From Erwinia sp. E602 (GTDB lineage Bacteria > Pseudomonadota > Gammaproteobacteria > Enterobacterales > Enterobacteriaceae), in the NCBI RefSeq assembly GCF_018141005.1, contig NZ_CP046582.1, positions 4,030,001 through 4,094,000 of the forward strand: DNA of 64,000 nt. Reading direction: 5' to 3'. The notes beneath the pieces were generated by a model. It did no database searches. It was not told the origin of the DNA and was given only the letters and a program-made list of their open reading frames with translations. The position numbers and the translations under genes were made by a program. Positions 1-64,000 of the stretch are shown one piece after another. Numbering within the stretch: position 1 is the first letter of the stretch; the number at the start of each line of letters is the position of its first letter.

Positions 1-1
1 C

Positions 2-1522
2 TTTGGCGCGCTGTGGGCCAGCGCTCCGGCCACCGACTGGCGGGGCATGCTGCAGGACCGCTATCTGTGGCACGTGCTCGGTTTCTCCTTCTGGCAGGCG
101 CTGCTATCGGCCCTGCTGTCGGCGCTGCCCGCCGTTCCGCTGGCCCGCGCCCTCTACCGCCGCCGTTTCCCCGGGCGCAGCAGCCTGCTGCGGCTGTGCG
201 CCATGACCCTGGTGCTGCCGGTGCTGGTGGCGGTGTTCGGCATCCTTACCGTTTACGGCCGCAGCGGCTGGCTGGCGCAGCTCTGCGCGCTGCTCGGCAT
301 TCCGTGGACCTTCACCCCCTACGGACTGCAGGGCATCCTGCTCGCGCACGTCTTTTTCAACCTGCCGCTGGCCACCCGGCTGCTGCTGCAGGCGCTGGAG
401 CAGATCCCCGGCGAACAGCGCCAGCTGGCCGCGCAGCTCGGCCTGCGCGGCTGGGCGCACTTTCGCATCGTCGAGTGGCCGTGGCTGAAGCGGCAGCTGC
501 TGCCCGCCGTCGCGCTGATTTTTATGCTCTGTTTTGCCAGCTTTGCCACCGTGCTGTCGCTGGGCGGCGGCCCGCAGGCCACCACCATTGAGCTGGCGAT
601 CTTCCAGGCGCTGAGCTTTGACTACGATCCCGGCCGCGCCGCGCTGCTGGCGCTGCTGCAGATGATCTGCTGCCTGGGGCTGGTGCTGCTCAGCCAGCGG
701 CTGAACAGGGCGCTGCCCGCAGGCAGCCAGCAGATCGGCGGCTGGCGTAATCCGCAGGACAGCCTGCGCGCCCGCCTGCTGGATGCGGTGCTTATCGCCG
801 CCGCGCTGCTGCTGATCCTGCCGCCGCTGCTGGCGGTAGCGGTCAGCGGCATTAACCAGGGGTTCAGCGGCGTTTTGCAGCAACCCGCCCTGTGGCAGGC
901 CACCTTTACCTCGCTGCGCATTGCGCTGGCCGCCGGGCTGCTCAGCGTGATACTGACCGTGATGCTGTTGTGGAGCAGCCGCGAGCTGCGCCTGCGCCAG
1001 CGACCAAAAAGCGGGCAGCTGCTGGAGCTGAGCGGCATGCTGATCCTGGCGATGCCGGGTATCGTGCTGGCCACCGGCTTTTTCCTGCTGCTGAATGCCA
1101 CCACCGGCCTGCCCGCATCGGCGGACGGCGTGGTGATTTTCACCAACGCGCTGATGGCCATACCCTATGCGATCAAGGTGCTGGAAAACCCGCTGCGTGA
1201 TATCGCCGAGCGTTACAACCGCCTGTGCCTGTCGCTGGATATTCGCGGCTGGAACCGCCTGCGGCTGATTGAGCTGCGCGCGCTGCGGCGGCCGCTGGCG
1301 CAGGCGCTGGCCTTTGCCTGCGTGCTGTCGATCGGTGATTTTGGCGCGGTGGCGCTGTTCGGCAATGAGGACTTCCGCACCCTGCCTTTCTATCTCTACC
1401 AGCAGATCGGCTCTTACCGCAGCAGCGACGGCGCGGTCACCGCCCTGCTGCTGCTGCTGCTCTGCTTCCTGCTGTTCACCCTGATTGAAAAGCTTCCGGG
1501 ACGCCATGCTAAACCTGACTAA
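2..1522 (+). CDS. thiP: Thiamine/TPP ABC transporter permease ThiP (5'-truncated by window edge)
   Basis: Inner-membrane permease of the ThiBPQ importer, which brings thiamine and its phosphates into the cytoplasm. The frame is open from the first bases; the first ATG in frame (47) is internal, so about 30 N-terminal residues and the start lie outside the window (506 residues visible; E. coli ThiP has 536). The protein is a fused double permease: two halves of hydrophobic helices, each with an ABC-contact loop (around [15 protein letters not shown] and around [13 protein letters not shown]). It is followed by thiQ with a 17-base overlap, which implies translational coupling. thiB and any upstream TPP riboswitch are not in view. 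Confidence 0.95.
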
Positions 1523-2213
1523 CCTCACCTGGCTCTATCAGCACCTGCCGATGCGCTTTACCTTCAGCGCGCAGGCCGGCGAAAGGCTGGCGATCCTTGG
1601 CCCCAGCGGCGCGGGTAAAAGCACCCTGCTCAGCCTGATCGCCGGCTTTCTCAACGCCGAAAGCGGCAGCCTGCAGCTGAACGGCGCGGAGCACCGCCAC
1701 ACGCCGCCCGCGCAGCGCCCGGTGTCGATGCTGTTCCAGGAAAATAACCTGTTTCCCCACCTGACGGTGGCGGAGAATATCGGCCTCGGCCTGCATCCGG
1801 GGCTGAAGCTGAACCCGCAGCAGAAGCAGCAGATGCAGGAGATCGCCCGCCGCGTCGGGCTGGCAGAGCATCTGCCCCGGCTGCCGCATCAGCTCTCCGG
1901 CGGCCAGCGTCAGCGCGCCGCGCTCGCCCGCTGCCTGGTGCGGCAGCAGCCGATCCTGCTGCTGGACGAGCCGTTCTCAGCGCTGGACCCGGCGCTGCGT
2001 AAGGAGATGCTGGCACTGGTCGATGAGGTGTGCCGCGAGCGCAATATCACCCTGCTGATGGTATCGCACAGCGTCGAGGATGCCGCACAGATCGCGCCAC
2101 GCAGCCTGCTGATCGTAGACGGGCGGGTTTACTGGGACGGCAGCACCGCACAGCTGCAGCGCGGTGAGGTGAGTGCCGCGGCGGTGCTGGGCATCGCTTA
2201 CCGGCCCGGATAA
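1506..2213 (+). CDS. thiQ: Thiamine ABC transporter ATP-binding protein ThiQ
   Basis: ATPase that drives thiamine import through ThiP on the cytoplasmic face of the membrane. The 235-residue protein has every ABC motif: Walker [10 protein letters not shown] (residues 32-40), Q-loop near FQENN, signature [13 protein letters not shown], Walker B ILLLDEP and the switch histidine in VSHSVEDA. E. coli ThiQ is 232 residues. An upstream in-frame ATG at 1485 exists, but the ATG at 1506 gives the family N-terminus (MLNLTNLTW) and the short overlap with thiP that is usual for this pair. The 165 bases to the convergent yabI hold no clear terminator. Confidence 0.95.
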
Positions 2214-2378
2214 ACCGTCTCGCTTATCCGGCGGCGCACAGGGAACGGTGTAGCCCAGGTTCCATCAGTAAACGATATCAGACGCGCCCGCAGCAGCGGA
2301 TTGCGGAGGCAGTCGATAAACGGCGCGAGCAGGCCGCCGGGTTTAACCGGCAGGTACTCGCGCCGCCTCGCTGCATGA

Positions 2379-3140
2379 TCAGAAGAAGACCTGCCACAGC
2401 AGGTGCCGGAACATCGGCATCATCGGGTGGAACTGAATGGCCGTAAAGCTGCCAACGGCGACCAGCAGCCCGAGCGGCCCCAGCCAGCGCAGCCGCGCCG
2501 CCGGCAGGTACGCCGTCGCCCAGTCCTGCTGCTTACCGCTGCGCAGCCAGCGCCAGCCGAGCCAGACGCCCAGCCACACCAGGATCGCCACCGCTAACAG
2601 CAGCCATTTAAACAGGCCGCTGCTGGCGTCCTTCGGCACGTCGATCGCCACCCCGGCCAGAATGCCCGGCAGGAAGTAGAGCGGCGGCCAGAGGATGCAG
2701 CCGATGATATTCGGCGGAATAAACTTGCGCACCGGCAGCTCCAGCATCCCCGCCACCAGCGGGATAAGCGGGCGGGTCGGCCCGACAAAGCGGCCGACCA
2801 TAATGGTCAGCATGCTGTGCTGGTGCAGCGCATGCTCGGTTTTGCTCATCAGCGAGTGGTGCTTTTTAATAAACGACCAGCGGTGCAGCGGCCCTTTAAA
2901 TTTCCAGCCCAGCAGGTAGGAGATCCAGTCGCCCAGCAGGCAGCCAATGGTGCCCACCAGCCACGCCGGATAGAGCCCCATCTGGCCGCTGCCGATTAAC
3001 GCCCCCAGCGAGGCCATCATCACCGTGCCGGGCAGCAGCAGCCCAACCAGCGCCAGCGACTCCAGAAAAGCCACCAGCCCCACGGCCAGCAGCGCATACG
3101 CCAGCGATTGCGTAATTAAGTGTTCCAGCCAGGCTTCCAT
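2379..3140 (-). CDS. yabI: DedA family inner-membrane protein YabI
   Basis: Polytopic inner-membrane protein of the DedA/SNARE-associated family; members are linked to undecaprenyl-phosphate or phospholipid flipping and membrane homeostasis. The 253-residue product (E. coli YabI: 254) carries the DedA signature: the acidic residue in FLESLALVGLLLPG near residues 25-38, the GDWISYLLG segment, and the GRFVGPTRPLIPLVAG motif with its conserved arginines. It is convergent with thiQ. In E. coli the araC-araBAD genes lie between yabI and polB; here they are absent and yabI is divergent from polB. The exact substrate is not evident from sequence. Confidence 0.93.
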   Translation of the reverse strand: MEAWLEHLITQSLAYALLAVGLVAFLESLALVGLLLPGTVMMASLGALIGSGQMGLYPAWLVGTIGCLLGDWISYLLGWKFKGPLHRWSFIKKHHSLMSKTEHALHQHSMLTIMVGRFVGPTRPLIPLVAGMLELPVRKFIPPNIIGCILWPPLYFLPGILAGVAIDVPKDASSGLFKWLLLAVAILVWLGVWLGWRWLRSGKQQDWATAYLPAARLRWLGPLGLLVAVGSFTAIQFHPMMPMFRHLLWQVFF

Positions 3141-3256
3141 AAGTATCCAACAGAGTTGACAGAACCGGCGATTTTCCCGGCCCGCCCGGCGGGCGTCAAG
3201 ACGATATTTGTATGGGAACGTATGACCGCATTAGCCTGGTGATACAGGGAAACAAC

Positions 3257-3276
3257 CACTGTATATATAAACATGC
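3257..3276 (+). promoter_or_regulatory. LexA (SOS) box upstream of polB
   Basis: CTGT at 3259-3262, an 8-base AT-rich spacer (ATATATAA) and ACAT at 3271-3274 match the LexA consensus CTGT-N8-ACAG with one mismatch. The site lies about 35 bases before the polB start, where LexA controls polB in E. coli, so damage induction of polymerase II is expected. Confidence 0.8.
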
Positions 3277-3309
3277 TATTATTACAGCATTATGCGTCCC
3301 GGAGGCAGT

Positions 3310-5673
3310 GTGAACGACCCACGCGCAGGATTTCTGTTAACCCGCCACTGGCGGGACACGCCGGCCGGCAGCGAAGTGACGCTGTGGCTGGCCACCGACG
3401 CCGGTCCGCAGCAGGTGGTGCTGCCTGCGCAGGAGTCGGTAGCCTTTGTGCCGGTAGAACAGCAGGCGGCGGCGGAGCGCCTGCTGGCGAACGAACGCGA
3501 CTGGCGTTTCGCCCCGCTGACGCTGAAAGACTTCCGCCAGCGGCCGGTGGCCGGCCTCTACTGTCGCCAGCAGCGCCAGCTGATGAAGCTGGAGAAACTG
3601 CTGCGCGAAAACGACATCACCGTATACGAGGCCGATATCCGCCCGCCGGAGCGCTACCTGATGGAGCGTTTTATCACCGCGCCGGTGTGGTTCAGCGGCA
3701 GGCCGGACGGCAACCGTCTGACCGACGCGCGGCTCAAGCCGCACCCCGATTACCGCCCGCCGCTGAAGTGGGTGTCGCTGGATATTGAAACCACCCGTCA
3801 CGGCGAACTTTACTGCATTGGCCTGGAGGGCTGCGGGCGGCGCGATGTCTTTATGCTCGGGCCGCCGAACGGCGATGCCAGCCGGCTGGACTTTAATCTT
3901 GAGTACCTGAGCAGCCGTCCCGCCCTGCTGGAGCGCCTGAACGCCTGGTTTGCCGAACACGATCCGGACGTGCTGATCGGCTGGAACGTAGTGCAGTTCG
4001 ACTTAAGGGTGCTGCAGAAGCACGCCGACCGCTACGGCATCCCGCTGCGACTGGGGCGCGGCCATCATCCGGCGCTGGAGTGGCGCGAGCACGGCTTTAA
4101 GCCCGGCGTGTTCTTCGCTCAGGCCAGCGGTCGGCTGATTATCGACGGCATTGAAGCGCTAAAGTCGGCGTTCTGGAACTTTGACTCCTTCAGCCTGGAG
4201 GCGGTCTCCCGCGAGCTGCTGGGGGAAGGCAAGGCGATCGGCAACCCGTGGCAGCGCATGGAGGAGATCAACCAGCGCTTCGCCGAAGACAAACCGGCGC
4301 TGGCGCACTACAACCTGAAAGACTGCGAGCTGGTGACGCGCATTTTCCAGCACACCGAGCTGATGCCGTTTCTGCTGGAGCGCGCCTCGGTCAACGGCCT
4401 GGCGGTGGATCGCCACGGCGGTTCGGTGGCGGCGTTCAGCCACCTTTATTTGCCGCGCATGCACCGCGCCGGCTACGTCGCGCCGAATATGGGCGAGCTG
4501 GCGTCGGAAGCCAGCCCCGGCGGCTACGTGATGGACTCGCGCCCCGGCCTGTACGACTCGGTGCTGGTGCTCGACTACAAGAGCCTGTATCCGGCGATTA
4601 TCCGCACCTTCCTGATCGACCCGGTCGGCCTGGTGGAGGGGCTGGCGCACCCGGACGACGCCGATTCGGTGGCCGGTTTCCGCCACGCGCGCTTCTCGCG
4701 CAGCCGCCACTGCCTGCCGGAGATCGTCAGCCAGATCTGGCAGGGGCGCGACGCGGCCAAGCGCGCCGGCAACAAGCCGCTGTCGCAGGCGCTGAAGATC
4801 ATTATGAACGCCTTCTACGGCGTGCTCGGCACCAGCGCCTGCCGCTTCTTCGATCCGCGCCTCGCCTCGTCGATCACCCTGCGCGGCCACGAGATCATGC
4901 TGCAGACCCGCGAACTGATCGAGGCGGAAGGCTATGACGTGATTTACGGCGATACCGACTCCACCTTTGTCTGGCTGAAGTCGCCCCACGACGAGGCGAC
5001 GGCGGCGGCGATCGGCCAGCGGCTGGTGGCGAAGGTTAACGACTGGTGGCGGCAGCATCTGAAAACCGAATTCGATCTTGAGAGCGCGCTGGAGCTGGAA
5101 TATGAAACTCATTTCAGCCGCTTTCTGATGCCAACCATCCGCGGTGCCGAACAGGGCAGCAAGAAACGCTACGCCGGACTGATCCGCACCGACGGCGGTG
5201 AACGTATGGTGTTTAAAGGGCTGGAGACGGTCCGCACCGACTGGACCCCGCTGGCGCAGCAGTTCCAGCAGGCGCTGTACCTGAAAATTTTTACCGGCCA
5301 GCCCTGGCAGGACTATATCCGCGACACCGTGGCACGGCTGCTGAACGGCGAACTGGACGACCTGCTGGTGTACAGCAAGCGGCTGCGTCGCCCGCTCGGC
5401 GACTACCAGCGTAACGTACCACCGCACGTGCGCGCCGCGCGCATCGCCGATGAGTATCATCAGAAGCTCGAAAGGCCGCTGCTCTACCAGAACGGCGGCA
5501 AAATCCGCTACGTGATGGCCACCTCCGGCCCCGAGCCGCTGGAGGTGCGCAGCACGCCGCTGGACTACGATCACTATGTCTCCCGCCAGCTGCAGCCGGT
5601 GGCGGATGGCATCCTGCCCTTTGTGCAGGATGACTTTGCCAGACTGATAACCGGGCAGCTGGGCCTGTTTTGA
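3310..5673 (+). CDS. polB: DNA polymerase II (family B, SOS-induced)
   Basis: Family B DNA polymerase with proofreading, used in replication restart and translesion bypass after damage. An exonuclease domain (Exo I DIETT in [10 protein letters not shown], Exo [13 protein letters not shown]) precedes the polymerase palm with DYKSLYPAI (motif A), [12 protein letters not shown] (motif B) and YGDTDSTFV (catalytic aspartates, motif C). An in-frame ATG occurs at 3292, but GTG at 3310 has a GGAGG Shine-Dalgarno four bases upstream and gives the family N-terminus (about [13 protein letters not shown]), so I chose GTG: 787 residues against 783 in E. coli. Regulated by the LexA box just upstream. rapA and rluA follow on the same strand. 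Confidence 0.95.
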
Positions 5674-5812
5674 CAGGTGACGAAAGGGCCGCCTTCCAGT
5701 ACCATAGCGCCCTTCCTTAAAATAAACGTTCTGAAACGACTACCGGGCAGCCTCTGCCGGGTCGTAACACTATTGCCTGCAATAAACTGACGACAATCGA
5801 GCCGAATATTAT

Positions 5813-8719
5813 ATGCCTTTTACACTTGGTCAACGCTGGATAAGCGATACGGAAAGCGAGCTGGGATTAGGAACCGTGGTTGCGGTGGATACCCGCATGG
5901 TCACGGTGATGTTCCCTGCCACCGGTGAAAACCGTCTCTACTCCAGAAATGATTCGCCGATCACCCGCGTGGTGTTTAACCCGGGCGATACCGTCACCAG
6001 CCACGAAGGCTGGCAGCTCATCGTTGACGAAGTACAAACCGACAACGGCGTGGTCAGCTATTTCGGCACCCGCACCGACACCGGCGAGACCGGGGTACGC
6101 CTGCGGGAAGTGATGCTCGACAGCAAGCTGGTGTTTGGCAAGCCGCAGGATCGCCTGTTCGCCGGCCAGCTTGACCGCATGGACCGTTTTGCGCTGCGCT
6201 TCCGCGCGCGCAAATATCAGAGCGAGCAGTACCGCCTGCCGATCAGCGGCCTGCGCGGCATGCGCACCAGCCTGATCCCGCACCAGCTGCACATCGCACA
6301 CGACGTTGGCCGCCGCCACGCGCCGCGCGTGCTGCTGGCCGATGAAGTGGGTCTGGGTAAAACCATTGAAGCCGGGATGATCATCCACCAGCAGCTGCTG
6401 GCCGGCCGCGCCGAGCGTATTCTGATCGTGGTGCCGGAAACCCTGCAGCACCAGTGGCTGGTTGAGATGCTGCGCCGCTTCAACCTGCGCTTTGCGCTGT
6501 TTGATGACGACCGCTACGCCGAAGCGCAGCACGATAGCGACAACCCGTTTGAAACCGAGCAGATGATTATCTGTTCGCTGGACTTCGTACGCCGCAACAA
6601 GCAGCGCCTGGAGAAGCTGGCCGACGCCGAGTGGGACCTGATGGTGGTCGATGAAGCCCACCACCTGGTGTGGTCGGAAGAGGCACCGAGCCGCGAGTAT
6701 CAGGTGATTGAACAGCTGGCGGAAAATATTCCCGGCGTTCTGCTGCTGACCGCCACCCCGGAACAGCTGGGTCTGGAGAGCCACTTTGCCCGCCTGCGCC
6801 TGCTGGATCCGGACCGCTTCCACGATTTCGCGGCCTTTGTTGAAGAGCAGAAGCACTTCCAGCCGATCGCCGACGCGGTATCGATGCTGCTGGCCGATAA
6901 AACCATCAGCAACGACGAGCTGAACCTGCTGAACGACCTGATGGGCGAGCAGGATATCGAGCCGCTGCTGCAGGTGGCCAACAGCGATCGTGAAGGCAAG
7001 CTGGAGGCCCGTCAGGAGCTGATCAGCATGCTGATGGATCGCCACGGCACCAGCCGCGTGCTGTTCCGTAACACCCGCGGCGGCGTAAAGGGCTTCCCGA
7101 AACGCGAACTGCACCAGATCCGCCTGCCGCTGCCGACCCAGTACCAGACCGCGATTAAGGTCTCCGGCATCATGAGCGCCCGCAAATCTGCCGACGAGCG
7201 CGCGCGCGATATGCTCTATCCGGAGCAGATTTATCAGGAATTTGAAGGCGACAGCGGCACCTGGTGGAACTTCGACCCGCGCGTTGAGTGGCTGCTCGGC
7301 TTCCTGACCAGCAACCGCGACAAGAAAGTGCTGGTGATCTGCGCCAAGGCGGCCACCGCGCTGCAGCTGGAGCAGGTGCTGCGCGAGCGCGAAGCGATCC
7401 GTGCCGCCGTGTTCCATGAAGGGCTGTCGATTATCGAGCGTGACCGCGCCGCCGCGTGGTTCGCCTCTGAAGAGGACGGTGCCCAGGTGCTGCTCTGTTC
7501 GGAGATCGGCTCCGAAGGCCGCAACTTCCAGTTCGCCAGCCAGCTGGTGATGTTCGACCTGCCGTTTAACCCGGACCTGCTGGAGCAGCGTATCGGCCGT
7601 CTGGACCGTATCGGCCAGATGCACGATATTCAGATCCACGTGCCGTATCTGGAACGTACCGCGCAGGCGGTGCTGGTGCAGTGGTTCCACGAAGGGCTGG
7701 ACGCCTTCGAACACACCTGCCCGACCGGCCGTACCGTCTATGACAGCGTCTATGCACAGCTGATCGCGTACCTCGCCGCGCCGGAAAACAGCGAAGGGCT
7801 GGCAGAGTTTATCGCCGGCTGCCGCAAACAGCATGACGGGTTGAAGGCGCAGCTGGAACAGGGCCGCGACCGTCTGCTGGAGCTCAACTCCAACGGCGGC
7901 GAGAAGGCGCAGGCGCTGGCCGCACAGATCGCCGAACAGGATAACGACATCGAGCTGGTGAACTTCGCGCTCAACCTGTTCGATATCGTCGGCATTAACC
8001 AGGAAGACCGCAGCGATAACCTGATCGTGCTGACCCCCGGCGACCATATGCTGGTGCCGGACTTCCCGGGCCTGCCGGAAGATGGCTGCACCATCACCTT
8101 CGACCGTAACCAGGCGCTGTCGCGTGAAGACGCGCAGTACGTCAGCTGGGAGCACCCGATCATCCGCAACGGTCTGGATCTGATCCTCTCCGGCGACACC
8201 GGCAGCTGCGCGCTGTCGCTGCTGAAAAACAAGGCGCTGCCGGCCGGCACGCTGCTGCTGGAGCTGGTCTGGGTGGTGGAAGCGCAGGCGCCGAAGCACC
8301 TGCAGCTGACCCGCTTCCTGCCGCCAACCCCGGTGCGCATGCTGGTCGACCGTAACGGCAATAACCTGGCGGCCAAAGTGGAGTTTGAAAGCTTTAACCG
8401 CCAGCTGAACGCCATCAACCGCCACACCGGCAGCAAGCTGGTCAACGCGGTGCAGCAGGACGTGCATGAGATTATCAAGCTGTCCGAGGAGCCGGCGGCG
8501 GTGGAAGCGCGTAAGCTGATCGATGCCGCCCGTGCGGAAGCCAGCGATAAGCTGGGTGCGGAGCTTTCCCGCCTGCAGGCGCTGAGCGCCGTCAACCCGA
8601 ACATCCGTCAGGATGAGATTGACGCGCTGGAAAGCAACCGCGAGCAGGTGCTGGCCAGCCTGGATGATGCCGGCTGGCGCCTGGATGCGCTGCGTCTTAT
8701 CGTGGTCGCTCACCAGTAA
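5813..8719 (+). CDS. rapA: RNA polymerase recycling factor, Swi2/Snf2 ATPase RapA
   Basis: RNA polymerase-associated ATPase that recycles stalled polymerase after transcription. The 968 residues equal E. coli RapA in length. Visible motifs: N-terminal Tudor-like domains (residues 1-110), Swi2/Snf2 motif [15 protein letters not shown], motif [10 protein letters not shown] (DEAH box), motif [12 protein letters not shown], and the second RecA-like lobe with [14 protein letters not shown] and [13 protein letters not shown]. The C-terminus ([14 protein letters not shown]) is the family end. rluA follows after a 76-base gap, as in E. coli. There is no close LexA site here; the 139-base gap after polB probably contains its own promoter. 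Confidence 0.97.
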
Positions 8720-8795
8720 TCCCCTCAGCAGGGTGCCTGCCATCGTCCCGCGATGGTCTGCACCCTGCCCCTCTCCGGCACTTTGCGAGATGCTT

Positions 8796-9449
8796 ATGAT
8801 GGAACCTTACAACCCGCCGTCCGAACCCTGGCTGCATATTCTCTACCAGGATGAGCACATTATGGTGGTCAACAAACCCAGCGGGCTGCTCTCCGTACCC
8901 GGACGTCTGGAGGAGCACAAGGACAGCATAATGACGCGCGTCCAGCGTGACTTCCCGGCGGCGGAGTCGGTGCACAGGCTGGATATGGCGACCAGCGGCG
9001 TGATGGTGGTGGCGCTGAACAAAGCGGCGGAGCGTGAGCTGAAGCGCCAGTTCCGCGAGCGTGAGCCGCAGAAAACCTACGTCGCCCGCGTGTGGGGGGT
9101 GCCGCAGCCGGAAAAAGGGCTGGTGGACCTGCCGCTGATTTGTGACTGGCCGAACCGGCCAAAGCAGAAGGTCTGTTTTGAAACCGGTAAGTCGGCGCAG
9201 ACGGAGTATCAGGTGCTGGAGGTGGCAGAGAACTGGGCGCGGGTGCAGCTGAAGCCGATCACCGGTCGCTCGCACCAGCTGCGCGTGCATATGCTGGCGC
9301 TGGGGCACCCGATTCTCGGCGATCGTTTCTATGCCCACGATGAGGCGTTAGCGATGGCGCCCCGTCTGCAGCTGCACGCCGAAAGCCTGAGCATCACCCA
9401 TCCGCAGTACGGCACGCCGATGACCTTTCGCCAGCCGGCGGCGTTTTAA
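8796..9449 (+). CDS. rluA: Dual-specificity rRNA/tRNA pseudouridine synthase RluA
   Basis: Makes pseudouridine at 23S rRNA position 746 and tRNA position 32. The catalytic aspartate is in the RluA-family motif HRLDMATSG; further family blocks are VVNKPSGLLSVPGR, KTYVARVWG, and the C-terminal KPITGRSHQLRVHMLALGHP. The start region reads ATG-CTT-ATG-ATG (8790, 8796, 8799). I chose 8796, which gives 217 residues and lines up with the E. coli start (219 residues); two codons either way remain possible. No signal peptide; cytoplasmic. The gene ends 66 bases before a strong terminator shared with the convergent djlA. Confidence 0.95.
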   Translation: MMEPYNPPSEPWLHILYQDEHIMVVNKPSGLLSVPGRLEEHKDSIMTRVQRDFPAAESVHRLDMATSGVMVVALNKAAERELKRQFREREPQKTYVARVWGVPQPEKGLVDLPLICDWPNRPKQKVCFETGKSAQTEYQVLEVAENWARVQLKPITGRSHQLRVHMLALGHPILGDRFYAHDEALAMAPRLQLHAESLSITHPQYGTPMTFRQPAAF

Positions 9450-9515
9450 TCTGCTGTTCCCCCCGGCCGAAGGGCGCAGCGGGCGGAGGCAGGGTTGGCA
9501 CCACGTCGCGATAAC

Positions 9516-9551
9516 ACGGGCTGACGGCACTCGCCGTAAGCCCGTTTTTTT
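9516..9551 (+). terminator. Rho-independent terminator after rluA
   Basis: ACGGGCT-G-ACGGC, loop ACTC, GCCGT-A-AGCCCGT: a 12-pair stem with one mismatch, followed by seven Ts on the + strand. The T run touches the djlA stop codon. It should stop transcription from rluA. Confidence 0.85.
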
Positions 9552-10380
9552 ACTTAAAGCCCTTCTCGCGCTTGATCAGGTCGTAAGCGGCCTGAATCTC
9601 CTGCGCTTTCTGCTTGGCCATCTCCATCATCTGCGGCGGCAGGCCTTTCGCCACCAGCTTATCCGGATGGTGCTCGCTCATCAGCTTACGGTAGGCACGC
9701 TTGATGGTGGTGGCATCATCGCTGCTCTTCACCCCCAGTACGTTACAGGCATCATCAAGCGTTGGGCCGCGCTGCGCTCCGGTGTACCCGCCCTGTGAGG
9801 AGTGGCCACCCTGATAACCGTACCCGCCGCCGCCAAACTGCTGGCCGCCTTCCATCATGCGCAGGAACCGATAGAACTGATGACGGGAGATCCCCAGCTC
9901 TTCGGCGATCACATACAGCACCTGGCGCTCGTTGGGGTGCAGCGAGCCGTCGGCAAACGCCGCCTGAATCTGGATCTCCAGAAACATGCGAATCAGATCG
10001 AAGCGACCAAAGCAGGCGCTGCGCAGCTCACGCAATTTTTCGCGCAGCGGGTAGTCACCCTCTTTACCTTCACGGAACGCCTGCTGGGCTGCGGTACGGC
10101 TGGCGCCCTGCATTTGCATGCGGTCCATCAGCAGCGATGCCATCTGGATATCGGCATCCGTGACCCGGCCTTTCGATTTGGTCAGATGCCCCATCACCTG
10201 GAAGGTGGTGCTGAAAAACAGCGCCTGACGGGTTTGCTGGTTGGCAAAATAACCCTGACGCCGCGTTGAACGCGCTTTATCAACCAGATGGCCGACCAGC
10301 AGGCCAAAAACTACGCCCCAGAAGCCCGCGCCGGACAATAAACCCAGCACAAGTCCCAATACTTTTCCCCAATAGCGCAT
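9550..10380 (-). CDS. djlA: Membrane-anchored DnaJ-like co-chaperone DjlA
   Basis: Type III J-protein: a single N-terminal transmembrane segment anchors it in the inner membrane with the J domain in the cytoplasm, where it stimulates DnaK and affects the Rcs envelope-stress pathway. The 276 residues (E. coli: 271) begin with a glycine-rich TM helix (residues 1-25, [17 protein letters not shown]), followed by a TerB-like helical domain, a Gly/Tyr/Gln-rich linker (about 178-200) and a C-terminal J domain containing the HPD tripeptide (SEHHPDKL). It is divergent from lptD, as in E. coli, but the intergenic region carries an ERIC element. Confidence 0.95.
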
Positions 10381-10540
10381 ATACTCCTCAATTCGCCATG
10401 CTCAAGGCTACAATTTGCATTATCATACCTGTCATTCATCTCATAGCCTATTGGCAACGCGGTCAAACAACCAGAAGATACCTCACCGGTTATAGCGGCC
10501 AGCAGCTGTAGCCTGAAATGTGGGTATACACTAAATCATT

Positions 10541-10650
10541 CACACTGCATCAAGGCGGCAAACGAGTGAATCCCCGGGAGCAGAGATGGCTCTGTGACTG
10601 GGGTGAGCGAGAGCAGCCAACGCAGAGGCAGCGTGAAGGATGACGTGTAT
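10541..10650 (+). repeat. ERIC (IRU) intergenic repeat, copy 1, upstream of lptD
   Basis: About 110 bases containing the diagnostic ERIC blocks GTGAATCCCCGGGAGC and GTGACTGGGGTGAGCGA, followed by AGCCAACGCAGAGGCAGC and GTGAAGGATGACG. The two blocks are imperfectly inverted, so the element can fold. A second copy lies at 35631-35742 in the opposite orientation; the two agree along nearly their whole length. This copy occupies much of the 356-base djlA-lptD gap. The rest (10381-10540) is AT-richer and presumably holds the djlA promoter. Confidence 0.9.
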
Positions 10651-10659
10651 ATGACTGGC

Positions 10660-10688
10660 GCAACCTCCTTGAGTGCGTTAGTCTCTGA
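10660..10688 (+). promoter_or_regulatory. Candidate sigma-E promoter of lptD
   Basis: GCAACCT (10660-10666), a 17-base spacer and TCTGA (10684-10688) resemble the sigma-E consensus GGAACTT / TCTGA. lptD is a known member of the sigma-E envelope-stress regulon in E. coli. The -35 matches only 5 of 7 bases, so this is a candidate. It lies immediately after the ERIC element. Confidence 0.35.
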
Positions 10689-10736
10689 CCGTTTGTCGGC
10701 ATGATGCCAGTGATCACGGAATTTTCGATACCGCGT

Positions 10737-13082
10737 ATGAAAAATAGACTACCTACGTTGCTGGCCACCCTGATCGGCTCAGCGCTGTACAGCCAGCAGG
10801 GCCTGGCCGATGACCTCGCATCCCAGTGTATGCTCGGGGTGCCTTCCTATAACCGTCCGCTGGTAGAAGGGAAAAACACCAACCAACTGCCGATAACCAT
10901 CAATTCCGACAAATCGCAGGGTAATTACCCGGATAATGCGGTCTTTAGCGGCGATGTGGATATCCGCCAGGGTAACAGCCGCCTGCAGTCCGACGAGGTG
11001 CAGCTGCATCAGAAGATGCTGCCGGGTAAAAGCGAACCCACCCGTACCGTCGACGCGCTGGGCAACGTCCACTACGACGATAACCAGGTGATCCTGAAAG
11101 GGCCGAAAGCCTGGTCTAACCTGAACACCAAAGACACCAACGTGTGGAATGGCGACTATCAGATGGTCGGCCGCCAGGGGCGCGGTAACGCTGACCAGAT
11201 GAAGCTGCGCGGTGATAACCGCTACACCATTCTGGAAAACGGCTCCTTCACCTCCTGCCTGCCAGGGCAGAACAGCTGGAGCGTGGTCGGTTCCGAAATT
11301 ATTCACGATCGCCAGGAGCAGCTGGCCGAGATCTGGAACGCACGCTTTAAAATCGGCCCGGTGCCGGTGTTTTACAGCCCGTACCTGCAGCTGCCGGTCG
11401 GCGATAAGCGCCGCTCGGGCTTCCTGATCCCCAACGCCAAATACGGTAGCAACAGCGGCTTTGAGTTTATGCTGCCGTACTACTGGAACATTGCGCCGCA
11501 GGCCGACGCCACGCTGACGCCGCACTACATCAGCCGCCGCGGCATGCAGTGGCAGAACGAATTCCGCTATCTGACCGGCGTCGGTGCCGGCCTGATGGAG
11601 TTCGACTATATGGCATCGGATAAAGTGTATAACAACGAGCACGAGGACGATAAAGACTCCAACCGCTGGCTGTTCTACTGGAACCATTCGGGGATCTACG
11701 AGCAGCACTGGCGCTTCAATGCCGACTACACCAAAGTCAGCGATCCCTACTACTTTACCGACCTGGACTCGACCTACGGCTCGACCACCGACGGCTATGT
11801 GACGCAAAAATTCAGTATTGGCTATGCAGATACCAACTGGGACGCCACGCTGTCGACCAAGCAGTTCCAGATCTTCTCGACCAACGCCAATAACGACGTG
11901 TATCGCGCCGAACCGCAGCTGGATATCAACTGGTACCAGAACGACGTCGGCCCCTTTGACACCCATCTGTATGCGCAGGCGGTGAAGTTTACCAACGTCA
12001 ACGAACGCCTGCCGGACGCCACCCGTCTCCACCTGGAGCCGACCATCAACCTGCCGGTGTCAAATGGCTGGGGCAGTCTGAACACCGAAGCGAAACTGTT
12101 GGCAACACACTACCAGCAGGACGGCATTGAGTACTACAACAGCACCTACGATACTGGCAAAACCAACCAGCTGAAAGACAACGTTAACCGCGTGATGCCG
12201 CAGTTGAAGGTTGACGGCAAGATGGTGTTTGACCGCGATATGAACTGGTCGCCGGGCTATACCCAGACGCTGGAGCCGCGCCTGCAGTACCTGTACGTGC
12301 CGTACCGCGATCAGAGTATGATCCGCGCCTATGACTCCACGCTGCTGCAGACCGACTATACCGGCCTGTTCCGCGACCGCACCTACAGCGGCCTGGATCG
12401 CATCGCCTCGGCTAATCAGCTGACCAGCGGCGTCACCACGCGCATTTTTGATAACGATCTGGTTGAACGTTTTAACGCTTCCGTGGGTCAAATCTACTCG
12501 TTCACGCCGGCTCGTACCGGCCTGAACACCACCGATGACGATGACCGTGGCAGCCTGGTATGGGCGGGCGATACCTACTGGAAGATTAGCGACAACTGGG
12601 CAGCACGTGGTGGCCTGCAGTATGACACCCGTCTGGACAACGTCTCGCAGGGTAACGCCGTGCTGGAGTGGCGCCGTGATGCAGACCGCATGGTGCAGTT
12701 GAACTACCGTTACACCAGTGAAGAGTACATTCAGCAGACGCTGACGCAGATCACTAATCCGCTGTATCAGAAGGGGATCTCGCAGGTGGGTGCCACCGCC
12801 AGCTGGCCTGTCGCCGACGCATGGTCAGTGGTCGGGGCCTGGTATTACGATACCAAAGCCAACCAGCCCGCTGACCAGCTGCTGGGCGTGCAGTACAGCT
12901 CCTGCTGTTATGCCATTCGCCTCGGTTATGAGCGTAAAATCACCGGCTGGGAAAACGATAACAGTAAGTACGACAACAAAGTCTCGTTCAACATTGAACT
13001 GCGTGGCCTCAGCCCGAGCTACGGCTTAGGGACCGGTCAAATGCTGCGCCAGGGCATTCTGCCTTACCAGCGCGGCTTCTGA
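10737..13082 (+). CDS. lptD: LPS-assembly outer-membrane protein LptD
   Basis: Outer-membrane beta-barrel that inserts lipopolysaccharide into the outer leaflet, with LptE as plug. Start ATG at 10737 gives a signal peptide (residues 1-24, ending QQGLA), then a periplasmic OstA/jellyroll domain (about 30-200; motif [20 protein letters not shown]) and a large C-terminal barrel. The four cysteines that form the essential disulfides are present: C31 (SQC), one in SFTSCLPG and the CC pair in [13 protein letters not shown]. 781 residues against 784 in E. coli. An earlier in-frame ATG at 10701 would spoil the signal peptide. surA follows 56 bases later, and SurA is the chaperone that helps fold LptD. 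Confidence 0.97.
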
Positions 13083-13138
13083 TGTTGGCACAGTTAACAG
13101 ACCACTCCCGCAGTGCGGATAGGAAGAATGGAAAAAGT

Positions 13139-14434
13139 ATGAAGAACTGGAGAATGCTGATCCTCGGTGCCGCCTTAACGGCCAACACCGCGTTCGCAGC
13201 CCCGCAGGTTGTTGATAAGGTCGCCGCCGTGGTAAATAACGGCGTGGTGCTGGAGAGTGACGTCGACGGCATGATGCAGTCGGTCAAAGGCCAGGCGCAG
13301 CAGTCCGGGCAGCAGCTGCCGGATGATAAAACGTTGCGTCACCAGATTGTCGAACGTCTGGTGATGGATAACATCATGCTGCAGATGGGCAGACAGGCCG
13401 GCATCCAGATTAGCGACGCGCAGCTGGATCAGGCGATCGGCAACATCGCCGCACAGAACAAAATGAGCGTCGATCAGCTGCGCAGCCGCCTGGCGTATGA
13501 CGGCATGAACTACGCCACCTACCGCGAGCAGATCCGCAAAGAGATGCTGACCTCGGAAGTGCGTAATAATGAAGTGCGCCGCCGCGTCACCATCCTGCCG
13601 CAGGAAGTGGACTCCCTCTCAAACCAGATGGCCGCGCAGAACGATGCCGGTACCGAGCTGAACATCAGCCACATTCTGCTGCCGCTGCCGGAAAACCCAA
13701 CGCAGCAGCAGGTTGACGACCAGGAAACCCTGGCCAAACAGCTGGTGCAGGAGAGCAAAAGCGGTGCCGATTTCGGCAAGCTGGCGATCACCTATTCCGC
13801 CGATCCGCAGGCGCTGAAAGGCGGCAACATGGGCTGGGGCAAACTGCAGGAGCTGCCGTCGCTGTTTGCGCAGGCGCTGGTGACCGCCAAAAAAGGCGAC
13901 ATCGTTGGCCCGATCCGCTCAGGCGTCGGCTTCCATATCCTGAAAGTTAACGACGTGCGCGGTGAAAACCAGAGCGTTTCGGTTACCGAAGTGCACGCCC
14001 GCCATATCCTGCTAAAGCCGTCACCGATCATGACCGATGACCAGGCGCGCCAGAAGCTGCTGGAAACCGCTGCCGATATTAAGAGCGGTCGAATCAGCTT
14101 TGCCGATGCGGCCAAACAGCTGTCGCAGGACCCGGGTTCCGCCAACCAGGGCGGTGATCTTGGCTGGAGCTCCCCGGAAGCCTACGATCCGGCGTTCCGC
14201 GACGCACTGCTGCGCCTGAACAAGGGCCAGACCAGCGCCCCGGTTCACTCCTCGTTCGGCTGGCACCTGATTCAGCTGCTGGATACCCGCCAGGTTGATA
14301 AGACCGACTCCGCGAAGAAAGAGCGCGCCTACCGCCTGCTGTTCAACCGTAAATTCTCGGAAGAAGCGCAGACCTGGATGCAGGAACAGCGTGCCGCCGC
14401 CTATGTGAAGATCCTCGATGGCAGCGCTCAGTAA
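13139..14434 (+). CDS. surA: Periplasmic chaperone and peptidyl-prolyl isomerase SurA
   Basis: Periplasmic chaperone for outer-membrane proteins, with prolyl isomerase activity. Layout: signal peptide (residues 1-20, cleaved after NTAFA), N-terminal chaperone domain, two parvulin domains (first around [14 protein letters not shown], second around [13 protein letters not shown]), and a C-terminal helix. 431 residues against 428 in E. coli. An upstream in-frame start at 13082 would bury the signal sequence; the ATG at 13139 is the sensible start. The 3' end overlaps pdxA by 17 bases, so the two are probably co-translated. Confidence 0.96.
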
Positions 14435-15416
14435 CCTGCGCGTGGTGGTCACTCCCGGCGAACCCGCCGGGATTGGGCCCGATCTGATCGTCGTCCTGGC
14501 GCAACAGGCGTGGCCGGTTGAGCTGGTAGTCTGTGCCGATCCCGAGCTGCTGCGCACCCGCGCGGCAGCGCTGCGTTTGCCGCTGGAACTACGCGAATAT
14601 GATGCCAGCGCGACGGCCCGCCCGCAGGACGCCGGTTCACTGACCGTGCTGCCGCTGCCGCTGGCCAGCCACGCGGTGGCCGGTGAACTCAGCGTGGATA
14701 ACAGTCACTACGTGCTGGCCTCGCTGGCGCGCGCCTGCGACGGTTGCCTGAACGGCGAATTTGCCGCGCTGGTTACCGGACCGGTGCACAAAGGGGTGAT
14801 CAACGACGCGGGCATTCCGTTCAGCGGCCACACCGAGTTCTTCGCCGAACGCGCCGGGTGCGAGCGCGTGGTGATGATGCTGGCCACCGAAGAGCTGCGG
14901 GTGGCGCTGGCCACCACCCATCTGCCGCTGAAAGACGTGGCCGACGCCATCACCCGTGACAGCCTGCATGAAGTGATCACCATCCTTAACGCCGATCTGC
15001 AGAGCAAGTTCGGCCTTGCAAGCCCGCACATTCTGGTGTGTGGGCTGAACCCGCACGCGGGTGAAGGCGGCCATATGGGGCGGGAAGAGATTGATACCAT
15101 TACCCCGGCGCTGGACGAACTGCGCCAGCAGGGCATCAACCTGACCGGGCCACTCCCCGCGGACACCCTGTTCCAGCCGAAATATCTGCAGCACGCCGAT
15201 GCGGTGCTGGCGATGTATCACGATCAGGGCCTGCCGGTGCTAAAATATCAGGGCTTTGGCCGCGCGGTGAATATCACCCTCGGTCTGCCATTTATCCGCA
15301 CGTCCGTCGACCACGGCACCGCCCTTGAACTGGCGGCTACGGGTCAGGCCGATGCGGGCAGCTTCAAAACGGCGCTTAACCTCGCCATCACCATGATTAA
15401 GAGCAGTAATGAATAA
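14418..15416 (+). CDS. pdxA: 4-hydroxythreonine-4-phosphate dehydrogenase PdxA
   Basis: NAD-dependent dehydrogenase of pyridoxal-phosphate biosynthesis; it oxidises 4-phosphohydroxy-L-threonine, and the product is condensed by PdxJ. Metal-binding histidines are visible in GHTEFF, in [11 protein letters not shown] and in [15 protein letters not shown]; the N-terminal [13 protein letters not shown] is the family start. 332 residues against 329 in E. coli. The start overlaps the surA end, and the end overlaps rsmA by 8 bases, so the surA-pdxA-rsmA-apaG run looks like one translationally coupled message. Confidence 0.96.
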
Positions 15417-16239
15417 TCGCGTTCACCAGGGCCACTTCGCCCGCAAACGTTTTGGACAGAACTTCCTTAACGATCAGTATATTATCGACAGTATTGTCAA
15501 CGCCATTCACCCACAGCGCGGCGAGGCGATTGTTGAGATCGGCCCTGGCCTCGGTGCACTCACCGAGCCGGTGGGTGAGCGCATTGATGAAATGACGGTG
15601 GTCGAACTGGACCGCGATCTGGCAGCACGCCTGCAGACGCATCCGTTCCTCGGCCCGAAGCTGACCATTTTCCAGCAGGATGCGATGACCTTTGATTTTG
15701 CGGCGCTGTCTGCGGAAAAAGGCCAGCCGCTGCGCGTGTTCGGCAACCTGCCGTACAATATTTCGACCCCGCTGATGTTCCACCTGTTCAGCTACGTCGG
15801 CGCGATCAAAGATATGCACTTTATGCTGCAGAAAGAAGTGGTTAATCGTCTGGTCGCCGGCCCTGGCAGCAAAGCCTATGGCCGCCTGACCGTAATGGCA
15901 CAGTACTACTGCCAGGTGATCCCGGTGCTGGAAGTACCGCCGGAGTCCTTCACCCCGGCACCGAAGGTCGATTCTGCGGTGGTGCGCCTGATGCCTTACG
16001 CGGAGATCCCGCACCCGGTACAGGATATCCGCGCGTTGAGCCGCATCACCACCGAAGCCTTTGGTAAACGCCGTAAAACCCTGCGTAACAGCCTCGGCCA
16101 CCTGTTCTCTGCCGAAGCTCTGGCCGAAATGAACATTGACCCGACGCTGCGCGCTGAGAACATTACCGTGGCGCAGTACTGCCAGCTGGCGAACTGGCTG
16201 ACCGCGCACCCTCAGCAGCAGCCTCCTCAGGAGAACTGA
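15409..16239 (+). CDS. rsmA: 16S rRNA A1518/A1519 dimethyltransferase RsmA (KsgA)
   Basis: SAM-dependent enzyme that dimethylates two adjacent adenines near the 3' end of 16S rRNA during late 30S assembly; its loss gives kasugamycin resistance. The SAM-binding motif [11 protein letters not shown] and the catalytic NLPYNIS motif of N6-adenine methyltransferases are intact, as is the N-terminal [10 protein letters not shown]. 276 residues against 273 in E. coli. It overlaps pdxA and is followed by apaG after two bases. Confidence 0.97.
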
Positions 16240-16241
16240 GC

Positions 16242-16619
16242 ATGAACGATACGCCCCGTGTTTGTGTCCATGTACAAAGCGTCTACATTGCGTCGCAGTC
16301 TGCGCCCGAAGAAGACCGTTATGTGTTTGCGTACACCGTCACCATCCGTAATCTGGGGCGTATCCCGGTGCAGCTGATCGGCCGCTACTGGCTAATCACC
16401 AACGGCAACGGCCGTGAAACCGAAGTCCAGGGTGAAGGGGTGATCGGCGAACAGCCGCACATCGCCCCTGGCGATGAGTTCCAGTACACCAGCGGTGCGA
16501 TACTCGAAACCCCGATGGGCACCATGCAGGGGCATTACCGCATGGTTGACGCCGACGGCGAGACGCTGCTGGTGGACATTCCGGTGTTCCGGCTGGCGGT
16601 TGTCAGCCACATTCACTGA
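16242..16619 (+). CDS. apaG: ApaG (DUF525 fibronectin III-like protein)
   Basis: Small beta-sandwich protein, 125 residues as in E. coli; family block VRN-like [20 protein letters not shown] and the C-terminal [13 protein letters not shown] are conserved. Its biochemical role is not firmly known; mutants affect cobalt resistance and magnesium efflux in Salmonella. It starts two bases after rsmA. In E. coli apaH follows almost directly; here a strong terminator lies just downstream instead. Confidence 0.95.
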
Positions 16620-16634
16620 GTCACCCCTCATCCA

Positions 16635-16671
16635 GCGCTTTGCTCCTCACGGGCAAAGCGCATTTTTTTTT
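16635..16671 (+). terminator. Strong rho-independent terminator between apaG and apaH
   Basis: A perfect 9-base stem, GCGCTTTGC / GCAAAGCGC, with a 9-base loop, then A and nine Ts. It closes the lptD-surA-pdxA-rsmA-apaG run and separates apaH from it, unlike E. coli, where apaH is distal in the same operon. The bases from 16672 to 16776 must then hold an apaH promoter; I cannot name one with confidence. Confidence 0.88.
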
Positions 16672-16776
16672 GCGCGCGCCAGGCGCGCCGCGGTTATCCT
16701 GACCCGGACCAGTGGCTAAGCAATCCTGAGCTGCCGGCCACGCGATCACGGTAACCCCCTTTTCAGGACAGAAAGC

Positions 16777-17607
16777 ATGAGCACTTATCTTATCGGCGAT
16801 ATTCACGGTTGCTACGACGAGCTGAAAATGCTGCTGGCGCAGGTGGATTTCGATCCGGCGCAGGACGAGCTGTGGCTGACCGGCGATCTGGTGGCCCGTG
16901 GGCCGGCCTCGCTGGACGTGCTGCGTTATGTGCGCTCGCTCGGCGACAGCGTGCGCATCGTGCTGGGCAATCACGATCTGCATCTGCTGGCGGTGTACGC
17001 CGGCATCAGCCGCAATAAACCGAAGGATCGCCTGACGCCGCTGCTGGAGGCCGACGATGCCGACGAGCTGATCAACTGGCTGCGCCGCCAGCCGCTGCTG
17101 CAGGTGGATGAAGAGAAAAAACTGGTGATGGCGCACGCCGGTATCACCCCGCAGTGGGATATTGACACCGCAAAACTGTGTGCCCGCGAAGTCGAGGCAG
17201 TACTGAGCAGCGACACCTATCCGCTGTTCCTGGATGCGATGTACGGCGATATGCCGAACAACTGGTCACCGGCGCTCAGCGGTCTGGCGCGCCTGCGCTT
17301 CAGCACCAACGCACTGACCCGCATGCGCTTCTGCTTCCCCGCCGGGCAGCTGGACATGATCAGCAAAGAGTCGCCGGAAAATGCGCCACCGCCGCTGAAG
17401 CCCTGGTTTAACGTGCCCGGCCTGTTGCCCGCTGACTACACGGTGATCTTCGGTCACTGGGCGTCGCTGGAAGGGAAAGGCACGCCGGATAACGTCATCG
17501 GCCTCGATACCGGTTGTTGCTGGGGCGGCACCCTGACCCTGCTGCGCTGGGAAGACAGGCAGGTCTTTGTTCAGCCCTCTAACCGGGAAGTCACCCCGGC
17601 ACTGTGA
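16777..17607 (+). CDS. apaH: Symmetrical Ap4A hydrolase ApaH
   Basis: Metallophosphatase that cleaves diadenosine tetraphosphate to two ADP and also removes Np4 caps from RNA. The three phosphoesterase motifs are intact: [10 protein letters not shown] (residues 7-16), GDLVARGP and LGNHDLH, plus the distal MAHAGI and FGHWASLEG histidines. 276 residues against 280 in E. coli. AGGACA lies a few bases before the ATG. A terminator isolates it from apaG. Its 3' end is overlapped on the other strand by a small predicted gene (17571-17777). Confidence 0.96.
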
Positions 17608-17777
17608 TCGTCTGCGGCGCCGTTCGCCGCCCGCTCTGCCGGTGTCAGGGTATCAAAGGGAATACTCCACAGCGCGCCCGGCTGGAACAGCACCGGCGGG
17701 TGGCTTTCTGAAAGAGAGAGTTCCCGGCGGGCCGGGTCACGCAGGCGATCGCGATTCAGTGCAGCAGAAACAGACAT
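17571..17777 (-). CDS. Small hypothetical protein (68 aa) between folA and apaH
   Basis: I do not recognise this protein. It is 68 residues, polar, with no membrane segment, and contains [20 protein letters not shown] in its middle. Support for a real gene: a GGAG Shine-Dalgarno six bases before the ATG, and the ORF spans most of the otherwise empty gap between apaH and folA. Against it: its last 37 bases overlap apaH antisense, and it is short. The start codon sits in one arm of a perfect 9-base inverted repeat. In some E. coli strains the folA-apaH gap holds a ccdAB toxin-antitoxin pair, but this sequence does not resemble CcdA or CcdB. Function unknown. Confidence 0.45.
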
Positions 17778-17807
17778 GGCGCGCTCCGTAGTGGATGTCG
17801 CGCCATG
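17775..17807. promoter_or_regulatory. Perfect inverted repeat over the start of the small folA-apaH gene
   Basis: CATGGCGCG (17775-17783) and CGCGCCATG (17799-17807), separated by 15 bases. On the minus strand the second arm contains the ATG of the 68-residue gene, and the loop contains its GGAG ribosome-binding site. It could be an operator or an RNA hairpin that controls translation. No T run, so it is not a typical terminator. Confidence 0.5.
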
Positions 17808-17839
17808 ATAGAAGCCGAAGATGTCAGCAGCGTGACGAC

Positions 17840-18319
17840 TTAGCGGCGATCGAGGATCTCAAAGCAGAAGCTGTGGGAGTTCTTGTCGTCGGCGTCGTGA
17901 AATTCGCTAAAGGTTGACTGCCACTCATCCGGCTCATAGTCCGGGAAATGGGTATCCCCTTCCACTTCCGCGTCAATGTGGGTCAGATAGAGACGATCGG
18001 CACGCGGCAGCAGCTGCTCGTAGATCCGTCCGCCGCCGATCACCATCAGTTCTTCCACGTCGCCTGCTACCTGCAGCGCTTCGTCAATCGAGCTCACCCA
18101 GGTCACACCATCGGCATCGCCAGGTTTACTGCTAATTACAATATTCAGCCGTCCTGGCAGCGGGCGTCCAATCGACTCCCAGGTACGCCGCCCCATCACC
18201 ACCGGCTTGTTCAGCGTCTGGCGTTTAAACCACGCCAGGTCAGCAGGCAGGTGCCATGGCATGGCGTTTTCCATACCAATTACGCGATCGGCCGCCAGGG
18301 CCGCAATCAGGCTAATCAT
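17840..18319 (-). CDS. folA: Dihydrofolate reductase FolA
   Basis: NADPH-dependent reduction of dihydrofolate to tetrahydrofolate; target of trimethoprim. The 159-residue product equals E. coli FolA in length. Active-site aspartate lies in [25 protein letters not shown] and [11 protein letters not shown] bind NADPH; the C-terminus reads SHSFCFEIL. Two ATG codons are adjacent (18322 and 18319); I use the second because it gives the E. coli start MISLIAAL. The gene is convergent with apaH. Trimethoprim-contact residues look wild type. Confidence 0.96.
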
Positions 18320-18514
18320 CATATCAAACTCAGCAGGGGGTAAAATTCGCGCCATCATACGGAAAGGCGAAACTTTCGTCGATAGGTAAGCGCTGCATAT
18401 TCCGTAAAGGTTGTTCAGCGCGGCCTTTACGTGCTCTGCCTCTCACCATTTCGGCCACCACACTCCCCCCTTCGTGCTAAACTTCGCCCTTTACACTCCC
18501 TGCAGAAACCGATC

Positions 18515-19129
18515 ATGTTTGAAACTACGCTGTTCGTTGCCACCATCGCCACGCTGGGCATGCTCTCCCCCGGCCCCGATTTTTTCCTGGTGGTGAAAAA
18601 TGCCGCCCGCTATTCGCGCCGCGCCGCGCTGATGACGGCGATGGGCGTTAACTGCGCGGTCGCCACCCATATGGCTTATTGTGTGGCCGGCCTGGCAGTG
18701 GTCATCACCACCACGCCGTGGCTGTTTATGCTGCTGAAATATGCCGGTGCAGCGTACCTGATCTGGATCGGTATTCAGGCGCTGCGGGCGCACGGCGGCA
18801 GCAGGCTGGATCTGAATAGCGTGGCGCAGGAACCGGTGACGCTGAGTAAAGCCTTCCTGCAGGGCTACCTGTGTAACCTGCTCAACCCGAAGGCGACGCT
18901 GTTTTTCCTGTCGGTATTCACCCAGGTGCTCAGCGTCGACTCCGGCGTCGGTGAGAAACTCTGGTATGCCGGCATCATCCTCGGCCTCTCCACGCTGTGG
19001 TGGCCGCTGCTGGTGTTTCTGATCCAGAGCGCACCGGTGCGTGCCGGGCTGACCAAAGCCCAGCGCATCATCGACAAACTGCTGGGCGGCGTGCTGATCG
19101 CGCTGGGCATCAAGGTGGCGCTCTCCTGA
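18515..19129 (+). CDS. LysE/RhtB family amino-acid exporter
   Basis: Inner-membrane exporter of the LysE/RhtB superfamily, which moves amino acids or homoserine lactone-like compounds out of the cell. The family signature is near the N-terminus (GMLSPGPDFFLVVKNA, residues 15-30), followed by five or six hydrophobic helices and CNLLNPKATLFFLSVF near residue 130. 204 residues is typical. ATG at 18515 gives the family N-terminus; earlier in-frame starts (18431) would add a polar tail. It occupies the folA-carB gap where E. coli carries kefFC. The substrate cannot be told from sequence; threonine/homoserine and leucine exporters are the closest kinds. Confidence 0.88.
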   Translation: MFETTLFVATIATLGMLSPGPDFFLVVKNAARYSRRAALMTAMGVNCAVATHMAYCVAGLAVVITTTPWLFMLLKYAGAAYLIWIGIQALRAHGGSRLDLNSVAQEPVTLSKAFLQGYLCNLLNPKATLFFLSVFTQVLSVDSGVGEKLWYAGIILGLSTLWWPLLVFLIQSAPVRAGLTKAQRIIDKLLGGVLIALGIKVALS

Positions 19130-19143
19130 TAGATCCCCCCTAT

Positions 19144-19174
19144 AAAAAAACCCCGCTCGGAAGCGGGGTTTTTT
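19144..19174. terminator. Bidirectional terminator between the LysE-type exporter and carB
   Basis: A-run, AACCCCGCT, short loop, AGCGGGGTT, T-run: a 9-pair stem flanked by As and Ts on both sides, so it can end both convergent transcripts. Confidence 0.92.
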
Positions 19175-19191
19175 ACAGCTGTTGTCAGCGA

Positions 19192-22100
19192 TTAACCGGC
19201 GATCTGCGCGTGCATTTCCTGCACTGAAATCACCCGGTCAGTCGCGCTGGAGTTCAGCGAGGTGGTGGTGGCGAAGGCACCGTTCAGCGTGGTGTCGTAG
19301 TGCACCTTGTACTGCAGGGCACTGCGGCGGATCAGCTTGGAATCCTCAATCGCCTGGCGGCCTGCGGTGGTGTTCACGATGTAGGCGTATTCACCGTTCT
19401 TCAGGCGATCCTGAATGTGCGGGCGGCCTTCGTGCACCTTGTTTACCCGGCGTACGACGATACCCGCGGCTTCCAGCACCGCAGCGGTGCCGGCGGTGGC
19501 GTCCAGCTCAAAGCCGTAGCTCTGCAGACGCTGTGCCAGCTCAACGATACGCTTCTTATCGCCTTCGCGAACCGACAGCAGCGCGCGGCCGCTCTTCTTC
19601 ATGTTGCTCTGCGCGCCGAGCATCGCTTTGCAGAAGGCTTCCGCAAAGCTGCGGCCGACGCCCATCACTTCACCGGTTGAACGCATTTCCGGGCCGAGGA
19701 TCGGGTCAACGCCCTGGAACTTGTTAAACGGCAGCACCACTTCCTTCACCGAGTAGTACGGCGGGATAATCTCTTCGGTCACGCCCTGCTCGGCCAGCTT
19801 TTTGCCTGCCATCACGCGGGCAGCCACTTTCGCCAGCGGTACGCCGGTGGCCTTGGAGACGAACGGCACGGTACGGGCGGCACGCGGGTTCACCTCAATC
19901 AGGTACACCTCGTTATCCTTCACCGCGAACTGCACGTTCATCAGGCCGCGTACGCCCAGCTCGAAGGCCAGTTTCTCGACCTGCTGACGCATGACGTTCT
20001 GGATCTCTTCGCTCAGCGTGTAGGCCGGCAGAGAACAGGCGGAGTCACCGGAGTGCACGCCGGCCTGCTCAATGTGCTCCATAATGCCGCCGATCAGCAC
20101 CTGGTCGCCGTCGCAGATGGCATCAACATCCACTTCCACCGCGTCATCAAGGAAGCGGTCCAGCAGCACCGGCGCGTCGTTCGAGACGGACACCGCGGTG
20201 TTGAAGTAGCGCTTCAGGTCGATTTCGTCGTAGACGATCTCCATCGCGCGGCCGCCCAGCACGTAGGACGGGCGCACCACCAGCGGATAACCGATGATCG
20301 CCGCTTTCTCTACCGCCATATCGATGGCGGTCACCGTGGCGTTAGCCGGCTGTTTCAGTCCCAGGCGATCGACCGCCTGCTGGAAACGCTCGCGGTCTTC
20401 GGCACGGTCAATCGAATCCGGGCTGGTACCGATCACCGGTACGCCTGCTGCTTCCAGCGCGCGCGCCAGCTTCAGCGGGGTCTGGCCACCGTACTGCACG
20501 ATCACGCCTTTCGGCTTCTCGATGCGCACGATTTCCAGCACGTCTTCAAAGGTCACCGGTTCGAAGTAGAGACGGTCAGAGGTGTCGTAGTCGGTTGACA
20601 CGGTTTCCGGGTTACAGTTGACCATGATGGTTTCGAAACCGTCTTCACGCAGCGCCAGCGCGGCGTGAACGCAGCAGTAGTCGAACTCAATACCCTGGCC
20701 GATACGGTTTGGACCGCCGCCCAGCACCATGATTTTGTCACGATCCTGGCTCGGGTTAGACTCGCACTCTTCTTCATAGGTGGAGTACATGTAAGCGGTA
20801 TTGGTGGCGAATTCCGCCGCACAGGTGTCCACGCGTTTGTAGACCGGGTGCAGGTTATGCTGCTCGCGCAGCTTGCGGATTTCGGCTTCCGACACGCCGG
20901 CCAGCGCCGACAGGCGGGCATCGGCAAAGCCTTTACGTTTCAGGTTACGCAGGAAGTCGTAGTTCAGGCCGTTAACGCCCTCTTTCGCCACCTGCTGCTC
21001 CAGCTGCACCAGCTCTTCAATCTGCACCAGGAACCAGCGGTCAACGTTGGTCAGCGCGAAGATATCCTCCACGCTCAGGCCGGCACGGAAGGCGTCCGCG
21101 ATGTACCAGATACGGTCTGAGCCGGCATCTTTCAGCTCGCGACGGATGGTGGTCAACGCTTCCGGGTCGTTAAGGTCGACTTTCGGGTCGAAACCGGTCG
21201 CGCCCACTTCCAGGCCACGCAGCGCTTTCTGCATCGATTCCTGCAGGGTGCGGCCAATCGCCATCACTTCACCGACCGACTTCATCTGGGTAGTCAGACG
21301 GTCATTCGCACCGGCGAACTTTTCAAAGTTGAAGCGTGGGATTTTAGTGACCACGTAGTCGATAGAGGGTTCAAACGAAGCCGGGGTCAGGCCACCGGTG
21401 ATATCGTTGGTCAGTTCGTCGAGGGTGAAGCCTACTGCCAGCTTGGCGGCGATTTTAGCAATCGGGAAGCCGGTCGCTTTTGAGGCCAGCGCCGACGAGC
21501 GCGACACGCGCGGGTTCATCTCGATAACGATCAGACGGCCGTTCTCCGGATTCACCGAGAACTGAACGTTAGAACCGCCGGTCTCCACGCCGATTTCACG
21601 CAGTACCGCCAGCGAGGCGTTACGCATGATCTGGTACTCTTTGTCGGTCAGCGTCTGGGCTGGCGCTACGGTAATCGAGTCACCGGTGTGGATGCCCATG
21701 GCATCGAAGTTTTCAATCGAGCAGACGATGATGCAGTTGTCGTTTTTATCACGCACCACTTCCATCTCGTACTCTTTCCAGCCAATCAGCGACTCGTCAA
21801 TCAGCAGCTCGTTGGTTGGCGACAGATCCAGACCGCGTTCGCAGATCTCTTCGAACTCTTCACGGTTGTAAGCGATACCGCCGCCGGTGCCGCCCATGGT
21901 GAAGGACGGACGGATGATGCACGGGAAGCCGACGTCAGCGGCAACCGCCAGCGCTTCTTCCATGGTGTGTGCGATACCGGAACGCGCGGTGTCCAGACCG
22001 ATCTTCTTCATCGCCACATCAAAGCGGCGACGGTCTTCGGCTTTATCAATCGCGTCGGCGGTGGCGCCGATCATGGTGACGCCGAACTCGGCCAGCACGC

Positions 22101-22416
22101 CCTGACGTTCCAGCTCCAGCGCACAGTTCAGCGCGGTCTGGCCGCCCATGGTCGGCAGAACCGCGTCCGGGCGCTCTTTTTCGATGATCTTACGCACCAC
22201 TTCCCAGTTGATAGGCTCGATGTAGGTGGCATCGGCCATTTCCGGGTCGGTCATGATGGTGGCCGGGTTAGAGTTCACCAGGATAACGCGGTAACCCTCT
22301 TCACGCAGGGCTTTACACGCCTGGGCGCCGGAGTAGTCAAATTCACAGGCCTGGCCGATAACGATCGGGCCAGCACCGAGGATCAGGATACTTTTTATGT
22401 CTGTACGTTTTGGCAT
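19192..22416 (-). CDS. carB: Carbamoyl-phosphate synthase large subunit CarB
   Basis: Makes carbamoyl phosphate from bicarbonate, ammonia and two ATP, feeding arginine and pyrimidine synthesis. 1074 residues (E. coli: 1073). Two homologous ATP-grasp halves are visible (first begins [20 protein letters not shown], second begins around [18 protein letters not shown]), followed by an oligomerisation block between them and a C-terminal MGS-like allosteric domain (regulated by UMP and ornithine). It is translated after carA with a 15-base gap containing GGAGCG, in the same operon. Confidence 0.98.
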
Positions 22417-22431
22417 TTTTTCGCTCCTGAT

Positions 22432-23580
22432 TTATTTCGCGGCAGAACGGTAAGCGTTAATCAGTTCGATAAAGTGATCGAACAGCGGTGCAGCATCGTG
22501 CGGGCCTGGGCTGGCTTCAGGGTGCCCCTGGAAGCTGAACGCCGCTTTATCGGTGCGGTGAATACCCTGTACCGTGTGGTCAAACAGTGAGGTATGGGTC
22601 ACGCGCAGGTTAGCCGGCAGGTTGCTGTCATCAACGGCAAAACCGTGGTTCTGCGCGGTGATCATCACGGTGTTGTTGTCGTGATCTTTCACCGGGTGGT
22701 TGCCGCCGTGGTGGCCGAGCTTCATCTTCACCGTTTTAGCCCCGCTGGCCAGCGCCAGCAGCTGGTGGCCTAGGCAGATGCCGAACACCGGGATGTCGGT
22801 TGCCAGCAGACGGGTGATGGCGTTAATCGCGTAGTCACACGGCTCCGGGTCGCCCGGTCCGTTAGAGAGGAACACGCCGTCCGGATTCAGGGCCAGCACC
22901 TCTTCTGCAGAGGTCTGCGCCGGCACCACGGTCAGGCGGCAGCCGCGATCCACCAGCATGCGCAGGATGTTGCGCTTCACGCCGTAGTCATAGGCCACCA
23001 CGTGGAACGGCAGCTCCGCAGCGGTTTTCGCCGCCGGCAGTTCATCTTCCAGCGTCCAGCTGCCCTGTGCCCATTGATAGGCATCCGGGGTGGTGACTTC
23101 TTTTGCCAGGTCCATGCCTTTCAGGCCCGGGAAGGCTTTAGCCTTTTCCAGCGCCACCGCGGCGTCCAGCGCGTCACCGGCAATGATGCAACCGTTCTGT
23201 GCCCCTTTTTCGCGCAACAGACGGGTCAGCTTACGCGTATCGATATCGGCAATAGCGACAATGTTGTGGCGAACCAGATACTCAGACAGCCCTTCTTCAT
23301 TACGGTAGTTGCTGGCAATCAGTGGTAAATCACGAATAACCAGGCCCGCGGCATGTACCTGAGTGGATTCTGCATCAGCGGCGTTAGTGCCGACATTGCC
23401 GATATGGGGATAAGTAAGAGTAACGATCTGGCGGGAATAGGAAGGATCAGTGAGGATTTCTTGATAACCGGTCATTGAAGTGTTGAAAACAACTTCTCCC
23501 ACTGCCGATCCGGTTGCCCCGATGGCCCGACCGTGGAATTGGGTTCCGTCTTCCAGAACCAAGAGCGCTGACTTAATCAA
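22432..23580 (-). CDS. carA: Carbamoyl-phosphate synthase small (glutaminase) subunit CarA
   Basis: Class I glutamine amidotransferase that supplies ammonia to CarB. The catalytic cysteine is in [13 protein letters not shown] and the histidine/glutamate pair in GHPEASPG. An in-frame GTG at 23607 would add nine residues, but TTG at 23580 is preceded by GGAGG with five bases between and gives the 382-residue product and start ([16 protein letters not shown]) seen in E. coli, where carA also uses TTG. The operon is controlled by arginine and pyrimidines; an ARG box lies 32 bases upstream. Confidence 0.97.
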
Positions 23581-23611
23581 AACATCCTCCAGGGAATAAA
23601 CAGTCACAATA

Positions 23612-23629
23612 TCTGCATATTAATTCAGG
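23612..23629 (-). promoter_or_regulatory. ARG box (ArgR operator) upstream of carAB
   Basis: TCTGCATATTAATTCAGG fits the near-palindromic ArgR consensus (TGNAT-N4-ATTCA core, TGCATATTAATTCA at 23614-23627). In E. coli tandem ARG boxes cover the downstream carAB promoter. A second, much weaker match lies just upstream (23632-23645). The remaining carA-dapB gap (to about 23960) is AT-rich and presumably holds the upstream pyrimidine-regulated promoter; I see no gene in it. Confidence 0.7.
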
Positions 23630-23966
23630 ATTGCCCCTAAAATCAACGTCAAAACTGCCTGAATGCTCAGTTTTTGGCAAATTGCGCGCATTCTAATGAT
23701 AGCCCCGCCTAATGTCTACCCTGAGAGCCACTTTTTCTTATTTTTTTAACTCACTGAACGGAAAATCAGTAGATTGGCGATAAAAAGGGAACATATCCTG
23801 GTGATAAAACCGTTTGCCTGACGGCTTACGCATAAAAACAGAGGGAAAAGTGTGAAAAACCAGACCAAATGGTCAAAATTATTATCTTTGGCGACCAGTA
23901 AAATCAATAAAAAGCAAATTTCAGACCGCTGAAACAAAATAAACAACGAAGGTCTTTTTTTTACAA

Positions 23967-23995
23967 AATAAAAAGGGCAATAAAAATTATTGCCC
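23967..23995 (-). terminator. Terminator after dapB
   Basis: Read on the minus strand: GGGCAATAA, three-base loop, TTATTGCCC, then TTTTTATTTT. A 9-pair stem with a U-rich tail, about 50 bases beyond the dapB stop codon. Confidence 0.85.
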
Positions 23996-24048
23996 ACTCA
24001 ATCATAACCTTATGATTGTAATAACCACATCACGATGGTGCACAACAC

Positions 24049-24957
<909 letters not shown>

Positions 24958-25059
24958 TTAGAATTTTACGCCAGCGCGCAATCATTATCAGTAAAACGAA
25001 TTTTTGTAAGGATTCAGAGGGTAAGCGAGTCGGTGCCCGGTTGGCTTGCCTCTTCCGGG

Positions 25060-25256
25060 ATCGTGTTGCTGGTGGGTTCAGTGATTACGTCGTGATTGCG
25101 TCGCTGGTGGGCTCTGTGATCGTGTCGCTGCCGAACCCGGAGGCTGGGTCGGCCGTTGGCGGCAGATCGCCGGGTCGCCGTGACCCCATCCATGGGGGCT
25201 CGGACGGCGCGTCCATGCGCCGTACGCCCGGCTAACCTGTCCACCAACGGCCTCCC
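25060..25256. repeat. GC-rich palindromic intergenic sequence upstream of dapB
   Basis: This stretch holds many short inverted repeats: GGGTCGCCGTGACCC, CCATCCATGG, GGACGGCGCGTCC and others, preceded by two 35-base-spaced copies of GCTGGTGGG (25068 and 25103). Its base composition and folding differ from the AT-rich DNA on either side. It looks like a mobile or structured intergenic repeat rather than a gene. A 93-residue reading frame crosses it but has no convincing start. I cannot name the repeat family. Confidence 0.45.
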
Positions 25257-25314
25257 CTCCCAGCTATTGCGTAGCTTTAGTAAAAACCATGCACAGGCGG
25301 AGTTATGAGGATTT

Positions 25315-25343
25315 TGAAGTCTTGAAGACTTGAAGACTTGAAG
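25315..25343. repeat. Short tandem repeat, 8-base unit
   Basis: Three consecutive copies of an eight-base unit (CTTGAAGA / ACTTGAAG) near 25315-25343, directly before the long inverted repeat. Slippage-prone simple repeat with no obvious coding role. Confidence 0.6.
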
Positions 25344-25377
25344 GGTTTAAGGCAGCAACACAGAAAATTACAGGCAA

Positions 25378-25475
25378 TCGGGGTTTATCCGGATAAGCGG
25401 ACCTTCGGGCACAGGGACGTGCCCGACAGAGCCCAGGGATGTTACTGGCGTGTCCGCGTTCCGGATAAACCCCGA
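25378..25475. repeat. Long nested inverted repeat (possible structured RNA or cruciform)
   Basis: Perfect 16-base arms TCGGGGTTTATCCGGA (25378-25393) and TCCGGATAAACCCCGA (25460-25475). Pairing continues inwards with GCGGAC (25397-25402) against GTCCGC (25452-25457), and the top holds a further 7-base hairpin CGGGCAC / GTGCCCG (25406-25425). The whole 98-base unit would fold into one long branched stem-loop. No U run follows, so it is not a standard terminator. Confidence 0.75.
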
Positions 25476-25497
25476 TAAGCCAGGTGCCCGAATCCAT

Positions 25498-25640
25498 AGC
25501 GACCCGGCTCCAAAGCCACGCCCCAATACGCCAGCCTCCTGAATCCGCAGCGACCCGGCCCTAAAGCCACGCCCGGACAGGCCAGACTCCGAGCCCACAG
25601 CGACCCGCCCCAAAACCACGCCCATTAAACCCGAAACACA
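25498..25640. repeat. Tandem repeat, about 51-base unit, 2.8 copies
   Basis: Units start at 25498, 25549 and 25599, each opening with AGCGACCCG and containing AAAGCCACGCCC (AAAACCACGCCC in the last). Copies differ at several positions, so this is an ageing array. It reads as a 17-residue repeat on the minus strand, but without a good ribosome-binding site, and I do not call a gene. Confidence 0.75.
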
Positions 25641-25760
25641 AAAAATCTCATGGATACTTTACGAAATAAAGCAGGAAAAGCGGTTATTTAAAAAACATTC
25701 ATTGAAAAAAAACACGCTGTCCTTTAACAAGGAGTTTTCGGACATCAGGCTGGAGTCACG

Positions 25761-25943
25761 ATGAAGGAAAAGATCTTAATCTTCATACTCTGTTTTTTAA
25801 TTTACTTTTTCACGGTCTGGCTGGTTATGTCAGTTTTTAAGGACACCTTCCTGCCAGGAAGCACTATCGTGCAGGGGCTGGTTTTTTCTTTCGCTATTTT
25901 AATAGCGTTCAGGGTAAAAAAATCATTCTCTGGTAAACACTAA
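25761..25943 (+). CDS. Small two-helix membrane protein, candidate microcin immunity protein
   Basis: 60 residues with two hydrophobic stretches (about 4-26 and 33-53) joined by a short polar loop and ending in a basic tail (RVKKSFSGKH). GGAG lies six bases before the ATG, so translation is well supported. It has no named homologue that I recognise. It sits 16 bases upstream of a gene with a class II microcin leader on the same strand. In the microcin V operon a small two-helix immunity gene (cvi) likewise lies directly before the toxin gene (cvaC), so an immunity role is the natural inference. The gene is AT-rich, unlike nearby core genes, which points to horizontal transfer. Confidence 0.7.
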   Translation: MKEKILIFILCFLIYFFTVWLVMSVFKDTFLPGSTIVQGLVFSFAILIAFRVKKSFSGKH

Positions 25944-25959
25944 TTAAGGAAAATCTGTA

Positions 25960-26274
25960 ATGAAAACACTTTCATTTGTTAACTATCGGTTGGTCAGTGG
26001 CGCAGGTGACACATTTAGCGGTGCCGCTCTGGCCGGAGCAGTCGCTGGCGGAGCCGTTACCGGAGGCCTGGCAGGAGCCGCAATAGGTGGTGTAGGCGCA
26101 CTGCCTGGTGCGCTGGGTGGCGCAGCGCTGGCTGGTGCAGGTTATACAGCGAATCAACTTATTCAGGGATTTCTGGACAATGGCCAGTCGTGGCCAGCAG
26201 GCGCAGACTTCAGTTCTTTCGAAATTCTAAATGGATTTCTGAAAAAATCAAAAGAAGGTGGCGGGCCTCTTTGA
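25960..26274 (+). CDS. Putative class II microcin (colicin V/microcin L-like) precursor
   Basis: 104 residues. The N-terminus, MKTLSFVNYRLVSGAGD, matches the short leader of class II microcins: about 15 residues ending in SGG or SGA, and VSGAGD is also the processing-site sequence of microcin L. Cleavage after residue 15 would release an 89-residue peptide. It begins with a glycine/alanine-rich hydrophobic segment (about residues 20-60, repeated GxxxG spacing such as AGAVAGGAVTGGLAGAA), as in microcin V, followed by a polar tail. There are no cysteines, and no serine-rich C-terminal siderophore-attachment tail, so it is unlike class IIb microcins. AAGGA precedes the ATG. No CvaA/CvaB-type exporter is in the window. 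Confidence 0.7.
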   Translation: MKTLSFVNYRLVSGAGDTFSGAALAGAVAGGAVTGGLAGAAIGGVGALPGALGGAALAGAGYTANQLIQGFLDNGQSWPAGADFSSFEILNGFLKKSKEGGGPL

Positions 26275-26334
26275 AATTCAGGCACAGGTCGACGGTTTTA
26301 CTCGTCGAAACCGATAAAAAAGCATCACCGCTTT

Positions 26335-26374
26335 ATTGCCCGGCAAGCGAACGCTGCCGGGCAATATTTATTTC
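26335..26374. terminator. Terminator between the microcin candidate and ispH
   Basis: ATTGCCCGGCA (26335-26345), nine-base loop, TGCCGGGCAAT (26355-26365), then ATTTATTTCTT. An 11-pair stem placed between two convergent genes; the tail is only moderately T-rich on either strand. Confidence 0.65.
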
Positions 26375-27328
26375 TTAGTCAACCTGACGCACGTCGACGC
26401 GCAGCTCTTTCGGTACTTCGAATACGATGTTCTCTTCGCGGCCGATCAGCTCAATCGCTTCCACGCCGCCCAGCTCGTTCAGACGCTGGATCACCTGCTG
26501 CACCAGCACGTCCGGTGCTGAAGCCCCGGCGGTGACGCCCACGCACTTCGCGCCCCTGACCCACTCCTCCTGAATATCTTCAGCGGAGTCGATCAGCCGC
26601 GCCAGCTTACCGGCACGCTGTGCCAGCTCCGCCAGACGGTTAGAGTTAGAGGAGTTCTTCGAACCGACCACCAGCACCACGTCGGCATCCTTCGCCAGCA
26701 CCCGCACCGCTTCCTGACGGTTGGTGGTGGCGTAACAGATATCGTCTTTTCGTGGCCCGACAATCTTCGGGAAACGGGCGCGCAGAGCATCGATCACCTC
26801 GTAGGTGTCGTCCACCGACAGCGTGGTCTGCGTCATAAAGCACAGGTTATTCTCATCCTTAACCTGCAGCTTCCACACGTCAGCCGGCTGCTCCACCAGA
26901 TACATCCCCCCTTTCGGGTTATTGTACTGGCCCATGGTGCCCTCCACCTCCGGATGCCCGGCGTGACCGATCAGGATCGCTTCGGTCCCCTTACGGCTGG
27001 CGCGCGCCACCTCCATATGCACCTTGGTCACCAGCGGACAGGTGGCATCAAACAGCATGGTCAGATCGCGGGATCTGGCTTCGGCCCGCACCGCCTGCGA
27101 CACGCCGTGTGCCGAAAAGATCAGGATCGAGCCGTCCGGTACTTCGCTAATCTCTTCGATAAAGATCGCTCCGCGCTCGCGCAGGCTGTTCACCACATAG
27201 CGGTTATGCACCACTTCATGGCGCACGTAGATCGGTGCGCCATACATCTCCAGCGCACGCTCCACGATGCTGATGGCACGATCGACCCCAGCGCAGAAAC
27301 CGCGCGGGTTAGCCAGCATGATCTGCAT
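26375..27328 (-). CDS. ispH: 4-hydroxy-3-methylbut-2-enyl diphosphate reductase IspH
   Basis: Iron-sulfur enzyme for the last step of the MEP isoprenoid pathway, making IPP and DMAPP. The three cluster-binding cysteines are present in GFCAGVDRA (near residue 12), [11 protein letters not shown] (near 96) and [10 protein letters not shown] (near 197). Other family blocks are [10 protein letters not shown] and [14 protein letters not shown]. 317 residues (E. coli: 316). It overlaps the end of fkpB by 20 bases, so it is probably the distal gene of the ribF-ileS-lspA-fkpB-ispH run. Confidence 0.97.
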
Positions 27329-27779
27329 GGGTGCCCTCCAGTACCGGATCGATCTCCAGCACTTCTATATCAAAGTGAATGGTCTGCCCGGCCAGCGGAT
27401 GGTTGAAATCCACGGTGATGGAATCACCGGAGATTTCACGGATCACGCCCGGCATCTCGTTGCCATCCATGCCGCTGAACAGCATGATTGCACCGATCTC
27501 CGGTTCGCCGGCCTGGACAAAATCACGGCGCGAAAAATACTGGATCAGATCGGGGCTGATACCGCCAAACGCGTCCTCAGGCGGGAGTGCGAAGGCGTGC
27601 TTATCGCCCACCTTCATCCCCACCAGCTGGCTTTCCAGCCCGTCAGACAGGCTACCGTCGCCGAGGCGAAACAGCGCCGGTTTGCCGTTACTGCGCGTTG
27701 ACTCTGCAGTAGAGCCATCCGCCAGCTTTAAGGTGAAATGCACCAGCACCGCGCTATCGTGCTGTACAGAATCGGTCAT
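27309..27779 (-). CDS. fkpB: FKBP-type peptidyl-prolyl isomerase FkpB (SlpA)
   Basis: Small cytoplasmic prolyl isomerase of the SlyD-like FKBP class, linked to ribosomes. FKBP core ([17 protein letters not shown]... to [21 protein letters not shown]) with the insert-in-flap domain between (about residues 72-125). 156 residues against 149 in E. coli; it lacks the metal-binding histidine-rich tail of SlyD. Three bases separate it from lspA upstream, and it overlaps ispH downstream. Confidence 0.95.
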
Positions 27780-27782
27780 GCC

Positions 27783-28289
27783 TTACCCTTTGCTCTTAGC
27801 CGGTTTGCTGGCAGGGCTGATAAACCCTTCCAGCACGATTAATGCTGCGCCAATGCAGATGGCGCAGTCGGCGATGTTAAAGGTGGCAAAATGCCAGTCA
27901 CCGACGTAAAAGTCGATAAAGTCCACCACAAAGCCATGATATGACCGGTCAAACAGGTTGCCCGCCGCCCCGCCAACGATCAGCGCGTAGGCGATGTTGT
28001 TCAGCTTCTTGCTCGCCGGGCTGCGGTACATCATCACCAGCAGCGCCACCACGATGGCAATGGCAATGCCGGCGAAGAACCAGCGCTGCCAGCCGCCGTG
28101 ATCGGCAAGGAAGCTGAATGCCGCACCGTAGTTGTGCGCATAGAAGAAGTTAAAGAACGGTATCACCGGCATCGTCTCATGCAGCATCAGCGTATCCATA
28201 ATCCACTGCTTGCTGCCGAGATCGATAACGATGACCAACAGCGCCAGCCACAGCCAGCGCAATCCGGTTGAGAGTACAGGTCGGCTCAT
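27783..28289 (-). CDS. lspA: Lipoprotein signal peptidase LspA
   Basis: Inner-membrane aspartic protease that cleaves the signal peptide of prolipoproteins after lipidation (target of globomycin). Four transmembrane helices; the two catalytic aspartates are in [13 protein letters not shown] and VVDFIDFYV. 168 residues against 164 in E. coli. Its start is directly next to the ileS stop, as in other enterobacteria, giving translational coupling. Confidence 0.96.
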
Positions 28290-31109
28290 TTATGCAAACT
28301 TACGTTGTTCGCCGCTGCCCGCGACGTTGGTGACACAGCGGCCACAGATATCGGCATGTTCAGCGTTCTGACCGATATCGGTGGTGTAATGCCAGCAGCG
28401 CGGACACTTGTCGCCTGCGGCTTTGTGCAGACCAATTTTCAGGCCTTTTACCGTCTCACTCTGCTGAGCTTCAGCCGGCGCCTGCGCCAGTTCAGCCACC
28501 TGCGCACCCGAGGTCAGCAGCACAAAGCGCAGCTCGTCACCGAGGCTGTTCAGCTTCGCGGCCAGCTCCGCGTCGGCATACAGCGTGACGCTGGCTTCCA
28601 GCGCGCCGCCGATCTGTTTGTCGGCACGCGCCTGCTCGAGAACCTTGTTGACTTCGCCGCGCACCTTCAGCAGTTCGTCCCAGTAAGCATCGTTCATCGG
28701 CTCGCTGGCGTCCAGCGCGAACAGGCCGTCGAACCACTCTTCGGTAAACACGTACTGGCTGCGTTTGCCCGGCAGGTAGCCCCAGATTTCGTCAGCGGTG
28801 AAGGACATGATCGGTGCCATCCAGCGCACCAGCGCTTCAACGATATACCACAGCGCGCTCTGGCAGCTGCGACGCGCCAGGCCATCGGCCTTAGCGGTGT
28901 ACTGACGGTCTTTGATCACGTCCAGATAGAAGGACCCCATCTCTACCGAGCAGAACTGCATCAGGCGCTGTACCACTTCGTGGAAATCATAGGCCTCGTA
29001 GGACGCCACGATATCCTGTTGCGCGGCCAGCGCGCGGCCCACCGCCCAGCGATCGACTACCACCATCTCTTCTGGTTTCACCAGGTCCGTTTCCGGATTA
29101 AAGCCGGCCAGGTTAGCCAGCAGGAAACGCGCGGTGTTACGGATACGGCGGTAGCTGTCGGCGGAGCGTTTGAGGATCTCGTCCGACACGGCGATCTCGC
29201 CGGAGTAGTCGGTGGATGCCACCCACAGGCGCAGAATGTCAGCACCCAGCTTGTTCATCACGTCCTGCGGCGACACGGTATTGCCGAGCGACTTGGACAT
29301 TTTGCGGCCCTGACCATCGACGGTGAAACCGTGGGTCAGCACCTGGCGGTAAGGCGCTTTGCCTTTCATCGCCGTGCCGATCATCAGTGAGGACATAAAC
29401 CAGCCGCGGTGCTGATCGGAACCTTCCAGATACATATCCGGCGTATGCCCGCCAAACTCAGGACGCGCGTCCACCACCGAGAAGCTGGTAGAACCGGAGT
29501 CAAACCACACGTCCAGCGTATCCGGCACCTTAACGTAATGGTCAGCGTCATCGCCCATCAGCTCGCGCGGGTCGAGATCCCACCACGCCTGAATGCCGTC
29601 CTGCTCAACGCGCTGGGCCACTTTCTCCATCAGCTCCAGGCTGTCCGGGTGCAGCTCTTCGCTCTCTTTGTGAACGAACAGTGCCATTGGCACGCCCCAG
29701 GTACGCTGGCGCGAGATACACCAGTCCGGGCGGTTGGCAACCATCGACTCAATACGCGCCTGGCCCCAGTCCGGGATCCACTGCACGCCTTTGATCTCTT
29801 TCAGCGACTGCGCACGCAGGCCCTTTTGATCCATGCTGATAAACCACTGCGGGGTGGCACGGAAGATGATCGGGGTTTTGTGACGCCAGCAGTGCGGGTA
29901 GCTGTGGTGCAGTTTCTCAACGTGCAGCAGCGCGCCTTTTTCACGCAGCAGCTCAACGATCATATCGTTGGCTTTAAAGACGTTAACGCCATCCAGCGTC
30001 GGATAGGTACCCGGCAGATAGCTGCCGTCCGGGCCGACCGGGTTGGCCACTTCAATGCCGTATTTCTGGCCGATCACGTAGTCGTCCGGGCCGTGGCCTG
30101 GCGCGGTATGCACCGCACCGGTACCGGCATCCAGCGTGACGTGTTCGCCGAGTACCACCGGGGAGACGATCTGCTCCAGGAACGGGTGCTGGAAGCCCTG
30201 CAGCTCCAGCGCCGCACCTTTGGCTTCGCCCAGCACCGTCCACTCGCTGACGCCGGCGCGCTTGAGTACGCTCTCCACCAGGTCTTTGGCGAGGATCAGC
30301 GCACGGCCGTCAATCTGCACCAGCTGGTAGTCAAATTCCGGGTGCAGGGAGATGGCGCGGTTCGCCGGCATGGTCCACGGGGTGGTGGTCCAGATCACCA
30401 GCGATACCGGACCTGCGGCATCCGCCACGCCAAATTTCGCCAGCACGGCGGCTTTGTCCACGGCGTTAAACGCCACGTCGATCGACGGTGAAGTTTTGTC
30501 GTAGTACTCGACCTCGGCTTCCGCCAGCGCAGAGCGGCAGTCGAGGCACCAGTGCACCGGCTTAGCGCCTTTGTGCAGGTGGCCATTACCGATGATTTTA
30601 CCCAGTGCACGGATGATGTTGGCTTCGGTTTTGAAGTTCATCGTCAGGTACGGGCGATCCCAGTCACCCAGCACGCCGAGGCGGATAAAGTCGGCTTTCT
30701 GCCCTTCCACCTGCTCGGCGGCGTATTTACGGCAGGCGGCGCGGAATTCGGCCGGGGTGACTTTCTCACCCGGTTTGCCGATCGTCTGCTCCACTTTGTG
30801 CTCAATCGGCAGGCCGTGGCAGTCCCAGCCTGGGACGTACGGCGAGTCATAGCCCGCCATGCCTTTCGACTTAACGATAATGTCTTTCAGAATCTTGTTA
30901 ACCGAGTGACCAATATGAATGCTGCCGTTCGCGTACGGAGGGCCATCATGCAGGATAAAGGTTTTTTTCCCTTTTTTGGCTTCGCGGATGATGCCGTACA
31001 GCTTGTCATCATACCAACGTTGCAGCATTCCCGGTTCGCGTTTGGCCAGATCGCCACGCATCGGGAACCCCGTTTCCGGCAAGTTCAGGGTAGATTTATA
31101 GTCACTCAT
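28290..31109 (-). CDS. ileS: Isoleucyl-tRNA synthetase IleS
   Basis: Class I aminoacyl-tRNA synthetase charging tRNA-Ile, with an editing domain for valine. HIGH motif as HIGH in [10 protein letters not shown] (near residue 64), KMSKS in [10 protein letters not shown] (near 603), C-terminal zinc-binding CPRCWHYT and CGRC. The ATG at 31109 gives 939 residues (E. coli: 938); an in-frame ATG at 31160 overlaps ribF and is rejected. One local change: [10 protein letters not shown] replaces the E. coli DSGSTHSSVV near the active site; variants of this block occur in other gammaproteobacteria. It follows ribF after 28 bases. Confidence 0.97.
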
Positions 31110-31137
31110 CAGATTCTCGATTCCGTATTTCGGTTCT

Positions 31138-32076
31138 TTAAACCGGTGTTTGCAGCCCAAAAAAAGTTCGGGCAGTCACCACATCGTTAGCAATTTGCTC
31201 TTTCAGCGCGTCAAGCGAGGCAAAACGCTGCTCATTACGTATTTTTTTGCGCAGCACCACTTCAATGTGGCGCCCGTAAAGATCGGCCGTTACGTCCAGA
31301 AGATGCACTTCCAGCTGCTGGCGGATACCGGCCACCGTCGGCCGGGTGCCAATATTGGCCACGCCGGGCAGCGGGCGGTCGCCAAGGCCACGGACTTCAA
31401 CGGCATACACCCCTTTCACCGGGGAGACTGAACGCCGCATCGGCAGGTTGGCGGTGGGGAAACCGATAGTACGCCCCAGCGCATCACCGTGCACCACGCG
31501 GCCAGAAATGCTGAAGGGGTGCCCCAGCAGCGCACTGGCCTGTGGCAGGTCGTCTTCCGCCAGCGCCTGACGCACGGCGGTGCTGCTGATGCGTTGCCCG
31601 TTGTCGCAAAAGGTCTTGGTGCTGATGACACTGAAGCCATATTCGGCACCAGCCCTCTGTAATAACAGGAAATCCCCCTGGCGACCAGCGCCAAAACGGA
31701 AATCATCCCCCACCACCAGAAACTGCACACCGAGTTTCCCGACCAGCAGGTCGGAGACAAAACTCTCGGCGGTGTTGGCAGCAAAGCGGTGGTCAAAACG
31801 CACGCACAGCACGATGTCGACGCCGGCCTGCTCAAGGTAGCAGAGTTTTTCCCGTAGACGGGTCAGGCGGGCGGGCGCACTGCCTGGCGCAAACAACTCC
31901 AGCGGCTGGGGTTCGAACAGCATGACCATCACCGGCAGGTTGCGTTGCTTCCCTTCTTCGCTCAGACGCGCCAGCAGCGCCTGATGCCCGCGGTGCACGC
32001 CGTCAAAATTACCGATGGCCAGCACGCAGCCGCGATGGTGTTCTCTCAGATTGTGTATGCCGCGGATAAACTTCAT
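31138..32076 (-). CDS. ribF: Bifunctional riboflavin kinase / FMN adenylyltransferase RibF
   Basis: Converts riboflavin to FMN and then FAD. N-terminal nucleotidyltransferase motif [14 protein letters not shown] (near residues 22-35) and the C-terminal flavokinase block [11 protein letters not shown] (near 200-210), ending [11 protein letters not shown]. 312 residues against 313 in E. coli. It is divergent from rpsT, with 316 bases between the two genes, as in E. coli, and heads the run through ileS, lspA, fkpB and ispH. Confidence 0.96.
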
Positions 32077-32317
32077 GGCTGGCTCAAATTTGTGGAAATC
32101 GGCGGATTATACCTTGTACAGCCCGTAAGGTTAACCCGCGAATGCGCGCTTTCGCGCTTTCTTGCTGCCATTTACTGCCGCAGGTCGCTGACCGGGCAGG
32201 GGATGTGATTTTTATTGTGAATAAGCTGTATTCGCCTGGACGAAGCTGGTAGAATCTTGCGCCATCGAAACGTAATGAAGTGCCATCGTTCCACCGGCGC
32301 TTATTTGCACAAATCCA

Positions 32318-32346
32318 TTGACAACCAAAGGCGAAAAGGGCATATT
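32318..32346 (+). promoter_or_regulatory. Sigma-70 promoter of rpsT
   Basis: TTGACA (32318-32323), a 17-base spacer and CATATT (32341-32346), which is near-consensus. The predicted start near 32353 leaves a leader of about 40 bases before the S20 start. The rest of the 316-base gap (32077-32317) presumably holds a second rpsT promoter and the ribF promoter; I see no gene there. Confidence 0.75.
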
Positions 32347-32392
32347 CCTCGGCCTTTGAATTGTCCTCATAGAACTATTTGGGAGTTGTACC

Positions 32393-32656
32393 TTGGCTAA
32401 TATCAAATCAGCTAAGAAACGCGCCGTAACGTCTGAGAAGCGTCGTAAGCACAACGCTAGCCGTCGTTCAATGATGCGTACCTTTGTTAAGAAAGTATAC
32501 GCTGCTATCGCTTCTGGCGACAAAGCTGCGGCGCAGAATGCATTCAATGAAATGCAACCAATTGTGGACCGTCAGGCAGCTAAAGGCCTGATCCACAAAA
32601 ACAAAGCTGCACGCCATAAAGCAAACCTGGCTGCACAGATCAGCAAACTGGCTTAA
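32393..32656 (+). CDS. rpsT: 30S ribosomal protein S20
   Basis: Binds 16S rRNA early in 30S assembly. 87 residues, very basic, same length as in E. coli and nearly the same sequence ([20 protein letters not shown]). The start codon is TTG at 32393, with GGGAG seven bases upstream; E. coli rpsT also uses the rare TTG, which supports feedback control of translation by S20. A terminator follows at 32687. Confidence 0.98.
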
Positions 32657-32686
32657 TGCCTGCTTGTTAGTCGAGCTTTGATAAAG

Positions 32687-32711
32687 AAACCGCCCTTACG
32701 GCGGTTTTTTT
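32687..32711 (+). terminator. Terminator after rpsT
   Basis: AAACCGCC, loop CTTAC, GGCGGTTT followed by a run of Ts, about 30 bases past the stop codon. The 219 bases from here to nhaA hold nothing I can identify. Confidence 0.9.
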
Positions 32712-32930
32712 ATTTTCCGGGTTTGCTGCCGTTTGCTGCACTGCGGTCATGCTGCGTTAAAGGCCGCCTCAAAATGCTCACCTGCCCTCAGTAAAGTGCG
32801 CTTTTTCGGCGGCCTTTGCCCGCTACACTGCCTCCGGCAGCCTGTCTGAAAAAAAATAATCCATTGCAGTGTCTTTCAGTTAAGCCTTGCACAGACCGTC
32901 TGTTGTCAGCACGGCCTGTCTGTCACTCAC

Positions 32931-34082
32931 TTAGCGCAGCTTCACCCGCAGCAGCAGATACCCCACTACCGCCGACACCACCGATCCGGTCAGAATACCG
33001 ATCTTAGCCAGCGTCACCAGCTCCTCGTGCGCCGCATCAAAGGCCAGCGAAGCGATGAAGATCGACATGGTAAAGCCAATCCCACACAGCACGCCGACCG
33101 CGGCGATATCGATCATGCGGGTTTTTTCCGGCAGTGCTGCCAGCTTCAGCTTCACCGCCAGCCAGCAGATCAGCGTAATGCCCAGCGGCTTGCCGATAAA
33201 CAGACCGAGCACGATGCCCAGCGGCACCGCCGAGAACAGCCCACCCGCCGGTACGCCAGCCAGCGAGACGCCAGCGTTGGCAAAGGCGAACAGCGGCAGG
33301 ATCAGCCAGCTGACCCACGGCTGCAGGCCGTGCGCCAGCTCAACCGCCGGTGACGGGCCGTCCGGGTTCTTCAACGGAATAAAGAAACCAACGACCACCC
33401 CGGCCAGCGTGGCGTGCACCCCCGACTTCAGCACCGCCACCCACAGCACCATTCCCACCAGCAGATAGAGCGACGTCTTGCGCACGCCGCACAGGTTAAG
33501 CAGCGCCAGCGCCACGATGGCGGCAGCGGCAACGCCGAGCGAGGCCAGCGACAGGTTGCTGGTATAGAAGAAGGCAATAATTACGATGGCGCCGAGATCG
33601 TCGATCACCGCCAGCGCCATCAGGAAGATCTTCAGCTGCACCGGCACCCGGCTACCGAGCAGCGCCAGAATCCCCAGTGCAAAGGCGATATCGGTAGCGG
33701 TGGGGATCGCCCAGCCGTGGATCGCCAGCCCGTCGGCGTGGTTAAACGCCGCGTAGATCAGCGCCGGGGCCAGCATCCCGCCCAGTGCGGCGATCAGCGG
33801 GAACACCGCCCGCTGGCGGCTGTTCAGCGAGCCGGTGATCAGCTCGCGTTTGACTTCCAGACCAATCAGCAGGAAGAACAGCGCCATCAGCGCATCGTTA
33901 ATCCACAGCAGCAGGTCCTTATTGATGTCGAGGCTGCCGAAGCGGAACTGCACCGGGGTGGCCAGGAGCGCCTGATAGGCGTCGCGGGTGCCATCGTGGT
34001 TAGCCAGAAACATGGCGATCGCCGCCGCGATAATCAGTACGACGCCACCGGTCGCATCATTGTTAAACAGTTTTTTTAGCAT
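32931..34082 (-). CDS. nhaA: Na+/H+ antiporter NhaA
   Basis: pH-regulated inner-membrane antiporter that exports sodium in exchange for protons. Twelve hydrophobic helices; key residues are visible: the aspartate pair in [10 protein letters not shown], the aspartate in [11 protein letters not shown], the pH-linked histidine in [10 protein letters not shown] and the lysine in FIGKPLGI. The ATG at 34082 gives 383 residues (E. coli: 388) and the family N-terminus ([13 protein letters not shown]); an in-frame ATG at 34181 is too far upstream. In E. coli the LysR-type activator nhaR follows directly; here rpsT does, and no nhaR is present. Confidence 0.95.
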
Positions 34083-34355
34083 GCTTTTCAATTCCAGGCT
34101 CCGCTGAATGTGACAAGAGTTGTCAGAATGGCGTCTAGCATACGTCTTTAACGCGCGGGGAAAAACGGCTTTTACCGGCATTTACCGGCTTCCAGAAACC
34201 AGCGAAGTGAGCGCGCGCGCCACGAGGGCCAGCAACACCGGTAAAAAGAACGGGGATGACCGTTCAGAGGGTCAGAAAAGAAGGGAAGCTTTTAAGGGCT
34301 TAAGGCTGACAAAGCGTACTTAATCTGCACGGCGAATAAGGGCGGCGCGGAAAAC
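34083..34355. other. nhaA-dnaJ intergenic stretch
   Basis: About 270 bases before the dnaJ terminator. It should hold the nhaA promoter on the minus strand. Short reading frames cross it but none has a good ribosome-binding site. I see no repeat or RNA gene. Confidence 0.5.
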
Positions 34356-34385
34356 AAAAAAGCGGAGGATTTCCCCTCCGCTTTT
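34356..34385 (-). terminator. Terminator after dnaJ
   Basis: On the minus strand: AAAAGCGGAGG, short loop, CCTCCGCTTTT and further Ts. An 11-pair stem, 25 bases beyond the dnaJ stop codon. Confidence 0.9.
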
Positions 34386-34409
34386 AGCGTTGACCGTTTA
34401 CAGGCGCGG

Positions 34410-35552
34410 TTAGCGCGTCAGGTCATCAAAGAACTTCTTCACGCCGTCAAAGAAGCTTTTTGAACGCGGGCTGTTGTTGTGCTCGCCGCTCGGCCCGCCA
34501 AAACTCTCTTCCAGCTCGCGCAGCAGCGCTTTCTGCTTGTCATTAAGGCTGACCGGGGTTTCCACCACCACGCGGCACAGCAGGTCGCCCTGCGCGCCAC
34601 CACGGACGGATTTAACGCCCTTGCCGCGCATGCGGAACAGTTTGCCGGTCTGGGTTTCCGCCGGCACCTTCAGCTTCACCCGGCCATCGAGGGTCGGCAC
34701 TTCAATTTCGCCGCCGAGCGCCGCCATCACAAAGTTGATCGGCACTTCGCAGTAGAGGTTGTTCTCTTCACGTTCGAAGATATGGTGCTTGCGCACCTGC
34801 ACCTGAACGTAGAGATCGCCCGCCGGCGCGCCCTGCTCGCCGGCTTCACCTTCACCGGTAAGGCGAATGCGGTCGCCGGTGTCCACGCCCGCCGGAATTT
34901 TCACCGACAGGGTTTTAGATTTCTCTACCCGGCCGTGGCCGCGGCAGGCGTTGCACGGATCTTTAATGATCGAGCCGCGCCCCTGGCAGGTCGGGCACGC
35001 CTGCTGCACGGTAAAGAAGCCCTGGCGCATCTGCACCTGGCCGGCACCGTGACAGGTGGAACAGGTTTGTGGCTTGGTTCCCACCTTCGCCCCGCTGCCG
35101 TGGCAGACGTCACACTCTTCCAGCGTAGGGATACGGATCTCTTTGGTCACGCCGCGTACCGCTTCTTCCAGCGACAGCTCCATGTTGTAGCGTAAATCAG
35201 CACCGCGCGCGGCGCGCTGCTGACGGCGGCCTCCGCCGAAGATATCGCCGAATACGTCGCCAAAGATATCACTGAAGTCTGCGCCGCCGCCGCCAAAGCC
35301 GCCGTGACCGCCGCCCATACCGCCCTGCTCGAAGGCCGCGTGACCGTACTGATCGTAGGCCGCACGCTTCTGCGCATCGGTCAGAATTTCGTAGGCTTCT
35401 TTAATCTCTTTAAACTTGCCTTCGGCTTCTTTATCGCCCTGGTTACGGTCCGGGTGATACTTCATCGCCAGGCGCTTATAGGCCTTTTTGATCTCACGCT
35501 CTTCCGCTGATTTGGAAACGCCTAAAATCTCGTAATAATCTTGCTTCGCCAT
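34410..35552 (-). CDS. dnaJ: Co-chaperone DnaJ (Hsp40)
   Basis: Type I J-protein that delivers clients to DnaK and stimulates its ATPase. J domain with HPD in [11 protein letters not shown] (residues 30-40), Gly/Phe-rich linker (about 75-105), four zinc-binding repeats ([32 protein letters not shown]) and a C-terminal client-binding domain. 380 residues against 376 in E. coli. It lies 252 bases after dnaK, longer than the usual gap of under 100, because an ERIC element is inserted there. Confidence 0.98.
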
Positions 35553-35630
35553 GGTAATTTTCAGCCCTTAACATGCGTGCACGGGCGAGGAGATCTCTCC
35601 ACGCCCGTGCTGGTTAAATCCGCCACTACG

Positions 35631-35742
35631 ATACATCATGCTTCAGGCTGCCTCTGCGTTGGCTGCTCTCGCTCACCCCAGTCACACAGATCTCTGTGCT
35701 GCCGGGGATTCACGCGTTTACCGCCTTGATGCACCCAGTGTA
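35631..35742 (-). repeat. ERIC (IRU) intergenic repeat, copy 2, between dnaK and dnaJ
   Basis: Reverse complement of the copy at 10541-10650: blocks GTGAATCCCCGGCAGC and GTGACTGGGGTGAGCGA, then AGCCAACGCAGAGGCAGC. It lies within the dnaK-dnaJ message, so it will be transcribed as a folded RNA segment between the two cistrons. Confidence 0.92.
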
Positions 35743-35804
35743 GCCCCCATGAAGGGACCTGAATGGTTGTATGTATCAGTAGTGACGAGCCCGCTCAAGG
35801 GCGA

Positions 35805-37715
35805 TTATTTTTTGTCTTTAACTTCTTCGAATTCGGCGTCAACCACGTCGTCATCTTTCTTCGTTGCGTCGGTGGCGTCAGCTGCACCGCCGGCGGCCTG
35901 CTGCTGCTGAGCGAACTCCATCAGCTTGCCGGACACTTCCATCAGCGCCTGAATCTTAGCTTCGATTTCCGCTTTGTCTTCGCCTTTCAGCGCGGTGTTC
36001 AGCTCGGCCAGCGCCGCTTCGATCGGTGCTTTGTCTTCTGCTGGCAGTTTATCGCCGGCTTCGTCCAGCTGCTTACGGGTGCTGTGCGCAGCCTGATCAC
36101 CCTGGTTACGGGTCTGCACCAGCTCTTCAAACTTGCGGTCAGATTCTGCGTTCGCTTCCGCATCACGCACCATTTTTGCGATCTCTTCTTCGTTCAGACC
36201 GGAAGAGGCCTTGATGGTGATCTTCTGCTCTTTACCGCTGTTTTTGTCCTTGGCAGACACGTGCAGGATACCGTCAGCATCGATATCGAAGGTCACTTCG
36301 ATCTGCGGCATGCCGCGCGGCGCTGACTGAATACCGTCGAGGTTAAACTGACCCAGCGATTTGTTATCCGCCGCACGTTTACGCTCGCCCTGCACCACAT
36401 GGATGGTCACCGCAGACTGGTTGTCTTCTGCCGTTGAGAACACCTGGCTGTGTTTAGTCGGGATAGTGGTGTTCTTGGTGATCAGCGAGGTCATCACGCC
36501 GCCCATGGTTTCAATACCCAGCGACAGCGGGGTAACGTCCAACAGCAGAACGTCTTTGACTTCACCGGCCAGCACGCCACCCTGCACCGCAGCACCTACG
36601 GCGACGGCTTCGTCCGGGTTAACGTCTTTACGCGGCTCTTTACCGAAGAACTCGGCCACTTTCGCCTGCACCATTGGCATACGAGTCTGACCACCGACCA
36701 GGATCACGTCGTTGATGTCAGAAACCGACAGGCCGGCATCCTGCAGCGCAACTTTCAGCGGATCGATAGAGCGCGCGACCAGGTCTTCTACCAGTGATTC
36801 CAGTTTCGCACGGGTCACTTTGATGTTCAGGTGCTTAGGACCGGTGGCATCTGCAGTGATGTACGGCAGGTTAACGTCGGTCTGCTGCGCAGAAGAGAGC
36901 TCGATTTTCGCTTTCTCTGCCGCTTCTTTCAGACGCTGCATTGCCAGCGGGTCGTTGTGCAGATCGATGCCCTGATCTTTCTTAAATTCAGCCACGAGGT
37001 AGTTGATCATACGGCTGTCGAAGTCTTCACCACCCAGGTGGGTATCACCGTTGGTTGCCAGTACTTCGAAGGTTTTTTCGCCGTCAACTTCGTCGATTTC
37101 GATAATGGAGATATCGAAAGTACCGCCGCCCAGGTCATATACCGCGATGGTGCGGTTGCCCTGGCCTTTGTCCAGACCGTAAGCCAGCGCGGCAGCGGTC
37201 GGTTCGTTGATGATACGTTTTACTTCCAGACCCGCGATACGGCCGGCGTCTTTGGTTGCCTGGCGCTGCGCATCGTTGAAGTAGGCCGGAACGGTAATTA
37301 CCGCTTCAGTTACCGGCTCACCCAGGTAATCTTCTGCCGTTTTCTTCATTTTTTTCAGCACTTCGGCTGAAATCTGTGGCGGCGCCACGCGCTGGCCTTT
37401 CACGTCCAGCCAGGCATCGCCGTTGTCGGCACCGACGATTTTGAACGGCATGATTTTGATATCACGCTGTACTTCTTCGTCCTGGAAGCGACGGCCAATC
37501 AGGCGCTTGATCGCAAACAGGGTGTTCTGCGGGTTAGTCACCGCCTGACGTTTAGCAGGCTGACCGACCAGCGTTTCACCGTCCTGGGTATACGCGATGA
37601 TCGATGGCGTGGTGCGATCGCCTTCGGCGTTCTCCAGCACACGCGCTTTACCGCCATCCATAATAGCCACACAAGAGTTGGTGGTGCCCAGGTCAATACC
37701 AATAATCTTACCCAT
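35805..37715 (-). CDS. dnaK: Chaperone DnaK (Hsp70)
   Basis: Central ATP-dependent chaperone and negative regulator of sigma-32. N-terminal ATPase domain ([12 protein letters not shown] at residues 5-16; phosphate loop [13 protein letters not shown] near 195; [11 protein letters not shown] near 340), conserved linker [12 protein letters not shown], substrate-binding domain and helical lid, ending in EEVKDKK as in E. coli. 636 residues against 638. Preceded by two sigma-32 promoters. Confidence 0.99.
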
Positions 37716-37762
37716 CTAAACGTCTCCCACTTAAATTTGTTTCAAATCAGGTTATGAACCTT

Positions 37763-37790
37763 AAATGCGGGCGTTTCCGGCAGTTTCAAC
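37763..37790 (-). promoter_or_regulatory. Sigma-32 promoter P2 of dnaK
   Basis: Minus strand: -35 GTTGAAA (37784-37790), 12-base spacer, -10 CCCGCATTT (37763-37771). It resembles the E. coli dnaK P2, including the CAGTTGAAAC block. One or two -10 mismatches make it weaker than P1. Confidence 0.65.
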
Positions 37791-37839
37791 TGCGCGCCCT
37801 GCGCTTTTTTTCCAGGTTCCTCGCCTCGGATGCCAGATA

Positions 37840-37867
37840 AGATGGGGCCGAGTGCCCCGGCATCAAG
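37840..37867 (-). promoter_or_regulatory. Sigma-32 heat-shock promoter P1 of dnaK
   Basis: Minus strand: -35 CTTGATG preceded by CC (37861-37867), 13-base spacer, -10 CCCCATCT (37840-37847). This is almost the sigma-32 consensus (CTTGAAA, CCCCATNT). It lies about 125 bases before the dnaK start. Confidence 0.88.
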
Positions 37868-37898
37868 GGGGATGACGAAAAAAATTTCACTTTCGCTA

Positions 37899-37934
37899 TA
37901 AAAAAACCCGCTGCGCGGCGGCGGAGCGGGTTTT
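37899..37934 (-). terminator. Terminator after the MHS-type transporter gene
   Basis: Minus strand: AACCCGCT, 12-base loop, AGCGGGTT and a long T run. It insulates dnaK from the upstream transporter gene. Confidence 0.88.
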
Positions 37935-37953
37935 CAGGAGATGGCGATGCCTT

Positions 37954-39258
37954 TTAGCGGGCGTCGGCCTGCTTCAGTGACGTACGCTGGCCCGCGTCCC
38001 GCAGCAGCCAGAAACCGAGCAGCAGCCCGATCGCCGCCAGCCCGACCACATAATAAGCCGGTGCCATCGGCGTCCACTTCATCAGCAGGGTGATGGTGAC
38101 CGGCGTCAGGCCGCCAAAAATCGCGTAGGAGAGATTATACGAGAAGGAGAAGCCGGTAAAACGCACCTCGGCCGGGAACGCCCCAACCATCACGAACGGC
38201 ACCACCCCCACCACGCCCACGCACAGGCCGGCGATGGCATAGGCCACCATCAGCTGCTCCGGCGCCAGCGCCGCTACCTGGAAAAACGACCAGCAGGAGA
38301 TCGCCAGCAGCAGGCTACCGACAATCAGCACCACCGCCGCACCGAACCTGTCCACCAGCGCCCCGGCGACGATACAGCCGATAATCAACATCACGGTCGC
38401 CACGCTGTTAGCCTGCAGCGCCGCCGTGGCCGGAATGCCGTGCACCTTCTGCAGCAGGGTCGGTGCCATCAGCAGCACCACCATAATACAGGCCGATAGC
38501 ATCCAGGTGAGCAGCATCGACAGCACCACGCTGCCCTTATGATCGCGCAGCACGGTTTTCAGCGGCAGCCCGGCGGCCAGCGCCTTGCGCTGCTGCATGG
38601 CGGTAAACACCGGGGTTTCATGCAGCCAGCGGCGCAGATACATTGCCCCAAGGCCAAAAATGCCGCCCAGCAGGAACGGAATGCGCCAGCCGCCGTCGAG
38701 GATCGCCTGCGGGGTCAGCGCGCTGGTCAGCAGCGTGGCGACCAGCGATCCCAGCAGAATACCGAAGGTCAGCCCGGCGGTCAGCGTGCCGCAGGCAAAA
38801 CCGACGCGCTTTTGCGGCACGTGCTCGGCGACAAACACCCAGGCACCCGGTACCTCACCGCCGATCGCCGCCCCCTGCAGCACGCGCAGCAGCAACAGCG
38901 CCACCGGTGCGGCAATACCAATGGTGGCGTAGGTCGGCATCAGCCCCATCGCCAGCGTCGGCAGCGCCATCATCAGAATACTCAGGCTGAACATTTTCTT
39001 GCGGCCGCGGCTGTCGCCGAAGTGCGCCATAATCAGCCCACCCAGTGGCCGCGCCAGATAGCCGGCGGCAAAGATCGCAAAGGTCTGCAGCTGGCGCAGC
39101 CACTCGGGAATATCCGCCGGGAAGAACAGCTGGCCGATGGTGGCGGCAAAGAAGACGAAGATGATGAAGTCGTAGAACTCCAGCGCACCACCGAGGGCGG
39201 CCAGAGATAACGTTTTATAGTCCTGCCCGGTAAGGCGATGCGCGGTTTCGGATGCCAT
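37954..39258 (-). CDS. MFS transporter, metabolite:H+ symporter (MHS) family
   Basis: Twelve-helix inner-membrane transporter of the MHS branch of the MFS, relatives of which (ProP, ShiA, KgtP, citrate carriers) import organic acids or osmolytes with protons. 434 residues. Visible marks: GGALEFYDFIIFVFFA near residue 25 (the E-F-Y-D element of this branch), MAHFGDSRGRKKMF between helices 2 and 3, and LLRVLQGAAIGGEVPGAW in helix 4. It lies between mog and dnaK, where E. coli has satP and yaaW-yaaI, and faces the same way as dnaK but with a terminator between. The substrate is unknown. Confidence 0.88.
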   Translation of the reverse strand: MASETAHRLTGQDYKTLSLAALGGALEFYDFIIFVFFAATIGQLFFPADIPEWLRQLQTFAIFAAGYLARPLGGLIMAHFGDSRGRKKMFSLSILMMALPTLAMGLMPTYATIGIAAPVALLLLRVLQGAAIGGEVPGAWVFVAEHVPQKRVGFACGTLTAGLTFGILLGSLVATLLTSALTPQAILDGGWRIPFLLGGIFGLGAMYLRRWLHETPVFTAMQQRKALAAGLPLKTVLRDHKGSVVLSMLLTWMLSACIMVVLLMAPTLLQKVHGIPATAALQANSVATVMLIIGCIVAGALVDRFGAAVVLIVGSLLLAISCWSFFQVAALAPEQLMVAYAIAGLCVGVVGVVPFVMVGAFPAEVRFTGFSFSYNLSYAIFGGLTPVTITLLMKWTPMAPAYYVVGLAAIGLLLGFWLLRDAGQRTSLKQADAR

Positions 39259-39380
39259 TGCTGATAAGTCCAGTGTCAGATGAAATTCATATAGTCCGTT
39301 GTGTAAAGCTAAACGTACTATATCGTCAATTTACTGACACACCATTGCAAGCTGGATCTTATCCGTGAAATAGCAGATTT

Positions 39381-39968
39381 TTAGCCGTTTGTTTCACGTC
39401 TGGCACTTTTAGGCCGAAAAGCTGCTACCACCTGCGGATCTGTCTCGACGTATGGGCCCTCCAGCAGCTGGATGCAGTACGGCACGCTGGCAAAAATGCC
39501 CGCCACCAGCGCTTTGCCGTCGGCATCTTTCAGCCCTTCCAGCGTCTCCTGAATCGACTTCGGCTGGCCGGGCAGGTTGATCACTAAAGACTGTTTGCGG
39601 ATCACCCCCACCTGGCGGGAGAGGATCGCGGTGGGTACAAAGTTAAGGCTAATCTGGCGCATCTGCTCGCCAAAACCGGGCATCTCGCGATCGGCAATCG
39701 CCAGCGTGGCGTCCGGCGTCACGTCGCGCCGCGCCGGGCCGGTGCCGCCGGTGGTGAGCACCAGATGACAGAACAGCTCGTCGACCAGTTCACAGATCGC
39801 CTGCTCAATCATCGGCTGCTCATCGGGCACCAGACGCGTTTCTATTTCGAACGGCGTGGTCAGCGCGCGTCTCAGCCAGGCTTCCAGCGCCGGCAGCCCC
39901 AGGTCGGGATAGATGCCGTTAGCGGCGCGGTCGGAAACGGAGATCAGTCCTATGCGGAGTGTGTTCAT
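39381..39968 (-). CDS. mog: Molybdopterin adenylyltransferase Mog
   Basis: Adenylates molybdopterin, activating it for molybdenum insertion by MoeA. The MPT-binding motif TTGGTGPARRDVTPDAT is intact (residues 69-85), as are DREMPGFGEQMR and the C-terminal YCIQLLEGPYVET. The ATG at 39968 gives 195 residues, equal to E. coli; earlier in-frame starts (40037) give a poor N-terminus. It follows talB in the same direction, as in E. coli. Confidence 0.96.
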   Translation of the reverse strand: MNTLRIGLISVSDRAANGIYPDLGLPALEAWLRRALTTPFEIETRLVPDEQPMIEQAICELVDELFCHLVLTTGGTGPARRDVTPDATLAIADREMPGFGEQMRQISLNFVPTAILSRQVGVIRKQSLVINLPGQPKSIQETLEGLKDADGKALVAGIFASVPYCIQLLEGPYVETDPQVVAAFRPKSARRETNG

Positions 39969-40179
39969 ATTGGGTTCGCCGTCAGCAAAGAAGAGAGGCA
40001 GGCAGTATAACCGCAAAGCACCATGAGTGGCAGGCACAGAGAGCAGGAAGGCGGGGGGAGGTTCGTGTTACCGGGGACAGCTGCCAGAGAGACGCCAGGT
40101 CTGCACAGAGGCGTTAGCGGGCCAGAGCGGGTGGAGGCAGTGGAGGCAGTGCGGCCGGTGACCCGGCCGCGCTTAACGA

Positions 40180-41133
40180 TTACAGCAGGTCGGCAATCAT
40201 TTTATCCAGTTTGCCCTGGTCGATGGCAAAGTTACGGATGCCTTCAGCCAGTTTCTGTACCGCCATTGGATCCTGGTTGTGCTGCCACAGGAACTCAGCC
40301 TCGGTCATTTTAGCCGGACGCGCTTTCACTTCACCGGTGTAAGACAGCTTGCGCTCAACGGTGCCTTCGGTCTCCGCCAGCTCTTTCAGCAGGCCCGGGG
40401 AGATGGTCAGACGGTCACAGCCGGCCAGTTCGATGATCTCACCAACGTTACGGAAGCTGGCGCCCATCACCACGGTCTCGTAACCGTGCTGCTTGTAGTA
40501 TTCGTAGATTTCGGTCACTGACACCACGCCCGGATCTTCATTCGGCGCGTACTCTTTCTTGTCGGTGTTGGCTTTGTACCAGTCGAGGATACGGCCCACG
40601 AACGGAGAGATCAGGAACACGCCCGCTTCTGCGCAGGAACGCGCCTGAGCGAAGGAGAACAGCAGGGTCAGGTTACAGTTGATGCCTTCTTTTTCCAGCT
40701 GCTCGGCGGCACGGATGCCCTGCCAGGTGGACGCCAGCTTGATCAGGATGCGGTCGTTGCTGATGCCGGCATCGTTGTACAGTTTGATCAGGCTGCGTGC
40801 CTTGGCTACGCTGCCTTCGGTGTCGTAAGACAGACGCGCATCAACTTCGGTAGAGATGCGGCCCGGAACCAGCTTCAGGATCTCCAGACCGATGTTTACC
40901 GCCAGCTTGTCAGCGGCGTAAGCGACCTGCTCTGCTTTATCGCTGCTCTGCTCGCGCGCCCAGACGACAGCTTCGTCGATCAGCTTACGGTATTCTGGGA
41001 TCTGCGCTGCGCTCAGGATCAGCGACGGGTTAGTGGTCGCGTCCTGAGGTTTGTAGAGTTTCATTGCCGCGATATCGCCGGTGTCGGCAACTACGGTAGT
41101 GACTTGACGCAGGGAGGTTAATTTGTCCGTCAT
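40180..41133 (-). CDS. talB: Transaldolase TalB
   Basis: Non-oxidative pentose phosphate pathway enzyme that moves a dihydroxyacetone unit between sugar phosphates by a Schiff-base lysine. The lysine is in [12 protein letters not shown] (near residue 132) and an active-site aspartate in VVADTGDI (near 17). The ATG at 41133 gives 317 residues, exactly the E. coli TalB length; an in-frame ATG five codons upstream is less likely. It diverges from yaaA across 258 bases that presumably contain both promoters. Confidence 0.97.
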
Positions 41134-41391
41134 GTTTGTCATTCTCATCGAGGTTGATTTGATAGGGTGTTGAAAATGTCTGCCCCGGATGATAGCACGC
41201 GCAACTCACCATGCAAGCAGCAGCGTTCCCCGTAACACCAGTGACGAACATCGCAGCACAAATGGCTATTTATCCACTATTTTATGCGGGTAATACCCCT
41301 GGCCTATGGCAGTGATTTACCCGTCCGGCGAGCTTTTTTGGTAAAGTAAGCGCTGAGGTTTATCGCAACGAGTCATCACAAGGAAACGACG

Positions 41392-42165
41392 ATGTTAATG
41401 GTAATTTCCCCGGCTAAAACGCTGGACTATGAAAGCCCGTTGGCGACGGCGCGTTTCACGCAACCGGCGCTGCTGGATCAGTCGCAGCAGCTGATTGAGG
41501 TGGCACGCCAGCTCTCCCCGGCGCAGGTGGGTACGCTGATGCACATCAGCGACAAGCTGGCGCTGCTTAACGCAGAGCGCTTCAACGACTGGCAGCCGGA
41601 TTTCACCCCGGACAACGCCCGTCAGGCGATTCTGGCCTTTAAGGGCGACGTTTACACCGGCCTGCAGGCGGAAACCTTCAGCGAGGCGGATTTTGACTTT
41701 GCCCAGAGCCACCTGCGGATGCTCTCCGGGCTGTACGGCCTGCTGCGCCCGCTGGATCTGATGATGCCCTACCGCCTTGAGATGGGCATCAGGCTGGAGA
41801 ACCCGCGCGCGAAGGACCTTTACGGCTTCTGGGGCGATCGCATTACTACGGCACTGAACGCCGCGCTGGCGGAACAGGGCGACAGCGTGCTGATTAATCT
41901 CGCCTCCGACGAATACTTTAAATCGGTTAAGCCGAAGCAACTTAACGCCGACATTATCAAGCCGGTGTTCCTCGATGAGAAGAACGGCAAGTTCAAGGTG
42001 ATCAGCTTCTACGCCAAGAAGGCGCGCGGCCTGATGAGCCGCTATATCATCCAGAACCGCCTGACGCAGCCGGAACAGCTGAAGAAATTCAACATCGACG
42101 GCTACTTCTATGACGCCGACGGCAGCAGCGGTAACGAGCTGGTGTTTAAGCGCCGCGAAGCGTAA
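41392..42165 (+). CDS. yaaA: Peroxide stress resistance protein YaaA (DUF328/UPF0246)
   Basis: Cytoplasmic protein that lowers free iron and limits Fenton damage under peroxide stress; in E. coli it belongs to the OxyR regulon. 257 residues (E. coli: 258). Family blocks: [13 protein letters not shown] at the start, [14 protein letters not shown] in the middle, [24 protein letters not shown] near the end. AAGGA lies ten bases before the ATG. A GC hairpin (42171-42196) follows but lacks a strong T run. Confidence 0.93.
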
Positions 42166-42308
42166 TGCCACGCCGGGCAGCGCCCCTGCCCGGCCCCCTT
42201 TCACCTGCTGTTCGTTAACCCGCTCACAAATTTTGCATCACCACTCGCGCGCCCGGCAACGGTTGTCCAGGCTTGTCATCATTCAGTCCCCGACAGGAAG
42301 CCTGTCTG

Positions 42309-43127
42309 ATGCACACGCTCTGTATGGAAAAATACTTCAGCGCCGACAGCCAGCCGTTCGCGCTCTACGTCAGCGATCCGGAACGCAATAACTGCGAGCA
42401 CAGCCATGAATTCGACGAACTGGTGTTTGTTGAAAGCGGGCACGGCCTGCACGTGCTCAACGGCCAGCCCAGCTTTGTCCAGCAGGGCGATGTGTTCTTC
42501 GTACACGGCCAGGAAAGCCATTTTTACGACCGGCTGGGCACGCTCAGATTAACCAACCTGCTGATCAACACCCGTCGGCCGTTACGCTATCTGAGCAATC
42601 TTCAGCCGCTGCTGAACGGTATTAACCGCCCCCCCGACCAGCAGCCGGGCTGGCTGACGCCACAGGAGCGTCTGGCCTGCCGTCAGACCATTGCCCGCCT
42701 GACCGCGCCCTCCAGCGACGCGCTGCTGGATGACGCCGCCCGGGAGGTGGTCTGGTTAGAGCTGCTGCTCTCCCTTCATCGTTCCCTGAGCAGCGCCAGT
42801 CGCGGCCATACCCATTTTAAAGCCCATCGTCTGATCCACTGGCTGCAGGCCAACTGTTTTGAAGAGATCGACTGGGACACGCTGTGCAGCCATTTTCTGC
42901 TCAGTAAACGCACGCTGTATCGCCAGGTGAAAGAGATTACCGGGCTTTCTCCGCACCAGTTTATTCGTAAACAGCGCCTGCTCGCCGCGCGCGTCTGGTT
43001 GCGCAGCGGGGAAGCGAGCGTTACGGACATCGCCTTCCGCTGCGGTTTTAGCAGCAGCAACCACTTCTCCTCCAGCTACAAAAATCTGTTCGGCTACGCT
43101 CCCTCACAGGAACCCCTTCAGCCATAA
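42309..43127 (+). CDS. AraC-family transcriptional regulator, RhaS/RhaR-like
   Basis: Probable activator of the rhamnoside-use genes downstream. 272 residues: N-terminal cupin sensor domain (CEHSHEFDELVFVESGHG, then the turn GQPSFVQQGDVFFVHG) and C-terminal double helix-turn-helix of AraC type (about 165-265; LLSKRTLYRQVKEITGLSPHQF and VTDIAFRCGFSSSNHFSSSYKNLFGYAP). The arrangement is like RhaS and RhaR. An in-frame ATG at 42273 exists, but ATG at 42309 has AGGAAG eight bases upstream. The MFS gene follows after 209 bases with a TATAAT at 43231-43236 that lacks a good -35, as expected for an activator-dependent promoter. Confidence 0.82.
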   Translation: MHTLCMEKYFSADSQPFALYVSDPERNNCEHSHEFDELVFVESGHGLHVLNGQPSFVQQGDVFFVHGQESHFYDRLGTLRLTNLLINTRRPLRYLSNLQPLLNGINRPPDQQPGWLTPQERLACRQTIARLTAPSSDALLDDAAREVVWLELLLSLHRSLSSASRGHTHFKAHRLIHWLQANCFEEIDWDTLCSHFLLSKRTLYRQVKEITGLSPHQFIRKQRLLAARVWLRSGEASVTDIAFRCGFSSSNHFSSSYKNLFGYAPSQEPLQP

Positions 43128-43230
43128 AGCCCGCACGCCATTTGTGAGCGGCAGCATGGCAATCTTTCCCTCAGTGCCACCCGCGGTACGCATTTGGCGA
43201 CGCGGCGGTGGCCGCTGCAGTGGGCATTTT

Positions 43231-43236
43231 TATAAT
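43231..43236 (+). promoter_or_regulatory. Candidate -10 element of the rhamnoside operon promoter
   Basis: Perfect TATAAT within the 209-base gap between the regulator gene and the MFS gene. No matching -35 is present 16-18 bases upstream, which fits dependence on an AraC-type activator. The leader to the MFS start would be about 95 bases. Confidence 0.4.
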
Positions 43237-43336
43237 CAGAACGTTACCTGCTAACGGTGGCATCCGGGCGGTCAGCCCGCATAAACAGGCATCAGTGCCT
43301 CTGATAACAACAATACTTCCTGTACCCGAGGTCTTT

Positions 43337-44647
43337 ATGCAGACGAAACCTGACATCAGTCTGGCGATGTGGTGGCGTGCCGGTGTCACCGGCATGGTCT
43401 CCTATCTGGACGCCGCCGCCATCGTTACCACCAGCATTGCGCTGGTGATCTATCTGCGCGAGTGGGGAAATACCGCGCTGATTGGCCCGCTCTCCGGGCT
43501 GCTGACGCTGATGATCGCCGTTGGCGCGGTGGTCGGCGGGCGGCTGGGCGATCGCTACGGTCGTAAAACCATTTTCACCCTGACCATGCTTATCTACATC
43601 ATCGGTTCCGCCATCCTGGTGCTGGCCGGCGGCATGCCCGCCATCTGGTGCGGCATTATCATCCTCGGTTTTGCCGTCGGTGCCGACCTGCCGGTGTCGC
43701 TGGCGATGATCGCCGAAGAAGCCCCGGACGGTGCGCGGGCGAAGCTGCTGCAGTTCAGCCATATGCTGTGGATCCTCGGCATTGCCACCACCGCCGCGCT
43801 GGGCGCGATGTTTGGTCATCTGGGCCTCAGCGGTGGCCGCTGGCTTTACGGTCATATTCTGCTGGTCAGCATTGCGGTACTGCTGGCGCGTCTGACCCTC
43901 AGCGAGTCAAAAGAGTGGCTGCGAGCGAGAGAGCTGGAAAGAACCCGCCCCGCTGCTGCCGCAGCCGGTATTATCGCCTCAGGCGCATGGAAAAATCTGT
44001 TCAGACTGCCGTGGCTGGCGGCAATGGTGGCGACCGGCCTGTTCTATTCGCTGGCCAATATTTCGGCCAACACTAACGGCCAGTTCGCCACCTATATCTA
44101 CACCGAAATTATTGGCGTCTCGGTCAGCCTGGCTTCCGGCCTCAACCTGCTCAACACCTGCATCTGCTTTACCTTCGTGCTGCTGTTTATGCGGGTGGTT
44201 GATGGTGAGAACCGCTTCCGCTGGTTCCTGTTTGCCGCCGCACTGCAGGTCACTGGCCCGCTGATGGTGGTGATCTTCGGCGTGCAGCTGCCCGCCATGC
44301 TGACGATGCTGATCCTCTGCTCCATAGGCGGCGCGCTGGCCGGTGAACCGATGTACAAAATCTGGTCGCAGGAGCTGTTCCCCACCCTGCTGCGCAGCTC
44401 GGCGCAGGGCATGACCATCGCCTTTACCCGCGTGGTGGCCGCCGTGGTCGCCCTGTTCACGCCGCAAATCCTCAGCAGCGGCCTGCGGAACCTCTACATA
44501 TTCATCTTTATTGTGATGTCGGCAGCCATGCTGATCGGCATCTTCTGGGTTGCCCGTCTGCCTAAGGCCAGCGTGCTGCAGAGCAGGTCAGCACAGTCCG
44601 ATCCTTCACTGACTCACCAGGAGCGCAAAGACCATGTCACTAACTGA
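43337..44647 (+). CDS. MFS transporter, probable rhamnoside/sugar importer
   Basis: 436-residue MFS protein with twelve predicted helices. The loop after helix 2 reads GGRLGDRYGRKTIF, the classic MFS motif, and the late segment WSQELFPTLLRSSAQG resembles sugar and inositol carriers. The ATG at 43337 follows GAGG; an in-frame start at 43208 would add 43 residues of poor quality. It overlaps the alpha-L-rhamnosidase gene by 14 bases, so the two are co-translated, and import of a rhamnose-containing glycoside is the likely job. The exact substrate is inference from this context. Confidence 0.83.
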   Translation: MQTKPDISLAMWWRAGVTGMVSYLDAAAIVTTSIALVIYLREWGNTALIGPLSGLLTLMIAVGAVVGGRLGDRYGRKTIFTLTMLIYIIGSAILVLAGGMPAIWCGIIILGFAVGADLPVSLAMIAEEAPDGARAKLLQFSHMLWILGIATTAALGAMFGHLGLSGGRWLYGHILLVSIAVLLARLTLSESKEWLRARELERTRPAAAAAGIIASGAWKNLFRLPWLAAMVATGLFYSLANISANTNGQFATYIYTEIIGVSVSLASGLNLLNTCICFTFVLLFMRVVDGENRFRWFLFAAALQVTGPLMVVIFGVQLPAMLTMLILCSIGGALAGEPMYKIWSQELFPTLLRSSAQGMTIAFTRVVAAVVALFTPQILSSGLRNLYIFIFIVMSAAMLIGIFWVARLPKASVLQSRSAQSDPSLTHQERKDHVTN

Positions 44648-47267
44648 TCTCAGCAGCATCAAACCGGACGATGTGCAGTTTGAATACCATGCGCCGCAGC
44701 ATACTACCGGCATCGGCAGCCGCCGTCCGCGTCTGTCGTGGAAGCTGCCGCAGGCGCCGGCGCACTACCAACAGCAGGCCAGTGAGCTGGCGATTACCCT
44801 GACCCACGCCGACGGCCGCTGTGAACAGCTCACGTATACCCTGAGCGGGCCACAGCAAATTCTGCTGCCGTGGCCCGGCCCCGACCTGCAGTCGCGGGAT
44901 CGCATTACGCTGCGGGTACGCGTCAGCGATGGCGCGAGCTGGTCAGCCTGGAGCGATACGGCCTGCGCCGAAACCAGCCTGCTGGACGAGACGGAGTGGC
45001 AGGCGAAAATGATCCACAGCGCCATCCCGGAAGATCGTTTCAGGGAAGGCCGCGTCTTTCAGCTGCGTAAATCGTTTACCCTGCACCAGCCGGTGGTGCG
45101 CGCACGACTTTACCTCAGCGCGCTGGGGCTGGCCGAAGTGGAGATTAACGGCCATAAGGTCGGCGAGGATGCACTGCTGCCGGGCTGGACCTCCTATCAC
45201 CACCGCCTGCGCTACTTTACGTATGATGTAACCGGCCTGCTCTCCGCCGGAGGGGAACAGGCGATCGGGGCCTGGCTGGCCGACGGCTGGTACAGCGGAC
45301 GTATCGGCTTTCATGGCGGCAACGCCCGGCTGTATGGCGACCGTAGCGGACTGCTGGCACAGCTGGAGATCCTGCACAGCGACGGCAGTCAGAGCCTGAT
45401 CGTTAGCGATGACAGCTGGCGTTGTCAGCCCGCGCCGATCCTCAGCGCCGATCTTTATAACGGTGAAACCTTTGACGCCACCCGTTACACCACCCGCTGG
45501 TCAACGGCAGGTTTTGACGATACCGACTGGTTCAGGGTGCAGGAAGCAGAGTACTTCAATTACGCGCGGCTGGTCGCCCCGGATGGCCCGCCGGTGCGGG
45601 CGCAGCACCGCCTGACGCCGGTAGAAATCGTGCGTCAGCCGGACGGCAACTGGCTGCTCGATTTCGGTCAGAACTTCAGCGGGCGGCTGCGGATCCGGGT
45701 TAGCGGCCGGCGCGGACAGCAGATCGTTCTGCGACACGCCGAAGTGCTGCAGGAGGGTAAACTCTACCGCCGCACGCTGCGCGGTGCCGCCAGCGAGGAT
45801 CGCTACATAATCGGCGAGGATAACGTCACCGAATGCTGGGAGCCGCGCTTTACGATCCACGGTTTCCGTTACGCCGAAGTCGAAGGCTGGCCGGGTGAGA
45901 ACCTGGATCCCGAAGACATTACCGCCCGGGTGTACTACTCGGCGATGCCGGAAACCGGACACTTCTCCTGTTCAGATGCCGGTATCAACCAGCTGCACAG
46001 CAACGTGCAGTGGTCGATGCGCTCAAACTTCGTTGATCTGCCCACCGACTGCCCGCAGCGCGACGAGCGGCTGGGCTGGACCGGCGATATTCAGGTGTTC
46101 ACCCCCACCGCCACCTTCCTGTATGACGTGCGTGGCTTCCTTGCCAGCTGGCTGAAGGATCTGGCCGCGGAACAGCGCGAATTCGGCAACGTGCCCTGGT
46201 ACGTGCCCTGGATCCCCGGTAATGCCTGGAGCATTGCCGAGGCGGGCAGCGTATGGGGCGATGTCGCCACCATTACGCCGTGGGTGCTGTACCAGCGCTA
46301 CAAGGATCCGGGCATCCTGCACCAGCAGTATGACAGCGCGAAAATGTGGTGTGACCGGCTGATCGCAAAGTTTGCCCCGGGCGAACACCGGGTCAGCGCC
46401 GATATGCAGCTGGGCGACTGGCTTGACCCGCTGGCCCCGCCGGATAACCCGATTGAGGCGATGACCGATCCTGAGCTGATTGCCACCGCTTACGCCTTTA
46501 AGTCACTACAGATTATGGCGCAGATGGCGCAGATCACCGGCCGCCCGGAGCAGGCAGAGTACTACGCACAGGTGGCGGAACGGGTGCAGCGGGATTTCCT
46601 CAGCCACTGGTTCCCGGCGGGTGATACGGGGAGCAACAATACGCAGTGCGCATGGAGTATTGCGCTGGTGTTTGGTCTTATCCACGAGCCCGCCGAACGG
46701 CAGGCGGCCGGGGAGCGGCTGGCGACGCTGATTCGCGATAACCGCGGCCGCATCGGCACCGGCTTTGCCGGTACGCCGCTGGTGCTGGACGCACTGACGC
46801 AGACCGGCCACCTGAGCGAAGCCTGGCAGATGCTGCAGTGCCGCGAATGCCCGTCATGGCTCTACCAGGTGGATATGGGCGCGACCACCATCTGGGAGCG
46901 CTGGGACAGTATGCAGCCGGACGGCACGGTTAACAGCGGTGAGATGACATCCTTTAATCACTACGCGCTCGGTGCGGTGGCCGACTGGCTGCACCGGGTG
47001 GTCGGGGGCATTGAGAATGCGGGCAGCGGCTACGATCGCATTCTGTTCCGTCCGCGCCCCGGCGGCGGCGTCAGCCACGCGAAATGCGAACTGGCGTCGC
47101 CTTATGGCCGTATTGCCTCAGGCTGGCAAATTACCGATGGCACCTTCTCAGTGACGGTGGAGGTGCCGCCAGGGGCCGGCGCGGAGCTGGTGATGCCGGA
47201 CGGCACGCGCCACACGCTGACCAACGGAGAGCATCGTTATGCGTGTCGCTGGGCGGCTGACCGTTGA
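44634..47267 (+). CDS. Alpha-L-rhamnosidase, glycoside hydrolase family 78
   Basis: Cleaves terminal alpha-L-rhamnose from glycosides. 877 residues without a signal peptide, so it acts inside the cell on imported substrate. N-terminal beta-sandwich domains (about 1-400; LYLSALGLAEVEINGHKVGE is the usual rhamnosidase N-domain block), then the six-hairpin (alpha/alpha)6 barrel with the family's acidic catalytic block DCPQRDERLGWTGD near residues 472-485 and further conserved WDLxx-like motifs TTIWERWDSM and SFNHYALGAVADWL near the end. Its start overlaps the MFS gene. The rhamnose-catabolic genes rhaBAD are not in the window, so they must lie elsewhere if rhamnose is used. Confidence 0.92.
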   Translation: MSLTDLSSIKPDDVQFEYHAPQHTTGIGSRRPRLSWKLPQAPAHYQQQASELAITLTHADGRCEQLTYTLSGPQQILLPWPGPDLQSRDRITLRVRVSDGASWSAWSDTACAETSLLDETEWQAKMIHSAIPEDRFREGRVFQLRKSFTLHQPVVRARLYLSALGLAEVEINGHKVGEDALLPGWTSYHHRLRYFTYDVTGLLSAGGEQAIGAWLADGWYSGRIGFHGGNARLYGDRSGLLAQLEILHSDGSQSLIVSDDSWRCQPAPILSADLYNGETFDATRYTTRWSTAGFDDTDWFRVQEAEYFNYARLVAPDGPPVRAQHRLTPVEIVRQPDGNWLLDFGQNFSGRLRIRVSGRRGQQIVLRHAEVLQEGKLYRRTLRGAASEDRYIIGEDNVTECWEPRFTIHGFRYAEVEGWPGENLDPEDITARVYYSAMPETGHFSCSDAGINQLHSNVQWSMRSNFVDLPTDCPQRDERLGWTGDIQVFTPTATFLYDVRGFLASWLKDLAAEQREFGNVPWYVPWIPGNAWSIAEAGSVWGDVATITPWVLYQRYKDPGILHQQYDSAKMWCDRLIAKFAPGEHRVSADMQLGDWLDPLAPPDNPIEAMTDPELIATAYAFKSLQIMAQMAQITGRPEQAEYYAQVAERVQRDFLSHWFPAGDTGSNNTQCAWSIALVFGLIHEPAERQAAGERLATLIRDNRGRIGTGFAGTPLVLDALTQTGHLSEAWQMLQCRECPSWLYQVDMGATTIWERWDSMQPDGTVNSGEMTSFNHYALGAVADWLHRVVGGIENAGSGYDRILFRPRPGGGVSHAKCELASPYGRIASGWQITDGTFSVTVEVPPGAGAELVMPDGTRHTLTNGEHRYACRWAADR

Positions 47268-47371
47268 ACTTCCCCGCTGCAGAGCATGACCGGACGTCAT
47301 GGCGCTCTATTTATTGCTGCGCAAAACGGTGGCATGCCCGTTAATCAGCCGTAAACCGGCAGCAGAGGCGT

Positions 47372-47402
47372 AAAAAAAGGAGCCCCACCCCGGGACTCCT
47401 TT
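47372..47402. terminator. Terminator between thrC and the rhamnosidase gene
   Basis: Minus strand: AAAGGAGTCCC, loop, GGGGCTCCTTT and a run of Ts; closes the thr operon and may also stop the convergent rhamnosidase transcript. Confidence 0.82.
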
Positions 47403-47470
47403 ACGCATTAACATGCCCGCCGGCGGAGGGTTCCGTATCATCCCCCCCGTTTCCCCGGCTGCAGGCAATC

Positions 47471-48757
47471 CTACTTCTTCAGCAGAAACGCCCGCAGTTC
47501 AGCAAAGTCCGCTTTCATGTTGTGCGACAGCAGATCCAGATCGGCACGTTCTGCCAACGCTTCCGGTACCGGCAGCTTGCGCTCGAGGATCGCTTCCACG
47601 CTCTCGATAAACTTGGCCGGGTGCGCGGTGCCGAGGAACAGGCCGAATTCGCCCTCCTGCAGCTGATCGCGCAGCATACGGTAAGCGATCGCCGCGTGCG
47701 GCTCGGAGATATAGCCGAGATCCGCCAGCTCGCGCATGGTGGCTTTGGTGGTCTCATCACTCACCGCGCCGAAGCCAAGATCCTGCAGACGCCAGGTTTT
47801 ACGGCGGAAGATCTCTTCCACGCGCGGCCAGTTGTTCGGCTGCGATACGTCCATAGCGTTAGAGAGGGTGGCTACGGTCTGGTTTGGCGTCCACTGGCCG
47901 TCGGCAAGGAAGCGCGGTACGGTGTCGTTGGCGTTAGTCGCGGCGATAAAGCGCTTCACCGGCAGACCCAGTGATTTCGCCAGCAGGCCGGCGGTCAGGT
48001 CGCCGAAGTTGCCGCTCGGCACCGAGATCACCAGCTGGTTGCGTTTTTCCTGCGGCAGCTGCGCCACGGCTTCAAAGTAGTAGCAGATCTGCGCCAGCAG
48101 GCGGCTGATGTTGATTGAGTTAGCCGAGTTCAGGCCAATCGCCTTCTTCAGCTCTTCATCGTCAAACGACTGCTTGACCAGCGCCTGGCAGGCGTCGAAG
48201 TCGCCGTCGATGGCGATGGTTTCAATGTTGCCACCGAGGGTGCAGAACAGTTTTTCCTGCAGCGGGCTGATCTTGCCCTGCGGATAGAGGATCACCACGC
48301 GCACGTTTTCCATGCCGTAGAAGGCGTGGGCCACGGCGGCACCGGTATCACCGGAGGTCGCGGTCAGAATGGTGATCTGCTCGTCGGCACCGCTGACGTA
48401 AGCCAGCATCTGCGCCATAAAACGGCCGCCGAAGTCTTTAAATGCCAGCGTCGGTCCGTGGAACAGTTCCAGCGCGGCAACGTCGTCGGTCACGCTGACC
48501 ACCGGTGCCGGGAAGGTAAAGGCGGTTTTCACGCGCTCATTCAGCTGATGCGCGGCAATTTCATCGCCGATAAAGGCCGAGAGAATTTTGCTGCTGCGGG
48601 TAACAAAATCCATCTCCAGCAGTGCGTCGATGTCGGTCAGCTCAAATTCCGGCAGTTCCAGTGGAAAGAACAGGCCCTGCTGCTTGCCCAGCCCCTGCTT
48701 TACCGCCTGTGCAAAGCTGACCTGCTCGTTGTGATCCTTAAGGTTATACAGTTTCAT
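47471..48757 (-). CDS. thrC: Threonine synthase ThrC
   Basis: PLP enzyme that converts O-phosphohomoserine to threonine. The PLP lysine is in LAFKDFGGRF (near residue 107) and the phosphate-binding loop in SGNFGDLTAGLLAKS; TATSGDTGAAVAHAF is the family signature. 428 residues, as in E. coli. Last gene of thrLABC, three bases after thrB. Confidence 0.98.
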   Translation of the reverse strand: MKLYNLKDHNEQVSFAQAVKQGLGKQQGLFFPLELPEFELTDIDALLEMDFVTRSSKILSAFIGDEIAAHQLNERVKTAFTFPAPVVSVTDDVAALELFHGPTLAFKDFGGRFMAQMLAYVSGADEQITILTATSGDTGAAVAHAFYGMENVRVVILYPQGKISPLQEKLFCTLGGNIETIAIDGDFDACQALVKQSFDDEELKKAIGLNSANSINISRLLAQICYYFEAVAQLPQEKRNQLVISVPSGNFGDLTAGLLAKSLGLPVKRFIAATNANDTVPRFLADGQWTPNQTVATLSNAMDVSQPNNWPRVEEIFRRKTWRLQDLGFGAVSDETTKATMRELADLGYISEPHAAIAYRMLRDQLQEGEFGLFLGTAHPAKFIESVEAILERKLPVPEALAERADLDLLSHNMKADFAELRAFLLKK

Positions 48758-48760
48758 GCG

Positions 48761-49690
48761 TTATCCCAGTTTACGTGCGCCAGCCGTGTCGAGGCGGCAA
48801 ATATGAACGAAGCCTTCATCATTTTGCAGATAGTTCTGGCGAAGCCAGTCCGCCATCCGCTGGGCCGTCTCCGGCTGGTTGCACACGGCAAACAGCGTCG
48901 GCCCGGAGCCGGAGATACCACAGGCCAGCGCGCCGATATCGGCGGCAGCCTGCCGGGCCGCGGCAAAGCCCGGTAACAGTTGCGTGCGGTACGGTTCGGC
49001 AATCACGTCCTGCATCAGTTTCGCCGCCAGTTCCGGCTGCTGGCTGTGGCAGGCGTGAATAAAGCCGCCGAGGTAGCGCCCGTGACGAATAATGTCCTGT
49101 TTGCTGTAGCTGGCAGGCAGAATCGCGCGCGCTTCCGCGGTCGACACCTTAATGCCCGGATAAGCCATTACCCACAGCCAGTCAGCAAACCCTGGCACGG
49201 CCTGGCTGATAATGCCATTCTCTTCCAGCATCAGCTGAATGCCGCCGAGGAAGCAGGGTGCCACGTTGTCGTAGTGTACGCTGCCGGAAATCCGTCCTTC
49301 CAGCTCGCCCATCAGTGCCAGCATTTCAGTGTCATTCAGCGGCCTGCCGCAGTGCTCGTTCATCGCCATCAGCCCGGCGACGACTGAACAGGCGCTGGAA
49401 CCGAGGCCGGAGCCGATCGGCATGTTTTTTTCCAGCGTCATCGCCACCGGCACTTCGCGGCCAATGGCTTCGCAAAAGCGCTGCCAGCACTGGTAAACGA
49501 TATTCTCTTTCGGGTCTGCCGGCAGCTTGCTGACGAAGCGGCCTTCATTGCGCAGGCTGAAGCTTTCCGCCGCCTCTACGCTGACGCAGTCACCCAGCAG
49601 CGTGCCGTCCACCGGCGACACCGCCGCCCCTAAGACGTCGAAGCCGACGCTGACGTTGCCAATTGAGGCAGGGGCATAAATTTTAACCAT
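48761..49690 (-). CDS. thrB: Homoserine kinase ThrB
   Basis: GHMP-family kinase that phosphorylates homoserine. The ATP-binding GHMP motif [11 protein letters not shown] is intact (about residues 89-99), and the C-terminal [13 protein letters not shown] closes the fold. ATG at 49690 gives 309 residues (E. coli: 310); an in-frame TTG two codons earlier overlaps thrA and is not used. It starts two bases after the thrA stop codon, the usual coupling of this operon. Confidence 0.97.
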
Positions 49691-49692
49691 CT

Positions 49693-52155
49693 TCAAACTC
49701 CCAACTTCCAGGACAGGGTACGTAACAGGTCAGCAAACACGCCCGCGGCGGTCACATCGTTACCGGCGCCGTAGCCGCGCAGCACCAGCGGAATCGGCTG
49801 GTAGTAACGGCTGTAGAAGGCCAGCGCGTTTTCACCATTTTTCACTTTATACAGCGGGTCGTTGCCGTCTACCGCGTCAATCTTCACGCGGCAGCGGCCG
49901 CCCTCTTCAATCGCGCCGACAAAACGTAACACTTTTCCGGCGTCACGGGCAGTGACCACCCGCGCGGCAAAGGCGTCATCCAGCTCCGGCAGACGCTGCA
50001 TAAACGCTTCCACGTCGCTGATGGCGGTAAACTCTTCCGGCAGCACCGCTTCAATCTCAATGTCGCTCAGCTCCAGCTGATGGCCTGCCTCACGGGCGAG
50101 GATCAGCAGCTTGCGCGCCACGTCCATGCCGGAGAGATCGTCACGCGGATCCGGCTCGGTAAAGCCCATCTCGCGCGCCATGCTGGTGGCGGCCGAGAGG
50201 GAAACGCCTTCGTCGAGCTTGCCGAAGATAAAGGAGAGTGAACCGGAGAGGATGCCGGAGAAGCGCAGCAGTTCGTCGCCGGCGTTCAGCAGGTTCTGCA
50301 GGTTTTCAATCACCGGCAGCCCGGCACCGACGTTGGTGTCGTAGAGGAACTTACGGCGGGATTTTGCCGCCGCCGCACGCATCTGCTGGTAGTAGCTCCA
50401 GGAAGAGGTGTTGGCCTTCTTGTTCGGCGTCACCACGTGGAAGCCGTCCGCCAGGAAGTCGGCGTACTGATCGGCTACCTGCTGGCTGGAGGTACAGTCG
50501 ACGATCACCGGGTTCAGCAGGTGATACTCCTTAACCAGCCGGTTCAGGCGCCTGAGATCGAACGGCTCCTGCGCCGCCTGCAGCTGCTCCTGCCAGTTTT
50601 CCAGCGCGATGCCGTGCACGCCGGTCAGCAGCGCGCGCGAGTTGGCGATGCCGCAGACGCGCAGGTCGATATGCTTGTTCTTCAGCCACGCCTGCTGGCG
50701 GTGCAGCTGGTCGATCAGCGCGCCGCCGACGCCGCCGGTGCCGATCACAAATACTTCGATCACCTGGTCGGTGGCGAACAGCATCTGGTGCACCACGCGC
50801 ACGCCGGTGATCGCTTCATCGTTATTCACCACCACCGAGATCGAACGCTCGGAAGATCCCTGCGCGATCGCCACGATATTGATATTGGCGCGGGCCAGCG
50901 CCGAGAAGAACTTGGCGGAGATACCGCGCAGGGTGCGCATACCGTCACCCACCACCGAGATCACCGCCAGGTGCTCCATCACGTCCAGCGGCTCCAGCAG
51001 GCCGTCCTTCAGCTCCAGGTGGAACTCATCTTCCAGCACCCGACGCGCACGCGCCAGGTCACTTTGCGGCACGCAGAAGCTGATGCTGTATTCCGAGGAG
51101 GACTGGGTGATCAGCACCACCGAGATGCCGCTGCGTGACAGCGCGCTGAACACCCGCGCGGCCATGCCGATCATCCCTTTCATTCCCGGACCGGAGACGT
51201 TGAACATCGCCATATTGTTCAGGTTGGTGATGCCCTTCACCGGGTTCTCTTCATCGCTGCCCTCGCCGCCGATCAGCGTGCCGGGGGCCTGCGGATTAGC
51301 GGTGTTTTTAATCAGACAAGGGATCTGGAACTGGGCGATGGGCGCGATAGTGCGGGGATGGAGGACTTTGGCACCGAAGTAAGAGAGCTCCATCGCCTCC
51401 TGGTAAGACATCGACTTCAGCAGCCGCGCGTCGGGCACCTGGCGCGGATCGCAGGTATAGACGCCGTCCACGTCGGTCCAGATCTCACAGCAGTCGGCGC
51501 GCAGGCAGGCGGCCAGCACGGCGGCAGAGTAATCGGAGCCGTTACGGCCCAGCACCACCAGCTCACCGCGGTCGTTGCCGGCGGTGAAACCGGCCATCAG
51601 GATCATATTGCCGGCCGGGATTTTGCCGGCGGCGATGCGGCGGGTGGATTCAGGGATATCGACGGTGGATTCAAGATAGTGGCCGACCGCCAGCAGGTTC
51701 TCAACCGGGTTGATCACGCTGACGCCCCAGCCGCGCGCCTGTAGCAGCGCTTCCATGATCGCGATCGACAGCTTCTCGCCACGGCAGATGATTGCCGCAT
51801 TCACGCTGTCCGGGCACTGGCCCAGCAGGCTGATGCCGTGCAGCACCTGCTTCAGCTGAGCGAACTCCTGATCGACCAGCGTTTTTACCCGCTCCAGCGC
51901 AAAGCCCGGCTGGGCCTCAGCCAGTCCCTGCAGCAGGCTGGCAAAAATGTGCTCGGCGTCGCTGATATTCGGCGTGGCGTCCTGGCCGCTGATGGTTTTC
52001 TCAATCATCGCCACCAGATGGTTGGTAATTTTGGCCGGGGCGGACAATACGGTAGCGACCTGTCCCTGCTGTGCATTGCTCTCCAGAATGTCCGCCACCC
52101 GCAGAAAACGTTCCGCGTTGGCTACTGAGGTCCCACCGAATTTCAGCACTCGCAT
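49693..52155 (-). CDS. thrA: Bifunctional aspartokinase I / homoserine dehydrogenase I ThrA
   Basis: First and third steps of threonine synthesis, feedback-inhibited by threonine. 820 residues, exactly E. coli length. Kinase domain ([20 protein letters not shown] at the start, [17 protein letters not shown] near 220), ACT domains (about 320-460), then homoserine dehydrogenase with the NAD-binding [13 protein letters not shown] near 470. ATG at 52155 follows AGGAG; an in-frame start at 52197 falls in the attenuator and is rejected. Controlled by the thrL attenuator upstream. Confidence 0.98.
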
Positions 52156-52181
52156 GTTAAAGCTCTCCTGAATTTTTGCCG

Positions 52182-52213
52182 AAAAAAAAGCCCGCACTGG
52201 TTAGGTGCGGGCT
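52182..52213 (-). terminator. thr operon attenuator
   Basis: Minus strand: AGCCCGCAC, seven-base loop, GTGCGGGCT, eight Ts. A 9-pair stem between thrL and thrA. The 3' end of thrL carries GGTGCGGGC, which can pair with part of this stem, so an alternative antiterminator fold is available as in E. coli. Confidence 0.95.
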
Positions 52214-52238
52214 TATTTTTTTGTTTTTCCTGTATGCG

Positions 52239-52310
52239 TCAGCCCGCACCGTTACCTGTAGTAATGGTGGTGGTAATAATGATTGTGGTAATCAGGCTGT
52301 TTTTACGCAT
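52239..52310 (-). CDS. thrL: thr operon leader peptide ThrL
   Basis: 23-residue regulatory leader. Of the residues from 7 to 18, seven are Thr and five are Ile, so starvation for either charged tRNA stalls the ribosome and favours the antiterminator. The C-terminal TTGNGAG is identical to E. coli ThrL, which has 21 residues. The stop codon lies 25 bases before the attenuator stem. Confidence 0.95.
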   Translation of the reverse strand: MRKNSLITTIIITTTITTGNGAG

Positions 52311-52350
52311 TTTAGATTTATCGTCTGTCTGTAAAATCTGTCGGCCTCCA

Positions 52351-52379
52351 GAAGTAAAGCAAACGGCCGGGTAAGTCAA
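52351..52379 (-). promoter_or_regulatory. Probable thrLABC promoter
   Basis: Minus strand: TTGACT (52374-52379), a 17-base spacer and TACTTC (52351-52356). The -35 agrees with the E. coli thr promoter (TTGACT); the -10 is weak. Position, about 40 bases before thrL, fits. Confidence 0.45.
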
Positions 52380-52499
52380 TTTTTTTATGTTTTACGGCCC
52401 GGACGGGGTGCGACAGCCCGAGGCGGGTTCTGCCGCAACGGCCTGGTGGTTCTGTGCCTGGTATAAATAATCGTAGTTATTCCCGCCGTGGATTGTCAC

Positions 52500-53198
52500 T
52501 TAACCAGCGTTTTTATCTGCCAGCTTTTTTTCCACATCGTGCAGTAAACGGTGCAACATCGCCGTATCCCGCTGCTGCAACAGACCCAGCCGCTGCTGCA
52601 GCCAGTCGGCCAGTTTTTCATCCCCCGCCACCTCTAACTGCTGCAGCAGTGCCTGGCTGCGCTGTCGTAACGCGGCCAGCTGCGGGGCATCGGCCACTGG
52701 CGCAGACCCTGCGCTCACCTGCTGCAACGCCGACAGCTGATAGCAGTACACCATCACCGCCTGGCCGAGATTAAGCGAAGGGTAGTCATTCGCCATCGGG
52801 ATGCCGGTCAGCAGGTCGACCTGCGCCAGTTCGTCGTTGGTCAGCCCGCTGTCTTCGCGGCCAAACACCAGCGCGGCGCTGTTGATCCACTGCACCTTCT
52901 CTTCCAGCACCGTCTGCACCTGCTGCGGGGTGGCGTAGTAGCGGAACTTCGCCCGGCTGCGCGCGGTGGTGGCAATGCTGAAATCAATATCCGCCAGCGC
53001 CTCTGCCAGCGAGTCCCAGTGGCTGGCCGCGTCGAGGATCTCGCCGGCCCCGTGCGCCACCCGCTGCGCCGCCGGCTCCAGATGCACCTGACTGTTAACG
53101 ATACGTAACTCGCTAAACCCCATGGTTTTCATCGCGCGGGCGGCCGCACCGACGTTTTCAGCACGGGCGGGAGAGACAAGAATCAGTGGAAAACGCAT
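52500..53198 (-). CDS. yjtD: SPOUT-family tRNA/rRNA methyltransferase YjtD (LasT)
   Basis: RNA 2'-O-methyltransferase of the TrmJ/LasT branch with a trefoil-knot fold. Motif 1 NVGAAARAMKTMGF (residues 15-28), motif 2 LVFGREDSGLTNDE (near 112) and motif 3 PSLNLGQAVMVYCYQ (near 139) are all present; the C-terminal tail is helical and glutamine-rich. 232 residues against 228 in E. coli. E. coli YjtD is uncharacterised, so the RNA target is not certain. The gene lies upstream of thrL in the same direction, as in E. coli. Confidence 0.93.
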   Translation of the reverse strand: MRFPLILVSPARAENVGAAARAMKTMGFSELRIVNSQVHLEPAAQRVAHGAGEILDAASHWDSLAEALADIDFSIATTARSRAKFRYYATPQQVQTVLEEKVQWINSAALVFGREDSGLTNDELAQVDLLTGIPMANDYPSLNLGQAVMVYCYQLSALQQVSAGSAPVADAPQLAALRQRSQALLQQLEVAGDEKLADWLQQRLGLLQQRDTAMLHRLLHDVEKKLADKNAG

Positions 53199-53799
53199 AG
53201 CGGCCTTCAGAATCGTAAAATGGGCGCTTACTTTGCCATGTCAGCCGGGGAAATAACAGGTGCGGCGCGGTACGACGATCCGCCCCACGGCGAATACAAA
53301 TTACTGCTATCAGATGGTATACTCATCCTTTATTGAATAAGCCGCATAAGCCGCTGTCTCAATAATTAAAGTGTTTTTTATCAAATAATTAACAATTGTT
53401 AAAAACACTATCTACGGCTTATTAACTTTTCAGCCTGATGTGTCAATCGGCCCGGCTATTTGTGAGCTAACCCGGCATTATGGGAAGGGTTTTTCACAAA
53501 AGTGTTAACGTGCTACACTTGGTTTGATATAAGTCAACTAAGCGTTGTTTTGTTGCGTACGGGTTGTTGCCTGTGCTGTTATGTTGCTGTTAATGCAGTT
53601 AGGATACACGCCGTTGCGGCAGTAAAAGCCCCTGTCGCCCCCCGTACGGGTAACCATGTTGTTGACGGCCCTGAAGTGTGTATCAAGAACATCATTCTGT
53701 ACTGCTGTTACGTTGTCAGCGTTACCGGTTTTTCGCCGGCGCCGCCGGTAACAGCCGTATGCCCTGTTTCGATTTTGTTGGCAATTAGGTAGCGAACAC
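53199..53799 (+). other. Long arcA leader and promoter region
   Basis: A 600-base gap between yjtD and arcA. It begins AT-rich, then becomes a 250-base stretch rich in GTTGTTGC and CTGCTGTTA-like repeats and two copies of CGTACGGG (53557 and 53642). A hairpin with perfect 8-base arms GTTACCGG / CCGGTAAC lies at 53721-53752, about 50 bases before the start codon. A 96-residue frame runs through it from a GTG at 53502 but has no Shine-Dalgarno and a composition unlike coding DNA. In E. coli arcA also has a long regulated leader. Confidence 0.6.
53524..53537 (+). promoter_or_regulatory. FNR-binding site upstream of arcA
   Basis: TTGAT-ATAA-GTCAA matches the FNR consensus TTGAT-N4-ATCAA with one mismatch. 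FNR activates arcA during anaerobic growth in E. coli, so a functional site is expected. The predicted start would lie about 41 bases beyond the centre, near 53572. Confidence 0.72.
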
Positions 53800-54516
53800 A
53801 TGCAGACCCCGCACATACTTATCGTTGAAGACGAATTAGTCACTCGTAATACGCTCAAAAGTATTTTTGAAGCCGAAGGCTACATGGTTTTCGAAGCGAC
53901 GGACGGTGCCGAAATGCATCAGATTCTGACGGATAACGACGTCAATCTGGTCATTATGGACATCAACCTGCCGGGCAAAAACGGACTGCTGCTGGCGCGT
54001 GAACTGCGCGAGCAGGCAAATGTTGCACTGATGTTCCTGACCGGTCGTGATAACGAAGTCGACAAGATCCTTGGCCTGGAAATTGGTGCGGATGACTATA
54101 TCACCAAGCCCTTCAACCCACGCGAGCTGACCATCCGCGCACGCAACCTGCTGTCACGTACCATGAATCTGGCGGTCGTCAGTGAAGAGCGCAAACTGGT
54201 TGAAAGCTACCGTTTCAACGGCTGGGAACTGGATATCAACAGCCGCTCGCTGGTCAGTCCGCAGGGCGAGCAGTACAAGCTGCCGCGCAGTGAATTCCGT
54301 GCCATGCTGCACTTCTGCGAAAACCCAGGTAAAATTCAGACCCGTGCCGACCTGCTGAAGAAAATGACCGGGCGCGAGCTGAAACCGCACGACCGCACCG
54401 TTGACGTCACCATTCGTCGCATCCGTAAGCATTTCGAATCGACGCCGGACACCCCGGAAATTATCGCCACTATCCACGGTGAAGGTTATCGTTTCTGCGG
54501 CGATCTGCAGGACTAA
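53800..54516 (+). CDS. arcA: Aerobic respiration control response regulator ArcA
   Basis: OmpR-type response regulator; phosphorylated by ArcB under low oxygen, it represses aerobic metabolism. 238 residues, the E. coli length, with the phospho-acceptor Asp54 in [13 protein letters not shown], acidic residues 10-12 in IVEDE, Thr/Lys positions in FLTGRD and [10 protein letters not shown], and a C-terminal winged helix ([12 protein letters not shown]). The partner arcB is elsewhere. Confidence 0.98.
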
Positions 54517-54536
54517 TTATTTCTGCGTTCAGGTTC

Positions 54537-54562
54537 AGGGCGAGGTTAACCTCGCCCTTTTG
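54537..54562 (+). terminator. Terminator after arcA
   Basis: AGGGCGAGG, loop TTAA, CCTCGCCCT, TTTT. A perfect 9-pair stem lying between arcA and the convergent creA. Confidence 0.85.
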
Positions 54563-54564
54563 CA

Positions 54565-55038
54565 TTACTTACCCCAGGGCATGATCGGCACCGCGCTCAG
54601 TGCATTCTTTGGCGACCCTTCCACCACTTTGTCCGAATAGCTCAGATAGATTAACGCGTGGCGTTTCTGGTCATAAAAACGCACCACCTGCAGCTTCTTA
54701 AACACCAGTGACGTGCGCTTGCGGAACACCACTTCGCCTTCGGCTTTGCCCTGCGCGATCTTATCGCTGAGCGCGATCGGGCCGACCTGCTGGCAGGAGA
54801 TCGCCGCATCGGCCGTATCCTCTGCCAGCCCCAGCCCACCTTTGATGCCGCCGGTTTTCGAACGGCTCAGATAGCAGGTGACGTTCTGCACGTCCGGGTC
54901 ATCAAACGCCTCAACCACAATTTTGTGATCGGGGCCGAACATTTTAAATACCGTGTCGACAGAACCCACTTCTTCAGCATGAGAAGCAAATGTTGCGCTC
55001 AGGATTGAAGCGACTATTAACACTTTTTTAATTGTCAT
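54565..55038 (-). CDS. creA: CreA family periplasmic protein
   Basis: Small exported protein of unknown biochemical role, first gene of creABCD in E. coli. 157 residues, same as E. coli. Signal peptide of about 21 residues (ending ATFASHA), then highly conserved [20 protein letters not shown] and [19 protein letters not shown], and two cysteines that could form a disulfide. The two-component genes creBC and creD, which follow in E. coli, are absent: rob comes next on the other strand. Confidence 0.94.
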
Positions 55039-55246
55039 GACGTTACCATTTCAATGAGAATAGATGACATTGTAAGCTATCTTGCAATACAGAGCGTTAC
55101 GGCTGGTCACACAAAACGTCTGGTCAACGCGTAGTGATTAAGCACGTTTTTACAATAAATCCCCAATATTTTGCATTTGCATATAATGCTAACATTTGTC
55201 GACTTTGCAATTCATGCACTAACACCGAGTAGAATGAGGACGATTT

Positions 55247-56125
55247 ATGGACAAAGCCGGTATCATTCGAGATTTGCTTGTCTGGCTGGAGAGCCATCTG
55301 GACCAGCCACTATCACTGGACAACGTGGCGGCCAAAGCAGGATATTCAAAATGGCATCTGCAGAGAATGTTCAAGGAAGTAACCGACCACGCTATCGGCG
55401 CCTATATTCGCGCCCGACGCCTGTCGAAGGCCGCTGTGGCTCTGCGCCTCACCAGCCGCCCGATCCTGGACATTGCTTTACAGTACCGGTTTGATTCCCA
55501 GCAGACCTTCACCCGGGCTTTCAAAAAGCAGTTTACCCAGACGCCAGCCTGGTATCGCCGGTCATCCGACTGGAATGCCTTTGGTTTACGGCCACCGATC
55601 CGCCTTGGCGACACCGCCCTGCCACAACCCGCATGGGTCACGCTGCCGGAGATGTTGCTGGCCGGTCAGACGCAGAGCTATACCTGTACCCTGGAACAGA
55701 TCTCCCGTTTCCGCGATCAGATGCGCCTGCACTTCTGGCGTCAGTTCCTGACGGAAACCGACACGGTTCCCCCGGTGCTGTATGGCCTGCATCAGGCTCG
55801 ACCGAGCCACGACAAAGACGACGAACAGGAGATCTTCTACACCACTGCAGTACCGATAGATCACCTGTCGGATCAGCTGCAGTCAACCCAGACCGTCCTG
55901 CTGGAGGGTGGAGAGTATGTCCAGTTCAACTATCAGGGCCTGCGGAGCGGACTGCAGGATTTTGTCCTGCTGCTGTACGGCACCTGTATGCCGTTACTGA
56001 ATCTGACCCGTCGTCACGGCCAGGATATCGAACGTTTCCACACCCACGGCGGCAAGAAACGGCCCGAACCGCCGATCGATATTCGCTGTGAATACCTGAT
56101 CCCGATCCGGGCCAGACCGCTGTAA
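55247..56125 (+). CDS. rob: Right-origin-binding regulator Rob (AraC/XylS family)
   Basis: Activates the mar/sox/rob regulon (efflux, oxidative and solvent stress) on binding bile salts or similar ligands. 292 residues against 289 in E. coli. Unlike typical AraC proteins the double helix-turn-helix is N-terminal (residues 1-110; VAAKAGYSKWHLQRMFKEVTDH and FTRAFKKQFTQTPAWYR), followed by a GyrI-like ligand-binding domain. ATG at 55247 follows GAGGA. Rob has no dedicated operon; it is convergent with gpmB across a short GC hairpin. Confidence 0.96.
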   Translation: MDKAGIIRDLLVWLESHLDQPLSLDNVAAKAGYSKWHLQRMFKEVTDHAIGAYIRARRLSKAAVALRLTSRPILDIALQYRFDSQQTFTRAFKKQFTQTPAWYRRSSDWNAFGLRPPIRLGDTALPQPAWVTLPEMLLAGQTQSYTCTLEQISRFRDQMRLHFWRQFLTETDTVPPVLYGLHQARPSHDKDDEQEIFYTTAVPIDHLSDQLQSTQTVLLEGGEYVQFNYQGLRSGLQDFVLLLYGTCMPLLNLTRRHGQDIERFHTHGGKKRPEPPIDIRCEYLIPIRARPL

Positions 56126-56140
56126 TCCAGGCAACTCATC

Positions 56141-56161
56141 AGGGCCGGTCCTGCCGGCCCT
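56141..56161. terminator. Weak hairpin between rob and gpmB
   Basis: AGGGCCGG, five-base loop, CCGGCCCT. A perfect 8-pair GC stem, but with no T run on either side. It may be a bidirectional terminator or just an intergenic hairpin. Confidence 0.4.
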
Positions 56162-56166
56162 TCAGG

Positions 56167-56814
56167 TTAACGCTGCAGTTCGTCCAGCGCCACGTCATGC
56201 AGATGCGACACGTCCCCTGCCGTCTCAACCACCCAGCCGGAAGCCAGCCACGGGCTCTGCTGATAATCGACGCGAGAGATGGAACAGTTACGCAGGCGCA
56301 GGCGACGCTCTGAACTGGCGGGCAGACCGAGAATGGTGCTGACCAGCACCCCGAGCGCCATACCGTGGCTGACGATCAGCGGCCGGCTACCTTCAGGCAG
56401 CTGCAGGCAGGTGTTCAGCGCCTGATGCATACGTTCCGCCATTTCAGACATCGATTCACCCTGCGGAATGCGGCCCCCTTCGGTTCCGTCCACCAGCGTC
56501 TTACGCCAGCCTTCCTCTTCTGCGCTCAGTGAATCCAGCGGCCGCTGTTCCAGCACGCCCATATTCAGCTCACGCAGGCGCGGATCGAGTCTGACCTCGC
56601 AGCCGCAGGCGTCAGCGATAATTTCAGCGGTACGACGGGTACGCCCCAAATCGCTGGCGATCACGTGGGTAATGCCGAGATGTTTTACCCGGTCTCCCAC
56701 CTGATGCGCCTGCTGTTCTCCTTTAGCCGTAAGGGCGCTGTCTGACTGCCCCTGAATGCGGCGTGCGGCATTCCAGAGGGTTTCTCCGTGGCGAACAAGA
56801 TAGACTTGTAACAT
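56167..56814 (-). CDS. gpmB: Histidine phosphatase family protein GpmB (YtjC)
   Basis: Phosphoglycerate-mutase-like phosphatase. The catalytic histidine and arginine are in LVRHGETLWNAARRIQGQSD near the start, with a second histidine in PLIVSHGMALGV and glutamate near LRELNMGVLE. ATG at 56814 gives 215 residues, exactly E. coli; an in-frame ATG at 56862 overlaps the yjjX promoter region and is rejected. Despite its name, members are mostly small-molecule phosphatases, so the substrate is open. Confidence 0.93.
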   Translation of the reverse strand: MLQVYLVRHGETLWNAARRIQGQSDSALTAKGEQQAHQVGDRVKHLGITHVIASDLGRTRRTAEIIADACGCEVRLDPRLRELNMGVLEQRPLDSLSAEEEGWRKTLVDGTEGGRIPQGESMSEMAERMHQALNTCLQLPEGSRPLIVSHGMALGVLVSTILGLPASSERRLRLRNCSISRVDYQQSPWLASGWVVETAGDVSHLHDVALDELQR

Positions 56815-56864
56815 GCTATTTTCCGTTATACTGCAGCTAATTTGCGTAGAGGGTCCAAACAATT

Positions 56865-57392
56865 ATGCACAATGTTGTCGCGGCTACCATGAATCCAGCC
56901 AAAATTAAGGCAATTTCCCAGGCGTTCAGCGATATCTTCGGCGAAGGATCCTGCCATATTCAGGGTGTGGAGGTCGACAGCGGCGTAGCGCCACAGCCGC
57001 TCAGCGATACAGAAACGCGAACTGGCGCACGTCAGCGCGTGATTAACGCCCGCGAAATCCGCCCGGATGCCGACTTCTGGGTGGCGATTGAAGCCGGCAT
57101 TGAGGGTGACAGTGCGTTTGCGTGGATGGTGATTGAAGACGGCCAGCAGCGCGGCGAGTCCCGTTCGGCCAGCTTCACCCTGCCGGCGATCGTCATGCAG
57201 GGTATTAATCAGGGTCGGGAGCTGGGCGAAGAGATGTCACGTCTGACCGGGATTGAGAATATTAAACATAAAGGGGGCGCGATCGGTGCCTTTACCGCCG
57301 GCCAGCTGACGCGCAGCAGCGTCTATCATCAGGCGCTGATCCTGGCGCTGTGCCCGTTCCACAACCCGGTGTATCAGTTGCCCGCAGACTAG
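56865..57392 (+). CDS. yjjX: Inosine/xanthosine triphosphatase YjjX
   Basis: House-cleaning pyrophosphatase that removes ITP and XTP. 175 residues (E. coli: 170). Family blocks: [17 protein letters not shown] at the start, [19 protein letters not shown] (substrate and metal site), [15 protein letters not shown]. It is divergent from gpmB with only 50 bases between the starts, so the two share a promoter region. Confidence 0.93.
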
Positions 57393-57396
57393 CGGC

Positions 57397-57729
57397 TCAC
57401 ACTTTATCTGGCCCATTCAGCAACTGCGCGTCCAGCCAGGCTTTTAAGGCAGGTGGCGCGCTTTTGAGGCTGTTTGAGCCGCGGGTAATGGTGGCAATAC
57501 CGGCGCCGAGCTCGTTTTTCAGCTCGCGCTGGCTCATCTCGCCGCGCATCAACTCTTCAATAATCCGCAGCCGGGTGCCCAGCGCATCACGCTCGTCCGG
57601 GGTCAGCATCAGCTGCAGCAGCGGCAGGTGCAGTTCGCCTTCAAAAGCCCGCTGTAGCAGCGTGACAAAGCGCTGCCACTCCGCATTTGCAGGTTCAGCC
57701 GTTACGGGAACAGGGTGGTTATCGGTCAT
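57397..57729 (-). CDS. trpR: Trp operon repressor TrpR
   Basis: Tryptophan-dependent repressor of trp, aroH, mtr and itself. 110 residues (E. coli: 108). The all-helical fold and DNA-binding helix-turn-helix are clear ([21 protein letters not shown], with the tryptophan-contact residues). ATG at 57729 is preceded by a trp operator centred about 20 bases upstream; an in-frame start at 57771 would include the operator and is rejected. It follows slt in the same direction and ends four bases before the yjjX stop codon on the other strand. Confidence 0.96.
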
Positions 57730-57740
57730 CGTAAGCCGCC

Positions 57741-57758
57741 ATACTATTGAACTAGTAC
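57741..57758 (-). promoter_or_regulatory. TrpR operator in the trpR promoter
   Basis: GTACTAGTTCAATAGTAT on the minus strand, a near-palindrome whose half-site GTACTAG matches the trp operator core. TrpR should autoregulate. Confidence 0.75.
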
Positions 57759-57818
57759 AGCAGCTTACCATTTTCGTTTAAGGACGTGAAGCCGCCCGCG
57801 CATCTGCGGCGCAGGCGG

Positions 57819-59741
57819 TCAGTAGCGCTGTTGCCATTCGCTGTCGGAGAACAGCCGGTCAGGTTTGTCGAGGAAGTATCGGTAATAGGCGTCGTAGGCC
57901 AGTACGTTCTTCACGTAGCCACGCGTTTCCGAGAACGGAATGGTTTCAATGAACGCCACCACGTCCAGCTGCCCGGCGCTGTTGCCCTGCCAGGTGCGCA
58001 CCCGGCCCGGCCCGGCATTGTAGGCCGCCGAGGCAAAGATGCGGTTCTGGCCGAACTGCTGATAGACCGACTCCAGATACTGAGTACCGATCTGAATATT
58101 GGTCTCGGCGTCCAGCAGCTGGCTACTGTTGCTGTAGCCCGGGATGCCGAATTTGGTCACCGTATGCTGCGCGGTGGCCGGCATCACCTGCATCAGCCCG
58201 GAGGCCCCGACCGGCGAACGGGCTTTCGGGTTCCACGCGCTCTCCTGACGGGCGATGGCCATTGCGTAGCTCGGCGGGATGCTCTTATCGCTCACCGCAC
58301 GAGTGAACTGCGGCTGCCAGGCCAGCGGGAAGCGCTCCTGCAGGCTGTTCCACAGCTTGCCGGTGATGGTGGTTTGCACGCTGAGATCCCACCAGTTCTG
58401 CTGACGGGCGTAGCTGGCCAGCATCTGCTGCTGCGCGGTCGGCCGGCTGGTCACCAGATAGCTCCACTCGCTGCGCGCCAGGTTATCCATCCCCCAGTAC
58501 ATCAGCTCGCGCACGCGGGCCATCTCCGGGCCGCCGGTCAGGCTGTTGTCAACAGCCGGCGCGCGGTCAATCTGCAACGGATAGTCGACACCGAGGCGCT
58601 GGGCGGCCACCATCGGATAGAAGCCGCGCTCTTTCATCAGTTTGCGCAGAATATCCCCGGCTTCCTCCTTGCGTCCGCGCTCCAGCAGCAGGTCGGCCTG
58701 CCAGTACTGCCACTCGTCTTTCGCTTTCGCTTCCAGCGGCAGGCGGGCGATCCAGGTGTTCAGGCCGCGGCGGTCGTTATTGCCCAGCGACATGCGCACC
58801 CGGCGCTCCAGCAGCGTGGTCGACTCGGTGCGCATCACCACGTCATCACGCCAGCGCGCCTGATCGCTGGTGACATCCTTGCCCATCAGCTGCCAGGCTA
58901 CCGCCTCTTTAAACTCCTGCGCCTGCTGCTCATCGAGCTTTTGCAGCTGAATCAGCGACGGGACCATCTGGCGGGCGCTCTCCGCGTCCTTACGTGCCAG
59001 CGCGGTAAAGCCAATCAGCGTCGCCTGGCGGGTAAAGTCGGTCGGGCCGACGCTGCGGGCGAATCCTTCAACGTTGGCCGGATTATTTTGCAGATCCATC
59101 ACCGCATTGGCGATAGTCTGGTAATCCTCCGGCAGCTGTTTAGCGAGGAAACTGACCAGGCTGCCGTTGCCGGCCTTCATCGCCAGCCGGATGCGTTCCA
59201 GAGTGGTGATCGGATTCTGCTGCCCCGCCTGCTGCCAGACGGTAAACAGCTTGTCGCAGCTGGCGGGCAGCGAACTGCCGGTCAGCCAGATCGATTTGGC
59301 TCCGTCCCAGGCGACCTGCTGCTGGCCGGTGGCCCATTTGGCGTAATACCAGTTACAGCGGGCGGCCACCGGTTTTGGCTCCTGCGGGCTGAACACCAGC
59401 AGCCCCTGCCAGTCTTCGCGGCGGGCCAGTTCATTCACAAATCGTGCCGGCAGCGAACGCACCGGCGGCAGCGTCGGATAACGCTGAATAAAGGCGTTGA
59501 TCGCCAGCCCGGTCTCCTGCCCGAGATCCTGAGTGAGCTGGCGATATTCAAGATAGGGGTACAGCGGATAATCGCGCAGCGTCGGCATCAGCCGCTCAAC
59601 GGTGTCCATCTGTTTACTGTCCCACGCCTGCTTAATCTGCAGATAACGCGCCCGCTGTTCATCCAGCGAATCCGCGCGGGCGCTGCCCACCGTTGCCGCT
59701 ACACAGGCTGCCGCCAGCCACCACTGCCACTTGTCTGCCAT
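57819..59741 (-). CDS. slt: Soluble lytic murein transglycosylase Slt70
   Basis: Periplasmic enzyme that cleaves peptidoglycan to 1,6-anhydromuropeptides. 640 residues against 645 in E. coli. Signal peptide (residues 1-23, ending SARA), long alpha-superhelical U domain, L domain and C-terminal lysozyme-like domain with the catalytic glutamate in AIARQESAWNP, followed by SPVGASGLMQVMPATAQ and YNAGPGRVRTW. ATG at 59741 is preceded by GGGGAG; longer in-frame starts (to 59936) add a tail with no signal peptide. Convergent with nothing; it diverges from the peptide synthetase across 389 bases. Confidence 0.97.
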   Translation of the reverse strand: MADKWQWWLAAACVAATVGSARADSLDEQRARYLQIKQAWDSKQMDTVERLMPTLRDYPLYPYLEYRQLTQDLGQETGLAINAFIQRYPTLPPVRSLPARFVNELARREDWQGLLVFSPQEPKPVAARCNWYYAKWATGQQQVAWDGAKSIWLTGSSLPASCDKLFTVWQQAGQQNPITTLERIRLAMKAGNGSLVSFLAKQLPEDYQTIANAVMDLQNNPANVEGFARSVGPTDFTRQATLIGFTALARKDAESARQMVPSLIQLQKLDEQQAQEFKEAVAWQLMGKDVTSDQARWRDDVVMRTESTTLLERRVRMSLGNNDRRGLNTWIARLPLEAKAKDEWQYWQADLLLERGRKEEAGDILRKLMKERGFYPMVAAQRLGVDYPLQIDRAPAVDNSLTGGPEMARVRELMYWGMDNLARSEWSYLVTSRPTAQQQMLASYARQQNWWDLSVQTTITGKLWNSLQERFPLAWQPQFTRAVSDKSIPPSYAMAIARQESAWNPKARSPVGASGLMQVMPATAQHTVTKFGIPGYSNSSQLLDAETNIQIGTQYLESVYQQFGQNRIFASAAYNAGPGRVRTWQGNSAGQLDVVAFIETIPFSETRGYVKNVLAYDAYYRYFLDKPDRLFSDSEWQQRY

Positions 59742-59952
59742 GACGCTCCCCACTTTACCTGATTGATCCTGAATAACCCCTCTCATGCTAACGTGCCCTG
59801 GCAGCTTCTGCCATGCACTGCACAAATATTTACGGAATTGTCCCTGATAATCTGGCGAATGCGCCTGCCGCACCGGCGGCGTTCGGCTGCCGAAAACGAA
59901 ATAATCCCAGGTTAGCCGCGTCCTGATAATTCTCATTTTTTAATTTTAATTA

Positions 59953-60034
59953 AACTGAAATCTCATTATGAGACTTAAATCTCATAACGAAAAATATTAT
60001 CCCGCATGGAAACTGAAAAATGCTCATAACGAAA
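59953..60034 (+). promoter_or_regulatory. Repeated sites in the AT-rich promoter region of the peptide synthetase
   Basis: CTCATAACGAAA occurs twice (59981-59992 and 60023-60034), 42 bases apart, about four helical turns. A related palindrome TCTCATTATGAGA lies at 59961-59973, and AAACTGAAA occurs at 59952 and 60010. The flanking 190 bases are very AT-rich. The spacing suggests cooperative binding of one regulator. The remaining slt-proximal bases of the 389-base gap hold nothing else I recognise. Confidence 0.5.
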
Positions 60035-60130
60035 TAAACTAATTTCATTTCATATTTCAGAAATATTCCTATACTACTTTCCCGTACTGTAGCGATAAAA
60101 AATTACCGATCCTTTAATGGAGGCCCCCGC

Positions 60131-63100
60131 GTGTCTAATTATCCGTTAACTAGCGTACAACAGGCCGTCTGGCTCGACCAGTTGCTGACCCCGGAAACAC
60201 CCTGCTATAACGTCGGCACACTGTGGCGAATTGAGAGAGATATTGATATCCAACTGTTTAATAAGGCAATAAATCAAACCCTTGCCGAGCATGATGCGCT
60301 GAGGACCCGGCTGGAAGAGAGTGAGTCCGGCATTGTGCAGACGACAGTACCAACAAAAGACATTCATCTTGAATACCACAACTTTAGTCAGGAAAAAGAG
60401 GCTGCCGCGAAAGCCCGTTATTTCCTGAAAGAACGATTTAATTCTCCCTTCAAACTGTACGATGAATTACTTTGGCGCTGCCTGATGATTAAAACAGATG
60501 AGAACCACCACTTGTGGTTAATCAGCGCTCATCATCTGATTGCCGACGGCACGTCTATATCATTGCTGAGCGCAACCATCGTGGAGCGTTATAAAAAATT
60601 AAAAAGCGGAGTGCAGGCGGACGATGGCCCGATCGTGGGTTACGGTGAATTTATCGCCAACGATTGCGCCTACCAGACCTCCACCCGCTATGAACGGGAC
60701 CGCGCCTTCTGGCTGAGCCGCTTCAGCGACGTACAGCTTCACCCGCTGGAACGCCGTCCGGGGTATGAAACGGCGGGTCCCTGCCCCAGCCAGCAGATCA
60801 ACCGTCACCTGTCGCTGGCCGCCTTCGCCCGGCTCAGCGCGCTGTCTGCCGCCCACGGCTGTTCGCCGATGCATCTGATGGTCGCGCTGCTGGCCTGCTG
60901 GTCGGCGCGCCTGAAGCAGGTGGATGAGGCGATCATCGGCATCCCGGTGCACAACCGCAGCGGAGCGCAGCACAAGCAGACGCTGGGCATGTTCTCGTCG
61001 ATGATCCCGCTGCGCCTGCAGATCGACCACCGCCAGCCGTTCAGCGCCCTGATGCAACAGATCGCTGCCGAGCTGCGCCGCTGCTACCGCCACCAGCGTT
61101 TCCCTGTCGCCGAACTTAACCGTCACCTGAAACTCGGCCAGCAGGGCCGCCGCCAGCTGTTCGACCTGAGTTTTTCGCTGGAGGTGTTTCCTACCGATAT
61201 TGAGCTGGAGGGCAGCCGTCTGAAGGTGGAAATTATGCACCACGGCTTTGAGCAACTGCCGCTGGGCGTCTATCTGCGCCACTACCATCCGCAGGATGAG
61301 CCGCTGGTCGAGTTCAACTTCAACCAGGCCTGGTTCAGCGCCGAACAGGCAGAGCGCAGCGCCAACCGCCTGATGCAGATGCTGGCCCACGTTCTGGACA
61401 GCAACGCAGAGGTGCCGCTGGCGACCATTCCGCTGCTGCTGCCGGACGAACAGCAACGGGTCTTCGGCCAGTGGAACCAGACGGATCGCCGCTGGCTGCT
61501 GCCCGGCGGCATCCACCGCTGGTTTGAACAGCAGGTGCTGCGCACGCCAGACGCCCCCGCACTGTGCGGCGAAGGGCTGGCGCTCAGCTACCTGTCGCTT
61601 AACCAGCAGGCTAATCAGCTGGCCGCGCAGCTGCGCGTCAGCGGCGTCGTACCCGACCAGCGCGTAGCGCTGTGTGCCGCCCGCAGCGCTGAGATGGTGG
61701 TGGCGCTGCTGGCTATCCTGAAAGCCGGTGGCGCTTACGTACCGCTGGATCCTGACTACCCGGCCGACCGTCTGCGCCATATGATCGGCGACTGCGGTGC
61801 CCGGCTGGCGCTGCTGGATGATGCCGGCGAACAGGCGCTGTTGCCGCTGCTACCCGCCGATATCCACCACTATCATCTGCAGCGCGACGCGCACCGCTGG
61901 CAGACTCTGCCGCAGGACAACCTGCCTGACGTTGCGGAGCAGCCACAGCGCTCGCTGGCCTATGTCATCTATACCTCCGGCTCTACCGGCAAACCCAAGG
62001 GGGTGATGAACGAGCACCTCGGGGTGATGAACCGGCTGCAGTGGATGCAACAGCAGTATCAGCTGACCGCCGCCGATACCGTACTGCAGAAAACCCCGTT
62101 CAGCTTTGACGTCTCGGTGTGGGAGTTCTTCTGGCCGTTGATGGTCGGCGCCCGGCTGGCGATCGCCCGCCCCGGCGGCCATCAGGATCCGGACTATCTG
62201 AGCGCCTTTATCGCCGAACAGCGGGTCACCACGCTGCATTTTGTGCCGTCAATGCTGCAGCTGTTTTTACGCCATGCGGAGATGGCTCAGTGTGCCAGCC
62301 TGAAAAAAGTGATGTGCAGCGGCGAAGCCCTGCCGCTGACGGTGGTACAGCGTTTCTATCAGCTGCTGCCGGCGGCAGAGTTGCATAACCTCTACGGCCC
62401 CACCGAAGCCGCCGTCGACGTTTCATACTGGCACTGCCGCGCGGACGATGCGCAGGTGCCGATCGGCAGGCCGGTCGCCAACACCCGCCTCTATATTCTC
62501 GATCGCCAGCTGCAACCGCTGCCCCCCGGCACCCACGGAGAGCTGCACATTGGCGGCGTGCAGGTAGCGCGCGGCTACCTGAACCGCGCGGAGCTGAACG
62601 CCGAGCGTTTTATTGCCGATCCGTTCAGCAACGACCCCGCTGCCCGGCTGTACAAAACCGGCGACCTGGCGCGCCGCCTGCCCGACGGCAGCATTGAGTA
62701 CCTGGGCCGCAACGACTTTCAGGTCAAGATCCACGGCGTGCGCATTGAGCTGGGGGAAATTGAACAGCAGCTGCTCGCGCTGGAGGGCGTGGAGGATGCG
62801 GTGGTCAGCGCCTGCGACGACGGCCACGGCGATAAGCGTCTGGTGGCGTGGCTGGTGGCCGCGGAGCAGCACGTACAGGCGGAGTCGCTGCGGCAGCAGC
62901 TGAAAAAGGTGATGCCGGAGTCGATGATCCCGGCGCTGTTTATCCCCCTGCAGGCGCTACCTTTGTCGCCCAACGGCAAGCTGGATCGTAACGCGCTGCC
63001 GCAGCCGACCCTGCAGCCGCTGCAGCGCGCATGGCAGGCGCCGGAGGGGGAAGACGAATGTCAGCTGGCCGCGTTGTGGCAGGAAATTTTACAGGTTGAT

Positions 63101-64000
63101 CGGGTTGGCCGCGACGATGACTTCTTCGCGCTCGGCGGCCACTCGCTGCACGCTATTCAGCTGATGGTACGGCTGAAACGCGACGGGGTGGCGCTGCAGA
63201 TGAAAAACCTGTTTGCCCACGCTACGCTGAGCGCGCAGGCGGAGATGATTACGCAACGGCGTATACAGCCCACGACGGATGCCAGCGCCGCCACGCCGCT
63301 GCCGCTGCAAAAACTCCTGCTGCAGCTCAATCAGCCGCCGCAGGCCTTTCGCCTGACACAGCGGCTCAATCCGCCGACCGCCGGCGGTGAAGTCTGGATG
63401 GTGCATCCGGCGGTGGTTGGCTGTGAAATCTACCGCGAGCTGGCCGACGCCCTGACGGGGCAGCTCAACGCCATCGGCGTTAACAATTACAACCTGTTCC
63501 ACCAGCCACCGATCGCCAGCCTGTCGGCGCTGGCGGGCTACTATCTGCAGCATTTGCTTACGGAGGGGACGCCGCCGGACCAGCCGATCCGCCTGCTCGG
63601 CTGGTCTCTGGGTGGAGTCATCGCGCTGGAGATGGCGTCACAGCTGGAGCAGCGCGGCTACCGGAATATCCACCTGTGCCTGCTGGACAGTCTTTACCAG
63701 ACCCCGCTGCAGCAGCGTATCGTTCCCGGCATGCTGGCGCCGATCCTGGCGATGCTCGGTATTGAAGGCGAAGCCGCAGAACGGGCGCTGCGGGCCGAGG
63801 CCACCGAACTGGCGATGAACAACCAGCCGCTCAGCGCTCCGCTGTGCCACAGCCGCGTCACGCTGTTTAAAGCCACCGAGTTTGCCGACCTCAGCCTGGA
63901 GGGCATGGACGGCGCTGAACTACTGGCCATCACTGACAACGGTCTGGGTCAGATCTGCTCGCAGCTGCAGGTGATCCCGCTGGCCGCCAGCCATCACTCG
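60131..64000 (+). CDS. EntF-like non-ribosomal peptide synthetase, C-A-T-TE, predicted serine activation (3'-truncated)
   Basis: GTG start at 60131 with GGAGG seven bases upstream; 1290 codons are open to the window end, so the stop lies just beyond (EntF has 1293 residues). Domain order: condensation domain (residues 1-430; HHxxxDG as HHLIADG from residue 134), adenylation domain (about 460-960; TSGSTGKPKG near 616, GELHIGG, LYKTGDLAR, PNGKLDR), carrier domain with Ser1006 in GGHSL, and thioesterase with GWSLGG (Ser1159). Positions 235-331 and 517 read D-V-W-H-M-S-L-V-D-K; EntF's serine code differs only in F for M, so serine is predicted. No partner synthetase or MbtH-like gene is in view. 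Confidence 0.9.
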   Translation, partial: MSNYPLTSVQQAVWLDQLLTPETPCYNVGTLWRIERDIDIQLFNKAINQTLAEHDALRTRLEESESGIVQTTVPTKDIHLEYHNFSQEKEAAAKARYFLKERFNSPFKLYDELLWRCLMIKTDENHHLWLISAHHLIADGTSISLLSATIVERYKKLKSGVQADDGPIVGYGEFIANDCAYQTSTRYERDRAFWLSRFSDVQLHPLERRPGYETAGPCPSQQINRHLSLAAFARLSALSAAHGCSPMHLMVALLACWSARLKQVDEAIIGIPVHNRSGAQHKQTLGMFSSMIPLRLQIDHRQPFSALMQQIAAELRRCYRHQRFPVAELNRHLKLGQQGRRQLFDLSFSLEVFPTDIELEGSRLKVEIMHHGFEQLPLGVYLRHYHPQDEPLVEFNFNQAWFSAEQAERSANRLMQMLAHVLDSNAEVPLATIPLLLPDEQQRVFGQWNQTDRRWLLPGGIHRWFEQQVLRTPDAPALCGEGLALSYLSLNQQANQLAAQLRVSGVVPDQRVALCAARSAEMVVALLAILKAGGAYVPLDPDYPADRLRHMIGDCGARLALLDDAGEQALLPLLPADIHHYHLQRDAHRWQTLPQDNLPDVAEQPQRSLAYVIYTSGSTGKPKGVMNEHLGVMNRLQWMQQQYQLTAADTVLQKTPFSFDVSVWEFFWPLMVGARLAIARPGGHQDPDYLSAFIAEQRVTTLHFVPSMLQLFLRHAEMAQCASLKKVMCSGEALPLTVVQRFYQLLPAAELHNLYGPTEAAVDVSYWHCRADDAQVPIGRPVANTRLYILDRQLQPLPPGTHGELHIGGVQVARGYLNRAELNAERFIADPFSNDPAARLYKTGDLARRLPDGSIEYLGRNDFQVKIHGVRIELGEIEQQLLALEGVEDAVVSACDDGHGDKRLVAWLVAAEQHVQAESLRQQLKKVMPESMIPALFIPLQALPLSPNGKLDRNALPQPTLQPLQRAWQAPEGEDECQLAALWQEILQVDRVGRDDDFFALGGHSLHAIQLMVRLKRDGVALQMKNLFAHATLSAQAEMITQRRIQPTTDASAATPLPLQKLLLQLNQPPQAFRLTQRLNPPTAGGEVWMVHPAVVGCEIYRELADALTGQLNAIGVNNYNLFHQPPIASLSALAGYYLQHLLTEGTPPDQPIRLLGWSLGGVIALEMASQLEQRGYRNIHLCLLDSLYQTPLQQRIVPGMLAPILAMLGIEGEAAERALRAEATELAMNNQPLSAPLCHSRVTLFKATEFADLSLEGMDGAELLAITDNGLGQICSQLQVIPLAASHHS

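What the first reader, a model, noticed from the sequence alone, without database searches (positions are those of the whole stretch)
25761..26274. Orphan microcin/immunity pair with a microcin L-type processing site
The 104-residue product has a 15-residue leader ending VSGAGD, which is the same processing-site sequence as microcin L. Its mature part starts glycine/alanine-rich like microcin V. The gene before it encodes a 60-residue, two-helix membrane protein, the usual form and position of an immunity protein. There are no cysteines and no serine-rich siderophore tail, so it would be a class IIa-like peptide without the usual disulfide. It has no dedicated exporter nearby. It may be a new narrow-spectrum bacteriocin of this lineage.
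Basis: partly seen in the sequence, partly recalled or inferred. Interest (0 to 1): 0.82.

Follow-up and report, generated by a model that had tools for sequence, protein, structure and literature searches.

The report
Exporter-less microcin and immunity gene pair
Two small neighbouring genes in an Erwinia-type genome most likely encode a secreted peptide that kills related bacteria and the membrane protein that protects its maker, lying far from the export machinery such peptides need, in a chromosomal spot where some related species carry other such peptides.

Summary
25761-25943 (+) encodes a 60-aa two-helix membrane protein; 25960-26274 (+) encodes a 104-aa, 23% glycine, cysteine-free precursor with a 15-residue leader ending VSGA. 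No curated family reaches its cut-off, but comparative evidence supports a class II microcin/immunity pair. Relatives share leader and glycine-rich core, and in other genera the homologous pair lies beside a C39 exporter, an adaptor and tailoring genes. In 37 congeneric genomes the immunity profile finds the same three genomes as the precursor (one weak fourth precursor match discounted), adjacent each time; the core shows protein-level constraint. The C-terminal tail differs between lineages, as in modular microcins.

The genome has three C39 exporters with intact catalytic residues, none within 600 kb. One (64% identical to the exporter beside a probable Serratia homologue) has a classical double-glycine peptide next to it and is the best candidate for export in trans.

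Killing, processing and export are untested. The leader deviates at -8 and -7; decay is the main rival. New member of a known kind, unusual setting.

The parts
25761..25943 (+). Candidate immunity protein, 60 aa, two predicted transmembrane helices
   Evidence: ORF; AlphaFold2 two helices, pLDDT 80; profile relatives adjacent to the same kind of precursor in G016, G031, G288, G353, G410, solitary in G305
25946..25951 (+). Ribosome-binding site of the precursor gene (AAGGAA, 8 nt before ATG)
   Evidence: sequence
25960..26274 (+). Class II microcin-type precursor, 104 aa
   Evidence: ORF; homologues beside C39 exporters in other genera
25960..26004 (+). Double-glycine-type leader MKTLSFVNYRLVSGA (15 aa)
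   Evidence: -12 L, -7 Y, -4 V, -2 G, -1 A; the usual Glu at -8 is Asn
26014..26175 (+). Conserved glycine-rich core (residues 19-72), the presumed toxic module
   Evidence: alignments A1/A3; differences at codon positions 1/2/3 of 0.22/0.17/0.70 against G016
26176..26271 (+). Lineage-specific C-terminal tail (residues 73-104), the presumed uptake module; no Cys, no Ser/Gly-rich end
26336..26364 (.). GC-rich hairpin between the convergent precursor and ispH genes, likely shared terminator
   Evidence: located; stretch 26270-26380 folds at z = -4.6; not listed by the terminator scan
24049..24909 (-). dapB, one border of the variable interval
   Evidence: ORF, name from its sequence and the neighbouring carAB; its upstream side aligns with 27 of 30 congeneric intervals compared, over 48-139 nt
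26375..27328 (-). ispH, the other border of the variable interval
   Evidence: 37 of 37 genomes of the genus carry it; annotated ispH in matching records

Best explanation
The pair is a class II microcin precursor with its inner-membrane immunity protein, carried as an exporter-less cassette between dapB and ispH. Inferred working: the leader is read and cut after GA by a C39 exporter encoded elsewhere, most likely the one of L010 (C2 about 2.306-2.309 Mb), working with its HlyD-type adaptor and a TolC-type channel. The 89-aa peptide is released, enters related bacteria through an outer-membrane receptor recognised by its lineage-specific tail, and its glycine-rich core damages an inner-membrane target. 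The 60-aa protein sits in the producer's inner membrane and blocks this. Shown: the genes, leader and core homology, linkage of the two genes, exporter association in other genera, intact exporters in this genome, protein-level constraint on the core. Inferred: cleavage, export in trans, killing, receptor, target, immunity.
For: The homologous precursor with a two-helix gene directly upstream lies beside a C39 exporter and a HlyD-type adaptor in L029/L031/L064 and L030. L030 also holds HlyC-type acyltransferase, enterochelin-esterase and glycosyltransferase genes. The L029 layout matches the S. marcescens microcin locus of PMC13101503 (sections 5, 7, 8 read). Immunity profile and precursor in the same 3 of 37 congeners, adjacent. 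Leader motif in 58 of 70 family hits. Codon-position differences 0.22/0.17/0.70 over the core against G016. Three exporters with intact triad; L010's is 64% identical to that of G288 and sits next to a classical leader peptide.
Against: No exporter near the pair. Leader has Asn at -8 and Tyr at -7, where 9 of the 11 leaders I compared have Glu at -8 and the ten others have Leu/Ile/Val at -7. No family reaches its cut-off: MccV E = 1.9 on the precursor, DUF6789 E = 0.001 on the 60-mer. DUF6861 matches 11 of 11 rows weakly, best 7.1e-5. No sigma-70-like promoter on the + strand and no Fur-type box. The immunity proteins are only 24-29% identical to the window's, and one relative (P0010) carries a source name of a drug/metabolite-transporter-like protein. 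G305 has an immunity-like gene without a precursor match. The structure model of the precursor is too poor to use, pLDDT 52.
Confidence: 0.74

Rival explanations
1. A decaying relic: the pair was acquired from an exporter-linked microcin locus, lost its exporter, and now drifts; frames are still open but the leader is losing its recognition residues.
For: Leader deviation at -8/-7. In congener G031, which has no C39 match, the same pair looks broken: no canonical leader, the frame leaves the family after the core, and the immunity-like frame is 50 aa from a TTG. No clear promoter.
Against: Both frames open, core constrained at codon positions 1-2 (although part of that constraint may lie on the other lineage), good ribosome-binding site, three exporters present. 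The exporter-linked L030 precursor also lacks Glu at -8.
Confidence: 0.15
2. The pair is kept for its immunity gene: it protects the cell from the microcin of relatives or competitors, and the peptide itself is of little use.
For: A solitary immunity-like gene exists in G305, a genome without C39 match and without precursor match.
Against: Then the precursor core should not stay constrained; in 3 of 3 congeners both genes are found together.
Confidence: 0.05
3. A double-glycine peptide that is not a bacteriocin (signal peptide), or a glycine-zipper membrane protein whose leader is accidental.
For: Weak matches to glycine-zipper and DUF6861 models across the family.
Against: Leader and core occur together in 58 of 70 hits; neighbours in other genera are microcin-type exporter and tailoring genes; the adjacent membrane gene is inherited with it.
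Confidence: 0.06

Closest known systems
Class II microcin cluster of Serratia marcescens (SM017/SM027/SM051 locus, PMC13101503; outline, sections 5, 7, 8 and passages read)
   Same: Homologous precursor and two-helix gene in L029/L031/L064, whose layout (exporter and adaptor divergent, NRPS-like and HlyC-like genes) matches the described locus. Which SM number corresponds was not resolved; sequences are in supplements out of reach.
   Different: The window pair has no exporter or modification genes beside it and another C-terminal tail.
Erwinia/Pantoea class IIa hybrid microcin candidates (MccE/MccP, PMC13174018; passages and section 18 read)
   Same: Same genus by inference, double-glycine leader, modular core and tail, some inhibiting E. 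coli.
   Different: The six discussed there resemble MccH47, have two Cys and mostly lie near exporter genes; the window peptide has no Cys and lies alone. Whether it is in their unread candidate list is unknown.
Class IIb microcins (E492, G492, H47, I47, M)
   Same: The L030 relative and P0022 share the core and end in a Ser/Gly-rich tail; L030 sits among HlyC/esterase/glycosyltransferase genes.
   Different: The window tail has no Ser/Gly-rich end. The only HlyC hit of the genome is elsewhere, next to a gene I read as TpsB-like.
Microcin V / microcin L (class IIa)
   Same: GA-type cleavage site (microcin L site recalled), Gly/Ala-rich start; weak MccV Pfam match in 7 of 11 family rows, best 3.5e-4.
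   Different: No Cys, so no disulfide; own exporter cluster absent. Tails were not compared, known sequences not fetched.

Membership tests
Class II microcin | 15-20 residue N-terminal leader ending GG/GA/GS with hydrophobic -4, -7, -12 | tested here: met
   MKTLSFVNYRLVSGA; -12 L, -7 Y (borderline), -4 V; conserved in relatives
Class II microcin | Small (about 5-10 kDa) glycine-rich mature peptide | tested here: met
   8.2 kDa, 25.8% Gly; 12-26% Gly reported for known ones (PMC11494933, passages)
Class II microcin | Adjacent small inner-membrane immunity protein | tested here: met
   60 aa, two predicted helices, linked in 3 of 3 congeners; protection itself untested
Class II microcin | C39 exporter with Cys/His/Asp triad and membrane fusion protein in the genome | tested here: met
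   three exporters, triad intact; an adaptor-sized ORF upstream in each, HlyD domains checked by Pfam for the L010 adaptor only
Class II microcin | Exporter genes close to precursor and immunity gene (usual layout) | tested here: not met
   nearest C39 place more than 600 kb away; precedent for microcins at other genomic places: SM020 and SM064 in PMC13101503
Class II microcin | TolC outer-membrane channel | not tested
   TolC itself was not searched; an outer-membrane efflux protein stands beside the L008 exporter
Class II microcin | Antibacterial activity relieved by the immunity protein | not testable with these tools
   needs a bench assay
Class IIb (siderophore) microcin | Ser/Gly-rich C-terminal motif | tested here: not met
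   ends KKSKEGGGPL
Class IIb (siderophore) microcin | MceI-type acyltransferase (HlyC family) with the cluster | tested here: not met
   one HlyC match in the genome, about 41 kb beyond the window end, beside a gene read as TpsB-like from its sequence, no Pfam run
Class IIa microcin | No modification except optional disulfide | tested here: inconclusive
   no Cys, no tailoring gene seen beside it; chemistry not measured

The most novel reading that the evidence does not exclude
The dapB-ispH interval of Erwinia is a recurrent docking site for exporter-less microcin genes: different species carry unrelated or tail-swapped double-glycine precursors there, all relying on exporters encoded elsewhere, so that microcin repertoires turn over by swapping single small cassettes instead of whole clusters.
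Probability: 0.45. Interest if true: 0.62.

Novelty: new member of a known kind. Interest (0 to 1): 0.47.

Why it matters
Published searches lean on nearness to the exporter: PMC11494933 (passages) uses it as a criterion and suggests that future searches could be restricted to ORFs near exporter genes. Pairs like this one would then be missed. If exporters serve orphan cassettes in trans, the number of microcins per genome is underestimated, and the question left open in PMC13101503 (passages: which of several secretion systems serves which microcin) becomes directly testable in a genome with three exporters, one of them with a neighbouring double-glycine peptide. Erwinia species are plant-associated, so the peptide may matter in competition on plants.

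Tried and rejected
Pfam, NCBIfam, PHROGs and PADLOC on both window proteins: nothing above a curated cut-off in the first two (best: DUF6789 E = 0.001 on the 60-mer) and no match at E 0.01 in the last two. The PDB profile search gave only weak matches that look like low-complexity glycine/alanine stretches, disregarded. AlphaFold2 of the precursor was too uncertain for a fold search, none was run. Both genome-contig scans found no relative. Plasmid collection: no match for either window gene nor for P0022; phage collection: no match for the precursor, the 60-mer was not tried there. Fur box: none in the window.

Rows dropped before counting: one search listed a fourth congener, G035 (E = 0.0025, inside a 750-codon frame), taken as a glycine-rich chance match. 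One search listed 10 further genomes (E 9e-6 to 1e-3): three were looked at (G187, G180, G291) and hold other double-glycine precursors, the other seven were not looked at (three lie in frames over 300 codons). One search listed weak genomes too; of these only G205, G197 and G407 were looked at.

Full report
WHAT IS THERE. Two ORFs on the + strand lie in the gap between dapB (24049-24909, -) and ispH (26375-27328, -): 60 aa at 25761-25943 and 104 aa at 25960-26274. They are 16 nt apart and the second has AAGGAA 8 nt before its ATG. A hairpin (26336-26364) separates the convergent precursor and ispH genes. GC is 37% for the first gene and 54% for the second, against 60% for the window. No + strand promoter-like site and no Fur-type box was found.

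NAME OF THE GENOME. P0021, annotated as Erwinia piriflorinigrans, has the G016 sequence and sits on a contig of 235,416 bases, the length of G016:C17. So the genus of 37 held genomes is taken to be Erwinia (inference). The genus of G288, G410 and G424 is probably Serratia: a Serratia ureilytica protein, P0057, shares the N-terminal stretch of its precursor.

THE PRECURSOR. It has a 15-residue leader MKTLSFVNYRLVSGA and an 89-aa mature part of 8.2 kDa with 25.8% Gly and no Cys. Families recognise it poorly (MccV E = 1.9). A database search gave six relatives; a profile of six sequences gave 70 (only the 7,996 candidates sharing most words were scored; some hits are profile rows themselves). Of these 70, 58 have, within the first 60 residues, a leader with hydrophobic -12 and -4, hydrophobic or Tyr/Cys -7 and small residues at -2/-1; shuffled N-termini give 13.0 on average, at most 22 in 300 rounds. 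Precomputed Pfam domains of the 70: Bacteriocin_IIc 16, MccV 1, DUF6861 5 (one of them shared with Bacteriocin_IIc), Gly-zipper 1, the others none. Between window and G016 the core differs at 22%, 17% and 70% of first, second and third codon positions, so the protein has been under constraint, though the test cannot say on which branch. The window leader deviates: Asn at -8 and Tyr at -7, while 9 of the 11 leaders I compared have Glu at -8 and the ten others have Leu, Ile or Val at -7. The exporter-linked L030 precursor also lacks Glu at -8.

THE NEIGHBOUR. The 60-aa protein is predicted as two helices (pLDDT 80). A profile of five such proteins found, in 37 congeners, G000, G016 and G031; G000 and G016 were in the profile, G031 was not. 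The precursor search found the same three, plus G035 at E = 0.0025 inside a 750-codon frame, which I discount. The two genes are adjacent in all three genomes. In 392 genomes of the family the immunity profile found G000, G288, G353, G410 and G305. G305 is a case against strict pairing: a solitary immunity-like gene with no precursor match and no C39 match. Identity to the window protein is only 24-29% for the five-row alignment.

EXPORTER-LINKED RELATIVES. In G288, G410 and G424 the homologous precursor with its two-helix gene directly upstream lies in one stretch with a C39-type exporter ORF and an adaptor-sized ORF, a second double-glycine precursor with a small membrane gene, and NRPS-like genes followed by an HlyC-like gene (the C39 match was checked for G288, HlyC and one NRPS protein of L029, the rest by size and sequence likeness). 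This is the layout that PMC13101503 reports for the SM027/SM017/SM051 microcins of Serratia marcescens, a study that showed activity for 17 of 40 tested microcins (sections 5, 7, 8 read). I could not match SM numbers to these sequences, so I do not claim that this relative is among the active ones. In G353 the homologue ends in SSATSSSGGGS and lies in one stretch with a C39 exporter, an adaptor-sized ORF, and HlyC-type, enterochelin-esterase and glycosyltransferase genes, as class IIb microcins do. In 30 genomes of the G288 genus 6 match, one of them (G205) only over part; in 6 genomes of the G353 genus, 1.

MODULAR TAIL. Leader and core are shared while the end differs: Ser/Gly-rich in L030 and P0022, DSN-ended in L029, Cys-ended in G016 and P0001, none of these in the window. 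In class II microcins studied so far the C-terminus governs uptake and the N-terminal part the target (PMC13174018 section 18; PMC10233263 passages). A different tail suggests a different receptor; this is inference.

EXPORT. The genome has three C39 exporters, at about 1.48, 2.31 and 4.72 Mb of C2, all with the Cys-His-Asp triad. The one in L009 lies with a XyeA triceptide precursor and its XyeB maturase. L008's stands with an outer-membrane efflux gene. L010's is 64% identical to the G288 exporter and 74% to another of G353, and a peptide with the classical leader IRELTETEIDDVAGG lies just upstream of its adaptor; that peptide matches no microcin model. L010's exporter is the best candidate for export in trans. 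Class II microcin exporters are described as promiscuous (PMC10233263 passages). In the genus 32 of 37 genomes have a C39 match, so having an exporter is no strong correlate. G031 has none, and its pair looks broken: no canonical leader, the frame leaves the family after the core, the immunity-like frame is 50 aa from a TTG.

THE SITE. The pair lies at three different places in three congeners: dapB-ispH here, beside what looks like a CRISPR array in G016, near a metK-like gene in G031. The dapB-ispH interval was read in all 37 genomes. In 31 it is under 1,600 nt (one cut by a contig end): 16 are 200-430 nt and 15 are 743-1,507 nt; G031 has 2,796 nt; in five no dapB was found within 5 kb. The dapB promoter side aligns with the window's in 27 of 30 short intervals compared, and no other stretch scored clearly above shuffles (best local match only). 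Of the 31 short intervals, 5 hold a double-glycine precursor ORF: G000, G011, G017, G028, G029. G028 and G029 show the same protein and G011's resembles it, so beyond the window the independent cases are about two. G009 has a remnant resembling the G011 core. Markov surrogates of the 31 intervals gave a mean of 0.285 intervals with a match, at most 2, in 200 rounds. Real sequence as control: 125,077 nt beyond the intervals gave none; 62,520 nt of the window outside gave three chance-like matches; seven other loci (118,007 nt) gave six, of which two are the precursors of L011 and L075 and four look like chance. The pattern was widened after the first hits, so the test is not blind; the other precursors have textbook leaders. 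Family support for them is weak: MccV E = 0.0039, 0.81 and 0.54. No clear immunity gene stands beside the G011, G028 and G029 precursors. A relative of the G011 precursor (60% over 70 aa) lies between serC and ycaO of a Klebsiella aerogenes record, with no exporter annotated in 16 kb. Five papers were read in part and six searches made; I saw no mention of this site in them. The supplementary lists of PMC13174018 and PMC9746304 were not readable, so the window peptide may be listed there.

VERDICT. A real microcin/immunity-type pair, probably functional, separated from its exporter; killing and export remain to be shown. As an object it is a new member of a known kind. The recurring use of one chromosomal interval by exporter-less microcin-like genes is the part that would interest a specialist.

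Noticed in passing
L103/L137 (G011), L104/L138 (G029), L108/L142 (G028), L134 (G017): The dapB-ispH interval of congeners holds other double-glycine precursors without exporter in the stretch; G009 (L148) has a remnant.
   Followed up: partly
L124 (G031), dapB-ispH interval: Two paralogous secreted-looking proteins with an ADP-ribosyltransferase-like look (impression from sequence, no search); described only.
   Followed up: no
L117 (G004), L119 (G020), dapB-ispH interval: Two-gene cargo that looks like an amidase plus a small secreted protein (impression from sequence, no family search).
   Followed up: no
L009 5422-11315: XyeA triceptide precursor, XyeB radical SAM maturase, aspartic protease-like protein, adaptor-sized ORF and C39 exporter in the window's genome.
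   Followed up: partly
L011 6300-9666: In G016 the pair lies between a gene that looks like cas1 and a CRISPR-like repeat array (read from repeated ORF motifs, no CRISPR tool).
   Followed up: no
L075 6644-6889: G016 also has an exporter-linked precursor with two Cys near its end, resembling the description of the hybrid microcins of PMC13174018.
   Followed up: partly
L029, L031, L064, L032: Several precursors of the probable Serratia genomes end in SN or DSN; in L029, L031 and L064 NRPS-like and HlyC-like genes lie beside them, hinting at an uncharacterised C-terminal modification.
   Followed up: no
window 25056-25615: GC-rich degenerate repeats (three copies of 27 nt at 25488-25615, spacing 50-51; two of 35 nt at 25056-25125) between dapB and the pair.
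   Followed up: no
L062 6830-7003 (G305): Solitary immunity-like two-helix gene in a stretch with phage-like genes (impression), no precursor or C39 match in that genome.
   Followed up: partly
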